This document shows, piece after piece, positions 1 through 64,000 of a stretch of DNA of 64,000 nucleotides. The stretch comes from Candidatus Competibacteraceae bacterium. GTDB lineage: Bacteria > Pseudomonadota > Gammaproteobacteria > Competibacterales > Competibacteraceae. Numbering within the stretch: the first letter of the stretch is position 1; each line of letters starts with the position of its first letter. The notes under the pieces are model-generated. The model made no database searches. It worked only from the letters and a program-made list of their open reading frames with translations, and was not told the DNA's origin. The stretch covers positions 62,001-126,000 of the forward strand of contig RXIV01000001.1 in the NCBI GenBank assembly GCA_003989085.1, in the 5' to 3' direction. The translations under genes were made by a program, and so were the position numbers.

Positions 1-900
1 ACCGGCATTACTGAACCAATTGAATTTGCTTTCATGTTTGTCGCGCCAGTGCTGTATCTATTGCATGCCCTGCTGGCTGGGGTCGCCTATTTTCTGTGCA
101 TCGAACTGGGCATCAAGCACGGCATGACCTTCTCGCACGGTACGATTGACTACATCCTGCTGTTTCCTCAGTCCACCCACGCCCTGTGGTTGCTGATCAT
201 CGGGCCGCTGTGGGCGCTGCTGTACTACGTCACCTTCCGCACTGTAATTTTGAAATTCGATCTCAAGACCCCCGGTCGAGAACCAGAGGAAGCCGCCTCG
301 CTGGATGAGGTTCGGGCTGATGTAGCGTTTGGCTTCGCCCAACGACTGGTGCTGGCGTTCGGCGGGCGCAGCAATATCAAGAATCTGGACGCCTGCATTA
401 CCCGGCTGCGGGTGGAACTGGGCGATGTGAGCAAGGCCCGCACTGACCAACTCAAGGTGTTGGGCGCGGCGGGGGTCGTCGTCGTTGGTAACAATATGCA
501 GGCCATTTTCGGCACCCGCTCGGAGAACCTGAAAACCGACATGGAGGAGTATTTGCGTACTGCCGGGCCGGAAGCTGATGCCGTTGAAGAGCGGTCACCG
601 GTGACTGCGCCGCTGCCTGCCGGCATCGTTTCCAAGCTGCGCGACCCGGAAGCGGCGGACAAGGCGCGAGGGGTGATCGCGGCGTTGGGTGGGGCGGGCA
701 ACATTCAACGAGTGGACGCTTGCGCCGAAACCCGATTGCGGTTGGTCGTCGGTAATGATGACTCGGTCGATGAGGCGGCGTTGCAAGCGGCGGGGGTCGC
801 TGGCGTGATGCGGCTGACGAATCACACTTTGCATCTGCTTGTTGGTCTGAACGCCGATCAGTATGCAGCGGAGATGCAGGGGCAATTAGCGAGGTTGTAA
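1..900 (+). CDS. PTS glucose/N-acetylglucosamine-type EIICB, 3' part, with two EIIB domains
   Basis: The frame is open from base 1, so the N-terminal part of the protein lies outside the window. The first ~80 residues are the end of a membrane EIIC sugar channel ([13 protein letters not shown] region and two hydrophobic helices). An EIIB domain follows with the phosphocysteine motif [10 protein letters not shown] and the [14 protein letters not shown] segment, close to PtsG. A second EIIB-like domain follows at about residues 215-295. It keeps a cysteine in [11 protein letters not shown], but the motif has one extra residue relative to CITRLR, and its end ([15 protein letters not shown]) looks more NagE-like. 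The family phosphorylates a hexose during uptake at the inner membrane. Glucose versus GlcNAc cannot be decided without the channel. The 3' end converges on the next gene. Confidence 0.85.
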
Positions 901-975
901 GGTTTTAGCCAGCGCCAGCAAGTTATCACCGAAAGCGGGATTTGGGAGGCATGAGGAGGGCCGGGGTCAAATTCC

Positions 976-1191
976 CTACGCGAAGACATCCAGAGTTTGG
1001 CCGACCGTCGCATCAGGCGCTGCAACGACCGTTGGGGTAGCGGCGGGCGTGTTTTCCGTCACCATCTGCACCAGAGCCAGCGCCCCCTCGGTCTGTATAT
1101 CCATTGATTTTTTGAGCATGGCGATCCCGACCTGCTGGGCGACTTGCTGTTGCTGCCAAGCGCTGATTGCGCCGATTGAAAGAGTGTCCAT
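976..1191 (-). CDS. YjfB-like putative motility protein
   Basis: A 71-residue protein that starts MDTLSIGAIS and continues with a Gln-rich helix (WQQQQVAQQVGIAMLKKSMD), typical of the small YjfB-like putative motility family (PF14070 type). The start at 1191 is preferred over an upstream in-frame one because AGGAGA lies 6 bases before it and family members begin with M-(D/E)-x-L/I. The C-terminal third is Ala/Thr/Pro-rich and probably unstructured. It stands alone, downstream of tRNA-Glu and far from the flagellar genes at 44-57 kb. The biochemical function of the family is unknown; the motility link comes from family naming only. Confidence 0.7.
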   Translation of the reverse strand: MDTLSIGAISAWQQQQVAQQVGIAMLKKSMDIQTEGALALVQMVTENTPAATPTVVAAPDATVGQTLDVFA

Positions 1192-1268
1192 GCCGGTTCT
1201 CCTGATAAGACGCAACGGCGCACACAAACGGCTCATGGAAAAACTACAAGGGTGCTGCGGGGGTAAAG

Positions 1269-1344
1269 TGGCGCTCCCTAGGGGTTTCGAACCCCTGTTC
1301 CCGCCGTGAGAGGGCGGTGTCCTAGGCCACTAGACGAAGGGAGC
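1269..1344 (-). tRNA. tRNA-Glu (anticodon CTC)
   Basis: The reverse strand gives a full cloverleaf: acceptor GCTCCCT pairing with AGGGAGC, discriminator G, and an encoded CCA at 1269-1271. The anticodon stem is CCGCC/GGCGG with loop CTCTCAC, so the anticodon is CTC (reads GAG). The T arm contains GGTTCGAACC. The sequence is very similar to bacterial tRNA-Glu. It overlaps the upstream open extension of the pcnB frame on the other strand, so that extension is not coding. Confidence 0.95.
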
Positions 1345-1347
1345 GTG

Positions 1348-2766
1348 ATGACTGGCGTCTTGAAGGGAAGCGGGTATTATACCCACGTTTCTATAGCCGA
1401 CAACAATCCATCATTGGAAGCCTTGATCCTGAACCCGCAACCCGTAGTCATCCCCCGCCCTGATCACAATATCTCGCGGGTCAATATCAGCCCCAACGCA
1501 CTCAAAGTATTGTACCGGCTGCGTGAGGCCGGCTATCGCGCCTGTCTGGTGGGTGGCGGGGTGCGGGATTTGCTGCTGGGCCGTGAACCGAAAGACTTTG
1601 ACATTGCGACCGACGCCCGTCCCGAACAGATTTACCGGCTGTTCCGCAATTGTCGGCTGATTGGCCGCCGATTCCGGCTGGCGCACGTCCAGTTTGACCA
1701 CGAAATCATTGAAGTCGCTACCTTCCGTGGTCATGGCGATGACAGCGAAGAGGGCGATGGCTCCACGATAGAGCGGGCCGCCGATGGCCGCATTCTTAGC
1801 GATAATGTGTACGGCGGCATTGAGGATGACGCCTGGCGGCGGGATTTCACCATTAACGCTTTGTATTACGACATCAGCGATTTTGCGGTGCTCGATTATG
1901 TGGGCGGGATCGAAGACCTTAAGGCCGGGCTGATTCGGTTGATCGGCGACCCGGCGGAACGTTACCACGAAGATCCGGTGCGGTTGTTGCGGGCGGTGCG
2001 CTTCGCCGCCAAATTAGGCTTGCGGATCGATCCGGCCACCGAAGCGCCACTGCATCGGCTCGGCCATTTGCTGGAGAAGATCCCGCCCGCCCGGTTAGCC
2101 GATGAAATCCTTAAACTGTTTATGGGTGGTTGCGCGATCCAGACCTTTGAACTGCTGCGCCATTATCGGCTGTTCGGTTTTCTGTTCCCGGCGACCGAAC
2201 GTTGCTTAAATCACCAGCAGCAGCATTATCCGAAAACCCTGCTGATGCGCGCCTTGGCCGGAACTGACGCCCGTCTGGCCGGCGGCCAACCGGTCAACCC
2301 GGCGTTCCTGTTCGCCGCGTTGCTCTGGGATCCGTTGCGGGAACAGATGCAGCGCTTGCAGGCCTCCGGGCTGGATGAAGGCGAGGCGCTGCATGCGGCG
2401 GCTGACGCGGTGATCCAGAGCCAGATCCGCCGCGTTTCTATGAATCGTCGCTACAGCCTGTCGATGCGGGAAATCTGGGAAATGCAGCAACGCTTGACCA
2501 TCACCACCGGCAAACGCCCGTTGCGCTTGCTGACGCATCCCCGCTTCCGCGCCGGCTACGATTTCCTGCTGTTGCGAGCCGATGCCGATCAACCGGCGGC
2601 GGAACTGGCCGAGTGGTGGACCCGATTTATGGCGATGGACGAGAAGGGCCGCATTCAGGCGGTTTTGTCCTCCCCCAAGGGCAAAAAGGGCAAGTCGCGC
2701 CGCCGGCGCAAACCACGTTCCGCCGGCCAGTCGGATTCCCCAAGCCAGCCGCCGGCTGAAAGCTGA
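1348..2766 (+). CDS. pcnB: poly(A) polymerase I
   Basis: PcnB adds 3' poly(A) tails to RNA and promotes its decay. The nucleotidyltransferase core is clear: LVGGGVRDLLLGREPKDFDIATDA (first half shown as the GGGVRDLL and DFDIAT motifs), FRNCRLIGRRFRLAHV, RRDFTINALYYD, and the RNA-binding HEDPVRLLRAVRFAAKLG. The C-terminus is Lys/Arg-rich (GKKGKSRRRRKPRSAGQ), as in E. coli PcnB. The N-terminus is uncertain. ATG 1348 has a weak GGGAG upstream but sits next to the antisense tRNA-Glu and over its promoter; TTG 1414, just before NPQPVVIPRPDHNISR, is an alternative. E. coli pcnB is known for a non-AUG start. folK follows after 17 bases, probably in one operon with panB and panC. Confidence 0.95.
   Translation: MTGVLKGSGYYTHVSIADNNPSLEALILNPQPVVIPRPDHNISRVNISPNALKVLYRLREAGYRACLVGGGVRDLLLGREPKDFDIATDARPEQIYRLFRNCRLIGRRFRLAHVQFDHEIIEVATFRGHGDDSEEGDGSTIERAADGRILSDNVYGGIEDDAWRRDFTINALYYDISDFAVLDYVGGIEDLKAGLIRLIGDPAERYHEDPVRLLRAVRFAAKLGLRIDPATEAPLHRLGHLLEKIPPARLADEILKLFMGGCAIQTFELLRHYRLFGFLFPATERCLNHQQQHYPKTLLMRALAGTDARLAGGQPVNPAFLFAALLWDPLREQMQRLQASGLDEGEALHAAADAVIQSQIRRVSMNRRYSLSMREIWEMQQRLTITTGKRPLRLLTHPRFRAGYDFLLLRADADQPAAELAEWWTRFMAMDEKGRIQAVLSSPKGKKGKSRRRRKPRSAGQSDSPSQPPAES
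1376..1403 (-). promoter_or_regulatory. sigma70-type promoter for tRNA-Glu
   Basis: On the minus strand TTGTCG (1398-1403) and a perfect TATAAT (1376-1381) are separated by 16 bases. Transcription would begin near 1369, about 25 bases before the mature tRNA 5' end. The -10 lies inside a small GGGTATTATACCC palindrome. It overlaps the 5' end assigned to pcnB. Confidence 0.7.
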
Positions 2767-2783
2767 TTGCAGAGTTGTCCACC

Positions 2784-3290
2784 ATGCAGCCTGTGCGGGC
2801 CTATATCGGCATCGGCAGCAATCTGGATAACCCGGTCGCCCAAGTGCAGCGGGCGTTCCAGGCGCTTGATGATCTGCCCGCCTGCGCCAATATCGCTTGC
2901 TCTCCGCTGTACCGCACTGCGCCGGTCGGCGGCCCGCCCGGTCAACCGGACTACATCAATGCGGTTGCCGCGCTGGATACTGTGCTGACGGCGGACGATC
3001 TGCTGAAAGCGTTGCAGGCGCTTGAAACCGTGCAAGGCCGGATTCGTGCAGTGCGCTGGGGAGCGCGGACCCTGGATTTGGATTTGTTGCTCTACGGTCA
3101 GATGACCCGCGACGATCCGTGGCTCACCCTGCCGCATCCCCGCCTGCACCAGCGAGCCTTCGTCTTGCAGCCCTTGCACGATATCGCTCCGAATCTGACG
3201 ATTCCCGGACGGGGAACGTTGACGGAGTTGCTGGCATCCGGTCCGCTCCAAGCCATCGCTCCGTTGGAGCCACCACCCGCAACCGGCTAG
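2784..3290 (+). CDS. folK: 6-hydroxymethyl-7,8-dihydropterin pyrophosphokinase
   Basis: FolK transfers pyrophosphate from ATP to 6-hydroxymethyl-dihydropterin in folate synthesis. The protein begins MQPVRAYIGIGSNL, with the family signature R-W-G-x-R-T-L-D-L-D-(L/I) present as RWGARTLDLDLLLYG, and ends near the usual length (168 residues). The start is the ATG at 2784, because an upstream TTG only adds MST before the conserved YIGIGSN strand. It directly follows pcnB, the order seen in Pseudomonas. Confidence 0.95.
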   Translation: MQPVRAYIGIGSNLDNPVAQVQRAFQALDDLPACANIACSPLYRTAPVGGPPGQPDYINAVAALDTVLTADDLLKALQALETVQGRIRAVRWGARTLDLDLLLYGQMTRDDPWLTLPHPRLHQRAFVLQPLHDIAPNLTIPGRGTLTELLASGPLQAIAPLEPPPATG

Positions 3291-3434
3291 GCTGTGGTCT
3301 GCGTCAAACGGCGCTCGCCCTGCCCCGGCATGAAAGGCTCAAACGGATCGGGCATACTTGAACAATCCTCGTTTCGAGCTGAACTCCGCACTGAATTGAC
3401 CCGGATGCTTTGGATTCCTGAGACCTTAGCGATG

Positions 3435-3454
3435 ATGCCGACTATCCGGCATCC
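3435..3454 (+). repeat. short hairpin upstream of panB
   Basis: GATGCCG and CGGCATC pair over 7 bp with a 6-nt loop, about 40 bases before panB. With a one-base bulge the stem could extend by 3 bp. There is no T-run, so a terminator is not supported. The rest of the 200-base folK-panB spacer shows only a small AACCTTT direct repeat near 3465-3480. Confidence 0.35.
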
Positions 3455-3491
3455 ATCAAGCCCTTAACCTTTAACCTTTGGCCTTCATCCC

Positions 3492-4310
3492 ATGTACCAG
3501 GAACAGCCTGCCCGCAAACCGATCACATTGACCATACTGGCGAAGATGAAGCGCAACCGGGAGAAATTCACCGTCCTGACCGCGTACGACGCCAGCTTTG
3601 CCACGCTGTTCGAGGCGGCGGGCGTAGAAGTGCTGCTGGTCGGCGATTCGCTGGGTATGGTCGTTCAGGGCCGACAAACCACCGTGCCGGTCACGATGGA
3701 GGACATGATCTATCACACCCGACTGGTCGCGAACGGTTGCCAAACCGCGCTGCTGATGGCCGATATGCCGTTTGCCAGTTACGCCACGGTGGATCAGGGC
3801 GTCCGCAACGCCGCCCGACTAATGCAGGAAGGCGGCGCGCATATCGTCAAGCTGGAAGGTGGCGGCTGGCTGGCTGAAACCGTGCGCCAACTCAGCCGCA
3901 ACGGCATTCCAGTTTGCGTCCATCTAGGGTTGCTGCCGCAATCGGTGCATAAACTGGGCGGCTACAAGGTGCAGGGTCGCGAGGACGCCGCTGCCCGCCA
4001 AATCATTGATGAGGCGCTGCTATTGCAGGAGGCGGGAGCTGACCTGGCTTTGGTTGAGTGTATTCCGGCGGAACTGGCGGCGCGATTGACCGAAGCGCTG
4101 ACCATTCCGGTGATCGGCATTGGGGCCGGGGCGAGTTGCGATGCGCAGGTGCTGGTCTGTTACGACATGCTCGGCATCACCCCCGGTCGCCGCCCGAAAT
4201 TCTCCAAGAGCTTCCTGACCGGCTGCGACAGCCTGCAAGCGGCGGTGGAAGCTTACGTTCGCGCTGTCAAAAGCGGCGAATTTCCCGGCCCCGAACACTG
4301 CCTCGCCTGA
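3492..4310 (+). CDS. panB: 3-methyl-2-oxobutanoate hydroxymethyltransferase (ketopantoate hydroxymethyltransferase)
   Basis: PanB makes ketopantoate from 2-oxoisovalerate and methylene-THF, the first committed step to pantothenate. Recognisable blocks are [67 protein letters not shown] and [18 protein letters not shown], along a normal 272-residue length. The conserved Asp in VGDSLGM binds the metal in this family, and the Glu in [10 protein letters not shown] matches the conserved catalytic acid. No strong Shine-Dalgarno precedes the ATG. panC follows after 20 bases. Confidence 0.97.
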
Positions 4311-4330
4311 CGGCTGGAGTACGCCTCACC

Positions 4331-5176
4331 ATGCAAACCGTCCAGCACATTGCCGAATTGCGCACTCAAGTTGCCGCCTGGAAACGGGCGGGCGAGCGGG
4401 TCGCCCTAGTCCCCACGATGGGCAACCTGCACCGGGGCCATCTCCGGCTGGTGGAACGGGCGCGGCAACTGGCTTCGCGCACCGTCGCCAGCATCTTCGT
4501 CAATCCGACCCAGTTCGGCCCCAATGAAGATTTTGCCGGCTATCCGCGCACCCTTGAGGAAGACTCCCGCGAACTGGCCGCCGCCGGGCTGGATTTGCTG
4601 TTTGCGCCGGAAGTCGCCGCTATTTATCCACGGCCACTGGCTGAAATGACTCAGGTCAGCGTACCCGGACTGTCGCAACTGCTGTGTGGAGCCAGCCGCC
4701 CCGTTCATTTTGGTGGGGTCGCTACGGTGGTCGCCAAACTGTTCAACCTGGTCCAGCCCGATGTGGCGGTTTTCGGGGAGAAAGACTGGCAACAACTGAT
4801 CATTATCCGGCGGATGACCGCTGATCTGGATTTACCAGTGGAAGTTATCGGTATTCCTACTGTGCGGGAGGCGGACGGATTGGCGATGAGTTCGCGCAAT
4901 GGCTATCTGTCGGTGGAAGAACGAGTCATTGCCCCAACGCTCTATGCCGTTTTACAGGCAATGGCGGAACGGTGGCGGGCCGGTGACCGGGATAGTGTGG
5001 CGTTGGAGAATGCGGCCAAGGCGCAATTGGCGGCGGCGGGTTTTCGCCCGGATTATGTGGAGATTCGTCGTGCTGATGATTTGCAGCGACCTGAACCGGA
5101 TCACGCCGCGCTGCGAATTTTCGCGGCGGCCTGGCTGGGTCGGGCGCGATTGATCGACAATCTGGCGGTGACTTGA
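4331..5176 (+). CDS. panC: pantothenate synthetase (pantoate-beta-alanine ligase)
   Basis: PanC joins pantoate and beta-alanine with ATP. The ATP-binding HxGH motif appears as [12 protein letters not shown], followed by [15 protein letters not shown], the [14 protein letters not shown] segment and the KMSKS-like MSSRNGYL. The start at 4331 ([11 protein letters not shown]) is chosen because the frame upstream is panB read out of phase. Length is 281 residues, normal. panD is not in the window. Confidence 0.97.
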
Positions 5177-5192
5177 ACCGGAGAGAGGCATC

Positions 5193-5561
5193 ATGGGCGG
5201 GTACGGAAGGCGGGTTTTGATTGCAACCCTGGCGGCGGCAGGCGTATCCACTGCGGTAGCCGACAGCCTGCGTTGCGGCAGTTATCTGGTGAATACCGGC
5301 GATTCGCAGTCGCGGGTCCGGCAAATTTGCGGCGATCCGCAAAGCGCCTGGCAGGACGGCTTTCTCGAAGAGACGGTGCGCCGCAGTGATGGTTATTACC
5401 CGGCCAATCCCTATCCGCCCCCATCAGGCTACGAAACCGAAACCCGCCGGATCATTCCGGTTTACAAATGGGAATACAGCCTGGGGCCGGGAACCTTCCT
5501 CAGAACCCTGGTGTTCCACGGCGATACTCTGGTCGACATTATCGACGGGCCGCGCCAGTAA
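5193..5561 (+). CDS. DUF2845-type exported protein
   Basis: A 122-residue protein with a signal peptide (RRVLIATLAAAGVSTAVADS, cleavage probably after AVA). The mature part LRCGSYLVNTGDSQSRVRQICGDP is the typical start of DUF2845 proteins. It contains two cysteines (in LRCG and QICGDP) that could form a disulfide. A Tyr/Pro-rich loop (YYPANPYPPPSGYE) precedes a beta-rich end. Function is unknown. It starts 16 bases after panC and converges with the nuclease gene at 5569, 7 bases away. Confidence 0.7.
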   Translation: MGGYGRRVLIATLAAAGVSTAVADSLRCGSYLVNTGDSQSRVRQICGDPQSAWQDGFLEETVRRSDGYYPANPYPPPSGYETETRRIIPVYKWEYSLGPGTFLRTLVFHGDTLVDIIDGPRQ

Positions 5562-5568
5562 GCAGCAT

Positions 5569-6762
5569 TCAACCAGCGCTGGTTGCCCCCAATGCCTCCA
5601 GCGCCGCCAGCACCTGCCGGGGTTCCAACTGGCCCTTGAAAAACAGCACCGGGCCGGGAATATCCTGAAAATCGGCTGCGCCGACATTCAACCGTTCCGA
5701 AACCGCCACGATCAGATCCGGCATCGCCGCCCGGCGCAGTTTATCCAGCTTGCGGCGCAGATAGTCGGGATGCCAAAAGCCCATGATCTCGATGTGCGCC
5801 ACCCGGCCATCCGGATGGCGCAGGGCAAAATCGGGAACGAACACCGTTCCCTTCAAATCAACGATGGACACCTCCCGCTCCAACACCCACGGCGTTCCTT
5901 GCTTTGCCCAGCGCGTGGCAAAGCGTTCCTCCAGCAAACTGTCATAAGCGGGCGGTGGCGCATCCAGCGAACGTAACGGTGATTGCGAATCGATTTGGTA
6001 ACGCAACTCCAGCCCATCCCGTTGCAATACCGCCTCCATCGCCCAACGACTGACCCGCAGCAACGCCGGCAGAAACATCGCCATTTGCAAACCGTATTTG
6101 CGGGTTTGCTTGAACAGGCTGGCCGGACCATCGACGTAAATTTGATAGCCGTCGTCCAGATGACCTTCGACCGCGTACATCAGGCCGTGAAACTTGAGAT
6201 GGCGGAATAGTCGCCGGTATTCGCCGGGGACATTGCGATGAGCGGTCAGGCGCAGATGCAGCGCCGAATACAGCAGACCTTGAGCCTGGGCCAGGTTGTA
6301 GCGATCAATCAACCGCTCCGGGGTGAATTCGGGCAACACGGTCAATCGGTGATTTTCCGGCAGATCGGCGTACAGGGCTTCACGTAAGGTTTCCGCTTCC
6401 AGTTGATAGCGCGGCGCGACTGCTTCCAGCACCGCCTGAGCCTGGGTTTCGCCATAACCGCCGCGTTCCGCCGCCAAGGTAAACAGTTCCCGTCGCAACA
6501 GCTCTGGTTGCAGATCGCCGGTTGCCAGGGTGAATTCAGCAGCGTTTAAGGCTAGATGGGCAAAGCCGCGCACGATACGGTAATCGGGCGAATCGCCCTC
6601 CAACGCCCGCAGCGCCGCCTGCAATTCACCTCGGCTGCGATGCTGATAGTCACGAATCAGATTGAGGACTTGTTCTGCCCAGACCTGCTGCTCACGTTTC
6701 AGGAAACGCGGGTAAACCTCGGCGCCGCGCCGGCGGGAGAAGAGGAGATCGGAGGGGAGCAT
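5569..6762 (-). CDS. DUF790/Bax1-family nuclease, partner of the XPB-like helicase
   Basis: A 397-residue protein of the DUF790 family, whose archaeal members are called Bax1 (binds archaeal XPB). It starts MLPSDLLFSRRRGAEVYPRF, typical of the family. The C-terminal PD-(D/E)xK-type nuclease core is visible: PDF at residues 310-312 (D311), then IEIMGFWHPDYLRRK with E325 and K338. It is translated from the same unit as the helicase at 6762-8255: the helicase stop and this start overlap as TGATG, so the two products are probably made in matched amounts. In archaea, XPB-Bax1 acts as a helicase-nuclease on bubble DNA in nucleotide excision repair. By analogy this pair probably processes damaged or branched DNA; that role is inference here. 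Confidence 0.85.
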   Translation of the reverse strand: MLPSDLLFSRRRGAEVYPRFLKREQQVWAEQVLNLIRDYQHRSRGELQAALRALEGDSPDYRIVRGFAHLALNAAEFTLATGDLQPELLRRELFTLAAERGGYGETQAQAVLEAVAPRYQLEAETLREALYADLPENHRLTVLPEFTPERLIDRYNLAQAQGLLYSALHLRLTAHRNVPGEYRRLFRHLKFHGLMYAVEGHLDDGYQIYVDGPASLFKQTRKYGLQMAMFLPALLRVSRWAMEAVLQRDGLELRYQIDSQSPLRSLDAPPPAYDSLLEERFATRWAKQGTPWVLEREVSIVDLKGTVFVPDFALRHPDGRVAHIEIMGFWHPDYLRRKLDKLRRAAMPDLIVAVSERLNVGAADFQDIPGPVLFFKGQLEPRQVLAALEALGATSAG

Positions 6763-8255
6763 CAGTGGTCGGGTTCAGAATCGGTGGTGCGCTGCGGATC
6801 GAACAGCGCCAACGTCGCTTCGATCCGTTCTGCTCGCTGGCTGGTGCCGGGCGCGATGCGGCGTCGTTCAGCGACCCGTTCCTCGCGAGTTTCACGAGCA
6901 ATCACTTCGTAAAGCACTGCTTTCTTGCCCTCGCCGCGCCGCAGAATCCGCCCCAATCGCTGGACAAACTCACGCACTGAGGCGCTGCCCGACAGAATGA
7001 CGCCAATTGAAGCATCCGGTACGTCCACACCCTCATTGAGCACGTTGCTGGCGACAATCGCCATGTAAACGCCTGTCTTGAATAAGTCGAGGATGGCCTG
7101 GCGCTCCTTGACGGCAGTCTGGTGACTCAGACAAGGGATCAGAAACCGTTGCGAGACTTCGTAGGCGGTGGCGTTATCCTCGGTGAAAATCACCGTTTTT
7201 ACGCCCGGATGATTAGCCAGAATCATGTCCAGCGTCCGTAGTTTGGCTGGGGTAGCGTGGGCAATACGCCGGGCAGTGCGATGGGCCAGCATGGCGCGGC
7301 GGCCTTCACTGCTGCGGGCCGAACACATCACGAACCGATTCCAGCCTTCCAGGGTGCCCAGGGAAATCTGTTGTGCCTGCAAAAAAGCATTGCGCTCATC
7401 CAGCGCCTGCTGATAGGCGGTGCGTTCAGCAGGAGCCAGATCGACGTGAATCGTCCTTAGCTGAAATTCGGCTAACGCGCCGCCGGCCAGTTGTTCCGGG
7501 CGCTTGCGGTAAATGATCGGGCCGATCAATTCCGGCAAGTCGGCGTCGCGTCCGTCGCTGCGTTCCGGTGTTGCCGTCAGGCCCAGTCGGTAGGGCGCGA
7601 GCGAAAATTCAGCGATAACCCGGTAAAACTCTGAAGGCAAATGGTGCGCCTCGTCGAAAATCAGCAGGCCAAACCGGTCGCCCAGCCGCTCAATATGGCG
7701 GGCGGCGGAGTCGTAAGTCGCGATGGTCAGCGGTTGCGGTTCGTGATAACCACCGCCGATCAGGCCAATTTCCTGATCCGGGAATGCGGCTCGCAACAGC
7801 GCATACCACTGTTGCATCAGGTCGAGGGTGGGAACCAGCACCAGCCCATCCCGCTGCGCCCAACGCAGCGCCAGTAGTCCGACCAGCGTTTTACCCGCCC
7901 CGGTCGGCAATGCGACGACGCCGCGACCTCGCGCTGCCTGCCAGGCCGCCAGCGCCTCCTGTTGATGTGGATAGGGCGTCATCTCCAGCGCGCAAACCAG
8001 CTCCCGGCGCTGGTAACGCGGGGCGCGATTGCCGGCCAGTTTCCCCTTGAGTGGGCCAATCACCGCACTGTAGCAATGGGCCGGAGCGCGGTAGGCGTCT
8101 ACTCGCGGATCGTACTGGAACCAAACATCCAGGCCCGCTGGCAGTTCGGCGACACCTTCCAGCAGCAGGGTGCCCCGGTCGAAACGTAACCGACGAACCG
8201 ACTCAACATGGCCTGTATGGTAAAGACCCGGCGCATCACGGGTGCCGTGGTTCAT
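6762..8255 (-). CDS. XPB/Rad25-family DNA helicase (SF2)
   Basis: A 497-residue superfamily 2 helicase. An N-terminal damage-recognition-like region (residues 1-90) is followed by Walker A LPTGAGKT (116-123), DEAH (201-204), TATP (227-230), and motif VI QRLGRILRRG (432-441). The stretch after TATP aligns with XPB: human XPB has the RED motif there, but this protein reads R232-S233-D234. LIGPIIYRKRPEQLAGG fits the XPB block after RED. The C-terminus is Arg-rich. The pairing with a DUF790 nuclease supports the XPB rather than a generic DEAH assignment. ATG 8255 has no strong Shine-Dalgarno. It begins 17 bases downstream of the carboxypeptidase gene and may be co-transcribed with it. Confidence 0.88.
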   Translation of the reverse strand: MNHGTRDAPGLYHTGHVESVRRLRFDRGTLLLEGVAELPAGLDVWFQYDPRVDAYRAPAHCYSAVIGPLKGKLAGNRAPRYQRRELVCALEMTPYPHQQEALAAWQAARGRGVVALPTGAGKTLVGLLALRWAQRDGLVLVPTLDLMQQWYALLRAAFPDQEIGLIGGGYHEPQPLTIATYDSAARHIERLGDRFGLLIFDEAHHLPSEFYRVIAEFSLAPYRLGLTATPERSDGRDADLPELIGPIIYRKRPEQLAGGALAEFQLRTIHVDLAPAERTAYQQALDERNAFLQAQQISLGTLEGWNRFVMCSARSSEGRRAMLAHRTARRIAHATPAKLRTLDMILANHPGVKTVIFTEDNATAYEVSQRFLIPCLSHQTAVKERQAILDLFKTGVYMAIVASNVLNEGVDVPDASIGVILSGSASVREFVQRLGRILRRGEGKKAVLYEVIARETREERVAERRRIAPGTSQRAERIEATLALFDPQRTTDSEPDH

Positions 8256-8272
8256 TCGGCAGCAATCGCCGA

Positions 8273-9592
8273 TTAGATCCGTGGCTTCATATTTTTCGAT
8301 TTACCGGCGCTTGGTTCAACGCGGGCAGCGACCTTGGCAATAGGCGGTTTATTCGCTTTGCTGGTAGGAATTACCGCTGGTTTGCCTTTGGAACGGGCCG
8401 TCGCCGCTGCTTTGCTCTTCGGATTCGCCACTGCCAGGGCTACCGGTTTGCCCGGTTGACTCTGACGTTTGCCTGCCGTTGGTTGGGTTTTTGTTAGCGC
8501 TAATCTGCCCGGAGTCGCCTTGGCCTTGGCGGCTGCTTTTGGGCGGCTGGGACGCACAAGGACGTTATCGTTATCGTTATCGTCGTCGTCATTTGCTGCT
8601 GCCGCCCGGTTTCGTTGTCCGTTTGGTGACCGGATCATAGACGCTGGCACGGCGGATGACTCCGTCCGGGCCATGCGTAACATCGGTTCCGGCAGGACGG
8701 GTGGCGGTGGGGCCAACCCATAATGGGCAAAGCCATAGTCAAGCAGAGTGCGGGCATCCTGCCACAGCGCACCCCGGCTGGGGCTGTTTAAAACCGCCAC
8801 AATCAGCGGGATGCCGCCACGGTCAACCTCACCAACAAAACAGTGTCTGGCCTTGAAAGTGAACCCGGTCTTGCCGCCGCGTGAGCCTTCATAAGACGCT
8901 AGCAATCGGTTATGGCTGACCACCGGCACCAGTCGCGCATTGTCGTAAGCGCCTTGCCCCGATTCGATCCGCAATGCAGCGCTGTGTGTGGCGATAATAT
9001 CGGAAAAGAGCGGATAGTGAATTGCCTGGCGGAAAATGAGCGCCAGATCGTAAGCAGTCGAGTAGTGGTCATCATTGGGCAAACCGTGCGGATTCATGAA
9101 ATGGCTATTGCGTGCGCCAATCTGTAGCGCCTTGGCGTTCATCAATTCGGCAAAACCGGGAATTGAACCGCCTGCCGCTTCGGCCAAGGTTTCAGCGGCG
9201 TCATTACCGGATTTCAGCAGCAGGCCATACAGTAAATCCTGGGTCAGGGCGGCATCTCCGGGATGTAGCCCAACACGACTGGGTGGGGCGCCCGCCGCTT
9301 GTGGACTGACCAGCACCCGCGCATTTGGATCGAGTCGATCCATGACCACCAGTGCTGTTAATACCTTGGTGGTGCTGGCGGGCGGCAGGCGCAAATGTGG
9401 TTCTTTGGCGAACAGGATTTCACCGGTAGCGGGGTTCATCAGCACCGCAGCACGGGCAGCCACGGTAGGTGGGGCAGACGCTCCGGTTTCCTGCCCGAGC
9501 GCAGAACCGGTCGCCCCGCACAACGCTATGCTCAGTAACCAGATTGGCAATGGCCCAAAGCCCAGCTTGCCCAAAAAAAACCTCGAAAACAT
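8273..9592 (-). CDS. penicillin-binding D-alanyl-D-alanine carboxypeptidase (PBP5/DacA-like) with a long charged tail
   Basis: A peptidase S11 enzyme that trims the terminal D-Ala from peptidoglycan stems in the periplasm. It has a signal peptide (PLPIWLLSIALCGATGSALG), the active-site S73-x-x-K76 (PASTTKVL), S128-G-N130 (LKSGNDAAE) and K241-T-G (GGKTGFTF). Catalytic homology ends near residue 310. The remaining ~130 residues are low complexity: a D/N tract around residues 334-343, then a Lys/Ala/Pro-rich basic region. This is not the amphipathic membrane anchor usual for PBP5, so attachment may be through polyanion or peptidoglycan binding (inference). Length is 439 residues against about 400 for the family. 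Confidence 0.88.
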   Translation of the reverse strand: MFSRFFLGKLGFGPLPIWLLSIALCGATGSALGQETGASAPPTVAARAAVLMNPATGEILFAKEPHLRLPPASTTKVLTALVVMDRLDPNARVLVSPQAAGAPPSRVGLHPGDAALTQDLLYGLLLKSGNDAAETLAEAAGGSIPGFAELMNAKALQIGARNSHFMNPHGLPNDDHYSTAYDLALIFRQAIHYPLFSDIIATHSAALRIESGQGAYDNARLVPVVSHNRLLASYEGSRGGKTGFTFKARHCFVGEVDRGGIPLIVAVLNSPSRGALWQDARTLLDYGFAHYGLAPPPPVLPEPMLRMARTESSAVPASMIRSPNGQRNRAAAANDDDDNDNDNVLVRPSRPKAAAKAKATPGRLALTKTQPTAGKRQSQPGKPVALAVANPKSKAAATARSKGKPAVIPTSKANKPPIAKVAARVEPSAGKSKNMKPRI

Positions 9593-9679
9593 GCGCTTTA
9601 CCTCATTGCCATCTTGGGATCGGAACCACTGCCAAGATCTGCACAGCGACCCGGTACGGATGTTCGTAGGAACCTAATC

Positions 9680-9707
9680 ATTATAGGGGCGGGTGAAAAT
9701 TTGGCGA
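9680..9707 (-). promoter_or_regulatory. possible sigma70 promoter upstream of the carboxypeptidase gene
   Basis: On the minus strand a perfect TATAAT (9680-9685) stands 16 bases from TCGCCA (9702-9707), a 4/6 match to the -35 consensus. Transcription would begin near 9673, about 80 bases before the ATG at 9592. The rest of the trmB-dac gap shows nothing else clear. Confidence 0.45.
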
Positions 9708-9764
9708 CTGGCTGACGGAGTTTTGTCGTTGCCGCCTAAGCCCCTACGCCATCGCGGCTCTGCA

Positions 9765-10517
9765 TTATTCAGCCCGGCGTGCAAACGCCAGATCCCAGAC
9801 CGTATGACCCAGCCGCTGACCGCGTTGCTCAAACCGGGTCGGCAGTCGTTGGGATGGGCGCGGCGCAAACCCATCGCCATTGACGGTATTGTGCAGTTCA
9901 GGTGTGGCGTTCAACGAATCCAGAATGGAATGAGCGTAATCCGCGCAGTCGGTCGCGATGAGCAATCGTCCATTGGGCTCCATTTTTTTAGTCAGCAGTG
10001 CAACGAATGACGGCTGAATCAGGCGGCGTTTATGATGACGCGCTTTGGGCCACGGATCAGGAAAGAAAATCTGAATACGGTTGAAACAAGCTTCAGGCAG
10101 TTGCCGCTCGATCACTTCTGCAGCGTCGGCACACAGAACGCGTAGATTAGTCAACTGTAGTTCATCGGCCCGCAATAGCAGGTGGCCGATTCCGGGACGA
10201 TGGACCTCAATTCCGAGATAATCAGTTTGTGGATCAGCGGCAGCCATCGCCGCCAGCGACTCGCCATCGCCAAAGCCAATTTCCAGAACCAGCGGCCCGC
10301 ACCGGCCAAAAATCTGTTCCGGTTCCAGTCGCGCCGTACTCGTATCGATCCCAAACCGGCTCCATAACTCGGCAAATGCGCGTTGCTGGGCACGGGTTAT
10401 CCGGCTCTCGCGTCGCATAAAGCTGCGGATTCGCGGTAGAGCATCAGCGCTGGCATTCAACTCAGCCCATGCCGTCCTAATCGGCGAACCATCTCCAGAT
10501 GCATCAGGTGAACTCAT
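9765..10517 (-). CDS. trmB: tRNA (guanine-N7-)-methyltransferase
   Basis: TrmB makes m7G46 in tRNA using SAM. Motifs in order: RIRSFMRRESRITRAQQRA near the N-terminus, the SAM site LEIGFGDGESLAAMA, YLGIEVHRPGIGHLL, the TrmB signature IFFPDPWPKARHHKRRL, and C-terminal PRPSQRLPTRFEQRGQRLGH ending in VWDLAF. The start is ambiguous: ATG 10517 (used here) or an in-frame GTG at 10547; neither has a convincing Shine-Dalgarno. It is divergent from the H-NS-like gene. Confidence 0.95.
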   Translation of the reverse strand: MSSPDASGDGSPIRTAWAELNASADALPRIRSFMRRESRITRAQQRAFAELWSRFGIDTSTARLEPEQIFGRCGPLVLEIGFGDGESLAAMAAADPQTDYLGIEVHRPGIGHLLLRADELQLTNLRVLCADAAEVIERQLPEACFNRIQIFFPDPWPKARHHKRRLIQPSFVALLTKKMEPNGRLLIATDCADYAHSILDSLNATPELHNTVNGDGFAPRPSQRLPTRFEQRGQRLGHTVWDLAFARRAE

Positions 10518-10590
10518 TGTGAAATCGGCCTCTGTTTGATCAGTCACATCGTATTACTCTACTGGATTATTCTAAAGTGATTAAAAAGGA

Positions 10591-10620
10591 TTGCAGACTC
10601 AAAAAAAAGTGTTCTACAAT
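10591..10620 (+). promoter_or_regulatory. likely promoter of the H-NS-like gene
   Basis: TTGCAG (10591-10596) and TACAAT (10615-10620) are 18 bases apart, with an A8 run in the spacer. The start would be about 55 bases before the ATG at 10681. The A-rich tract could be curved, a common self-regulatory target of H-NS family proteins (inference). Confidence 0.5.
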
Positions 10621-10680
10621 GATTATGTTGTTCCAATCCCTCTTTCTCCAAACCCGATAAACAACGGTGTCTAAAAAACT

Positions 10681-11001
10681 ATGAGCAACACTATTGAAAC
10701 CATCGTCAGTACTTCTTCCATCGAAGACCTCAAGGCGATAATCCGGAAAGCAGAGGATGCAATTGAAGAGAAAAAGGTTGGCGAAATCCTGGCTGCGCGT
10801 GAACAGATGTTCAAAATGGCTGATACCTTTGATATGACGCCACAGGAAGTTCTCGCCTTTTCCGTGCGCAAGCGCCGGGCGGTCGGCGTCCCGAAATTCC
10901 GTAATCCGGCCAACCCCGAACAGACTTGGACTGGACGCGGCAAAAAGCCGGGTTGGCTGAAGCAGGCGGCGGATCCGGAAGCACTGCGCATTCCTGAATA
11001 A
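10681..11001 (+). CDS. H-NS family nucleoid-associated protein
   Basis: A 106-residue protein with an N-terminal coiled-coil-like segment (residues 10-45) for self-association and a C-terminal DNA-binding domain. The domain contains KFRNPANPEQTWTGRGKKPGWL-type sequence (key part TWTGRGKKPGWL), in which GRGKKP is the AT-hook-like loop of H-NS/BpH3/MvaT-like proteins. The family silences AT-rich DNA and bends the chromosome. It is a single-gene unit between trmB and tRNA-Gly with its own promoter. Confidence 0.9.
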   Translation: MSNTIETIVSTSSIEDLKAIIRKAEDAIEEKKVGEILAAREQMFKMADTFDMTPQEVLAFSVRKRRAVGVPKFRNPANPEQTWTGRGKKPGWLKQAADPEALRIPE

Positions 11002-11013
11002 ACCGCATCTGCG

Positions 11014-11055
11014 CCATGCCTCTGTCATAATCATGCAAACTTGTCAGGGGCATGG
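11014..11055 (+). repeat. imperfect inverted repeat between the H-NS-like gene and tRNA-Gly
   Basis: CCATGCCTCTG (11014-11024) pairs with CAGGGGCATGG (11045-11055): 11 bp with one G-U pair and a 20-base loop. The right arm overlaps the -35 of the tRNA-Gly promoter. No T-run follows, so it may be a weak terminator of the H-NS-like gene or a protein-binding site. Confidence 0.4.
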
Positions 11056-11069
11056 TCTACAGGTAGAAT
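11041..11069 (+). promoter_or_regulatory. sigma70 promoter of tRNA-Gly
   Basis: TTGTCA (11041-11046) and TAGAAT (11064-11069) are separated by 17 bases. A GC-rich discriminator (GCGCGCCG) follows, typical of growth-rate and stringently controlled stable RNA promoters. The tRNA begins about 50 bases downstream. Confidence 0.7.
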
Positions 11070-11123
11070 GCGCGCCGTGAATGCCTGCGTTAGTCTAGCG
11101 CAGAGCGCAGGAAGCATTGTCCA

Positions 11124-11197
11124 GCGGGTGTAGTTCAATGGTAGAACTTCAGCTTCCCAAGCTGATAGCGTGGGTTCGATTCCCATCACCCGCTCCA
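11124..11197 (+). tRNA. tRNA-Gly (anticodon CCC)
   Basis: A complete cloverleaf with acceptor GCGGGTG/CACCCGC, anticodon arm TCAGC-TTCCCAA-GCTGA (anticodon CCC, reads GGG), T arm GGGTTCGATTCCC, and an encoded CCA. It has its own promoter upstream and a terminator just after. Confidence 0.95.
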
Positions 11198-11207
11198 TAA
11201 AATTCAG

Positions 11208-11236
11208 GGTTACGTTAGCGCGTAGCCTTTTTTTTT
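11208..11236 (+). terminator. rho-independent terminator after tRNA-Gly
   Basis: GGTTACG (11208-11214) pairs with CGTAGCC (11221-11227) with one G-U pair and a 6-nt loop, followed directly by nine T (11228-11236). Confidence 0.75.
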
Positions 11237-11260
11237 GCCCATATCTTTAACGCTTGGTGA

Positions 11261-12076
<816 letters not shown>

Positions 12077-12158
12077 ACGATCTGCACTGCTAGAGCAGTG
12101 CCGTGCGATTTGGTAGACTCTCCTTAGTTCGGTATCTCTTTTCAGCATGGTCTTTCCC

Positions 12159-12186
12159 GGAGCGGCCTTCGCGCCGCTCCTTTATT
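12159..12186 (+). terminator. rho-independent terminator or attenuator in the carA leader
   Basis: GGAGCGGC (12159-12166) pairs perfectly with GCCGCTCC (12173-12180) across a 6-nt loop, followed by TTTATT. It sits 25 bases before the carA start. It may end dapB transcription, or act as a conditional attenuator of carAB if transcription starts in the 12077-12150 segment. Confidence 0.65.
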
Positions 12187-12210
12187 GTGCGCTTATTTCT
12201 GGAGGCTCCC

Positions 12211-13347
12211 TTGAGGAAACCCGCGCTTCTGGCCCTGGAAGACGGCAGCCTGTTCTGGGGCGAATCCATCGGCGCTGATGGCCATGCCCAGGGCGAAGTG
12301 GTGTTCAACACTTCGATAACCGGCTATCAGGAAATCCTCAGCGATCCGTCCTACTGCCGGCAAATCATTACCCTGACCTACCCGCACATCGGTAATGTCG
12401 GGACTAATTCCGGTGATGAGGAAGCCGCCCGCATTCACGCTGGTGGTTTGGTGGTGCGGGATTGCCCACCTCGCGTCAGCAACTGGCGCAGTCGGCAACC
12501 GCTGGAGGACTACCTGCGCGAACGCGGAGTGGTCGCGCTGGCCGGAATTGATACCCGCCGACTGACCCGATTGTTGCGGGAAAAAGGAGCGCAGAGTGGC
12601 TGTATCATGGCCGGTGATGATCGGGATGCCGAATGGGCGTTGACTCTGGCCCGGGCGTTTCCCGGCCTGAAAGGGATGGATTTGGCGCGGGTGGTGAGTA
12701 CGGCTGCGCCCTATGAATGGCGTGAGGGCGTTTGGCAGTTGTACGACAACCATTTTTCCGCCGTCAGCGAGACCCGCTATCATGTGGTTGCCTACGACTA
12801 TGGCATCAAACGCAACATCCTGCGGCGGCTAGTTGAGTGCGGTTGCCGGCTGACTGTGGTTCCCGCGCAAACTCCAGTCGCCGAAGTCATGGCCTTGCAA
12901 CCTGATGGGGTGTTTCTGTCCAATGGTCCGGGTGATCCCGAACCCTGCGACTACGCCATTGCCGCCATCCGCGAATTGCTAGTGATAGGCGTTCCGTTGT
13001 TTGGAATCTGTCTCGGCCATCAACTGTTGGGACTGGCCTGCGGCGCACGAACCATAAAAATGAAGTTCGGCCATCACGGCGGCAATCATCCCGTGATCGA
13101 TCTGCAAACCGGTCAGGTGATGATCAGCAGCCAGAATCATGGTTTTGCCGTTGACGAAACCACGCTTCCAGCCAATGTGCGACCCACCCACCGCTCGCTA
13201 TTTGATGGCTCGCTACAGGGCATCGCCTGCGTCGACCAGCCGGCCTTTAGTTTTCAGGGGCATCCCGAAGCTAGCCCTGGCCCGCATGATGTCGCACCGC
13301 TCTTTGACCGGTTCATCGGGCTGATGGCAGCATACCGATCCCACTGA
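12211..13347 (+). CDS. carA: carbamoyl-phosphate synthase small (glutaminase) subunit
   Basis: CarA hydrolyses glutamine and feeds ammonia to CarB for arginine and pyrimidine synthesis. The start is taken as TTG 12211: GGAGG precedes it by 6 bases, and [16 protein letters not shown] aligns with the E. coli N-terminus, while the longer upstream frame runs through the hairpin. The class I amidotransferase domain has [13 protein letters not shown], the nucleophile Cys in [13 protein letters not shown], and His-Glu in [13 protein letters not shown]. Length 378, as in the family. Confidence 0.96.
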
Positions 13348-13385
13348 CCTCCCAAGCGGCCATCTACCGTCAACACGAATTTGCG

Positions 13386-13438
13386 GTTTCTTTATTTCCG
13401 TTCTTTCTTTTTCCGTGCTTTCCGTGTCTTCCGTGGAC
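13386..13438 (+). repeat. STEDTE-type intergenic repeat between carA and carB
   Basis: A pyrimidine-rich segment made of variants of TTCCGTG / TTCTTTC units (TTTCCGTTC, TTTTCCGTGC, TTTCCGTGTC, TTCCGTGG). On the reverse strand it would read as the pseudo-protein STEDTESTEKERTE, a signature often mis-annotated as a small ORF in bacterial genomes. A related copy lies at 37491-37515. Confidence 0.55.
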
Positions 13439-13452
13439 AAATGACTTAAGCC

Positions 13453-16400
13453 ATGCCCAAGCGCACTGATTTAAAAAGCATCCTGATCATCGGCGCCGGT
13501 CCTATCGTGATCGGCCAGGCCTGCGAGTTCGACTATTCCGGCGCCCAGGCCTGCAAGGCACTACGGGAGGAGGGGTACCGGGTCATCTTGGTAAACTCTA
13601 ATCCAGCGACCATCATGACGGACCCGAACATGGCCGATGCGGTGTACATCGAGCCGATTCACTGGCGTACGGTGTCCCACATCATTGCCCGCGAACGGCC
13701 TGATGCGCTGTTGCCCACCATGGGTGGCCAGACCGCGTTGAACTGCGCCCTCGATCTGGTGCGGCATGGGGTGTTGGAGCAATACGCAGTAGAGATGATC
13801 GGCGCTGCGCCCGATGCGATTGATATGGCCGAAGATCGCGACCGGTTTCGTAAAGCGATGGCCGAGATCGGCCTGAAAACCCCGCATTCCGCCATTGCCC
13901 ACACTTTGGAAGAAGCGCTGGCCCGGCAACCCGACATCGGTTTTCCAACCATCATCCGTCCGTCCTTTACGCTTGGCGGCAGCGGCGGTGGCATCGCCTA
14001 CAACCGCGAAGAGCTGGTTGAAATTGTGGAACGCGGTCTAGATCTGTCGCCGCTCAGCGAAGTGCTGATCGAAGAATCAGTGCTGGGCTGGAAGGAATTT
14101 GAAATGGAAGTGGTGCGGGATCGCGCCGACAACTGCATCATCATTTGCGCCATCGAAAATTTCGATCCGATGGGCGTCCATACCGGCGACTCGATTACAG
14201 TCGCCCCGGCTCAGACGCTGACTGACCGGGAATATCAGATCATGCGCAACGCCTCACTGGCGGTGTTGCGTAAGATCGGGGTCGATACCGGCGGCTCTAA
14301 TGTCCAGTTCGCCATTAATCCGGCCAACGGGCAGATGGTCATTATCGAGATGAACCCCCGGGTGTCCCGTTCCTCGGCGCTGGCCTCCAAGGCGACGGGT
14401 TTTCCGATTGCCAAGGTCGCGGCCAAACTGGCGGTCGGCTACACCCTGGATGAATTGCAGAACGAGATTACCGGCGGGCGCACCCCGGCCTCGTTCGAGC
14501 CGAGCATTGATTACGTCGTCACCAAGGTGCCGCGCTTCAACTTCGAGAAATTCCCGCAGGCCGATCCGCGCCTGACCACCCAAATGAAGTCGGTCGGCGA
14601 AGTCATGGCGATTGGCCGCACCTTTCAGGAATCGCTCCAGAAAGCGTTGCGCGGCCTGGAAATCGGTGTAGACGGTCTCACTGAAATTCTCGATCGGCAC
14701 CGCCCCGATCCCCATAGTGTCCTCAAACAGGAACTCGGTGTTCCTGGCCCCCAACGACTGTGGTATGTCGCCGAGGCGTTCCGGCTGGGCTATTCGATAG
14801 AAACGCTGCACGAGTTGACCTGGATTGATCCTTGGTTTCTGGCGCAGATCGAGGAGCTGGTCCAGATCGCCGGCGAAACTCGCACGCAGGGATTGGCGGG
14901 ATTGCAGGCGCGAGATCGGTTGTACTTCCTCAAGCGCAAGGGCTTCTCCGACAGCCGCCTGGCAACTCTAAGCGGTTCCGATGAAACCACGGTTCGCCAG
15001 TTGCGGGATCGACTGGACGTGCATCCAGTTTACAAGCGGGTCGATTCCTGCGCTGCCGAATTTGCCACCAGCACCGCTTATCTCTACTCGACCTATGAGG
15101 AAGAGTGCGAGGCCGAGCCGACCAACCGAAAAAAAATCATGGTGCTGGGCGGCGGCCCCAACCGCATTGGTCAGGGTATCGAATTCGACTATTGCTGTGT
15201 TCATGCCGCGCTGGCGCTGCGCGAGGATGGTTATGAAACCATCATGGTCAATTGCAACCCGGAAACGGTCTCCACTGATTTCGATACCTCGGATCGGCTT
15301 TACTTCGAACCGCTGACCCTGGAAGACGTGCTGGAGATCGTCCGCAAGGAGCAACCCCAAGGTGTCATCGTCCAGTACGGCGGTCAGACTCCGCTCAAAC
15401 TAGCCAAACCACTGGAGGCCAATGACGTCCCGATCATCGGCACCAGCCCGGATGCCATTGATCGGGCCGAGGATCGGGAGCGGTTCCAGCAGATGATTCA
15501 CCGCCTCGGTCTGTTGCAGCCGCTCAACCGCACCGCCCGCGAGCCGGAAGAAGCGGTGCGGCTGGCGCGGGAAATCGGCTATCCGCTGGTGGTGCGGCCC
15601 TCCTACGTTCTTGGTGGACGGGCGATGGAGATCGTCCATCAGGAAGAGGATTTGCGCCGCTACATGCGCGAGGCGGTGCAAGTCTCTAACGATTCGCCGG
15701 TGCTGCTGGATCACTTCCTCAGCGACGCAGTGGAAGTTGACGTAGACGCGCTCAGTGATGGGCGGGACGTGATTATCGGCGGGATCATGGAGCATATCGA
15801 AGAGGCTGGCGTCCATTCCGGCGATTCGGCTTGCTCCTTGCCGCCCTACTCACTGAGTCCCGCCGTACAGGATCGGCTGCGGCAACAGATGCGGGCGATG
15901 GCGCTGGAACTGGAGGTGGTCGGGCTGATGAACGCCCAGTTTGCCATTCAGGGCGATGCTATTTACATTCTGGAGGTCAACCCCCGCGCCTCCCGCACTG
16001 TACCGTATGTGTCTAAAGCGACTGGTCGGCCGCTGGCCAAGATCGCCGCTCGCTGCATGGTTGGGCGCAGTCTGGCAGACCAGGGCATCGCCGGCGAGAT
16101 TATCCCTGCCTATTATTCTGTCAAAGAAGCGGTGTTTCCCTTCGTCAAGTTTCCCGGTGTCGATCCGCTGCTAGGGCCGGAAATGAAATCCACCGGCGAA
16201 GTGATGGGCATTGGCCGCAGTTTTGGCGAAGCCTTCGCCAAGGCGCAGCTCGGCGCCGGTGATCAATTGCCGCGCGGTGGGCGGGCCTTTATCAGTGTGC
16301 GCGATATTGACAAGGCCAGAGCAGTGGACATCGCTCGTGATCTGGAACGGCTGGGCTTTACGCTGGTAGCTACTAAAGGTACCGCAGCATTCCTGCAAAC

Positions 16401-16677
16401 GCACGGGCTGGATTGTGAAACCGTCCACAAGGTGGGTGAGGGCCGCCCGCACATCGTGGATTTAATCAAGAATGACCGGATTCACCTGATCATCAACACC
16501 ACTGAAGGTAAACAGGCAATTGCCGATTCCTTCTCCATTCGTCGCGAGGCCCTGATGCACAAAGTCAGCTATACCACCACCCTCGCTGCGGCGCGGGCGA
16601 CGTGTCAGGCCTTGCGTGAACTCGACAACGCCAGTGTCAACTGCCTCCAGGATTTGCATCGGGAGCTACACGCATGA
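13453..16677 (+). CDS. carB: carbamoyl-phosphate synthase large subunit
   Basis: CarB makes carbamoyl phosphate from bicarbonate, two ATP and ammonia channelled from CarA. The 1074-residue protein shows the expected internal duplication: [17 protein letters not shown] near the N-terminus matches [17 protein letters not shown] in the second half; both halves have ATP-grasp segments ([26 protein letters not shown]) and MNPR/VNPR motifs. The last ~140 residues form the MGS-like allosteric domain. carA ends about 105 bases upstream, across a repeat. The stop overlaps the greA start by 4 bases. Confidence 0.98.
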
Positions 16678-17153
16678 TTCAACGGGTACCAATGACTAAT
16701 GCCGGCGCTGTTAAACTCCGCGCCGAATTGCACGAACTCAAGGCAGTAGCGCGGCCACGCATCACCGCCGCCATTGCGGAGGCCCGCGCCCACGGTGATT
16801 TGAAGGAAAACGCCGAATATCATGCCGCCCGCGAGCAGCAGAGTTTCGCGGAAGGCCGGATCGCTGAGATCGAAGCCAAGCTGGCTAACGCTCATATCAT
16901 CGATATCACCAGTTTGCCGCCTTCGGACAAGGTCGTTTTTGGATCGACGGTGCGGTTTATCGATGAGGACAATGGCGAAGAGAAGCGCTACCAGATCGTC
17001 GGCGAGGATGAGGCCGACATCAAGCAGGGCAAAATTTCCTTTAGTTCGCCGATTGCCCGGGCGTTGATCGGTAAATTCGTTGGCGATGTGGTGGAGGTGC
17101 AAACTCCAGGTGGGCTCAAGACCTGCGAGATCGTTGAGGTGGAATATCTCTGA
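16674..17153 (+). CDS. greA: transcription elongation factor GreA
   Basis: GreA rescues backtracked RNA polymerase by stimulating transcript cleavage. The N-terminal coiled coil carries the tip acidic residues in [17 protein letters not shown] (D and E of DLKENAEY), and the C-terminal FKBP-like domain has [10 protein letters not shown] and [10 protein letters not shown]. Length 159. ATGA overlap with carB indicates translational coupling. A start 6 residues downstream (MTNAG) is also possible, but MIQRVPMT matches the E. coli N-terminus. Confidence 0.97.
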
Positions 17154-17166
17154 ACGATGGTGTGGC

Positions 17167-17196
17167 TTGTCAAAACCGGCGTCTAATCCTTATAAT
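17167..17196 (+). promoter_or_regulatory. sigma70 promoter of tRNA-Val
   Basis: TTGTCA (17167-17172) and a perfect TATAAT (17191-17196) are 18 bases apart. The tRNA begins 17 bases after the -10, so the 5' leader would be about 10 bases. Confidence 0.7.
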
Positions 17197-17213
17197 GCGC
17201 CTCCCGTTTCAAC

Positions 17214-17288
17214 GGGCGATTAGCTCAGTGGTAGAGCACTGCCTTCACACGGCAGGGGTCGCTGGTTCGAACCCAGCATCGCCCACCA
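17214..17288 (+). tRNA. tRNA-Val (anticodon CAC)
   Basis: A complete cloverleaf with acceptor GGGCGAT/ATCGCCC, D arm TAGCTCAGTGGTAGAGCA, anticodon arm CTGCC-TTCACAC-GGCAG (anticodon CAC, reads GTG), T arm CTGGTTCGAACCCAG, discriminator A and encoded CCA. Position 32 is T and 38 is C, slightly unusual. No terminator hairpin is obvious after it. Confidence 0.93.
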
Positions 17289-17440
17289 TCAAAATTAATT
17301 GCTTGCGTTCGTGTTCTGGCTCGTAGCGCCAAATTCAACTCTCTGGTGAAGTTCGCGAGCGTGTCCGCTTAAATGCAGCTTTAGCTGTCTGCATTCCAAG
17401 GTTTTGCCGTTTTCTGCCGGTTGGTTCTTTGGCGATCAAG

Positions 17441-17551
17441 ATGTTGCGTCGTTATCGCTCCTTAAGGGTTGCCTGTTTCCGACTGGTGTTCTGTTCGTTG
17501 CTTCTCTCCCTCGCTGTGGCTCAAGCAACTGATCTTTCAGGGTGTTGCTGA
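17441..17551 (+). CDS. possible 36-residue signal-peptide-like ORF, or the broken start of a decayed gene
   Basis: ATG 17441 opens a frame that reads like an export signal: a basic N-region (MLRRYRSLR), a hydrophobic core (FCSLLLSLAVA) and an AQA-like cleavage site, then stops after SGCC. The +1 frame is open from 17466 to 17639 and has amino-acid composition of a real protein (for example WLKQLIFQGVAEYLGDLPIE). Joining the two would need a frameshift near 17520-17540. I do not recognise the family. A chance ORF remains possible. Confidence 0.2.
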   Translation: MLRRYRSLRVACFRLVFCSLLLSLAVAQATDLSGCC

Positions 17552-17634
17552 ATATCTTGGTGACCTGCCCATTGAGCATCGCGGCAGTTGGTTTCGCCTT
17601 GAATGGCGTCAGGAAAGCGTTGTTCTGCCCCTGC

Positions 17635-17651
17635 CATGACCGACGGTCATG
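17635..17651. repeat. perfect 8+8 bp palindrome upstream of rsmG
   Basis: CATGACCG and CGGTCATG flank a single A. It is immediately followed by a TATTAT hexamer (17653-17658) about 50 bases before rsmG. It could be an operator for a dimeric regulator, but no matching -35 is visible. Confidence 0.35.
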
Positions 17652-17708
17652 ATATTATCCTGTTGTTCATTCCAGAAGCGATAAGGCCCGCCGACAAATC
17701 GTAACCTT

Positions 17709-18350
17709 ATGAGCAGCGAGCGCATCGAGCAACCCATTATTGAAGGCAGCGAACGGTTGGGTATCCGGCTACCAGTCGAAGCTAGCCGCCGCTTGGCGCG
17801 CTACCTTACTCTACTGGAACGCTGGAATCGCGCCTATAACCTTACCGCCGTGCGCGATCTGGATGCGATGGTGATCCGGCATCTGCTGGACAGTCTGTCG
17901 ATTCTGCCGTGGTTGCAAGGAACACGAGTGCTGGATGTGGGCAGCGGGGCGGGATTACCGGGGATTCCGCTGGCTATTGCCCAGCCAGACCGCGAATTTT
18001 GCCTGTTAGATAGCAACGGTAAGCGCACCCGTTTTCTGATGCAGGTCGTTGCTGAATTGCAACTGATCAATGTCAGCGTTGTTCGTAGCCGGGTTGAGGA
18101 TTATCCATCGGTCACACTCTTTGACTGTGTAGTGTCGCGGGCCTTTGCGACCTTGGCAGACATGGTGGCTGGTGCTGGTCGGCTATGCGCGCCTAATGGC
18201 CGATTGCTGGCGATGAAGGGGGTTTTTCCTGACGATGAATTGGCCCACCTGCCACCCGGCTATACCGTGGTCGGCGTCTACCCACTGCATGTCCCGCACC
18301 TGGAGGCCGAACGCCATCTGGTGCATCTGGCCCCCGCGCCCGTTTCCTGA
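17709..18350 (+). CDS. rsmG: 16S rRNA (guanine527-N7)-methyltransferase
   Basis: RsmG (GidB) methylates G527 of 16S rRNA with SAM. It has RYLTLLERWNRAYNLTAVRD near the N-terminus, the SAM-binding LDVGSGAGLPGIPLA, and the conserved VSRAFATLADM. Length 213. It heads the rsmG-parA-parB group, but mnmG, its frequent upstream neighbour, is not present. Confidence 0.96.
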   Translation: MSSERIEQPIIEGSERLGIRLPVEASRRLARYLTLLERWNRAYNLTAVRDLDAMVIRHLLDSLSILPWLQGTRVLDVGSGAGLPGIPLAIAQPDREFCLLDSNGKRTRFLMQVVAELQLINVSVVRSRVEDYPSVTLFDCVVSRAFATLADMVAGAGRLCAPNGRLLAMKGVFPDDELAHLPPGYTVVGVYPLHVPHLEAERHLVHLAPAPVS

Positions 18351-18377
18351 CACCGAGATCTGAGTTCACCCAAGTTC

Positions 18378-19178
18378 ATGGCCGCCATTATCGCAATCAC
18401 CAACCAGAAGGGCGGGGTCGGCAAAACCACCACTGCCGTCAACCTGGCCGCCTGCCTGGCGGCGCTGCGGCAGAATGTGCTGCTGATTGATCTCGATCCC
18501 CAAGGCAACGCCACGATGGGCTGTGGGGTGGACAAGCACACCGTTCCCGCCACCAGTTACGACGTGCTGCTCGGCGAGGCGACCCTGACCGAAGCCCTGC
18601 AGTGGGTGGAAAAAGCCCAGATGCAGTTATTGCCGGCCAACGGCGACCTGACTGCCGCCGAGGTCAATCTGCTGGAAAAGGACAATGCGCCTGACCGACT
18701 CCGTGTGGCGCTGGCCCCGGTCGTCTGGAATTTCGACGTGATCCTGATTGATTGCCCGCCGGCGCTGAATATGCTGACGGTCAACGCTCTGACCGCAGCC
18801 CACTCGGTCATCATTCCAGTGCAGTGTGAGTATTACGCGCTGGAAGGACTGTCGGCGCTGCTCGACACCATTGAAAAGGTGCGTAAATCGACTAATCCTG
18901 GCCTGCGGATCGAGGGTCTGGTGCGCACTATGTTCGATGCGCGTAACCGGTTAGCTAACGACGTATCCAGCCAGATTTTGGAACATTTCGGTGAAGCGGT
19001 CTTTGAGACGCTGATTCCCCGTAATGTGCGGTTGGCCGAAGCGCCCAGTTATGGTTTACCCATTATCTGTTACGACGACAGTTCCCGAGGAGCGCAGAGC
19101 TATCGGGAACTGGCCAAGGAAGTACGGAAACGGTTGCGGCGGCCGGCGGCGAAGATCGATGGTGAGACCAACGCATGA
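18378..19178 (+). CDS. parA: chromosome partitioning ATPase ParA (Soj)
   Basis: ParA is the Walker-type ATPase that moves ParB-parS complexes during chromosome segregation. It has the deviant Walker A KGGVGKTTT, LLIDLDPQGNAT, and Walker B VILIDCPPAL. Length 266, typical of chromosomal (short) ParA without an N-terminal HTH. Its last 4 bases overlap the parB start. No clear parS 16-mer was found nearby. Confidence 0.96.
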   Translation: MAAIIAITNQKGGVGKTTTAVNLAACLAALRQNVLLIDLDPQGNATMGCGVDKHTVPATSYDVLLGEATLTEALQWVEKAQMQLLPANGDLTAAEVNLLEKDNAPDRLRVALAPVVWNFDVILIDCPPALNMLTVNALTAAHSVIIPVQCEYYALEGLSALLDTIEKVRKSTNPGLRIEGLVRTMFDARNRLANDVSSQILEHFGEAVFETLIPRNVRLAEAPSYGLPIICYDDSSRGAQSYRELAKEVRKRLRRPAAKIDGETNA

Positions 19179-20044
19179 TCCGGAAAAAAGGTGGTTTAGG
19201 CCGAGGTCTGGATGCATTGCTCGGCGCGGCGGCGCGGAGTGAAACGGTCCCAGAATCCGGCCCGACCGAAATCCTGCGGCAGCTATCAGTTGAGTCGATT
19301 GAGCGAGGTCGGTATCAGCCACGCCAGGATTTGCGCGAGGACAGCTTGCAGGAACTGGCTGAATCAATCCGTGCGCAGGGTGTGGTGCAGCCGGTGCTGG
19401 TGCGGCCGTTGGGCGGAGATCGCTACGAACTAATCGCCGGCGAGCGCCGCTGGCGGGCTGCGCAATTGGCTGGCTTGCGTGAGGTGCCTGCGGTGATTCG
19501 CGACCTGCCGGATCGGGCGGCGATTGCGGTGGCGCTGATCGAAAACATCCAACGTGAGAATTTGAACCCATTAGAGGAAGCCGCCGCCCTGCATCGGCTG
19601 ATCACCGAGTTTGAACTCACCCACCAGCAGGCTGCGGAAGCGGTGGGCCGGTCACGGGCGACGATCAGCAACCTGCTGCGGCTGCTGGACTTAAGCGAAG
19701 ACGTGCAACGTCTGGTGCGAGAGCGCAAGCTGGATATGGGCCACGCCCGCGCCCTGCTGCCGTTGCCACCTGTCCTGCAACGGGAAGCCGCTCTTCAGGT
19801 GCAGTTACGGGGGCTGTCGGCGCGGGAGACTGAACAGCTGGTTCGCCGTCTTCAGCAGGATGATCCTGCCGAATCGTCGCCGGTCAAACTGCCGGATCCT
19901 GATATCCATCGGTTTGAAAACGACCTGGCGGAACGATTAGGAGCTCGGGTGCGGGTGCGGCATGGTGCCTCCGGCAAGGGCAGCGTAGTGATCCATTACA
20001 ACAGTTTGGATGAGCTAGATGGTATCCTGTCCCGGGTGAAATGA
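19175..20044 (+). CDS. parB: chromosome partitioning protein ParB (Spo0J)
   Basis: ParB is the CTP-dependent clamp that loads at parS and spreads. The N-terminal KGGLGRGLDALLG is the ParA-activating peptide. The ParB/Srx fold follows with GVVQPVLVRPLGGDRYELIAGERRWRAA (key GERRWRA, and ENIQRENLNPLEEA box), then the HTH QQAAEAVGRSRATISNLLRL and a C-terminal dimerisation domain. Length 289. Confidence 0.97.
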   Translation: MIRKKGGLGRGLDALLGAAARSETVPESGPTEILRQLSVESIERGRYQPRQDLREDSLQELAESIRAQGVVQPVLVRPLGGDRYELIAGERRWRAAQLAGLREVPAVIRDLPDRAAIAVALIENIQRENLNPLEEAAALHRLITEFELTHQQAAEAVGRSRATISNLLRLLDLSEDVQRLVRERKLDMGHARALLPLPPVLQREAALQVQLRGLSARETEQLVRRLQQDDPAESSPVKLPDPDIHRFENDLAERLGARVRVRHGASGKGSVVIHYNSLDELDGILSRVK

Positions 20045-20058
20045 ACCGGTGATTTTCA

Positions 20059-20088
20059 TTGACCGTGATACGCAGGATTCCCTATAAT
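20059..20088 (+). promoter_or_regulatory. sigma70 promoter of the ATP synthase operon
   Basis: TTGACC (20059-20064) and a perfect TATAAT (20083-20088) are 18 bases apart, just after parB. The transcript would carry a leader of about 160 bases before atpI. Confidence 0.65.
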
Positions 20089-20252
20089 TCCATGACAGTC
20101 TACACGGTTGAACACCCCCCGGGTTCTGAGGAACACCAAGTGCGGATCCCGGCCCCGTGTGGAAAAAATCACTATAAAACCAAAGACTAATAACTACATA
20201 TCCCATGCCCAGCATGCCATTGGCGTCCAGATCATCACCCCCCGTGTGGGTT

Positions 20253-21442
<1,190 letters not shown>

Positions 21443-21457
21443 GTTGCTGACCATTAA

Positions 21458-21814
<357 letters not shown>

Positions 21815-21857
21815 GAAGTTTCGTGTGCCACCACCGCGTATCTAAGGAGGTAACCGC

Positions 21858-22328
21858 GTGAACTTCAATGCCACCCTTATCGGGCAGATGATCACGTTCG
21901 GCCTTCTGGTGCTGTTTACCATGAAGTATGTATGGCCGCCGATCATCCAGGCCATGCAGGACCGCCAGAAGCGAATCGCCGACGGCTTGGCGTCTGCAGA
22001 GCGCGGAATGCGTGAGCAGGAACTGGCCAAGGTCAAAGCTGCTCAATTGCTGAAAGAAGCCAAGCAGCAGGCTGCCGAGATTGTCGCCCAAGCCCATAAA
22101 CGCGCTAATGAGGTCATTGAGCAATCGAAACTGGATGCTCGTACTGAAGGCGACCGCCAGTTAGCCGCCGCCAAGGCGGAAATTGAGCAGGAGGCCAACC
22201 GTGCCCGCGAGCAACTCCGTCATCAGGTTGTCAGTCTGGCCATCGCCGGTGCCGGCAAGATTCTCCGGCGCGAGGTGGACGAAGCGGCCAACGCGGCGCT
22301 GCTGGATGACCTGGTCGCGCAACTTTAA
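21858..22328 (+). CDS. atpF: ATP synthase Fo subunit b
   Basis: The peripheral stalk subunit: one N-terminal membrane helix (LIGQMITFGLLVLFTMKYVW) and a long charged coiled coil. It begins at GTG 21858, with a strong AAGGAGG 9 bases upstream. Length 156, standard. Confidence 0.96.
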   Translation: MNFNATLIGQMITFGLLVLFTMKYVWPPIIQAMQDRQKRIADGLASAERGMREQELAKVKAAQLLKEAKQQAAEIVAQAHKRANEVIEQSKLDARTEGDRQLAAAKAEIEQEANRAREQLRHQVVSLAIAGAGKILRREVDEAANAALLDDLVAQL

Positions 22329-22345
22329 CCACTCGGACCACGCCC

Positions 22346-22921
22346 ATGGCTGAAACCACACCCGTTGTCCGACCCGCCGCCGCCGCCCGGCCTTATGCCC
22401 GCGCTGCGTTTGAGGACGCCCAGGACGCCCAGGCTCTACCGCTCTGGTCGGAGCTGCTGCAAGCCGCCGCCGCTGTTGCCGCCGATCCGGCCATGCGCCA
22501 TTTGTTGGGGCCTTGGAATCCCCAGTTGCGTGGCGAGCAGAAAGCTGAGCTGGTCGCTGGACTGTGTCGTGATGTGCGCGGCGGCCTGGAAACGCCGACA
22601 GTGTTCGTCGCTTTTCTCAGGATGCTGGCTGAGTTTCACCGGCTACACCAGCTTCCGGGCATCGCTGTCCTGTTTGAGCGGTTGCGAGCGGAGGCGGAAA
22701 GCGTTCTCCATGCCGAGCTGATCACCGCCACTGAAGTCACTGCGGTGCAAAGCGACAGCATTTCCAAGGCACTCACCGCTAGGTTCAAACGCAGCGTCGA
22801 ACTGAACTGCAAGACGGATGCATCGCTCATTGCGGGTGCGGTGATCCGGATCGGAGATCGGGTAATTGACGGTTCGGCCCGCGGTCGGCTGGACAAACTC
22901 GCCATGGCCTTGAGCCAGTAA
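22346..22921 (+). CDS. atpH: ATP synthase F1 subunit delta
   Basis: Delta links the F1 head to subunit b. The N-terminus has [13 protein letters not shown]-type start and the C-terminus has [26 protein letters not shown], the family signature. Length 191 is a little above E. coli (177), owing to the Ala/Pro-rich start. Confidence 0.95.
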
Positions 22922-22935
22922 GGGGAATACCGTTC

Positions 22936-24492
22936 ATGCAACTCAAACCATCCGAAATCAGCGATCTGATTCGGCAGCGCCTGCAAGGTTATGAGGCGAC
23001 CGCTGAGGCCCGCACCGAGGGCACCATTGTTAGTCTGGCCGATGGCATCGCACGGATTTACGGCCTTGATAATGCGATGCAGGGCGAAATGATCGAGTTT
23101 CCGGCGCCTCGGGAAGGCGACCCGGTGACTTATGGCCTAGCCATGAATCTGGAGCGCGACTCGGTCGGCGCGGTGATCCTGGGCCAGTATGAGCACTTGG
23201 CCGAAGGCGACAAGGCGCTTTGCACCAGTCGCATTTTGGAAGTACCGGTTGGACCAGCTCTGCTGGGGCGGGTGGTTAACGCCTTGGGTCAGCCGATTGA
23301 CGGCAAGGGGCCGATCAATACCACTCTAAGTTCGCCGATTGAAAAGATCGCGCCGGGCGTCATCGAACGGCAATCGGTCAGCCAGCCTGTGCAAACCGGG
23401 CTCAAGGCGATTGACTCGATGGTGCCGATTGGGCGCGGTCAGCGGGAATTGATCATCGGCGACCGCCAAACGGGCAAGACTGCGGTGGCGATTGACACCA
23501 TCGTCAATCAGAAAGGCACCGGCATCAAGTGCATCTATGTTGCGATTGGGCAAAAAAATTCGTCTATCGCCAACGTGGTCCGCAAGCTGGAAGAGCATGG
23601 CGCGATGGATCACACCATCATCGTCGCTGCCAGCGCCTCCGAGTCGGCGGCGATGCTGTACACCTCCGCTTATTCCGGTTGCGCGATGGGTGAATACTTC
23701 CGGGATCGTGGCGAAGACGCCCTGATTGTCTATGACGATCTATCCAAGCAGGCCGTTGCCTACCGGCAAGTGTCGCTGCTGCTCCGCCGTCCACCCGGTC
23801 GCGAAGCGTTCCCCGGTGATGTGTTTTATCTGCATTCGCGGTTGCTGGAGAGGGCCTCCCGGATCAGCGCTGATGAGGTCGAGCGTCTGACCAATGGCGA
23901 GGTAAAAGGCCAGACTGGTTCGTTGACCGCTCTACCGATCATTGAAACCCAAGCCGGTGACGTGTCTGCCTTCGTGCCGACTAACGTGATTTCGATCACC
24001 GACGGCCAGATTTATCTGGAAACTGACCTGTTCAATGCCGGCATCCGGCCTGCCATCAATCCTGGCCTTTCGGTGTCCCGGGTTGGCGGCGCCGCTCAGA
24101 CCAAGATCATCAAGAAACTCGGCGGTGGTATTCGGCTCGCGCTGGCGATGTACCGGGAACTGGCAGCGTTTGCCCAGTTTGCTTCTGATCTCGACGAGGC
24201 TACCCGCAAGCAGCTTGAACGCGGCCAGCGGGTCACCGAGTTAATGAAGCAAAAGCAGTATTCGCCGATGTCGGTGGCAGACATGGCGATCTCGTTGTTT
24301 GCGGCGGATCGCGGTTACCTAGATGACGTGCCGCTTAACAAGATTGGCGACTTTGAGGCCGGACTGCTGGCGTTTGCGCGGGCTAACCAGGCCAGCCTAG
24401 TTGACAAGATCAATGTCAAGGGCGATTACAACGACGAAATCGAAGCGGGCTTGAAAAAGGTCGTGGAAGATTTCAAGACCCACTACGTGTAA
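22936..24492 (+). CDS. atpA: ATP synthase F1 subunit alpha
   Basis: Non-catalytic nucleotide-binding subunit. P-loop [11 protein letters not shown], the DELSEED-equivalent region, and the signature [17 protein letters not shown] (alpha Arg finger in VSRVGG) are all present. Length 518, very close to E. coli. Confidence 0.98.
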
Positions 24493-24504
24493 GCGGGTAC
24501 CAGC

Positions 24505-25368
24505 ATGGCCGGCGCCAAAGAAATACGAACCAAAATCAAGAGTATTAAAAGTACTCAGAAAATCACCAAAGCCATGGAAATGGTGGCGGCGAGCAAAATG
24601 CGCAAGGCGCAGGAACGTATGCGAGCGGCCCGGCCTTACGCGAGCAAGATTCGCAACGTGATCTCGCATCTGGCGCATGCCCATACCGAGTATCGCAGTC
24701 CGGGGCTGATTGAGCGTGAGCTGAAGCGGGTTGGGCTGATAGTCATTTCTACTGACCGGGGTCTGTGTGGCGGGCTGAATACGAACCTGTTTAAGGCCGC
24801 CATCATTGCCATGCAGCAGTGGCGGACGCAGGGCGTCGAGGTCGATGTTTGCACGGTCGGCACTAAGGCGTTCCAGTTCTTCCGCCGGCTGAAGGGCAAT
24901 ATCGTGGCCCACGTTTCGCACTTGGGCGATGCGCCGCGCTTCGAGGATGTGCTAGGGCCAGTCAAGGTTATGGCTGATGCCTTTACGGAAGGCCGCGTCG
25001 ACGCGATCTACCTAGTCTATAACGAATTCGTCAATACGATGAGCCAGAAGCCCAAAATTGAGCAGCTGGTGCCGATTACCGCTGAGGTGCAGGACGCCGC
25101 ACCGGCGCATCGTTGGGATTACATCTACGAACCTGATCCCAAGGATCTCATCGAGTTGCTGCTGCGGCGTTATGGCGAGTCGGTGGTTTATCAGGCTCTG
25201 GTGGAAAATGTCGCCTGTGAAATGGCGTCGCGCATGGTTGCCATGAAGAGTGCGTCCGACAATGCCGGCGCCCTCATTGATGAGTTGCAATTGATCTACA
25301 ACAAGGCCCGGCAGGCGTCGATCACCCAAGAACTGGCCGAGATCGTTGGCGGCGCCGCGGCGGTATAG
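24505..25368 (+). CDS. atpG: ATP synthase F1 subunit gamma
   Basis: The central shaft. N-terminal [20 protein letters not shown] and the C-terminal [21 protein letters not shown] signature are intact; [13 protein letters not shown] is the middle conserved block. Length 287. Confidence 0.97.
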
Positions 25369-25377
25369 GCTCGCAGC

Positions 25378-25402
25378 GGGCGTCCGGTTCCGCTGGACGC
25401 CC
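25378..25402 (+). repeat. intercistronic hairpin between atpG and atpD
   Basis: GGGCGTCC pairs perfectly with GGACGCCC across a 9-nt loop, with no T-run. It sits 30 bases before the atpD start and mirrors the hairpin after atpD. Confidence 0.5.
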
Positions 25403-25407
25403 GGTGA

Positions 25408-26808
<1,401 letters not shown>

Positions 26809-26815
26809 TGGGGCG

Positions 26816-26837
26816 GCGGTCCCGGTTTCGGGACCGC
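26816..26837 (+). repeat. intercistronic hairpin between atpD and atpC
   Basis: GCGGTCCC pairs perfectly with GGGACCGC across a 6-nt loop, with no T-run, just after the atpD stop. Confidence 0.5.
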
Positions 26838-26868
26838 GTTCCGTTCGCAACCGACCAGGAGACGCACG

Positions 26869-27294
26869 ATGGGCATGACACTGCATGTCGATATCGTCAG
26901 CGCAGAGAAGGAGTTGTTTTCCGGCGCGGCGGAGATGGTGACCGCACCGGGCGAGTTGGGCGAACTCGGCATTTTACCCCGCCATAGCCAGCTGTTGACT
27001 CGTCTTAAACCCGGTCAAGTGCGGGTTCGCCTGCAGGGAGGCGAGGAACAGTTATTCTATGTGTCGGGCGGATTGCTGGAAGTGCAGCCGAGTCTGGTGA
27101 CGATTCTGTCCGACACCGCAGAACGGGCCAAGGATTTGGATGAAGCGGCCGCGCAATCGGCCAAGCAACGCGCCGAGCAGGTAATTGCTGATCATCGCAG
27201 CGAGTTTGAATTTGCCCGGGCCAAGGCCGAACTGGCTGAGGCCGTCGCGCAGTTACAGACTATCGAGAGACTCCGCAAACTGCGCAAAGGCTGA
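26869..27294 (+). CDS. atpC: ATP synthase F1 subunit epsilon
   Basis: Epsilon connects gamma to the c-ring and inhibits ATP hydrolysis. The beta-barrel has [31 protein letters not shown] and [12 protein letters not shown]; a C-terminal two-helix part follows. Length 141. It ends the operon; a strong terminator lies 34 bases after the stop. Confidence 0.96.
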
Positions 27295-27328
27295 AGAGCT
27301 AACAATAATAACCATCTCGACCCCTCTG

Positions 27329-27354
27329 GGCCGTGACGCCGTCACGGCCTTTTT
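27329..27354 (+). terminator. rho-independent terminator of the atp operon
   Basis: GGCCGTGAC (27329-27337) pairs with GTCACGGCC (27341-27349) over 9 bp with a 3-nt loop, followed by T5. It separates the atp operon from the convergent tonB gene. Confidence 0.85.
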
Positions 27355-27381
27355 GTTTGTGACAAGGACAAGGCATCGCCT

Positions 27382-28374
27382 TCAGTGCGATTGAATTCGC
27401 CCACCGGCGTCGAAGCGCCAAGGACGGGCGATACGCAGTACATCGTAGCGTTGCCGTAACTGAGGCGGAAAAGGCGCATAGGGAGCACCTAGCCTGACAA
27501 TTTGCTGTGCAGCCTGATCCAGTTCGGCGTGGCCCGACGAGCGGACGACCAGCACCTCCTGCAATGAACCATCAGCACGAATCGCTACATCCAGTGTTGG
27601 GCCGGCATTTAAGTCCAATTTACGGGCAATAGGCGGGAAATTCATTGCTCCGATTTGTTCGACCTTGCGCACCCAGGCTGCGATATAAAATCCTTCTGGC
27701 GATTGGGTGTCGGTGGGACTCACCCGTTTACTACGAATCTCAAGCGCTTCCCGATGCTGGTGTTCAGCTTCGATGCCTGCAATCTGACTAAGCAGCGCCG
27801 CACTGTCCAGACGACTGGGCAAATTGTTGGTGGGACGGGCTCTGCCGCTGCCAGCCGGGCGTTGAACTGGGTGGTTTGATGCAGGCTCAGTGGATAGCGG
27901 GGTGGATTTCGGCAGCGATACCGGACGAGGTTTGACGCGGGGCGGCGCTGCCGGTTTTTTCGGCGGTAGGGCGACCGGTTTAACGGGCGGCGCTGCCGGT
28001 TTTTTCGGCGGTGGGGTAGCTGATTTAACAGACGGTGCTACCGGTTTGATGGAATGATGCGCTGGAGGCGCTGGAGGAGTGGGTAGCGGCGGCGGGGTTT
28101 CGGCAACCAACTTCGGCGGTAGCACGGGTTCTAGTTGCGATGGCGTCGGTTCGGGAAGAGCAACAATTTCGGCAACCGCGAGCGGTGTCTGAGGCGCTGG
28201 CCGCTCCACCGGCGGCAACAGTACGACCTCAAACCGGTGTGGCGTGGGGAACGGGAGCACGCGCCAGTTCAACGGAGCTACCAACAGAACTGTCAGGTGC
28301 AGCAGCAATGCCAGCAGCAGCGCCGCTGCCAGCCGGTTGGCAGCCGATTTGGCATCATCGGCAAAACCATCCAT
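27382..28374 (-). CDS. TonB family energy transducer
   Basis: A 330-residue TonB-like protein: a short cytoplasmic start, one membrane helix (LAAALLLALLLHLTVLLVA), a long Pro/Lys/Ala-rich spacer with the unit PPKKPAAPP occurring twice, and a C-terminal TonB domain with YIAAWVRKVEQIGAMNFPP and VRSSGHAELDQAAQQIVR. TonB couples the proton motive force to outer-membrane receptors. ExbB/ExbD are not nearby. It lies 14 bases after gshB in the same direction; the gshB-tonB order occurs in many gammaproteobacteria. Confidence 0.85.
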   Translation of the reverse strand: MDGFADDAKSAANRLAAALLLALLLHLTVLLVAPLNWRVLPFPTPHRFEVVLLPPVERPAPQTPLAVAEIVALPEPTPSQLEPVLPPKLVAETPPPLPTPPAPPAHHSIKPVAPSVKSATPPPKKPAAPPVKPVALPPKKPAAPPRVKPRPVSLPKSTPLSTEPASNHPVQRPAGSGRARPTNNLPSRLDSAALLSQIAGIEAEHQHREALEIRSKRVSPTDTQSPEGFYIAAWVRKVEQIGAMNFPPIARKLDLNAGPTLDVAIRADGSLQEVLVVRSSGHAELDQAAQQIVRLGAPYAPFPPQLRQRYDVLRIARPWRFDAGGRIQSH

Positions 28375-28388
28375 TTTGCTTGAACCGG

Positions 28389-29339
28389 TCAGCGCTGTAG
28401 TCGCTGTTCAATCGCTGTCATCAAATCGCCACCGATATCCAATCCGAACTGGGCGTCCAGCTCACGGGCGCAGGTTGGGCTGGTGACGTTGATCTCGGTC
28501 AGCCAGTCGCCAATTACATCCAGACCGACGAACAGCAGGCCCATTTCTCGCAGGCGAGGCGCAACCTGGGTGCAAATCCAGCGATCCCGCTCACTCAACG
28601 CCACCCCCTCGCCACGCCCACCCGCCGCCAGATTGGCGCGGGTTTCGCCTGCTTGGGGAATCCGCGCCAGCGCGTAGGGTACTGGTTCACCATCAATCAA
28701 CAGAATACGTTTGTCGCCGGTGACTACTTCTGGCAAGTAGCGTTGCGCCATGCTCAACCGCTGACCGTGCGCAGTCAGGGTTTCCAGGATCACATTCAGA
28801 TTCGGATCATCCTGCCGCAGCCGGAATACCGATGCTCCACCCATCCCGTCCAAAGGCTTGACCACAATATCGCCATGTTCAGCGAGGAAGCTCTTAAACC
28901 GGGTTGCCTCCCGGCTGACCAGCGTTGGCGGACAACACTGTGGAAAATGCAGGGCGAACAGTTTTTCATTGGCATCACGTAGGCTACGAGGCCGGTTCAC
29001 TACCAGCGCGCCGTCGCGCTCAGCCAACTCCAGCAAGTAAGTGGTGTAGATATATTCCATATCGAATGGCGGATCTTTACGCATCAGGATTGCATCCAGT
29101 TGCGCCAGCGGCAGATCCTGTTGACCTTGGAAAGTGAACCAGTCACTTTTATCATCTTTGACATGGAGTTGCCGACTGCGGCCAAACGCGACGCCACCAC
29201 GGACGTAGAGGTCGGACTGCTCAAAATAGTGTAATTCCCAGCCGTGGGCTTGGGCGGCCAGCAGCATGGCGAATGTGGTGTCCTTTTTGAGAGTGATCGC
29301 CGCGATGGGATCCATCACTACGCCGAGTTTAAGCGTCAT
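28389..29339 (-). CDS. gshB: glutathione synthetase
   Basis: GshB joins gamma-glutamylcysteine and glycine with ATP. It aligns along its full length with E. coli GshB: KLGVVMDPIAAITLKKDTTF, ILMRKDPPFDMEYIYTTYLLE (core MRKDPPFD), IVVKPLDGMGGASVFR, GGETRANLAAGGRGE and LTEINVTSPTCARE. ATP-grasp fold, 316 residues. It is divergent from the pilus chemosensory genes. Confidence 0.98.
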   Translation of the reverse strand: MTLKLGVVMDPIAAITLKKDTTFAMLLAAQAHGWELHYFEQSDLYVRGGVAFGRSRQLHVKDDKSDWFTFQGQQDLPLAQLDAILMRKDPPFDMEYIYTTYLLELAERDGALVVNRPRSLRDANEKLFALHFPQCCPPTLVSREATRFKSFLAEHGDIVVKPLDGMGGASVFRLRQDDPNLNVILETLTAHGQRLSMAQRYLPEVVTGDKRILLIDGEPVPYALARIPQAGETRANLAAGGRGEGVALSERDRWICTQVAPRLREMGLLFVGLDVIGDWLTEINVTSPTCARELDAQFGLDIGGDLMTAIEQRLQR

Positions 29340-29587
29340 GGTTAACCTGAGTGGTCTAGTGTGGGACGGGGCCGGTTTCCGGAAGCCGGAAGAGGTATGT
29401 TGCGCCAGTGAAAAAACTCATTGTAGTTTTCAGCATGGCATCATTACCGCTAGTATGCTAAGAATGACACAATAGAATGCAAATTTTCATTGCAATCCGA
29501 CTTACAACGTATGAGTCGCATAGCGATGATCGTAATCTGATTTGGGCACCGGTCGTCTAGCGCTGAATCTTGTTAGAGGATAACTCC

Positions 29588-30157
29588 GTGGCAGATGCAG
29601 CCATTAATCCGTTTGCGGCCTCTTCGCCGCTGCATCCCTTTGATATCCTGTTACAGCTTGACCAACGGATCCGCCATCGAACGCCAGTCGCGGCGGCCGG
29701 CGCTCAGCTGTCGGAGATCCGTGGGCGATTGGCGCTGCGCCTGGGATCATGGAACCTGCTATTCTCAATGGATGATGTCACGGAAATCATTCCAGTGCCC
29801 CGTATCACCCGAGTGCCTGGCGTTAAGCGCTGGTTGTTGGGCATCGCTAATCTGCGCGGCAAGGTCATTTCGGTTTCCGATGTGCGGGATTTCCTGACGG
29901 GCCGGACGACCCCGCGCCTGCCGGGTAGCCAAGTAGTCGTGGTGCGTGTCGGCGAGTGGGATTATGGTTTACTGGTCGATGAAATCATTGGCATGCGGCA
30001 TTTCGGTCCGCAGCACCGCTTGCCGGCGCTGGATGCGGTGGACGCCAGCTTGCGGCCCTATATCATCGAGGCGTTCCTGAATGACAATCAATACTGGCTG
30101 GCTTTCAATAGCGGCTGCTTGTTGGCAGATCCGGCTTTTCTGAATGCAGCCAACTAA
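29588..30157 (+). CDS. pilI: CheW-like adaptor of the type IV pilus chemosensory system
   Basis: A CheW-domain protein that would couple the receptor PilJ to the kinase ChpA. The domain spans about residues 45-175 (FSMDDVTEIIPVPRITRVPG, LLGIANLRGKVISVSDVRDFL, LLVDEIIGM). GTG 29588 is the preferred start: AGAGGA lies 7 bases upstream, while the longer frame starts at a TTG without support. The gene order pilI-pilJ-chpA matches P. aeruginosa; pilG and pilH, normally between gshB and pilI, are missing. No strong promoter was recognised in the 248-base gap upstream. Confidence 0.9.
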   Translation: MADAAINPFAASSPLHPFDILLQLDQRIRHRTPVAAAGAQLSEIRGRLALRLGSWNLLFSMDDVTEIIPVPRITRVPGVKRWLLGIANLRGKVISVSDVRDFLTGRTTPRLPGSQVVVVRVGEWDYGLLVDEIIGMRHFGPQHRLPALDAVDASLRPYIIEAFLNDNQYWLAFNSGCLLADPAFLNAAN

Positions 30158-30244
30158 GTCGAGACGAAGCTGATATTCCGGTTATTGCCCTGCCGGATCC
30201 CGGATGGGGCCATCAGGATCACTGATTGGACGAGAATAGAAAAC

Positions 30245-32305
30245 ATGCGTGAGTCGCAAAATTATTCGGTTTTAAAAGGGGGGTCGGCCACCTATCTGAT
30301 GGTGTTGGGAGCGCTGGTCGTGTTCATCGTGTTGATGGGGATAACCTTCATCGCCTTGGAGCAGCAGGATGTGCGCAGCAAACTTTACGCTACCCGCGCC
30401 GGCGAATTACGGTTGTTATCGTATGCCATCGTGAGCCAGGCGCTCGAAGCCGCACGAGGTAAGGAATCCGCTTTCGATCAGCTTAAGAGCCGCCGTAGTC
30501 AGTTTGAAGCCGCAATGACCGATCTCAGAAACGGCAATCTCGGACTAGGGCTACCAGCCTCGCCAGAGTCGGTGCGCCCGGCTTTGGACGAATTGGAAAG
30601 CCGCTGGAAGCTGGTCAGAACCGAAATTGATGTCATTCTGGCTGGGCGTGATCCGGTCGTGTCGGTTAGCAATTACCAGCCGCTGCTGGAAAGCTCGTTA
30701 AGCCAGATCATCAGCCTGTCCAACGACATTGCCCAGAGTTTGGCTAACAACCGGTCCGATCCAAAACAAGTCTATTTCGCCACCAACCAACTGCAACTTG
30801 GTCAACGGATCGATAGTGATCTCCGGCGCCTGTTGACGGAGGGCGGGGCGAGCGCCATTGCAACCGCCGACCGCTTCAGCAGTAATGTCAAACAGTTCGG
30901 TAAAACGCTCAAGGGGATGCGGGAAGGCGGAGGAGGCGTTGATCGGGTGACCATCCCCGACAGCGCAGGCAAGCTGGCTGAGCTTGCCGATCGGTTCAAA
31001 TCACTCGAGACCGAAGCTACTGGCATCGTTGACAAGGCCCCGGAACTGGTCAAAGTCCAGAACGCTGCTCAAGGCATTGTCGACCAAGCGGACTCGCTGC
31101 AAAAATCCGCCAACCAGCTGCTGGAACGCTATATCGCAACCGCCAATGATTATCAGCTCCTCGGCCTGCCGCTTAATAACCATGTCACTTATGTGCTCGG
31201 TTTTATTACGCTGGTGTTGCTGATCCTGCTGTTTTATGTCCAGAACCGGGAGAGCCAAGGGCAACTGGTCGATGCCGAACAACGCAAGCAAGATACTGAG
31301 GAACAGAACCGTCGTAACCAGGACGCGATCCTGCGCTTGCTGGACGAATTGGGTAATCTGGCCGAAGGCGATCTGACCGTCCAGGCCAGCGTGACTGAAG
31401 ACATTACCGGCGCTATCGCCGATTCAGTCAACTACGCCATTGAAGCCTTGCGCGATCTGGTGTCGACCATCAACAGCACTTCCGGCCTGGTCGCCGCCGC
31501 CGTTCAGGAAACCAGCGCCATTGCTGACCGGCTGGCCAAGTCCAGTGAGATTCAGGCCCGTCAGATCGAAAACGCCAGCGCTACAGTGATGCAAATGGCG
31601 CAATCGATGGATGAAGTATCGACCAAGACCGCCTCGTCCGCTGAAGTCGCCGAGAAATCCGTCGGCATTGCCCACGAGGGCGGCGCTCGGGTGCGGCGCA
31701 CCATCAACGGCATGAACACCATCCGCGAGCATATTCAGGATACTTCCAAGCGTATCAAGCGACTGGGTGAATCCTCGCAGGAAATTGGCGACATCGTGGC
31801 CCTGATCAATGACATTGCCGATCAAACCAATATCCTGGCGCTGAATGCAGCGATTCAGGCCTCGGCGGCAGGTGACGCCGGGCGTGGCTTTGCGGTGGTC
31901 GCTGACGAGGTGCAACGGTTGGCTGAGCGTTCCAGCAACGCCACCAAGCGGATCGAGACCTTGGTCAAGACCATTCAGGCCGACACCAACGAAGCAGTCA
32001 TCTCGATGGAGAAAAGCACGTCCGAGGTGGTTGGCGGCGCCGGGCTGGCGGAAAAGGCTGGCGAGGCGCTGGACGAGATCGAAAAGGTGTCCGCTAAACT
32101 GGCCGAACTGATCGATGAAATCTCCAAATCAGCCGGCCAAGTGTCAGAAATGGCTTCGCGGGTATCATCAGCCATGATCTCCATCAACGAAATCACCGGT
32201 CAAACCGCTGAGAGCAGCGTGGCGACCGCCTCCGCAATCGGTAAACTGAATCAGTTGGCGCAGGAGTTGCGCCAGTCGGTCGCCGGTTTCCGGCTGCCCG
32301 GTTGA
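30245..32305 (+). CDS. pilJ: type IV pilus methyl-accepting chemotaxis protein
   Basis: A 686-residue receptor with a membrane helix near the N-terminus ([19 protein letters not shown]), a PilJ-type helical periplasmic domain (residues ~45-310), a second helix ([17 protein letters not shown]), a HAMP-like segment ([20 protein letters not shown]) and an MCP signalling domain with the hairpin tip around [39 protein letters not shown] is the conserved kinase-control part. Start ATG 30245 is chosen because the membrane helix lies ~15 residues later. It would sense surface or pilus signals and drive ChpA. Confidence 0.95.
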
Positions 32306-32424
32306 GTATAGGGTTCATGAGGTTACGGCCCGGTCTCCGAGGCAACCGCATGCCGCGATCCCGATTGGCTGGTTTCCGAATGGCAATCGCCAGCCGGGCT
32401 AGCGGTATGCACTGAGGTAGCGTG

Positions 32425-35400
32425 ATGATTTCGCGTCGTGTCGCTGACAACCCTCTAGTCGCCATCAAGGACGATCTGCTGTTCGCTCTGCGGCGCATTC
32501 AGATCGACTTAGACGCCTACCGTGAGCATCCTGCTGACCCTACGCCGCTGGAAACCTTGATCGACGCTATCGATCAGATTCGCAGTCCACTGGCGATTCT
32601 CGATCATCAGCAAGCGGTTGTTTTGTTGGACAGCATGCGTCAGACCGCCGTGGAGCTGGTTAGTGGCGGGCTTCAGACCATGGATACCGCAGTGCTGCGA
32701 CAGGCTGCTGACCAGTTGACGGGGTATCTGGACGCGTGTTTGTCTGCGGATAATCGGCGTCCAGACGCTGAGTTGTCCAAAGTCGTTGATGCCTTGCGGC
32801 GGTCGCGACGGCAGAGCAGCTTGGCAGACTCTGGCGATGGCATCAACACAGCCGCCGGTGGATCACCGGTGGTGGAGCCCACCACAGGGCCGCAAGCCAT
32901 GATCGATGTCTTAAAACGGATCCAGAAAACCATTGCTAACCATTTAGAAGCGGCGGCGGATCAACCCCGCTCTTGGGCCGTATTGCGGGGCGACTTGTGG
33001 ACCCTGCGCGAGATGCTGGATGCGCGGGGTTGGTCGCGCCCGGCGTTAGTCATCGCCCGGCTGGATCGGATTGTAGAGACTTTAGCCGGCGGTGCGGCTG
33101 AACACTACGGATCATTGGTCAGCGGAGTCTGTGCCGAGATTATGGCCCAGCTGAACTACGGTCTGGAACCGTCCGACGGTGGCGGAACCCTGTGGTCGTC
33201 GGTGTTGCGTCGGGCTGAAGATCATTTAACCGAACTGGACACCTTGTTGGGTTTGCCGGATCTGGCGGAATCTGCCGCCACGGCTCCCCCGCCGCCCATC
33301 GCGCCCGCCGTCAAACCCAGTCTGCCTGAAACCCATCTTCCTGAATGTCCGGAACTTGCCGCGCCGGCGCCGCAAGCGGACTGGATGGTTTCCAGTCTGT
33401 CTCTTGACGCAATTGACTGGCCGATGTTAGCCGGTAATGCATCGCCACGGGAAAGTGTCGCGCTGCCCATAGCCGGTCCGGAATCCTCTCCTGATGCGCC
33501 CCTGCCAGAGCTAATTCCGGAGCTGACCTCGCTCGAAGCCAACGCCGAGTCCGCTATGAGCCAGCTGATCCGGTTGATTGGGTTGGCTGACGCCGATCCG
33601 GAATTTGCGGAGGTCTTTATCGAGGAAGCACAAGGCGAACTGGCGACCATTCGAGAACATCTGGCTCGCTGGCGGCAGGATCCAACTAATCAGCAGGCGT
33701 TGACCACTTTGCGCAGGGCCTTCCACACCCTTAAGGGCAGTGGCCGCATGGTTGGCGCCACGGTGATCGGTGATTTTGCCTGGGAATTTGAAAGTCTGCT
33801 CAACCAGGTTCTGGAGGGGAGTTTGAAGGCCCGGCCAGAAATTGCTGACGCCATAGCGGCGGCGGTCACCGCTTTGGCGCCGCTGGTGGGGGAGACGCCG
33901 TTGCGAGGCGGTGAGCTGGAAGCGTTGCCAACCTTGGTCGCGCTGGCGCGGACGCTGCCAAAGACTGGCCCGACGCCGGAGCCGGAGCCGGTTAAGTCGC
34001 TGCGTCCGACGTTGGCGATCTCACCGGACATGGATCCCGAGTTTGTGGAAGTCTTTATTGAGGAAGCGCAAGGCGAACTAGCTGCGATTCGGGATCAGCA
34101 GGCGATCTGGCGGGAACATCCGGCGGACCGGCAGGCAATCAGCGTTATTCGTCGGGCATTTCACACCCTCAAGGGCAGTGGTCGGGTGGTTGGCGCGACC
34201 GTGATCGGTGATTTTGCCTGGTGCTTTGAAAACCTGCTAAACCATGTGCTGAATGGGACCCTGGCAATTTCGCCCGACCTCATTGACTTGATTGGCGAGA
34301 CTACAACAGCCTTGGAGCCGCTGCTTGGCGCAGCGCCGGCCACGGTTGACGCCATGACCATTTTGGCGCGACTGACTGCCCGAGTTGACGAACTGCTACA
34401 AGGGGCAGAGCCGGTTGAGCCAATAACCCAGATTGAAGTAATCTCGTCGGTTGAGCCGGTGGCCCAGGCTGAGGCGATCTCGCCGACCGAGCCAGTGGCC
34501 CAGGCTGAAGCGATCTCGCCGACTGAGCCGGTGGTTGTCGCGGCGCCGCTGGAGCCAATGGCGGCGGCTGAACTGGCGGTAGATCCAGAAATGGCCCAGG
34601 TTTTCCAGTACGAAGCCGCCGAAATTCTCGACGCCAGCGACGTTATCCTGCAACAACTGCGGGCCGGAACCGAGGCGGAATCTACCGCTTTGCTGAACGA
34701 TTTGCGCCGGGGGATGCACACGCTCAAAGGCAGTTCTCGGATGACCGGGATCATGACGGTCGGCGATCTGGCTCATGCGGCTGAATCAGTGCTGGATGCC
34801 CTCGGTAAAACCGCTTGTCAGGCAACGGCGGTGGTGCTGGATACTCTGCAAAATACCCTGGATCGCCTGAACCGGATGCTGGCGGAGGCAACCAGCGGGG
34901 TACTTCCGCCCGCTGCGACTGACCTGATCGGCGAGCTGCATCACTTGGCTGATGCCGTCCTCAAAGGAGAGCCAGGCGTCGAGTTGCCGGCTGCGGCATC
35001 TGTGGCATCGTCCGGCGCCGGCGAGTCGGCGACTTTGATTGCGGAACCCCAGTCGCTGCAGGCCATGACCGAGCTGGATCAGGAGCTGGCCCAGGTCTTC
35101 CAGAGCGAAGCTGCCGAAATTCTTGATTCCAGCGATGTGATCGTGCAGCGGTTGCGCGTCGAACCCGACAACATTGAACTGCTCAACGACCTGCGCCGGG
35201 AGATGCACACGCTCAAGGGCAGTTCGCGCATGGCGGGCTTCATGACGGTCGGCGATCTGGCTCATGCGGCTGAATCGGTTCTGGATGCGCTGGGCAAGGG
35301 AACCTTGAAGGCATCGCCTCTGGTTCTGGATCCGGTCCAGCGGGCGTTGGATCGATTGCATCAGCTTCTGGCGGCGGTGCGCGACGGCGCGCCGCTGCCA

Positions 35401-37428
35401 ACGCAGCAGGATCTTGTTGACGAGTTGCACAGGGTGCTGGAAGGGGAGCCTGCTGAGCAGACTCAACGCCCAACCGAGACGCCAGCGGCGGCTGCGCCAA
35501 CCGCAGTCGGACCAACGCCTGCTACTGCACCCGTCGTGCGTCCGGCAGAAAAACCGGCAGTAGCAGCGCCCGCGTCAGCCGACACCATCCGGGTCAGCGC
35601 CGCGTTGCTGAATACTTTGGTCAACCAGATGGGAGAAAGCAGCATCTTCCGCGCCCGGATTGGCCAGGGCGTTAGCGCGATGAGTGAAAACCTCAATGAC
35701 ATGGAGCAGACCATTGCCCGGTTACGCCGGTATGTCAATCATCTCGCCACCCAGGCCGAAGCTCGTATCCAGTCGCGGCAGGATCAGAGTCCCAAAGCCC
35801 ACCAGATGGAATTTGATCCGCTCGAACTGGATCGCTTCACCGAATTGCAGCAACTCAGCCGGTCGCTGATGGAAATTGCCGAAGATCTGGGCAGTGTCGG
35901 TAATACCCTGGGTGAACATACCCGCGAGATCACGACGCTGCTCGACCAGCAAGGCAAGGTCAACAAGGAAATTCAGCAGGGTTTGATGCGGACCGGTATG
36001 GTTCGCTTCGGCGCCATTATTCCGCGTTTGCGGCGAGTGGTTCGGCAGGCGGCTCAGGACTTGGGCAAACGCGCCGAATTGCTGGTTGCGGGTGAGGAAT
36101 CGGAAGTGGACCGCACCGTGCTGGAAAACATGGTGGCGCCGCTGGAGCATATGCTGCGCAACTCACTGGCGCACGGTATTGAATTGCCCGAGCAGCGTCG
36201 GGTAGCCGGTAAACCGGATATCGGCACCATTACTCTGAGCCTGCGGCGCGAGGGGGCGGAGCTAGTGCTGGAGTTGGGTGACGATGGTGCCGGCCTGAAT
36301 TTCAACGTGATCCGGCTTAAAGGCGAAGAAAAGGGTCTGTTGCTGCCCGGTCAACCGGCGACCCAAGACGAATTGACCGCTTTGCTGCTGCGTCCTGGAT
36401 TCTCCACCGCCAGCACCGTCACCCAGGTGTCGGGCCGTGGCGTCGGCATGGATGTGGTGAATGAAGCGATCCGGGCCATGCGTGGCGCGTTGCTGATCCA
36501 GACCGAGCCTGGTCAGGGTACACGCTTCATTGTCCGTCTGCCGTTCTCGCTGGCGGTTACTCAAGCCCTGTTAGTGCAGGCCGGCGACGGGGTCTTTGCC
36601 ATCCCCTTATTAAGCATTGAACTGGTTACCCGGATCAACGAGGCTGAATTTCGTTCCTATCTATCTGGCGAGCAGATTCAACACCAGTACAGTGGCCGAA
36701 ACTATCCGGTGCATAACCTGGGCATCCTGGTGGGTAGTGAACAGGTGCTGCCCTTTGATGAAGTCAAGGATCGCCGGCCGCCGATCCTGTTGTTCCGCAG
36801 TGCGGAAGCCAGCGCTGCACTTCAGGTTGAAGCGGTGCGAGGCAACCAGGAAATCATCGTCAAGCCGGTTGGCCCGCAGTTCAACGGCGTTCCCGGCATC
36901 TCCGGGGCGACCGTGCTGGGTGATGGCCGTGTGGTAGTGGTGCTGGAGCTGGCGGCGTTGGTGCGCAACATCGGTTCCCAGCGGCAGAAGCAGTCAGAAA
37001 GTCGGGCGTTGCGGGCGGCGCGACAGGAAGCCCGGCAGGAGAAACTGAATATTATGGTGATTGATGACTCGATCACCATGCGGAAAGTCACGTCGCGGGT
37101 GCTGGAGCGCCATAACATCCAGGTCACGACCGCCAAGGACGGTTTGGAGGCCGTGGCGATGTTGCAAACTCAAGTACCTGATCTGGCGATCCTTGACATT
37201 GAAATGCCGCGCATGGATGGCTTCGAAGTGGTAGCCCATGTTCGCAATCAGGCTAACCTGCGTCACCTGCCGATCATCATGGTGACCTCGCGCGGTGGAG
37301 ATAAACATCGCGATCGGGCCATGAAACTGGGCGTCAATGATTACCTGACCAAACCCTATCAGGAGGAGCAGCTGATGTTGTCGATCCGCAAGATTTTGGG
37401 TGAACGGGCATTGGAGCTGATTAGCTGA
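32425..37428 (+). CDS. chpA: hybrid chemosensory histidine kinase of the type IV pilus system (ChpA/PilL-like)
   Basis: A 1667-residue CheA-type kinase. The N-terminal ~390 residues resemble degenerate Hpt-like bundles without a clear His. Four Hpt domains follow with phosphorylatable His at 434, 580, 765 and 928 (AFHTLKGSGR twice, MHTLKGSSRM twice). Then come an H-kinase dimerisation part, the HATPase with the N-box His at ~1242 (LEHMLRNSLAHGIE) and GVGMDVV, a CheW-like domain (~1370-1500), and a C-terminal receiver with D1591 (LAILDIEMPRMDG) and K in YLTKPYQ. P. aeruginosa ChpA has more Xpt domains, so this is a shorter version. Start ATG 32425 has GAGGT 6 bases upstream. Autokinase activity and pilus or cAMP control are known for the family; here they are inferred. 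Confidence 0.95.
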   Translation: MISRRVADNPLVAIKDDLLFALRRIQIDLDAYREHPADPTPLETLIDAIDQIRSPLAILDHQQAVVLLDSMRQTAVELVSGGLQTMDTAVLRQAADQLTGYLDACLSADNRRPDAELSKVVDALRRSRRQSSLADSGDGINTAAGGSPVVEPTTGPQAMIDVLKRIQKTIANHLEAAADQPRSWAVLRGDLWTLREMLDARGWSRPALVIARLDRIVETLAGGAAEHYGSLVSGVCAEIMAQLNYGLEPSDGGGTLWSSVLRRAEDHLTELDTLLGLPDLAESAATAPPPPIAPAVKPSLPETHLPECPELAAPAPQADWMVSSLSLDAIDWPMLAGNASPRESVALPIAGPESSPDAPLPELIPELTSLEANAESAMSQLIRLIGLADADPEFAEVFIEEAQGELATIREHLARWRQDPTNQQALTTLRRAFHTLKGSGRMVGATVIGDFAWEFESLLNQVLEGSLKARPEIADAIAAAVTALAPLVGETPLRGGELEALPTLVALARTLPKTGPTPEPEPVKSLRPTLAISPDMDPEFVEVFIEEAQGELAAIRDQQAIWREHPADRQAISVIRRAFHTLKGSGRVVGATVIGDFAWCFENLLNHVLNGTLAISPDLIDLIGETTTALEPLLGAAPATVDAMTILARLTARVDELLQGAEPVEPITQIEVISSVEPVAQAEAISPTEPVAQAEAISPTEPVVVAAPLEPMAAAELAVDPEMAQVFQYEAAEILDASDVILQQLRAGTEAESTALLNDLRRGMHTLKGSSRMTGIMTVGDLAHAAESVLDALGKTACQATAVVLDTLQNTLDRLNRMLAEATSGVLPPAATDLIGELHHLADAVLKGEPGVELPAAASVASSGAGESATLIAEPQSLQAMTELDQELAQVFQSEAAEILDSSDVIVQRLRVEPDNIELLNDLRREMHTLKGSSRMAGFMTVGDLAHAAESVLDALGKGTLKASPLVLDPVQRALDRLHQLLAAVRDGAPLPTQQDLVDELHRVLEGEPAEQTQRPTETPAAAAPTAVGPTPATAPVVRPAEKPAVAAPASADTIRVSAALLNTLVNQMGESSIFRARIGQGVSAMSENLNDMEQTIARLRRYVNHLATQAEARIQSRQDQSPKAHQMEFDPLELDRFTELQQLSRSLMEIAEDLGSVGNTLGEHTREITTLLDQQGKVNKEIQQGLMRTGMVRFGAIIPRLRRVVRQAAQDLGKRAELLVAGEESEVDRTVLENMVAPLEHMLRNSLAHGIELPEQRRVAGKPDIGTITLSLRREGAELVLELGDDGAGLNFNVIRLKGEEKGLLLPGQPATQDELTALLLRPGFSTASTVTQVSGRGVGMDVVNEAIRAMRGALLIQTEPGQGTRFIVRLPFSLAVTQALLVQAGDGVFAIPLLSIELVTRINEAEFRSYLSGEQIQHQYSGRNYPVHNLGILVGSEQVLPFDEVKDRRPPILLFRSAEASAALQVEAVRGNQEIIVKPVGPQFNGVPGISGATVLGDGRVVVVLELAALVRNIGSQRQKQSESRALRAARQEARQEKLNIMVIDDSITMRKVTSRVLERHNIQVTTAKDGLEAVAMLQTQVPDLAILDIEMPRMDGFEVVAHVRNQANLRHLPIIMVTSRGGDKHRDRAMKLGVNDYLTKPYQEEQLMLSIRKILGERALELIS
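34417..34524 (+). repeat. three 36-bp tandem units inside chpA
   Basis: Three successive 12-codon units, the last two nearly identical (EPVAQAEAISPT twice), the first diverged (EPITQIEVISSV). They encode the flexible linker between Hpt domains 2 and 3. The length is a multiple of 3, so copy-number change would keep the frame. Confidence 0.85.
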
Positions 37429-37490
37429 GCGTTAATCAAAGATGCTGCCCACGGAAGGAGAAAGAAGAAAAGCAAACTCCCATAATTTTT

Positions 37491-37550
37491 TATTCCATGC
37501 TTTCCGTGGATCGAAAGCGACTGACCACTGACACTGACACTGACCACTGA
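37491..37550 (+). repeat. compound repeat abutting the chpC start
   Basis: A TTCCATGCTTTCCGTGG piece (relative of the carA-carB repeat) is followed by CTGACCACTGACACTGACAC-type tandem units of CACTGA/ACACTG, which run into the ATG at 37550. No Shine-Dalgarno is left in front of chpC. Confidence 0.6.
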
Positions 37551-38023
37551 TGGAAGCCTCCGCCAATCTCCGCTGCCTGTTAATCACGGTGCAGGGTGGG
37601 CAACTAATTCTGCCCAATAGCCTTGTCGTCGAAGTCCTGCCTTACGCGACGCCCCTGCGGATCGAAGGCGCTCCGCATTGGGTAGTTGGCGCTATGCTCT
37701 GGCGCAATTTGACCACACCGCTGATCAGTCTGGGGCGCCTGATCTTTCGTGTCGGGTCGGATGCTGATCTGAATTCCCGCATCATTATCGCCCATACTTT
37801 GGGGACCGATTCCAAGCTACCCCATTTTGGCATTCTCGGCACCGCCGCGCCGCGCCCGCTCAATCTGCAACGCCATGAAATCGCGCTGGATACGGAAGCG
37901 CCCAAATCCGAATTGAGCCGTCCGGGCGTTCTGCTCTGGGCACGCTACCAGGAGCAGCCCGTCGTCATCCCCGACTTGGAAACCATCGAGGCGGTGTTGC
38001 AGCCGCTGGTTCGCCGGGCCTGA
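37550..38023 (+). CDS. chpC: second CheW-like protein of the pilus chemosensory operon (ChpC-like)
   Basis: A 157-residue CheW-domain protein: LLITVQGGQLILPNSLVVEVLPYATPLRI (first strand and binding region LILPNSLVVEVLP), WVVGAMLWRNLTTPLISL. Its position after chpA fits ChpC, which in P. aeruginosa links chpA to the WspA-like signal input. Sequence similarity to CheW is weak in the second half. chpB and pilK are absent from the cluster. It starts directly after a repeat and lacks a Shine-Dalgarno. Confidence 0.75.
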   Translation: MEASANLRCLLITVQGGQLILPNSLVVEVLPYATPLRIEGAPHWVVGAMLWRNLTTPLISLGRLIFRVGSDADLNSRIIIAHTLGTDSKLPHFGILGTAAPRPLNLQRHEIALDTEAPKSELSRPGVLLWARYQEQPVVIPDLETIEAVLQPLVRRA

Positions 38024-38052
38024 GTCTTGCGGGGCGTTCGATCCACCTCATC

Positions 38053-41000
38053 ATGCGCCTGAGCAAGGTCAAGCTGGCGGGTTTTAAATCCTTCGTTGAT
38101 CCCACAGTATTACAGTTGCCTAGTAACCTGGTCTGCATCGTCGGCCCCAATGGTTGCGGCAAGTCCAATATCATTGATGCGGTGCGCTGGGTGATGGGCG
38201 AAAGCTCGGCCCGCAGTCTGCGCGGCGAGTCAATGACCGATGTGATCTTCAACGGCGCAGCGAACCGCAAACCGGTTGGGCAAGCCTCCATCGAGCTGGT
38301 GTTCGACAACAGCGCTGGCCGATTGGGTGGCCCTTGGGCCAGTTACGCGGAGATCGCCATCAAGCGGCTGGTGGGGCGCGACGGTCAGTCCGGTTACTTT
38401 CTGAATGGAACCCGCTGTCGTCGCCGCGACATCGCCGACCTTTTTCTCGGCACCGGATTAGGGCCGCGCAGCTACGCGATCATTGAACAGGGCATGATTT
38501 CGCGGATCATCGAGGCGCGGCCCGAGGATTTACGGGTCTTTCTGGAAGAGGCCGCCGGCATTTCCAAGTACAAGGAGCGTCGTCGCGAGACTGAAACCCG
38601 GATTCGCCATACCCGCGAAAATTTGGAGCGCCTGGACGATGTGCGCGGCGAATTGGCCCGGCAACTCCAGCATCTGCAACGTCAGGCCCGCGCCGCCGAG
38701 CAGTACCGCGACTACCGTGCGGAAGAACGCCGGTTGCGGGCGGAACTTCTTACCCTGCGCTGGCGTGATTTGCAAACCGACCTGCTGTCCCGTGAGCAGA
38801 CCTTGCGGCAGCAGGATACTGCGCTGGATGCAACCCTGGCTGAACAACGCCGGTTGGAAGCCCGACTTGAAGCAGGACGGGCGCAGCGGTTGGAACTTAA
38901 CGAGGCGTTCAACACTGCCCAAGGCCGCTATTACCAAGCCGGCGCGGCGATCAGCCGGCTCGAACAGTATTTGCAGCACCAGCGCGAGTTGCGGCGGCGG
39001 CGTGAAGACGAGCAGCGACAGATAGCGGCGGCGCTGGAGCAAGTGGAGGCGCAATCCGCTTTGGATCGGGAACAGCGTGATAAATTCTTGGCAGCGCTGA
39101 CCGCTGCTGAGCCGGCGATGGCTCAGCGGCTGACCGACGAGGCGGATACCTGTGCGGCGCTGACCGCCGCCGAAACTGCTCTGCGTGACGGGCAGGCGGA
39201 TTGGGAAAATTTCAGCCGGCGCAACAGTGCAGCCCAGAGTCAGACTGATGTGGAGCGTACTCGCATTGACCATCTGGATCGACAACTGCTGCAAACTGAG
39301 CGGCGATTGGAACGATTGCGTTTTGAGCAGGAGCAGTTGACAGGCGCTGATCTGGAACGGGAATTAGCCGAATTGCGTGAAGCGGAGCAAAGCATCGCTG
39401 AGGATTTGCAGCGCGATCAGGCGCAACTGGCGCAGATCGAAGCGGCGCTAAGCACAACGCGAGAAGCCAGGCAACATACAGATCAACAGCTTCAGGCGAC
39501 CCGAGAACGGTTGCAAACCGGACGCGGGCGGCTGGCTTCGTTACATACCTTGCAGGAGGCGGCGCTGGGTCGGAGCGCCGGCGAGTTGACCGAATGGTTG
39601 CGGGTTCAGGGTTTGACGGATGCCCCACGCTTGGCTGAGCAATTGGCGGTTGGTCCCGGCTGGGAGGCGGCAGTGGAAACGGTGCTGGCCGGTTGGCTAG
39701 ATGCGGTGTGCGTCGCTGATCTCGACTCGCCCGCTTGCGCCGCTGAACCTTGCTTTGGCCGGTTGACTTTGTTTGAACCTCCGGCGTCAGATGCGGTTAA
39801 TCCGATAGCGTTCGGAGCGTTGGCAGCGCAAGTCCAGACGCCGTGGCCGTTGGCCGGGTTACTGGCTGGTGTGCATACCGCAGCCGATCTGAACGAGGTG
39901 CTGGCTCGCCGCGCTGACTTGCCGGAAGGTGGAACCTTGGTGACCCCGGATGGCGTGTGGTGTGGGCGGCACTGGTTGCGGATCGGGCGGGGGGGTGATG
40001 ACGGGGTGCTGGCCCGCGAACGGGAAATCCGCGAACTCGACGCGGTGCTGGCCGAAGATGCGGCAGCGCTGGATCGGCTCGCCAGGCAGCTTGAGCAGCT
40101 TTGCACCCAGCAACAGGAACTGGATCAGCAACGCCGTGACCGGCAACAGGCGGTCAATCAGGGCCACCGGGATCATGCCCGTGCTCAGAGCGTGGTGCAG
40201 ACCACCCAGGCTCGTTGGGAACAGGCGTGCGCCCGCAGCAAGGCGCTGGCTGAAGAACAGATGGATCTGGATGAGCAGGCGGATCAGGATCGGGAGCAGG
40301 CGCAATTGGCCCGGTTGCGGCTGGAAGATGAGTTATTGACCCTGAACAGCCTGCAAACCGAACAGGCGGAACTCAGCACCCAGCGGGAGTGCTTGCAGGA
40401 CGAGTTCCGTCAATGTCGGGTACGGGCGGAAGCGGCCAGGCAGGCGGTGACCCAGCAGGCGGCGGCGCTGGAGGCGTTGCAGGTGCGGATCGCCGCTACC
40501 GACCAAGCGTTGGATCGGCTGGAGGCGCAACGTCAGCAGTTGCAGGCGCGGTGTGAAGGTCTGGATGCTGATCACGCCGCTGATGCCGATGCGCCTCTGA
40601 CGGTTGCTGAGGAGGAGTTGGCTGATGCGCTGGAAACCCGACTGATGGCCGAAGCGGAATTGCGGGATGCGCGCCAGCAGCTTGAAAGTCAGGACGCGGA
40701 ACTGGAAGCTGGCGAGCAGGCCCGTAGCCATTGTGAACGGCAGGTGGAGCTTCAGCGCCGGCAAATCGAGGAGCAGCGTTTGGCCTTCGGCGAGTCACGG
40801 GTGCGCCAGCAGAACCTGATCGACCAGTTGCATGAGCTCGACGCCGACCCGGACACTGTGTTGCCCACCTTGCCGGAGACCGCAGTCGAAGCCGACTGGC
40901 TGACGCAGTTGGAGCAGGTCGAGCGGCGTATTCAACGGTTAGGGGCCATCAATCTGGCGGCCATCGAAGAATTCGCGGCGGTGTCAGAACGTGGGCAGTA

Positions 41001-41553
41001 TCTCGACGCTCAAAATGCTGATCTGCTGGAGGCGCTGGCGACGTTGGAAACCGCCATCCGCAAGATGGATCGCGAGACCCGTGCTCGATTCCGCGAAACT
41101 TTTGATCAGGTCAATGCTGGTTTGCAGGAGTTGTTTCCCCGCCTGTTTGGGGGTGGTCAGGCCAGTCTGGAACTGATCGACGCAGATACGCTGGACGCCG
41201 GAGTAGCGATCATGGCTAAGCCGCCCGGCAAACGGATCGGCTCGATTAGCCTGCTCTCCGGTGGGGAAAAGGCGCTGACTGCGGTAGCGCTGGTGTTCGC
41301 CATTTTTCAGCTTAACCCCGCGCCATTCTGCTTGCTGGATGAGGTCGACGCCCCGCTGGATGAGGCAAATGTTGGCCGGTTCGGGACGTTGGTCAGTGCG
41401 ATGTCGGCGACGGTGCAGTTCATCTTTATCACCCACAACAAAGCCACTATGGCGATAGCCCAGCATCTGGCGGGCGTGACCATGCAGGAACCCGGCGTCT
41501 CGAGGCTGGTCGAGGTGGATGTTGAAGAGGCAGTGCGCTTGGCTGCGGTCTAA
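38053..41553 (+). CDS. smc: chromosome segregation SMC ATPase
   Basis: An SMC protein of 1166 residues: N-terminal Walker A GPNGCGKSNIID, arginine-rich head, long coiled-coil arms rich in Gln/Arg/Glu, a hinge near residues 520-640, and the C-terminal LLSGGEKALTAVALVFAIF signature with Walker B FCLLDEVDAPLDEAN. It works with ScpAB to fold the chromosome. smc-zipA-ligA is a typical gammaproteobacterial order. ATG 38053 is 29 bases after chpC. Confidence 0.97.
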   Translation: MRLSKVKLAGFKSFVDPTVLQLPSNLVCIVGPNGCGKSNIIDAVRWVMGESSARSLRGESMTDVIFNGAANRKPVGQASIELVFDNSAGRLGGPWASYAEIAIKRLVGRDGQSGYFLNGTRCRRRDIADLFLGTGLGPRSYAIIEQGMISRIIEARPEDLRVFLEEAAGISKYKERRRETETRIRHTRENLERLDDVRGELARQLQHLQRQARAAEQYRDYRAEERRLRAELLTLRWRDLQTDLLSREQTLRQQDTALDATLAEQRRLEARLEAGRAQRLELNEAFNTAQGRYYQAGAAISRLEQYLQHQRELRRRREDEQRQIAAALEQVEAQSALDREQRDKFLAALTAAEPAMAQRLTDEADTCAALTAAETALRDGQADWENFSRRNSAAQSQTDVERTRIDHLDRQLLQTERRLERLRFEQEQLTGADLERELAELREAEQSIAEDLQRDQAQLAQIEAALSTTREARQHTDQQLQATRERLQTGRGRLASLHTLQEAALGRSAGELTEWLRVQGLTDAPRLAEQLAVGPGWEAAVETVLAGWLDAVCVADLDSPACAAEPCFGRLTLFEPPASDAVNPIAFGALAAQVQTPWPLAGLLAGVHTAADLNEVLARRADLPEGGTLVTPDGVWCGRHWLRIGRGGDDGVLAREREIRELDAVLAEDAAALDRLARQLEQLCTQQQELDQQRRDRQQAVNQGHRDHARAQSVVQTTQARWEQACARSKALAEEQMDLDEQADQDREQAQLARLRLEDELLTLNSLQTEQAELSTQRECLQDEFRQCRVRAEAARQAVTQQAAALEALQVRIAATDQALDRLEAQRQQLQARCEGLDADHAADADAPLTVAEEELADALETRLMAEAELRDARQQLESQDAELEAGEQARSHCERQVELQRRQIEEQRLAFGESRVRQQNLIDQLHELDADPDTVLPTLPETAVEADWLTQLEQVERRIQRLGAINLAAIEEFAAVSERGQYLDAQNADLLEALATLETAIRKMDRETRARFRETFDQVNAGLQELFPRLFGGGQASLELIDADTLDAGVAIMAKPPGKRIGSISLLSGGEKALTAVALVFAIFQLNPAPFCLLDEVDAPLDEANVGRFGTLVSAMSATVQFIFITHNKATMAIAQHLAGVTMQEPGVSRLVEVDVEEAVRLAAV

Positions 41554-41603
41554 CATCCCCGATGTGGCAAGTTTGGGCTGAACGCCGGGGTGACAGACGT
41601 GGT

Positions 41604-41632
41604 TTGTGAAACGGCAGGAATTTCAGTATAAA
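41604..41632 (+). promoter_or_regulatory. likely promoter of zipA-ligA
   Basis: TTGTGA (41604-41609) and TATAAA (41627-41632) are 17 bases apart in the 166-base smc-zipA gap. The start would be about 80 bases before zipA. Confidence 0.5.
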
Positions 41633-41719
41633 CGGCAGCATTCACCCCCTGGCGCAATGGCGCCGGAGTTGATCTTCTGGCGACGTCATGGCGGCGCAAT
41701 CCGGGGTTTTTGATTGAGT

Positions 41720-42532
41720 ATGGAAATGGATAAGACACAGTTGCAATGGTTGGTGGCCGGCATTGGGGTCCTGGTGGTGGCGCTGATCTATCTGTGGAGC
41801 AGTCGCGCCCGCATCCGGGAAGGTTTCCGCCGGCGGCGGCGGCGTCCTCCGTTGGATAATCCACCCGCGATGGACAGTGGGGAATCGCCACTGGCCGATC
41901 CGATCCTGAACACTCAGGATCTTAAAGACTTGGGCCGCATTACCCCTGAACATCATTTGGCCGACAAGGTGTTGGTTGACGTGGAGTTTGGCCCAGTTCG
42001 CCGTCATGATAATGCCTCGCCCTCTGAAATGGCGCTCGATACCCCGGAGTCGCCGCGCCCGGCCCGGCGGGAACCTTCCCTGTCGGATCCGCCGAAGATG
42101 ACGGTGGCGCTAACGGTCATGGCCCCGCCCGGTCAACCTTTTCAGGGACCAGATATTGCGGCGGCAGTTGAGGAAGCGGGCTTCCGGTTAGGCGCTTCCA
42201 ATCTATTCGAGCGCCTGTCCAACGGAGAAGCCTCTGCCGCCATACCTGTCTTCAGTATGGCGCATCTGCGTGAACCGGGGACATTTTTGTCAGCGACGCT
42301 GGATAGCCTGACAACGCCGGGGTTACTGCTGTTTATGAATTTACCTGGTCCGCTGCAAGAGATGAAGGCGCTGGATTTGCTGGCGCTAACGGCGGATCAA
42401 CTGGCGCGAACCCTGGGTGGATCGATTTGTGATGAGCGCCGTAAGCAGATGACTAATCAGGCTTTTCGGCATTTGCGCAACGAAGTCGCTGATCTGGAGC
42501 GGCGGAGGCGAGCGTGGGTGCAGCCGTCCTGA
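41720..42532 (+). CDS. zipA: cell division protein ZipA
   Basis: ZipA anchors FtsZ to the membrane. Residues ~8-26 form an N-terminal membrane helix (WLVAGIGVLVVALIYLW), followed by a basic segment (RRRRRRPP), a Pro/Asp-rich linker and a C-terminal FtsZ-binding domain (MTVALTVMAPPGQPFQGPDI, LFMNLPGPLQEMKALDLL, TLGGSICDE). 270 residues. The ATG at 41720 is used; another two codons later is possible. ligA follows after 9 bases. Confidence 0.92.
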   Translation: MEMDKTQLQWLVAGIGVLVVALIYLWSSRARIREGFRRRRRRPPLDNPPAMDSGESPLADPILNTQDLKDLGRITPEHHLADKVLVDVEFGPVRRHDNASPSEMALDTPESPRPARREPSLSDPPKMTVALTVMAPPGQPFQGPDIAAAVEEAGFRLGASNLFERLSNGEASAAIPVFSMAHLREPGTFLSATLDSLTTPGLLLFMNLPGPLQEMKALDLLALTADQLARTLGGSICDERRKQMTNQAFRHLRNEVADLERRRRAWVQPS

Positions 42533-44578
<2,046 letters not shown>

Positions 44579-44584
44579 GTGGGC

Positions 44585-45088
44585 TTATTGTCGGCGGCTG
44601 CGTGGATCGCCGGCAGCATCAGGGCGCGGCAGGTCGGTGACGCGGGCAGCCAGCTTCATCAGATCACCGGCCATGCTGCTGGGGTTGACCTGATTGCTGG
44701 CGTGCAGCATGCAAATCAATTCGGCCTCACCGCGAGTCAGGCCGCACAGTTCCATGATTTCGTCAGCACCCGCGCCCTGTAAGGCCAGTTTGGTCGCAAT
44801 TTTGAAGGATTTTTGCTCCGGATCCCGGTTCAGCGGCAATCCCTCCTGTCCCGCCTGTTCCCGGAGTTGCCCAATTTGCATTTCCAGTTTCAACAGCCGT
44901 TCACCCAGCGCCGCCAGCGCCAGCATGACCCCCTTTAAATCCTGATGCAGATTAGAGGGTTCTTCCCGCTCGGCTTCCGGGGGCGGGGCAGAGGACCAGC
45001 GGGCAATTATGAAGCCCAGCCCAATCAGCAGTGCGTTGCCGGCCAGCAGGGCGAGAATGGCGATACTGTGAAACAGGACATCAGGCAT
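44585..45088 (-). CDS. DUF2802 membrane-anchored protein at the end of the motor gene group
   Basis: 167 residues: an N-terminal membrane helix (ILALLAGNALLIGLGFIIARW), a coiled-coil-like middle, and a C-terminal HTH-like DUF2802 region (KIATKLALQGAGADEIMELC, GLTRGEAELICMLHA). In Pseudomonas a DUF2802 gene lies near motD and cheW at the end of the same flagellar cluster. Function unknown. It is the last gene of the minus-strand run, ending back-to-back with ligA. Confidence 0.75.
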   Translation of the reverse strand: MPDVLFHSIAILALLAGNALLIGLGFIIARWSSAPPPEAEREEPSNLHQDLKGVMLALAALGERLLKLEMQIGQLREQAGQEGLPLNRDPEQKSFKIATKLALQGAGADEIMELCGLTRGEAELICMLHASNQVNPSSMAGDLMKLAARVTDLPRPDAAGDPRSRRQ

Positions 45089-45122
45089 GGGTCAGTTCCG
45101 GCCTACGGATTAGGTTAAGCGA

Positions 45123-46118
45123 TCAGGGTTTGGGGGTAGCCACCGCGCTTCCGGTGGCGGGAGGCGCTTCCACCAGTTTAGTCAGAGGCTGCGCGGCGTT
45201 CGCTTCATTCAGCTTCAGATCCACCGGGTAGCGGGCATCGACATTCCCCATAATCACCAGCACCACCCGCCGGTTCTGGGTGCGGCCCGTTTCGGAACTG
45301 TTGTCCGCAACCGGCTGATATTCGCCATAGCCGATGGCGGACATCCGCTCGGGCCGTACCCCGTTGTTCATCAGGACATGCACCACATTGGCCGCCCGCG
45401 CTGCTGACAGCTCCCAATTGGATGGATAGACCGGCGTGTTGATCGGGCGGTTATCGGTAAATCCCTCCACCTGAATCCGATTGGAAATTTCGCGCAGGAT
45501 AGCGGCGATTTTCCCCAGCGGCTCCAGCGCGTCCTGATTAACAATCGCGCTGCCGCTGGCAAACAGCACATTGTTGCGGATTTCTACCTCGATCCAGAGC
45601 GCGCTGCGCCGGAGACTAACCATGTCGTCGCGAATCAGAGCCGACAGGGCCGCTTGCAGCTTTTGCATCACCTTGACCAGATTCGGGTCGGATTGGGCTT
45701 CCTTGCCGGCGGCATCGGAAGTCAGCACCGCCGCCGCTTTGCCACTACTAGGGCCAGCGTTTGAACCGGAATCTCTGCTCACCATCACAATGGCACGAGG
45801 CGAACGCTGAATAATCGCGCTAGGCATCGGGCGCATGTCAGGGGCGACATTGCTTTTTTTCATACTGGGTTGGCCGGTGGCCTGCGAAGTCTGCGATCCA
45901 ACCATTTCAGCTAACTGGATTGGCTTGGCGCTGTGCGGGTCCGGGGAGCGAAAGGCCACCACCATCGAGTCTGCCAATACCCGGAATTTGCCCTCGTTGA
46001 CTGAAGACACCGCATACATCACCACGAAAAACGCAAACAGCAGGGTGATGAAGTCGGCGTAAGACACTAGCCAGCGTTCGTGATTTTCATGGCCTTCAGC
46101 ATGTTTTTTGCGGCTCAT
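45123..46118 (-). CDS. motD: flagellar motor stator protein MotD (MotB-like)
   Basis: A 331-residue stator B-subunit: ERWLVSYADFITLLFAFFVV carries the proton-binding Asp (YADF) in the single membrane helix, and the C-terminal OmpA-like peptidoglycan-binding domain has VEGFTDNRPINTPVYPSNWE and ARAANVVHVLMNNGV. The start is ATG 46118 (MSRKKHAEGHENHERW), as in MotD/MotB; the longer frame starts inside motC's control region. MotC-MotD drive rotation in addition to or in place of MotAB. Confidence 0.95.
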   Translation of the reverse strand: MSRKKHAEGHENHERWLVSYADFITLLFAFFVVMYAVSSVNEGKFRVLADSMVVAFRSPDPHSAKPIQLAEMVGSQTSQATGQPSMKKSNVAPDMRPMPSAIIQRSPRAIVMVSRDSGSNAGPSSGKAAAVLTSDAAGKEAQSDPNLVKVMQKLQAALSALIRDDMVSLRRSALWIEVEIRNNVLFASGSAIVNQDALEPLGKIAAILREISNRIQVEGFTDNRPINTPVYPSNWELSAARAANVVHVLMNNGVRPERMSAIGYGEYQPVADNSSETGRTQNRRVVLVIMGNVDARYPVDLKLNEANAAQPLTKLVEAPPATGSAVATPKP

Positions 46119-46128
46119 CGCGGCGTTC

Positions 46129-46872
46129 TCAGTGCTGAATGAAGCCTTGCAGACGCGATTCGATATTGCGCGGATTTTCGCCGTGGGCAATGGCGATGAT
46201 CCCTTCGATGATCAACTCGCAGAGCCGACCCTTCCGTTTGATGGCGCTTTTGATCTTGTTGCCCATTGGTAAGGCGAACACGTTGGCCAACACCAAGCCG
46301 TAAATGGTGGCGACGAAGGCGGCGGCGATGCCGCCGCCCAGCTTGCTGGGGTCGGCCAGGTTGCCCATGACGTGGATCAGGCCCAGCACCGCACCGATAA
46401 TGCCGATGGTGGGCGCATAGCCGCCTAGCGCCTCAAAGAAGGTGACCGCCTGCAATTCGCTTTCTTCATGGATGGTCAGGTCCATCTCCAGAATGTGGCG
46501 GATTTCCTCAGGTTCCTTGCCATCCACTAGCAATTGCAGCGCTTTCGAAGCAAAGGGATCAGGTTCCTGCTGGATGTGATCCTCCAGCTTCAGCAATCCT
46601 TCTTTACGGGCGATGTTGCTCCAGCCGACAATTTTTTCGATGGCTTCCTGCATGGCGACAGTCGGCGGCATGAACGCCCATTTGGCCCGGCCCAGCGCTC
46701 GCTTGAAGACATCCATCGGCATTTGAATTAGCACTGCGCCGATGGTGCCGCCGAAGACGATGACGAATGCCGGGCCGTTGATCAGCGAGCCGATGTGACC
46801 GCCTTCGATCAGCATCCCGCCAACGATGCCGCCAAATGCGATCGTCAAGCCGGCCAAAGTCAAAATATCCAT
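46129..46872 (-). CDS. motC: flagellar motor stator protein MotC (MotA-like)
   Basis: A MotA-type proton-channel subunit of 247 residues, with four membrane segments (LTLAGLTIAFGGIVGGMLIEGG; AFVIVFGGTIGAVLIQMP; GYAPTIGIIGAVLGLIHVM; GGIAAAFVATIYGLVLANVF), the charged cytoplasmic loop that contacts FliG, and family motifs VFGGTIGAVL and GNKIKSAIK. It is 10 bases ahead of motD. Confidence 0.95.
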   Translation of the reverse strand: MDILTLAGLTIAFGGIVGGMLIEGGHIGSLINGPAFVIVFGGTIGAVLIQMPMDVFKRALGRAKWAFMPPTVAMQEAIEKIVGWSNIARKEGLLKLEDHIQQEPDPFASKALQLLVDGKEPEEIRHILEMDLTIHEESELQAVTFFEALGGYAPTIGIIGAVLGLIHVMGNLADPSKLGGGIAAAFVATIYGLVLANVFALPMGNKIKSAIKRKGRLCELIIEGIIAIAHGENPRNIESRLQGFIQH

Positions 46873-46899
46873 GTGGTTCGCTCCAAAACTCTCCGTGGA

Positions 46900-47625
46900 T
46901 CAACCCGCGTCGCTCACGACCCGGGATCGCAGCCGGGCCAGCGCCTGACTGTGCAACTGGCTGACCCGCGATTCACTGACGCCCAGCACCGCGCCGATTT
47001 CTTTCAGATGTAATTCTTCATCGTAGTAGAGCGATAGCACCAGTTTTTCCCGTTCTGGCAATTGATCAATCGCCGCCGCCAGTGCTTTGATCATGGATTC
47101 CCGGTTGACGGCCTCGACGGGATCGCCATCAGGCGCGGGAATACCGTCCGCCTCATTCTCATCATCCGGGCTGGCGGCGTCGAGCGACAATAGTTTCTGT
47201 CCACGCAGGTCAGCCAGGGTAGCGTGATACTCCGCCAGTGGGAGGCCAAGATGCTCGGCGATGTCGCGATCCTTGGCCTCGCAGCCAGTCGCGGTTTCAA
47301 CAGCGTGAATCGCCGCCGCCACCTCGCGGGCTTTGCGATGTACTGACCGGGGTGCCCAGTCGCCCTTGCGGATTTCATCAAGCATCGCCCCGCGAATGCG
47401 TGGTTCGGCAAAGGTCGCGAAACTTGCGCCTTGCGCGGGATCGTAGCGGCGTGTCGCCTCCAGCAAGCCCAGCATTCCAGCCTGGATCAAATCGTCCACC
47501 TGCACCGAAGCTGGCAACCGCGCCAGCAGGTGATAAGCGATGCGTTTGACTTGGGGAGCGCTGCGGGCGATCAAATCGTCGGCTGTGGCCCCACCGAGGC
47601 TGGCGTACAGGGCCAGACCTTTCAT
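46900..47625 (-). CDS. fliA: flagellar sigma factor 28
   Basis: FliA directs late flagellar and chemotaxis promoters. It shows sigma region 2 (QVDDLIQAGMLGLLEATRRYD, FATFAEPRIRGAMLDEIRKGDW) and region 4 (LPEREKLVLSLYYDEELHLKEI, LGVSESRVSQLHSQAL). 241 residues. It overlaps fleN by 4 bases. In Pseudomonas, cheYZAB lie between fliA and motC; here motC follows directly. Confidence 0.96.
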   Translation of the reverse strand: MKGLALYASLGGATADDLIARSAPQVKRIAYHLLARLPASVQVDDLIQAGMLGLLEATRRYDPAQGASFATFAEPRIRGAMLDEIRKGDWAPRSVHRKAREVAAAIHAVETATGCEAKDRDIAEHLGLPLAEYHATLADLRGQKLLSLDAASPDDENEADGIPAPDGDPVEAVNRESMIKALAAAIDQLPEREKLVLSLYYDEELHLKEIGAVLGVSESRVSQLHSQALARLRSRVVSDAG

Positions 47626-48494
47626 TCAGCCCGTTCCCCAGCAGAACGGGCAGGATCGATCAGCCGTTCGATGAAAAACTGGAGATAGCCGCTGGCGGTG
47701 CGCGGCATCGGCCAGCGCCCGATGATCTGGGTAGCCAAGCGGTGGAAGGCTTCCGCCGAACGGCTGCCAGGAAAGGCTTCCACCACTGCCCGTTGCGCTT
47801 GCACCGCCTTGCGCAGCTGTGGATCTTCGGGAATGGCGCCGAAAAAATTCAGGATGACATCCAGAAAGCGGTCAGTCACCTTCACCAGCTTGGCGAACAG
47901 TTCCTGACCCTCTTTGGGGGTCAGCACCCGGTTAGCCAGGATGTGAAAGCGGTTGACGCCGTAATCCTGGCTGAGCAGCTTGATCAGGGAATACGCGTCG
48001 GTGATCGAAGCCGGTTCGTCACAGACCACCACGATGACCTCATGGGCAGCCCGGCTGAAGGTGACCACGCTATCGGAGATGCCAGCCGATGAATCGATGA
48101 GCATGATGTCCAGCGACTCGTTCAACTCGCTGAAGGCGCTGACGATGCCTGCATTCTCAGCCGGCGTCAGTTCCGCCATTCGCTTGATGCCGGAGCTGGC
48201 CGGGATGATCCGGATGCCATTCGGCCCGGTGATGATGACTTCATCCAGGGTCCGCTCCTGGTTGAGGACATGCGAGAGGTTATAGAGCGGATGCAAACCC
48301 AGGATGACATCCACATTCGCCAGTCCCAGATCGGCGTCCAGCAGCATGACGCTTTGACCCTGGAGGCTCAGGGCCAGCCCAAGGTTGACCGTGACGTTGG
48401 TCTTGCCGACGCCGCCTTTGCCGCTGGCGACACACATCACCCGCACTGGCCGGCGTAGATTGGGTGGTAATCCGGCAACTTCAGCAGAAGGCAT
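47622..48494 (-). CDS. fleN: flagellar number regulator FleN (FlhG), MinD/ParA-type ATPase
   Basis: Controls flagellar number with FlhF. Walker A GKGGVGKTNVTV, Walker A' DADLGLANVD and LIDSSAGISDSVV are present. The start is ATG 48494, behind GGAGG; it overlaps the flhF end by 14 bases. The short N-terminus (MPSAEVAGLPPNLRR) has no DQAxxLR motif, as in FleN of Pseudomonas. 290 residues. Confidence 0.94.
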   Translation of the reverse strand: MPSAEVAGLPPNLRRPVRVMCVASGKGGVGKTNVTVNLGLALSLQGQSVMLLDADLGLANVDVILGLHPLYNLSHVLNQERTLDEVIITGPNGIRIIPASSGIKRMAELTPAENAGIVSAFSELNESLDIMLIDSSAGISDSVVTFSRAAHEVIVVVCDEPASITDAYSLIKLLSQDYGVNRFHILANRVLTPKEGQELFAKLVKVTDRFLDVILNFFGAIPEDPQLRKAVQAQRAVVEAFPGSRSAEAFHRLATQIIGRWPMPRTASGYLQFFIERLIDPARSAGERAE

Positions 48495-49815
48495 TGGCGA
48501 CCAGCCTCCGGCCAAAGGTCAGAGCCAGTGCATCGTTAGCAGCAGCCTCGCCATAGCCGTACAGCCCGGCGAATTCTTCGCCCATGCCGATCAACGCATC
48601 AATGCGCGCCGCTTGCAGATCCTCGGGCACCCGCTGGCCGTTGCTGATATAGGCGAGGGATAGCCGGTTTTCGTGGACCACTGACAGCGCCGCACCCAGT
48701 CGGGTGGTTTCATCTACTTTGGTCAGGATGACGCCATGCAGGGAAGCGCGGGTGAAGGCCGCCACCGTCTCACGCAACACCGAATGCTGGGCGTTGGCGG
48801 TCAGCACCAGATAACTGCGAATGCGCGGCACATCGCTCAGCAGCGCAAACTGCTGAGATAGACGTAAATCACGTTGGCTCATTCCAGCGGTGTCGATCAG
48901 GATCAGCGATTTGTCGGAGAAGGCCACGATGGCATCCTGCACCTCTTGGGTGGTGCGCACCAGCTTGACCGGCGTGTCCATGATGATGCCAAAGGTAGAC
49001 AGTTGTTCAAACGCGCCGATCCGGTAGCTGTCGGTGGTGATCAGCGCTACGTTGCGCGGACCGTGGCGCTGATTGTAACGTGCCGCCAGCTTGGCGATGG
49101 TGGTGGTTTTACCAACCCCAGTCGGGCCAATCAGCGCGGCGACGCCGCCTTGGGTCAGGATGTCGTCCTCGGTAACGGACAGGCCGCGTCCCAGCGTTTC
49201 CAGCGCCAGCCGCCATGCGCACTCCGGATCAGCCTCACTGGCGGCAGCATCGGCCAGTCGCAGGCACAGTTCGGGGCTGAAGCCAAAATCCATCAGCTGG
49301 CTAAGCAGATCGGCCCGGTACGGTTGCCGGCGTGCCAAATCGCCCCAGGCCAATCCAGACAATTGTTGCTCCAGCAGGTTGTGCATGATCCGCATTTCAT
49401 GGCGCATTTCGACCAGTAGCGGATCCTGCGACCACAGGATGCGTGACTTGTCTGAGCCGGTCCGGTCGGTGGCGGGTGGAAGCGCCGCTGAACCGGTACC
49501 CGGCCTCGCTTTCGGAGGAACGGCGGTGGGAATGGTAGATCTGGCTGGTCTTTCCGTGCCGGGCGCCACGGGAGGTGGAACAGGGGCCGCATCATCGGTT
49601 GCCCCCTCTAACTCACGCAAGGCCCGTGGCAGCGCCCCAGCCGCCGGTTGTGGCATGCTTTGCAGCAGATTTTCATCGTAGTCAACCGCAGCGACGATTT
49701 CAAAACCGGCGGCGGTGCGCTGATTGGACAGGATCACGGCCTCCGGCCCTAGCTCCTCCCGGATTTTCCGCATGGCTTCGCGGATATTGGCGGCGCACAG
49801 TCTTTTAATCTTCAT
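48481..49815 (-). CDS. flhF: flagellar SRP-like GTPase FlhF
   Basis: FlhF is the SRP-type GTPase that sets the polar site of flagellar assembly. N-terminal basic domain (MKIKRLCAANIREAMRKI), a variable Pro/Ala linker, NG domain with GPTGVGKTTTIAKLAARY (P-loop), DTAGMSQRDLRLSQ and LTKVDETTRLGAALSV. 444 residues. Confidence 0.96.
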   Translation of the reverse strand: MKIKRLCAANIREAMRKIREELGPEAVILSNQRTAAGFEIVAAVDYDENLLQSMPQPAAGALPRALRELEGATDDAAPVPPPVAPGTERPARSTIPTAVPPKARPGTGSAALPPATDRTGSDKSRILWSQDPLLVEMRHEMRIMHNLLEQQLSGLAWGDLARRQPYRADLLSQLMDFGFSPELCLRLADAAASEADPECAWRLALETLGRGLSVTEDDILTQGGVAALIGPTGVGKTTTIAKLAARYNQRHGPRNVALITTDSYRIGAFEQLSTFGIIMDTPVKLVRTTQEVQDAIVAFSDKSLILIDTAGMSQRDLRLSQQFALLSDVPRIRSYLVLTANAQHSVLRETVAAFTRASLHGVILTKVDETTRLGAALSVVHENRLSLAYISNGQRVPEDLQAARIDALIGMGEEFAGLYGYGEAAANDALALTFGRRLVANAFC

Positions 49816-49874
49816 GGCTTGTTTCCCGCTGTTGTCGCAGCCGTCGCATCCTGAGCTGGCCGCGTCTGGTTCGC

Positions 49875-51956
49875 TTACTTGCCTACGGTGGCGATCACCT
49901 TGAGTTTCCGATCCTCGGGGATCTCGCTGAAGGCCAGGACATGGAGAGCGGGTATCCCGTGCCGCACAAACCGCGCCAACATCACCCGCAGCGCGTCTGG
50001 AACCAGCAACACCGCCGGTTGACCCACCAATTCCTGTTTTTGGGCGGTATCCAGCAGCGCTTTGTGCAGACGCTCAGCCAGTCCCGGTTCCAGGGGAGTC
50101 TGCTCATTGCCCATCTGCAAGGTGCGCAGCAATATCTGTTCCAGCTCCGCCGCCAGGGTCATCACCGGCAATTCATCCTCCAAGCCATTGATGCTCTGGA
50201 CAATCATTCGTCCCAGACTAATCCGGACCGCCGTGGTCAACACGTCAGGGTCTTGGCTCTTGGCGCTATGCTCCGCCAAAGTTTCGGCGATAGTCCGCAA
50301 ATCCCGAATTGGCGCCTGTTCGATCAGCAAATTTTGCAGCACCCGCACCACCACCCGCAGCGGCAGAGTTTTAGGAACCAGATCCTGCACCAGGCGCGGC
50401 GCAACATTGGCTAGACGATCCAGCAGTTGCTGCGCTTCCTCGTGACCCAGCAGTTCGTGGGCGTGAACCAGTAAAATCTGGTTGAGATGCGTCGCGATCA
50501 CCGTGCTGGCGTCCACCACGGTATAGCCTAAAGTCTGGGCCTGTTCGCGCAGATTGGGTTCGATCCAGATTGCTGGCAGCTTGAAGGCGGGGTCTTGGGT
50601 GGCGATGCCGGGCAACGGGCTATGCACCTGGCCGGGATTGATCGCCAGTTGCCGGTCGGGGAAGGCTTCAGATTCAGCGGCGGTAACACCCAGCAGGGTA
50701 ATCCGGTAGGCGGTCGGCGCCAGATCGAGATTGTCGCGGATGTGGACTGGCGGAATCAGGAAGCCCAACTCTTGGGAGAGTTTTTTACGAACCCCTTTGA
50801 TCCGGGCCAGCAGTTGCCCATTCTGGTTGCGATCCACCAGCGCGATCAGCCGATAGCCGACTTCCATGCCGATAGTGTCCAGCGGCGGCACGTCGTCCCA
50901 GCCGACTTCGCGGGTATCCAGACTTTCGGCGGCGGCGCCCGGTTCGGCGAGACCGCCGATGGCCGGCAGAACGAGCGTGCTTTGCTGCTGGGCGCGGATT
51001 CGCCAGGCCAGATAACCCGCCCCGCCCGCCAGACCGAGAAACACCAGGTTGGGCATCCCGGGAATCAGGCCCAGGATGCCGATGATCCCGGCAGTGACCG
51101 CCAGGGTTTGCGGGTTGCCAAACAGTTGTCGGGTAACCTGTTGGCCGATGTCCTGCGATCCAGAGGCGCGGGTGACGATAATGGCGGCAGCAGTAGACAA
51201 CAGCAACGCCGGAATCTGCGCCACCAGACCATCGCCGATGGTCAGCAGGACATAAAACTGGGCGGCGTCGGCCAGCGACAAGTTATGTTGCAGTGAACCA
51301 ATGGCCATTCCACCCAACATGTTGATAAAGAGAATCAGCAGGCCAGCGATGGCGTCGCCGCGCACGAATTTGCTGGAGCCATCCATCGAGCCGTAAAAAT
51401 CGGCTTCCTGCACCACCTCGGCCCGCCGACGCTTGGCCTCGGCCTGATCGATAACTCCGGCGTTGAGATCAGCGTCAATCGCCATTTGCTTGCCGGGCAT
51501 GGCGTCCAGGGTGAAGCGGGCGCTGACTTCCGACACCCGGCCCGCACCCTTGGTCACCACCACGAAATTGATAATGGTCAGGATGGCGAACACCACGATC
51601 CCGACCGCGTAGTTGCCGCCCACCACGAAATGGCCGAAGGCCTCGATGACCTTGCCGGCGGCGTCAGGTCCAGTGTGGCCGTACAACAGCACCACCCGGG
51701 TCGAAGCGATATTCAGCGCCAGTCGCAATAGGGTCGTGATTAGCAGCACGGTGGGAAAAACGGTGAAATCCAGAGGCCGTTCGCTGTAGATGGTCGCCAG
51801 CAGCACCACCAGCGACAGGGCGATGTTGAAGGTGAACAGCACATCCAGGGCAAATGGCGGCAGTGGCAGGACCACCATCGCCAGCATGATGATTAACAGC
51901 AGGGGTGCGCCCAGACCGGAGCGGACCATGCTCCCCAAGGTAGCGGTCAGGTTCAA
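49875..51956 (-). CDS. flhA: flagellar export apparatus protein FlhA
   Basis: FlhA is the nonameric export gate. Eight N-terminal membrane helices, the FHIPEP signature region, and a large cytoplasmic domain are recognisable (DAMPGKQMAIDADLNAGVID, GSMDGSSKFVRGDA, the linker, PAIWIEPNLREQAQTLG). 693 residues. The start is TTG 51956, with AAGGGA 8 bases upstream inside the flhB end; an ATG at 51929 has poor spacing. Confidence 0.96.
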   Translation of the reverse strand: MNLTATLGSMVRSGLGAPLLLIIMLAMVVLPLPPFALDVLFTFNIALSLVVLLATIYSERPLDFTVFPTVLLITTLLRLALNIASTRVVLLYGHTGPDAAGKVIEAFGHFVVGGNYAVGIVVFAILTIINFVVVTKGAGRVSEVSARFTLDAMPGKQMAIDADLNAGVIDQAEAKRRRAEVVQEADFYGSMDGSSKFVRGDAIAGLLILFINMLGGMAIGSLQHNLSLADAAQFYVLLTIGDGLVAQIPALLLSTAAAIIVTRASGSQDIGQQVTRQLFGNPQTLAVTAGIIGILGLIPGMPNLVFLGLAGGAGYLAWRIRAQQQSTLVLPAIGGLAEPGAAAESLDTREVGWDDVPPLDTIGMEVGYRLIALVDRNQNGQLLARIKGVRKKLSQELGFLIPPVHIRDNLDLAPTAYRITLLGVTAAESEAFPDRQLAINPGQVHSPLPGIATQDPAFKLPAIWIEPNLREQAQTLGYTVVDASTVIATHLNQILLVHAHELLGHEEAQQLLDRLANVAPRLVQDLVPKTLPLRVVVRVLQNLLIEQAPIRDLRTIAETLAEHSAKSQDPDVLTTAVRISLGRMIVQSINGLEDELPVMTLAAELEQILLRTLQMGNEQTPLEPGLAERLHKALLDTAQKQELVGQPAVLLVPDALRVMLARFVRHGIPALHVLAFSEIPEDRKLKVIATVGK

Positions 51957-51968
51957 GCGGCTTGTCCC

Positions 51969-53090
51969 TTATTGAGTGCGTAGCTCAGGTGGCACCGGCA
52001 CATCGCGCATGAGAATTGGCGCATTGTAAAACTCCCCGTCCCGGCGTAGGCGGTAAACGTAGGAGATTACTTGGGCGACCGCCACATACAGGCTGTTCGG
52101 GATCGGTTTATCGAGCGCGCCGTTGTAATAGAGGGCGCGGGCTAGCAACGGTGAATCGACCCGGGGAATCCGGTGGCGGGTTCCCAGTTCGCGGATTCGC
52201 AGCGCCACCTGTTCAACGCCCAAAGCGATGATCACTGGCGCTTTCATCGTTTCTGGCCGGTATTGCAGCGCGACAGCATAGTGATTGGGATTAGTAACAA
52301 TCACGTCGGCAGTGGGTACCTTATCCATCATCCGGCGGCGGGCAAATTCCTGCTGCAAGCGGCGAATGCGGCCCTTGACCTCCGGCTTACCTTCACTGTC
52401 CTTCATTTCGTCGCGGACTTCTTTCTGGGTCATCCGCAGGTTGCGGAAGTACGAGAGCAGTTGAAACGGCACATCGACCCCGGCGATCAGTAGCATCGGC
52501 AGGGTCAGGATCAGAAAGGTCCAGCCTAAGGTTCGGGCAGTGTGAGCCAGCGCCGGCAGCAGCGGTTCCCTGCCCAGGTGCAGCAGTTCTTCCTCACCTC
52601 GCCACAGCAGGACGATCGCTACGCCGCCGACGATCAGAAACTTGATCAGCGCCTTGAACAGTTCCATCAGCGATTGCCAGGAGAACAGTCGGGATACGCC
52701 CTGCACCGGGTCAAGCCGGTCCCATTTGAAACCGAGGCTGAAGGTCCAGCCACCCAGCGCCAGCGGGGCGAACAGAGCGATAACCAACATCAGTCCCATG
52801 AACGGCGCCAGCAGCAGCACGATATCAATCAATGCCTGGCCCAATACGACTTGCATCTGACCGGCATCCACTATGTTTTTTGGATCCAGCGTCATTGCGG
52901 CCCGCATTTGTGTAGCCAGTCCCTCCAGTAGCGCCGGCCCCAGAATCAGCAGCCCGGCGGCGGCGATCAGCAACATCGCTAAAGTCGTCAATTCGCGGGA
53001 ACGAACGACCTGCCCTTTGTCAGCAGCATCTTGTCTTCGTCGAGGTGTGGCCTCTTCGGTTTTTTCCTGGCCGTCTTCATTTTCAGCCAT
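51969..53090 (-). CDS. flhB: flagellar export switch protein FlhB
   Basis: FlhB sets export substrate specificity by autocleavage. N-terminal EKTEEATPRRRQDAADKGQV is the family start; four membrane segments follow, then the cytoplasmic domain with the NPTH-type cleavage site as NPNH (VTNPNHYAVALQY). 373 residues. The NPNH instead of NPTH differs at one position. Stop-start overlap with fliR (TGATG). Confidence 0.95.
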   Translation of the reverse strand: MAENEDGQEKTEEATPRRRQDAADKGQVVRSRELTTLAMLLIAAAGLLILGPALLEGLATQMRAAMTLDPKNIVDAGQMQVVLGQALIDIVLLLAPFMGLMLVIALFAPLALGGWTFSLGFKWDRLDPVQGVSRLFSWQSLMELFKALIKFLIVGGVAIVLLWRGEEELLHLGREPLLPALAHTARTLGWTFLILTLPMLLIAGVDVPFQLLSYFRNLRMTQKEVRDEMKDSEGKPEVKGRIRRLQQEFARRRMMDKVPTADVIVTNPNHYAVALQYRPETMKAPVIIALGVEQVALRIRELGTRHRIPRVDSPLLARALYYNGALDKPIPNSLYVAVAQVISYVYRLRRDGEFYNAPILMRDVPVPPELRTQ

Positions 53091-53869
53091 CAGCCGCTTC
53101 CTCCCAGCAGTTGGCCGACGCGCTGAAACGCATCAGCAAACAGGTGATCCAGTTGGTACAGCAAGGTGGGCAGGTTGTAGAGAATGATCAGCAAGCCCAG
53201 GATCAGTCCAATCGGAAAACCGACTGAGAAAATATTGAGCTGCGGGGCAGCGCGCGTCATCACCCCGAACGCCAGATTGACTACTAGCAGCGAGGCAATG
53301 GCCGGCAGAGCAATGAGCACCGCCCCGGCGAACATTCGGCTGGCCCAGGTCACCAGGGTCCACAGCAGATCGCGGTCCGCCCCACTGGTCGCGACCGGCA
53401 GCACCTCGAAGCTGTCCACCAGCAACTGAATCAGCATCAAATGGCCGTTCAGTCCCAGAAAGACCAGGGTGCCGAGCAGGGTATAGAACTGGCTCAACAA
53501 CGGACTTTGCGCGCCGTTTTGCGGGTCCACCAGACTGGCGAAACCCAGGCCCATCTGAGTCGCGATCATCAACCCGCCCAGCTCCAGCGCGGTAAACGCC
53601 AGCCGGAACAAAAAACCCATGCTCAGTCCGATCAAGATCTGCTGGGCGACCACCAGTACCCCGGCCGGGCTGAGCGGCTCGATCACTGGCACGGATTTGA
53701 TGAATGGCAGAATCGCCCAGGTCAACGCCAGCACCAGCATCAACCGCACCCGGCGCGGGATCATCCGCGCCCCGAAGATCGGCGCTACGGTGACCAGCGC
53801 TGCGACCCGGGCGAGCGGCCACAGGAAACTGCCGACCCAGGCGGCGATTTCGGCGCTGTTCAGTAGCAT
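53090..53869 (-). CDS. fliR: flagellar export apparatus protein FliR
   Basis: FliR is a core export gate subunit. The start is taken at ATG 53869 because LLNSAEIAAWVGSFLWPL aligns with the N-termini of other FliR; a GTG at 53920, overlapping the fliQ stop as GTGA, would add 17 residues. Six hydrophobic helices, QMGLGFASLVDPQNG and MNGHL-like LNGHLMLIQLLVDSF are recognisable. Confidence 0.9.
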   Translation of the reverse strand: MLLNSAEIAAWVGSFLWPLARVAALVTVAPIFGARMIPRRVRLMLVLALTWAILPFIKSVPVIEPLSPAGVLVVAQQILIGLSMGFLFRLAFTALELGGLMIATQMGLGFASLVDPQNGAQSPLLSQFYTLLGTLVFLGLNGHLMLIQLLVDSFEVLPVATSGADRDLLWTLVTWASRMFAGAVLIALPAIASLLVVNLAFGVMTRAAPQLNIFSVGFPIGLILGLLIILYNLPTLLYQLDHLFADAFQRVGQLLGGSG

Positions 53870-53916
53870 CAGACGGGTTCCAGCGATAGGCGTGTTTTCA
53901 AGGAGAATCGCGTACT

Positions 53917-54186
53917 TCACCCGATCAGGTTAGGAATGTCTTTCATCAGGTTCCGGGTGAAGTCAATGAGCAGTTCAAGCATCCACGGACCAGCCAGTAG
54001 CAGCACCAGCACCAGCGCCAGCAGCTTGGGCACAAAGCTCAGGGTCATCTCATTGATCTGGGTGGCGGCCTGAAACAGGCTGATCAGGACGCCCACCACC
54101 AGCGCCGTCAGCAGCAGCGGCGCTGACACCAGCACTGCCAGCTCCAGGGCGCGTTGGCCCAGGGTGATGATTGTTTCCGGGGTCAT
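53917..54186 (-). CDS. fliQ: flagellar export apparatus protein FliQ
   Basis: A small FliQ of 89 residues with two membrane helices (ALELAVLVSAPLLLTALVVG and LALVLVLLLAGPWMLELLI) and the conserved ATQINEMTLSFVPK loop. Start ATG at 54186; fliR lies downstream. Confidence 0.95.
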   Translation of the reverse strand: MTPETIITLGQRALELAVLVSAPLLLTALVVGVLISLFQAATQINEMTLSFVPKLLALVLVLLLAGPWMLELLIDFTRNLMKDIPNLIG

Positions 54187-54209
54187 GGTACAACCTCCAG
54201 CGCGTGCGC

Positions 54210-54986
54210 TCAGGGGATGTAGAAACTGGACGCCAGTGTTGTCATCAGCAGGCTCCAGCCGTCCACCAGCACGAACAGCATGAGCTTGAGCGGAAAGGAA
54301 ATCATCATCGGCGACAGCATCATCATACCCATGGCCATCAGGACGCTGGCGACGACTAGATCGATGATCAGAAACGGCATGAACAGTAAAAAGCCGATCT
54401 GGAAGGCAGTTTTAAGTTCACTGGTAATGTAGGCGGGAACCAGTAGCGCAAACGGCACCTGATCTGCTGATTCTAGCGATTCCCGGCCCGACAGTTTGGT
54501 GAACAGGGCCAGATCGCTTTCCCGGGTCTGAGCCAGCATAAAGGCCTGCAACGGTTGCCGGCCTTCCTGCACTGCCTGCTCGAAGGATATCTGGTCATTC
54601 AGATAGGGAGTCAGCGCCTGTTCATTGATGCGCTCAAAAACGGGCGACATGATGAAGAAGGTCAGGAATAGCGCCAGGCCGATCAGAATCTGGTTGGACG
54701 GGGTTTGCATGGTGCCGAGCGCCTGCCGCAACAGGGCCAGTACGATGATGATTCGGGTGAAGGCGGTCATCATCAGCAGCGCTGACGGCAACAGGGTCAA
54801 TCCAGTCATCAGCGCCAGGATTTGCAGGCTCAGCGACCAGGTTTCGCCGCCACCCGCCGCTGGCGCGACCGTGACTGCGGGCAGACCCACCGGCGCGGCC
54901 CAAACCGCTGAGACGCCCAACAGCAGCAGGAGGGCGATCCCGTTGCTGCTGAATCGATAGCGGCGTTCAGGATTCCGGGCGGTCAT
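54210..54986 (-). CDS. fliP: flagellar export apparatus protein FliP
   Basis: FliP with a signal-type first helix ([17 protein letters not shown]) and the core membrane block ([55 protein letters not shown]). C-terminal [16 protein letters not shown]. The start is ATG 54986 ([11 protein letters not shown]), overlapping fliO by 20 bases. 258 residues, the family length. Confidence 0.95.
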
Positions 54987-55374
54987 TGATCGATTCCGGG
55001 AGTGACGGATCTGGCGCGATGGCAACGGGCGATGCAGGCGGAAAAATGTGCAAGGTTTGAATCTGCTGGGCAGTCACGCCGATCAGCAGTCGGGTCTCAT
55101 CGACCTCGATCAGCAGCAGGCGCTCTCGGCTGCCCAGTGGCAGGCCACCGATCACCCGGATGACGCCGCCGCGTGGCAGCAGGTGACGGCGCAACAGCCA
55201 GCTCAGCCCGACCGCGAGGGCCAGCACCACCGCCAGTCCCAGGGTCAGCTGCGTCAGCACTCCGCTACTCACGGCCAGCGATTCCGCCCGGCTTGGGTCG
55301 GCGCCGGCGGCCAGTGCCAAGGCGGGCCATGCCAGGATCGGCAGCAGTACTGCGAGCGAGGGCACGGCGCTCAC
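54967..55374 (-). CDS. fliO: flagellar assembly protein FliO
   Basis: A 135-residue protein: signal-like N-terminus ([20 protein letters not shown]), a membrane helix ([22 protein letters not shown]), then a FliO domain ([21 protein letters not shown]; key [11 protein letters not shown]). It starts with GTG overlapping the fliN stop (GTGA). Confidence 0.9.
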
Positions 55375-55712
55375 CGTAGGCGGCGAATCCGTTCTTCCGG
55401 GCTGGCGATATCGGTAATTCGCACCCCGAAACGGTCGTTGATCACCACGACTTCGCCCCGCGCCACCAGACAGCCATTGACTAGAATATCGAGCGGGTCG
55501 CCACCGGGTCGATCGAGCTTGACGACGGATCCTTGAGTCAATTGCAGTAGTTCGCGGACGGACATCCGGGTGTGACCCAGTTCCAGGGATAGGGTGATGG
55601 GAATGTCCATCACCATGTCCAGATTCGGGTCAACGCGACCACTGCGTGATTCGACAGGATCATTGCCAATCGCTGCGACGGCGGGGTCTGACAGTTCAGC
55701 TTGAGCATTCAT
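55371..55712 (-). CDS. fliN: flagellar motor switch protein FliN
   Basis: FliN, a C-ring switch protein. The SpoA domain covers residues ~35-110: DIPITLSLELGHTRMSVREL, GSVVKLDRPGGDPLDILVNG, VARGEVVVINDRFGVRITDI. 113 residues, with an acidic N-terminus. A 54-base gap separates it from fliM. Confidence 0.95.
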   Translation of the reverse strand: MNAQAELSDPAVAAIGNDPVESRSGRVDPNLDMVMDIPITLSLELGHTRMSVRELLQLTQGSVVKLDRPGGDPLDILVNGCLVARGEVVVINDRFGVRITDIASPEERIRRLR

Positions 55713-55766
55713 GATGGGCAGGTCTCGGATGCAGTCCGGGGACTCGGCTGGCGGGAATCGTTTCCG

Positions 55767-56822
55767 TCAGGCTTTAGCTTCAAACGGGGCGAAGGTCGGA
55801 GAGAGTGTTGAATCCCCGCTCCAGCCCCCCGGCAGACGGAGCGCCTGTTCGATCTTGAGCGCCCGCCAGCCTTCCGCAACACCATAAGCGCCGCTGTAGA
55901 TCGGCACATCTTCAATGCGTAGCGTAGCGGTGGCGGGGATATTGACCGAGATGATATCGCCGACCTTTAACGCCAGTAGTTCGCTGAGCGCGAGTTCAAA
56001 TCCAGCTAGAAAACAATGCGCATCCACTGGACTTTCCTTGAGCCCATCCAGCAAGCGGTCCGCCAGTTGCGGATCGGGATTGACGGATTCGGTGTGGGGG
56101 TGATCCAGTAGGGTTTTGCGTATCGGTTCCAGAGTGGAGTACGGCAGCGCCAGATGCAGGGTGCCGGAGGTGGCGTCGCGGCTGACGTGGACGCTGCCGA
56201 CCGCTAGCCATTCGCCTGGATTGATCGCGGTAATGAACTGCGGCTTGTGTTCAGAATTAATTCGGGTGCAGGCGAGCGAGACGAACGGTTCCCATGCTTC
56301 CTGTAAACACTGGAAGGACAAGTCCAGCAGCCGTTGAATAAAGCGGCTTTCAGTGGCGGTAAAATCCCGGACATTCGAGGCCTTGTACAGCCGTCCGGTC
56401 CCGCCGAAAAAGGTGTCCACTATCATGAACACCAGTTCCTGATCGAAAATCAGCAGGGCTGGTCCCTTCAGCGGCGTCATGCCGATGACGTTGACACTGC
56501 ATGGCACGTTGAGGGAAGTGGACAGATCGGTGTGGCTGCGCTTCTCAATGGGTCCGGCGGTAACCGTCAGTTCCCGGCGCAGCAGCTCAAACAGGCCTAT
56601 CCGCAAGCGATGGGCAAAGCGTTCGTGAATGGTTTCCAGAACCGGCAACAAGCTGTTGATGGCGTAATCGCAACCGCTCAGGTCGTAAGAGGCGACGCCC
56701 TCGTGGAATTCACCGGTCACCGCACTGCTGGTCAGCGATTTTTTCGAGACGACTTCCATGAGCGCATCGCGCTCGTCTTGAGTCAGCAGTTCGTCCCGGT
56801 CAAGCAATTCATCAGTAGACAT
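55767..56822 (-). CDS. fliM: flagellar motor switch protein FliM
   Basis: FliM binds CheY-P and controls rotation sense. The N-terminal LLTQDERDALMEVV is the CheY-binding region, a little changed from the LSQDEIDALL consensus; the middle CheC-like domain and C-terminal SpoA domain (LKVGDIISVNIPATATLRIE) follow. 351 residues. Preceding fliL is 5 bases away. Confidence 0.94.
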   Translation of the reverse strand: MSTDELLDRDELLTQDERDALMEVVSKKSLTSSAVTGEFHEGVASYDLSGCDYAINSLLPVLETIHERFAHRLRIGLFELLRRELTVTAGPIEKRSHTDLSTSLNVPCSVNVIGMTPLKGPALLIFDQELVFMIVDTFFGGTGRLYKASNVRDFTATESRFIQRLLDLSFQCLQEAWEPFVSLACTRINSEHKPQFITAINPGEWLAVGSVHVSRDATSGTLHLALPYSTLEPIRKTLLDHPHTESVNPDPQLADRLLDGLKESPVDAHCFLAGFELALSELLALKVGDIISVNIPATATLRIEDVPIYSGAYGVAEGWRALKIEQALRLPGGWSGDSTLSPTFAPFEAKA

Positions 56823-56827
56823 GGCCG

Positions 56828-57364
56828 CTATTGCAACACGAAGGCTGTAAAATAAAGAGCCTCGACGCCGGGATAACCGACTTCCCGGGCCAGGATCGTT
56901 TGCACCTTTTCCAGTGCTTGGGCGCGCAACTTTTCCTTGCCCTCGTTTGTCGTCAGAGTTTCCATCTTCTGATTGGCGAACAGTAGAATCAGGTCATTGC
57001 GAATCTGCGGCATGCTATTGGTGATGGCGTCAGCCACCACTTTGTCACGGGTCAGGGCGGTCATGCCGATTTGCAGGTAGCGCAACACGCCCTGATCTTC
57101 GAAATTGACGATGAATGGCGGATCAAGCGGCTGATAGATAGGAGGCAGCCTAGCTGCCGCCGGGGTGTGGCCCGACCCGCCGCCATGCGCTGCGCCTGCC
57201 GCCGGAGCGGCTTCCTCGGTATGTTTGGTGAGCGCCCCGGTCAGAAACAGGGTGGCGCCAACTGAACCGCCGATCATGATGACGGCGCCAATCACGATTA
57301 ACAGGATTTTCATCGGGCCGGAACCTTTTTTGGCCGGGGTTTTGGCATCGTCTTTCTGAGCCAT
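56828..57364 (-). CDS. fliL: flagellar basal body-associated protein FliL
   Basis: FliL supports stator function at the membrane. Basic N-terminus, one helix (ILLIVIGAVIMIGGSVGATL), a Gly/Ala/His linker and a FliL domain (PPIYQPLDPPFIVNFEDQGV; NSMPQIRNDLILLFANQ; AREVGYPGVEALYFTAFVLQ as separate parts). 178 residues. First gene of the flagellar run; no sigma54, sigma28 or clear sigma70 promoter was recognised upstream. Confidence 0.93.
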   Translation of the reverse strand: MAQKDDAKTPAKKGSGPMKILLIVIGAVIMIGGSVGATLFLTGALTKHTEEAAPAAGAAHGGGSGHTPAAARLPPIYQPLDPPFIVNFEDQGVLRYLQIGMTALTRDKVVADAITNSMPQIRNDLILLFANQKMETLTTNEGKEKLRAQALEKVQTILAREVGYPGVEALYFTAFVLQ

Positions 57365-57550
57365 GCGCGTTTCTGCAATTGGTCAAGGGAACCGAAGCTT
57401 GCCAAGCAAGGAACGAACCATGATTTGGAATGAAACTTTCAAGGTCGCTTCAAACAGTTGGGATTCGACCCACCACGCCGTTAGGGAATTGACTGGGTTA
57501 AGCGCTGGAAGCCACGCCAAAATTATGACGCGAGCGGAATGACAAGCCAG

Positions 57551-57610
57551 ATGTGGATCGGTTGGTGCGCGTTTCGAGACTACAAAAAACGCGCACCAAC
57601 CGATCCACAT
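57551..57610. repeat. perfect 24-bp inverted repeat with a 12-nt loop
   Basis: The arms 57551-57574 and 57587-57610 are exact reverse complements (arm begins ATGTGGATCGGTTGGTGCGC). No T-run follows on either strand, and the first bases outside the arms do not pair. It lies in the 291-base gap between the CheX-like gene and fliL. No transposase is adjacent. Confidence 0.9.
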
Positions 57611-57655
57611 GGTTGATGCGCATCAAAACATTGGAATCGGGGCGGCAACAGGCCG

Positions 57656-58141
57656 TCAGAGGGTCAGCAGCGACAGAGTGCCGGCGCCGTAGCGGGGGAC
57701 TGTGACTATAAAATCCGCGTGGTTCTTGGCTACCGCCGCCAGCAGGGCTTTGGCGTCGGCTGGCAGCTTGCTCAAATCGGGATATAGGGTTCCCAGTTTC
57801 AGGTGTGGGGTGCGCTCGTCCATAAGCATCGTTGACACGATATTCATGACCTCGTACAGGTTATCAAGCATGGTCTGTTCGAGTTTTTTGGTCTTGATCG
57901 CATCCTTGGCGGCTCCGGCAGGCAACATCGATAAGGCGCAGCCCGCGTAGGCGGCGAACGGAATATCGCACAGTACGGCGGCGACTGGCTTGTCCGCATC
58001 ATCAATATAAATCGCAATCAGATTGCCGGAACCAGGCTTGACATCCAGCGGTTTACCAGGCGCAACCTTGGTATCGTCCCCGAACAGCATAGCCACATTT
58101 TTGGTCATTGCGGTGGCGTTAGGCAACACGTAGACAGGCAT
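57656..58141 (-). CDS. uncharacterised chemotaxis-cluster protein, candidate CheX/CheC-like CheY-P phosphatase
   Basis: A 161-residue soluble protein without signal or membrane segment. I do not recognise a named family with certainty. Residues 93-100 read D-N-L-Y-E-V-M-N, which matches the CheC/CheX/FliY active-site pattern (D/S)-x3-E-x2-N; a proline follows 20 residues later (P121, usual spacing 21-22). It lies in a long helix (KLEQTMLDNLYEVMNIVSTM), where that motif is normally placed. It follows cheY with a 102-base gap, and no cheZ is in the window. Dephosphorylation of CheY-P is inference from motif and context. Confidence 0.6.
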   Translation of the reverse strand: MPVYVLPNATAMTKNVAMLFGDDTKVAPGKPLDVKPGSGNLIAIYIDDADKPVAAVLCDIPFAAYAGCALSMLPAGAAKDAIKTKKLEQTMLDNLYEVMNIVSTMLMDERTPHLKLGTLYPDLSKLPADAKALLAAVAKNHADFIVTVPRYGAGTLSLLTL

Positions 58142-58243
58142 AGGCGTCTTCCTTTGATGAGCGATGAGATCTGGTTATTCAGAACTGGCCGGCTGTTCAG
58201 AGTTTGCTGGTCCGGGCAAGCCTGATGTTGAAGGGGCGGGCGA

Positions 58244-58609
58244 TCAATCTTTGACGTAGGGTTCCAGCGTTTTGGCGAAAATTTCTGCGGTAAACGGTTT
58301 TGAGATCAGAAACTTGGCACCGGCCTGGGTGGCTTTGGCCCGCATTTCCGGGGTTGCCTCAGTCGTGACGAAACCAAAGGGGATTTTGTAGCCTTCCTCG
58401 TTTAGCGCCTCCAGGAATTCCAGCCCTGACTTATTGGGCATGTTCCAGTCCGAGAAGATCAGGTCTGGAGGATCCTTGTGAACGACCTCTAAAGCCTGGT
58501 TGCCATCGCCGGCCTGTTGAACGTCAAGGTGACCATAGCCCGCTTCACGCAGGGTTCGTCTGACGATCATGCGCATGGCGCTGCTATCGTCAACGATCAG
58601 GATTTTCAT
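58244..58609 (-). CDS. cheY: chemotaxis response regulator CheY
   Basis: A single receiver domain of 121 residues. Acidic pocket VDDS at 7-10, phosphoacceptor Asp in FSDWNMPNKSG (D54), Thr in FVTTEA, and the Lys in LISKPFTAE. CheY-P binds FliM to switch rotation. AGGAGA lies just upstream of the ATG. It is the intact CheY of the cluster; a second, broken one lies at 60652-60925. Confidence 0.96.
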   Translation of the reverse strand: MKILIVDDSSAMRMIVRRTLREAGYGHLDVQQAGDGNQALEVVHKDPPDLIFSDWNMPNKSGLEFLEALNEEGYKIPFGFVTTEATPEMRAKATQAGAKFLISKPFTAEIFAKTLEPYVKD

Positions 58610-58638
58610 GCTGGTTTCTCCTTGTTTATATACGGTTA

Positions 58639-58667
58639 TTTATAGACGCCTTCGGTAATTTCCTGAA
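58639..58667 (-). promoter_or_regulatory. possible weak promoter before cheY
   Basis: On the minus strand TTCAGG (58662-58667) and TATAAA (58639-58644) are 17 bases apart in the AT-rich cheR-cheY gap. The -35 match is weak. Confidence 0.3.
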
Positions 58668-58694
58668 GGGCGGCTTCGATCAATTGCGAGGGAC

Positions 58695-59525
58695 TTATCG
58701 AACCGAACGCAATCTGTAGCATAAGGTTTTCCCCATTGAAATCGGTTCGAATGCGGCGTCCAGATTAAGAGTAGTTTCCGACGTGCCCAGAAACAGATAG
58801 CCATCCGGTTTTAGAATGCCGCGAACCTTGGACAAAATGGACTTTTTGGTTTCCAGGCCAAAGTAGATCAGGACGTTACGCATGAACACGATATCCATGG
58901 GTGGCAGTAGCGGCCAGGGTTCCGCCAGATTGCCTTGCTGGAATTCCACCATGCGCCGGATGTCCGGCTTGAGCTGCCAGCGTAGACCCTGCTTGTCGAA
59001 ATACTTGGTCAATAGCGCTGCGGGCAAGCCGCGATTGATTTCAATCTGGCTATATAAACCTTCGCGGGCGCGAGCCAGGATGGTGCTGGACAGGTCAGTG
59101 GCGATGACTCGCAGCCGGCCCCTGACCAGAGTAGGGAAATGCTCATGCAGCAGCATCGCTACGCTGAACGGTTCCTGGCCGCTGGAGCAGGCCGCGCACC
59201 ATACTGTCAAGGTTTGTCCCGGTTGTCGCCGGGCCATCAGATCAGGCAGAACCTGGGTTTTGAGCGTCTCAAAGGGATGTATGTCGCGAAAAAACGAGGT
59301 TTCGTGGGTCGTGATGGCTTCAAGCACTCGGGTTAGCAGGTCATGGCCGGCATTACGACGCAATGCCGCGATTAGTTCCTGCAACGAGGCGAACCCGGTT
59401 TGCTGCGCCAGAGGGGTCAGCCGGGTTTCGATCAGATAGGCTTTGTCCGGCTCCAGCACGATGGCGGTATGGCGCCGAACCAGTTCACGGATGTAATTGA
59501 TGTCATTCAGGTTGAGTGCGTTCAT
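58695..59525 (-). CDS. cheR: chemotaxis receptor methyltransferase CheR
   Basis: CheR methylates receptor glutamates with SAM. The N-terminal helical domain is followed by ITTHETSFFRDIHPFETL, SAM-binding WCAACSSGQEPFSVAMLL, VIATDLSSTILARAREG, and VFMRNVLIYFG. 276 residues. It lies between cheB and cheY. Confidence 0.97.
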   Translation of the reverse strand: MNALNLNDINYIRELVRRHTAIVLEPDKAYLIETRLTPLAQQTGFASLQELIAALRRNAGHDLLTRVLEAITTHETSFFRDIHPFETLKTQVLPDLMARRQPGQTLTVWCAACSSGQEPFSVAMLLHEHFPTLVRGRLRVIATDLSSTILARAREGLYSQIEINRGLPAALLTKYFDKQGLRWQLKPDIRRMVEFQQGNLAEPWPLLPPMDIVFMRNVLIYFGLETKKSILSKVRGILKPDGYLFLGTSETTLNLDAAFEPISMGKTLCYRLRSVR

Positions 59526-59551
59526 TAGGGCATGGGGCGCAGGCGTAGCGG

Positions 59552-60643
59552 CTAACGGGCCGTCCGCACCCGGGTCAGGATTTCCCCGGCCAGTTGGGTC
59601 AACGCGATCTGCGCATCGGCCAGCCCGGCTTTGGCGACAAAACCGGGCATCCCCCAGACCACCGAACTGGATTCATCCTGCACCAGAATCTGCCCGCCGA
59701 CCCGGCGAATCGCCTCGCAACCCTTCAGCCCGTCATTGCCCATTCCGGTCATAACCACCGCCAGGACATTGGCTCGGTAGACCTCGGCCACGGCGCGGAA
59801 CAGCACATCGACCGCTGGACGACAGGAGTTTTCCGGCGGATTCTGGTTCAGTTGCAGGCGCACCTGGGTTCCCTGTCGATCTAACGCCATGTGCAAGCCG
59901 CCAGGGGCCAGCCAGACCTGACCGGGGTGGAGAGTATCACCGGCGGCGCCTTCAGTAATGGATAACGGGGACTGGGCGGCCAGACGCTCGGCCAGCAACC
60001 GGGTGAAGATGGGGGGCATATGCTGGACAATGAGGATGGGCGTCGGGAAATTGGCCGGCAACTGTGACAACAGGGTGACCAACGCATTGGGGCCACCGGT
60101 GGAGATGCCGATAGCGACGACATCGACCCTCTGGCGCAGGCGCGGTGGGACTGGCAGCAGCCCTGAGCGGGACACAGGTGCAGGCGCAGTTGGCCGATTC
60201 AGCGGGGCGGGCGCCACCGCAGGTGTCCACCGTGAGCGGCAGAACGCCTTGATACGTGGGATCAGCTCCTCGCGAACCCGCTGTAGCGCGACAGTCATGT
60301 TGCCAGTGTTAGAGGGCTTGGTAACGTAGTCATTCGCCCCCAGCGCCAAGGCTTCGAGGGTGACTGCTGCTCCCCGTTCAGTGATCGAGCTGAACATGAT
60401 CACCGGCAGGCGTGGCTGGCGCTTGCGGATTTCAGCCAACGTCTCCAGTCCGTCCATCTCCGGCATTTCCACATCCAGAATGACGATGTCGGGCTTGACC
60501 GCCAGCAATTTCGCCAAGGCAATCCGGCCATTGGCGGCGCTATCGGCTACCTCCAGCGCTGGATCACCAGACAGTACATCCGTCAGCAAACGGCGGATCA
60601 CCGCTGAGTCGTCAACCAGAAAAATGCGAATGGGAGCGGACAT
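59552..60643 (-). CDS. cheB: chemotaxis methylesterase CheB
   Basis: CheB removes receptor methyl groups when phosphorylated. Receiver domain with Asp in VILDVEMPEMDG, then the methylesterase domain with Ser in IGISTGGPNALVTLL, His in IVQHMPPIFTRLL and Asp in MTGMGNDGLKG. 363 residues. It is 26 bases upstream of cheR. Confidence 0.97.
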   Translation of the reverse strand: MSAPIRIFLVDDSAVIRRLLTDVLSGDPALEVADSAANGRIALAKLLAVKPDIVILDVEMPEMDGLETLAEIRKRQPRLPVIMFSSITERGAAVTLEALALGANDYVTKPSNTGNMTVALQRVREELIPRIKAFCRSRWTPAVAPAPLNRPTAPAPVSRSGLLPVPPRLRQRVDVVAIGISTGGPNALVTLLSQLPANFPTPILIVQHMPPIFTRLLAERLAAQSPLSITEGAAGDTLHPGQVWLAPGGLHMALDRQGTQVRLQLNQNPPENSCRPAVDVLFRAVAEVYRANVLAVVMTGMGNDGLKGCEAIRRVGGQILVQDESSSVVWGMPGFVAKAGLADAQIALTQLAGEILTRVRTAR

Positions 60644-60651
60644 GGCTAAGT

Positions 60652-60925
60652 TCAGCGGATTCCCGGTAGGTTGAGTTTGTCTAGCACCGCATCGCGGGTG
60701 AACGGTTCCATGATGTATTCGTCGCCACCGGCGGCGAGCGCCTCGGTAATTTGGTCCAGTGCCAATTCCGTAGCGACTGCTGTTAAGCGTAGATGAGAAT
60801 AAGCTGAATTGGCGCGGACGGCGTAGGTGAATCCGTAGCCACCCATCCCCGGCCTATTTCTTCCAAGGCTTCCTGTCCGTCGTGGGTCTCAAATACCTTG
60901 AGGTCCGCGCTATTCAGGATACGTC
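60652..60925 (-). pseudogene. remnant of a CheY-like response regulator
   Basis: Two frames each hold a piece of a receiver domain. The first (ALGRILNSADLKVFETHDG, then QEALEEIGR) matches the alpha1-beta2-alpha2 part and runs back into the end of the MCP gene without a start codon. The second (60652-60846, SHLRL ... ITEALAAGGDEYIMEPFTRD) matches the C-terminal part, with the conserved Lys changed to Glu (EPF instead of KPF). Between them the ~15 residues with the phosphoacceptor Asp (LLDWNMP) are missing, and the frame shifts. The N-terminal VDDS is also missing. It cannot work as a CheY. Confidence 0.75.
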
Positions 60926-63172
60926 CTAAAGCACTACCCGCGTTCCAGTCCGGCTCAACCGGGTACTGACGTGGGCGCTGCCTGCTTCATAGCGGAACCG
61001 ATCTACCAGTTGTTGCAGTTCAGCAGCCATGCGGGCCATCTCACCGGAGGCGTTGTGGACATCATTGGTGCTGCTGAGGGTATTTTGGGTAGCCTGGGCG
61101 ACATCGGTGATGTTTTGGGCGATAGCGGCGCTGCCCTGCGCGGCATCGGATACGCTGCGCCCGATTTCATTGGTGGTAGCGGTCTGTTCTTCGACTGCGC
61201 TGGCAATCGTGATCTGGATGTCATGGATTTGATTGATGATCGTACTGATGCCGCCAATCGCCTCGACCGCACCGCCGGTGTCCATCTGAATCGCTTCGAT
61301 CTTGCGCCCAATTTCTTCGGTGGCTTTGGCGGTCTCCTTGGCCAGTTCCTTGACCTCATTGGCGACCACGGCAAAGCCTTTGCCCGCTTCGCCGGCCCGT
61401 GCGGCCTCGATGGTGGCGTTCAGCGCCAGCAGATGGGTCTGCTCGGCGATGGAGGTAATGACCTTGATGATGTTACCGATACCGGCGCTGCTCTCGCCCA
61501 GTTTGCGGACGATGGCGTTGGCGTTCTGGGCCATCGTCACTGCTGAGGTGACCACTCGGGCTGCTTCAGCGGCATTCTGGGCGATTTCACGGATGCTGGC
61601 GCCCATTTCTTCGGTGGCGGCAGCGACCGCATCGACATTGGCGCTGACCTGATCGGCGGTGGAGGCGGTCTGGGTCGCCTTGGTGGAGGCAGCTTCAGCG
61701 TTGCCGCCCATCTGGTGGCTGACCATCGTCAACTCTTCGGCAGCCCCGGCCAGGGTTGTGGCGGTTTGACCGATACGGGCCATGCTGTCGCGCAGGGTGG
61801 CGAGCAACTGATCCAGCCCTTGGGCCATGCGGTCAATGGCATCGGTCCCGGCCACCGCCAGTTCCTGAGTCAGATCGCCCGCAGCGGCGGCGCTGACCAC
61901 GTTCAGCATCCGGTCCACCTTGGTCTGCAACAGGTGGGCTTGTTCCTGCTCACGATCAACGACTTCTTTGACGGCGCGTTCGTTGCGGAGTATTTCGGTG
62001 ACGATATCCCAGGTGATCATGGGGCCCATATAAGCACCGTCCCGGTCATGTACGGCGCTGAAATGCAGTTCACAAAAATCGTTGCCCAAGGTAATGATGG
62101 CCTTGTGCGGGAGGCGGGCGGGATCAGTGACGATCCGGCGTAGTTCGGGCTGCTGGCGGAAAAACAGATCGACGGGTTGGCCAATGAGTTCGGCGACGGG
62201 GATCGGCAAATGTTGCTCCAGCTCGCGCAGGGTGCGTTCCATCGCCGGATTGAGGTAGCGCAATCGGAGAGTGCGGTCAGCGACCATGATGTTGGACGGG
62301 GCGCTTTGCACCATCGACAGCACCCAGCCGACCTGCTTGCGTTGTTCTGCGACCTCCGCCCAGTCTACCTTTTCGGTCTGGAATACGGTGCGGATGCCCT
62401 CTACCGCGTGATTGAGAGACTGAGCCATGTCGCCCAGTTCATCGTGGCTGAGCACTTTCGCCTGATGAGAGAGATCACCATTGTCCAGGCTATGGGCCAG
62501 ATCGAGCACGCTGTTGACGCTGGCCCGGATCCCGTGGGTCAACCAGAACGACAGCGCCAGCAGCGGAACCAGCAATGCGATGACCAGCGCTCCCTCGCGA
62601 AAGGCGGCGTTGGTGAAGTTGCCGCGCATTCCGTCCACATAGACGCCAGTAGTGATCACCCAGTCCCACGGTGCAAATTCGCGGGCATAAGCAACTTTGG
62701 GGGACAGGGTGCTCACGCCCGGTCGCGGCCATTCATAGCTGACGAAACCGCTGCCATCCTGCCGGGCAACGCGGGACAAGTCCGCGAGGATAGCGGACAG
62801 GTTATTGGCGTCGCGCCCGCCATGCGGTGGCTGGGTTTCCAGTTCCGGGTGGGCGGCGTTCAGCAGCAATCGTTGATCCGGACCTAATACGGCAAAGTAG
62901 AGATCCTGATAACGCATATTCCGCAGCGTTTCAATCGCCAGTTTTTGCGCCTGCTCACGGGTCAACGAGCCGGCTTGTTCCTGCTTCTGGTAACGCTCGA
63001 CGACGCCACTGGCGATTTCTACCAGGCTGAGCGCCAGAGTTTTAGGTTCTTCCAGCAGTTGCTGCCAGCGAGGGTACAACGACAGGAGAGTCAGCAGCGC
63101 CATGCTGGCGACCGCCCAGCCGATGATCAGGGCCAGCTTGCCGCTCAGGCTAAGGTTTTTAAGTAAATTCAT
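60926..63172 (-). CDS. methyl-accepting chemotaxis protein with Cache, HAMP and PAS domains
   Basis: A 748-residue receptor. TM1 (LALIIGWAVASMALLTLLSL), a single-Cache periplasmic domain (residues ~35-190, with LRNMRYQDLYFAVLGPDQR, FVSYEWPRPG and WDWVITTGVYVDG), TM2 (ALVIALLVPLLALSFWL), HAMP, a cytoplasmic PAS (~285-390, PSNIMVADRTLRLRYLNPAM), and the MCP signalling domain with tip IAEQTHLLALNATIEAARAG. AGGAGA precedes the ATG. It is the only receptor in this cluster; its ligand is unknown, but single Cache domains often bind small organic acids. No pentapeptide methylation tether was identified at the C-terminus. Confidence 0.93.
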   Translation of the reverse strand: MNLLKNLSLSGKLALIIGWAVASMALLTLLSLYPRWQQLLEEPKTLALSLVEIASGVVERYQKQEQAGSLTREQAQKLAIETLRNMRYQDLYFAVLGPDQRLLLNAAHPELETQPPHGGRDANNLSAILADLSRVARQDGSGFVSYEWPRPGVSTLSPKVAYAREFAPWDWVITTGVYVDGMRGNFTNAAFREGALVIALLVPLLALSFWLTHGIRASVNSVLDLAHSLDNGDLSHQAKVLSHDELGDMAQSLNHAVEGIRTVFQTEKVDWAEVAEQRKQVGWVLSMVQSAPSNIMVADRTLRLRYLNPAMERTLRELEQHLPIPVAELIGQPVDLFFRQQPELRRIVTDPARLPHKAIITLGNDFCELHFSAVHDRDGAYMGPMITWDIVTEILRNERAVKEVVDREQEQAHLLQTKVDRMLNVVSAAAAGDLTQELAVAGTDAIDRMAQGLDQLLATLRDSMARIGQTATTLAGAAEELTMVSHQMGGNAEAASTKATQTASTADQVSANVDAVAAATEEMGASIREIAQNAAEAARVVTSAVTMAQNANAIVRKLGESSAGIGNIIKVITSIAEQTHLLALNATIEAARAGEAGKGFAVVANEVKELAKETAKATEEIGRKIEAIQMDTGGAVEAIGGISTIINQIHDIQITIASAVEEQTATTNEIGRSVSDAAQGSAAIAQNITDVAQATQNTLSSTNDVHNASGEMARMAAELQQLVDRFRYEAGSAHVSTRLSRTGTRVVL

Positions 63173-63228
63173 TTGGTTGCCTCTCCTTGAGACTCCGGCG
63201 GACCAGAGTGTCGGGCTAGCCTTGGATG

Positions 63229-63690
63229 TTAAGGTTTTGCGGCTCGGCGCTGGCGGTTCAGGATCGCCGGGCTGAACAGTTTTTCAACATTCAGCAGCAA
63301 CAGCAGGCGGCCCTGCAATTTGTAGGTGCCTTGAATCAACTCCCGGGCGATGCCTTCCAGGGTGTCGGGTGGGTGTTCAAAGCAGGCTTCGTCCACTTCC
63401 AGGACATCACCGATGCGATCCACCAGCAGGCTGAAAATGCCTTGCCAGGTTTGGAAGACGATGTTAATCGGCAAGCGGCCGTCTTGGCGGTCTTCGACCT
63501 GCAACAGGCGACGCAGATCGACGGCAGTAACAATCTGGCCGCGCAGGTTGATTAGACCACGCACCACCTGTGGAGCCAGCGGCACCGGGGTGATGATCTG
63601 GTAGCGGATGACTTCCTGGACTTTTTCGACATCCACACCGAAGAACCGGTCATCCAGAAAGAAGGTGCAGAACTGCCGCCGGTCGGCCAT
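63229..63690 (-). CDS. cheW: chemotaxis adaptor CheW
   Basis: A 153-residue CheW linking receptors to CheA: FFLDDRFFGVDVEKVQEVIR, LAPQVVRGLINLRGQIVTAVDL (key RGLINLRGQIVTAVDL), FSLLVDRIGDVLEV, and a C-terminal LLLLLNVEKLFS. It starts 3 bases after the cheA stop, so the two are coupled. Confidence 0.96.
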   Translation of the reverse strand: MADRRQFCTFFLDDRFFGVDVEKVQEVIRYQIITPVPLAPQVVRGLINLRGQIVTAVDLRRLLQVEDRQDGRLPINIVFQTWQGIFSLLVDRIGDVLEVDEACFEHPPDTLEGIARELIQGTYKLQGRLLLLLNVEKLFSPAILNRQRRAAKP

Positions 63691-63693
63691 CGC

Positions 63694-64000
63694 TCAGGCC
63701 TCTTCAGCCAACGCCAGCAACGGCTCGGCCTGGTGTAGAAAGCCTTGGACATCGAATAACTCGGTGACCCGATTCTGAATGACCAGGGTGCCGGCGACGC
63801 CATTGCGGGTGGATCGACCCTTGATCTCGAACACGTCTTGGACGATGTCGATGATCTCATCGACCGCCAGACCCACCCGGCGGGCGCCGTCGCCAAAGAC
63901 AATGACTTCCAGCAGGTTGGAAGCAGGAACGTCGGATTCAGCGTGAGCCAGGCGATCAGCAGTGCGGCGCTCGCCGAGAATGTCCTTGAGGCGGATCAAC
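63694..64000 (-). CDS. cheA: chemotaxis kinase CheA, C-terminal part (cut by the window end)
   Basis: The frame is open to the last base. The visible 101 residues are the C-terminal CheW-like (P5) domain: IRLKDILGE, LLEVIVFGDGARRVGLAVDEI (VGLAVDEI core), IIDIVQDVFEI, GTLVIQNRVTELFDVQGFL. The kinase part lies outside the window. It heads the visible cheA-cheW-mcp-cheB-cheR-cheY order. Confidence 0.88.
   Translation of the reverse strand, partial: LIRLKDILGERRTADRLAHAESDVPASNLLEVIVFGDGARRVGLAVDEIIDIVQDVFEIKGRSTRNGVAGTLVIQNRVTELFDVQGFLHQAEPLLALAEEA

Follow-up and report, generated by a model that had tools for sequence, protein, structure and literature searches.

Two genes encoded side by side in a Candidatus Competibacteraceae genome correspond, by sequence and predicted fold, to the archaeal helicase–nuclease pair XPB–Bax1, and their products probably form a complex of that kind, which would serve as an accessory bubble/fork nuclease for DNA lesions or stuck intermediates. 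The window, as the whole stretch of DNA that was analysed is called here (64,000 nucleotides), belongs to a sewage-type gammaproteobacterium of the Competibacteraceae type. The closest relative with a name, a Candidatus Contendobacter MAG, has a Bax1 that is 97% identical; more generally, the nearest named relatives are Candidatus Contendobacter and Competibacter MAGs. The kind of complex is already known; its bacterial distribution is informative and under-described. A nuclease survey of 2005 assigned DUF790 almost exclusively to Archaea and Cyanobacteria, and a 2012 study of the Mycobacterium tuberculosis XPB stated that no XPB–Bax1 complex was known from bacteria at that time (PMC3353954); neither a treatment of bacterial XPB–Bax1 pairs nor an experiment on one was found in the open-licence literature. 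The complex has been described as archaeal; the carriers seen here include mesophilic bacteria, some of them culturable (Deinococcus, Calidithermus), and bacterial carriers allow tests of XPB–Bax1 action in cells that also hold UvrABC.

The gene pair and its products

The features referred to below are the following:

8273-9592, minus strand (the same as xpb): D-Ala-D-Ala carboxypeptidase gene (Peptidase_S11), upstream of xpb; from Pfam
8255-6762, minus strand: xpb, AfXPB-type helicase, 497 aa; from the ORF, Pfam, PDB sequence matches and predicted fold
7554-7562, minus strand: RED motif position of xpb, R232-S233-D234; from an alignment of 96 XPBs
6760-6764, minus strand: junction TGATG, the xpb stop TGA and the bax1 start ATG with one base in common
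6762-5569, minus strand: bax1, DUF790/Bax1 nuclease, 397 aa; from the ORF, Pfam, PDB sequence matches and predicted fold
5193-5561, plus strand: DUF2845 gene, convergent to bax1 and its steady neighbour in Competibacteraceae; from Pfam

The open reading frames bear out an earlier note on this DNA, which had described an XPB-type SF2 helicase gene and a DUF790 gene overlapping by one base. The Peptidase_S11 gene ends 17 bases before xpb, an adjacency repeated in a sister MAG (L061), and is not known as a functional partner. The neighbourhood of the pair consists of housekeeping genes, and no defence system was found among its neighbours in the window. With GC contents of 0.615 (xpb) and 0.598 (bax1), the two genes resemble the neighbouring genes in both GC and GC3, and a recent acquisition traceable by composition was rejected on these grounds.

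The helicase contains the Pfam domains XPB_DRD (PF18458; 42.3 bits against a cut-off of 26), ResIII, Helicase_C and ERCC3_RAD25_C. Its best PDB sequence matches are AfXPB from A. fulgidus (345 bits) and StXPB2 from S. tokodaii (312 bits), and the best PDB matches of its AlphaFold model (pLDDT 86) are all StXPB or AfXPB, with TM scores of 0.74/0.84 to the XPB of an XPB–Bax1–forked DNA complex (6p4f_C). The chain is built of a damage-recognition domain (DRD), helicase domain 1, which includes the RED position, the thumb (ThM) and helicase domain 2, in that order. The SF2 motifs I, II and VI are whole (K122; D201/E202; Q432/R433/R436/R439), as the earlier note had read for Walker A, DEAH and motif VI. 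The long thumb is a helical insertion at residues ~275-333 and bears an aromatic wedge, Trp305, at the position of StXPB F278, which is Trp in 46 of 46 bacterial rows and Phe or Tyr in 46 of 47 archaeal rows. Sequence and model together place xpb with the archaeal-type (AfXPB/StXPB2) XPBs. Identity with the Mycobacterium/human type was rejected, the score against NCBIfam NF045503 being 199 bits for a cut-off of 610 and this type forming the outgroup in the tree. Mycobacterium-type bacterial XPB (PMC3353954; NF045503) has the SF2 core with R-x-D in common with the window protein, but differs in an N-terminal domain of its own and in the absence of the thumb.

The nuclease scores 408.5 bits with Pfam DUF790 (PF05626; cut-off 28.8), the match spanning the entire profile from position 1 to position 387, and its PDB sequence matches are AfBax1 from A. 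fulgidus (164 bits), PfBax1 from P. furiosus and StBax1 from S. tokodaii. Only Bax1 chains match its AlphaFold model (pLDDT 87) at E < 0.001; the eight best matches are all Bax1, with TM scores of 0.74/0.78 to PfBax1 (8gy8). Against the NCBIfam Bax1 equivalogs the protein scores 203.6 and 167.2 bits, below the cut-off of 500 of these models, which are named for archaeal subgroups. The PDF and IE...K motifs that the earlier note had recognized are seen in the alignment as D311, E325 and K338/K341, and the nuclease-domain acids of AfBax1 (E275, D305 and E318) are retained as E279, D311 and E325; E278, beside E279, is the more constant of the two. In AfBax1, Asp133 and Glu135 reportedly belong to a second nuclease site, located N-terminally. 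The former is kept in the window protein and the latter is replaced by Pro, as in 29 of 29 Competibacteraceae, this position being acidic in one of 51 bacterial and in 52 of 55 archaeal rows. Possibly, only one nuclease site of the window Bax1 works.

Structure comparison left the helicase within XPB and the DUF790 protein with a nuclease fold, and the identification of the pair as XPB and Bax1, put forward in the earlier note, is backed by the sequences, domains and predicted folds of both proteins. The archaeal complexes (A. fulgidus 6p66; S. tokodaii 6p4f, 6p4o and 6p4w) and the window pair have in common two full-length proteins, the DRD, the thumb, the R-x-D of RED, the nuclease-domain acids and the usual gene order xpb–bax1. 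The window differs in Ser as the middle residue of RED, Trp for Phe at the wedge, His at the thumb position of W298, Pro in place of Glu135 of the proposed second site, a Bax1 without the long C-terminal domain of AfBax1 (397 against 468 aa) and a host that has UvrB.

Proposed role and relatives in other phyla

Archaeal structures contain XPB on a ds-ss DNA junction, with the strands split by the thumb and the RED residues at the junction, and Bax1 tethered via its N-terminal domain, with the nuclease domain brought to one arm (PMC7293015, PMC7672443). What was observed here concerns gene anatomy, family membership, folds, co-retention and tree congruence; complex formation, unwinding and cleavage by the window pair are proposed by analogy with the archaeal biochemistry. 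XPB would bind a ds-ss junction, with thumb Trp305 as the wedge and R232 and D234 touching the junction, and with ATP would open a bubble or fork. It would also hold Bax1, and the PD-(D/E)XK-like nuclease domain of the latter (D311, E325) would cut one strand close to the junction. In a UvrB-bearing host, the pair would supplement UvrABC in dealing with DNA lesions or stuck intermediates. Changes at StBax1 R86-R87 and L89-F90 weaken the XPB–Bax1 complex, and these positions are R-R and L-F in the window Bax1; on the helicase side, StXPB E357 is retained and E360 is replaced by Ala. Better conservation of the whole interface was not found on comparison with the rest of the domains.

The host encodes UvrB (1068 bits), so that XPB–Bax1 is not the sole excision-repair route there, and archaeal XPB mutants, including those of S. 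islandicus, are barely damage-sensitive (PMC7776575). In view of both facts, the preferred assignment, made with moderate confidence, is an auxiliary one: the pair would act in repair at bubbles or forks and would not be the main excision-repair system. The repair or genome-surveillance module suggested in the earlier note is plausible as regards DNA repair, and has to be qualified in that UvrB provides for another route. In favour of a repair pair are the full-length homology to a solved complex, the matching folds, the catalytic motifs, the close same-strand genes in most adjacent relatives and, on plasmid P1 of Deinococcus gobiensis (L142:1501-4014), a spore photoproduct lyase family gene directly upstream of xpb-bax1. 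Against it stand the archaeal XPB mutants, the UvrB of the host, the unexceptional conservation of the interface and the accessory, plasmid-borne and patchy distribution, which also fits other roles.

Beyond the family, Bax1 identity to the window is highest in Acidobacteriota (Blastocatellia; 59%) and Calidithermus chliarophilus (58%), and amounts to 39-44% on Deinococcus plasmids, 37% in Chloracidobacterium and a Bradymonadales MAG, and ~34% on haloarchaeal plasmids, followed by archaeal chromosomes. The Bax1 and XPB trees agree in the main, and the pairwise distances of the two proteins are correlated over 76 loci (r = 0.93). The Competibacteraceae form one clade in both (100/99 for XPB and 100/100 for Bax1), beside Acidobacteriota and Thermaceae; Deinococcus plasmids come next, and haloarchaeal plasmid pairs lie close by. 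The bacteria and the haloarchaeal plasmid copies make up one supported group. The patchy spread over distant phyla and the congruent trees suggest that the two genes were transferred laterally together, and their composition would have been ameliorated afterwards. The pairs of Deinococcus plasmids, Thermaceae and Acidobacteriota, which fall in the same clade as the window in both trees, have adjacent genes, the Trp wedge and R-S/A/L/G-D; they differ in their 37-59% (Bax1) and ~49-65% (XPB) identity to the window and, in the Deinococcus records, in being plasmid-borne. No study of them was found in the open-licence literature; they are annotated in sequence records, and those of plasmids label such pairs 'DEAD/DEAH box helicase' and 'DUF790'. 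The two genes overlap by 14 bases in most of the Deinococcus and haloarchaeal plasmids examined, and no conserved third partner gene was found across these plasmids; in Competibacteraceae only DUF2845 accompanies bax1. In some Archaeoglobaceae and other archaea (L096, L103, L109 and L116), xpb and bax1 are disposed head-to-head instead of in tandem.

A separate Pseudomonadota class, that of genome G315 (48 genomes), has a divergent XPB–Bax1 pair, usually adjacent (L149-L159). Its high-quality genomes contain XPB in 27 of 27 cases and Bax1 in 26 of 27, a near-universal presence as expected of a maintenance function. In the Bax1 nuclease motif of this class, E-L/M-F-H-R-W stands in place of E-I-x-G-F-W; K338 is exchanged for R, and K341 is missing. 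Tentatively, the bacterial XPB–Bax1 might represent a branch of its own, which plasmids have distributed among phyla and haloarchaea and which is core in one whole Pseudomonadota class; with a single nuclease site and a Trp wedge, it would provide an overlooked UvrABC-independent excision-type route.

The chief rival to a repair role is defence, the pair being an anti-phage/anti-plasmid system in which the helicase would find foreign DNA structures and Bax1 would cut. Its accessory status in Competibacteraceae and its location on plasmids in Deinococcus and haloarchaea would suit such a system, as would the restriction-modification, TnpB or transposase genes that adjoin some plasmid pairs, and among the PADLOC helicase models PbeA comes nearest (172.8 bits). 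However, this match is limited to the helicase core, which is related to that of PbeA/Dnd-type restriction helicases, whereas the window pair has other domains and does not have their partner genes. Bax1 has no PADLOC match, and of seven proteins encoded nearby in the window the TrmB methyltransferase alone gave one, partial and of 43 bits, to mad2, which is read as family likeness. The housekeeping surroundings of the pair also argue against defence, and its class-wide core status in the G315 class speaks for maintenance. Finally, no Bax1 was found in IMG/VR contigs or GenBank phages, on which ground a phage or viral origin of the pair was rejected as well. Altogether, a defence function appears unlikely, and an auxiliary role in repair is preferred.

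Occurrence and linkage in Gammaproteobacteria

DUF790 and AfXPB-type XPB were mapped among 274 sampled Gammaproteobacteria, as the earlier note had proposed, and each was detected solely in the window's own genus (3 genomes). Within the order of the window (40 genomes), both genes are present in 24, only Bax1 in 3, only XPB in 1 and neither in 12, a co-occurrence with a Fisher value of 9.5e-7, which treats genomes as independent and is uncorrected for relatedness. The Bax1-only genomes are 58-83% complete; genomes of at least 90% completeness comprise 19 with both genes, none with only Bax1, one with only XPB and 6 with neither.

Adjacent Competibacteraceae pairs have short overlaps or small gaps. 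The two genes lie on different contigs in nine genomes of the order, in one of which (G199) Bax1 is found at the contig edge, so that a contig break is possible there. In the unlinked genomes Bax1 often remains beside the convergent DUF2845, XPB being relocated; in G278, XPB retains the upstream neighbour of linked genomes, and there it is therefore Bax1 that moved. The flanks point to several separate relocations. These unlinked genes, the 12 of 40 genomes without both of them, and the stops or frameshifts in xpb and/or bax1 of three genomes (G286, G287 and G289; L026-L028, L033 and L053) would agree with two proteins that act separately, or with laterally acquired passengers that are being lost. 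The broken copies may reflect decay or MAG assembly errors, but the joint retention after unlinking (19 genomes to none and one, as above), the intact catalytic residues and the correlated divergence of XPB and Bax1 make this explanation quite improbable. Of all the evidence, joint retention after unlinking argues most strongly for a shared function, and the pair is a co-retained lineage trait of the host family, in which tight gene coupling is not general.

Two relatives (L061:5400-6001 and L071:5432-6001) have ~450-600 bases between xpb and bax1, and the C-terminus of xpb differs too. Within the window's genus (compared with L002, L012, L032 and L034), XPB is less conserved (88-92% identity) than Bax1 (95-97%), and across the family both are at ~80-87%. 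MAGs titled Phycisphaerales and Synechococcaceae (L077 and L087) hold a Competibacteraceae bax1, 83-88% identical, and are probably mislabelled or mixed bins.

Variation at the RED motif

Residues 232-234 of the window XPB are R-S-D, as the earlier note had read them. They were compared in an alignment of 112 sequences from the fetched loci, reduced to 96 without identical rows and including three Mycobacterium-like ones. The R and D are the same in all 96 XPBs. The middle residue is variable: S in 25, G in 8, A in 6, T in 4, L in 2 and E in 1 of the 46 bacterial Bax1-type rows, and E in 31, D in 7, V in 3, P in 2, S in 2, T in 1 and A in 1 of the 47 archaeal rows. This letter changes at least 19 times on a 56-row XPB tree and, given this and the survey, the reading of RED as specially altered was rejected. 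In the S. tokodaii XPB that was crystallised together with Bax1 and forked DNA, the residues are R205-D206-D207, named the RED motif by the authors of that structure (PMC7672443). The window protein has the R and D and, with Ser233, not the Glu, which is not defining for the kind because StXPB2 (Asp) and many archaeal members are also without it. Ser is the commonest state among the bacterial members seen and does not mark altered function. By sequence, RSD appears to be ordinary variation and not a peculiarity of the window helicase, and the survey corrects the view of the RED Glu as an XPB constant.

The earlier note's suggestion that the Glu-to-Ser change specifically alters unwinding is thus very unlikely to hold, since, although StXPB D206 at the equivalent position touches an unpaired base and an StXPB RED-to-AAA triple mutant has weaker binding and hydrolysis, this mutant took away all three charges (PMC7672443), and the middle position is free, being S, G, A, T or L in 45 of 46 bacterial rows, other than Glu in 16 of 47 archaeal rows and Asp in StXPB itself, with R and D constant. 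The Trp wedge and the lost Bax1 acid are, in the alignments, steadier differences between bacterial and archaeal members than the middle residue of RED.

A homologue resembling the Mycobacterium-type XPB is found as a second, separate gene in some Competibacteraceae (G307, G298 and G286; L056, L059 and L060). It is an open frame of ~570 aa, distantly related to the window XPB (~30% identity); its RED is intact, and the position of the thumb wedge is a gap.
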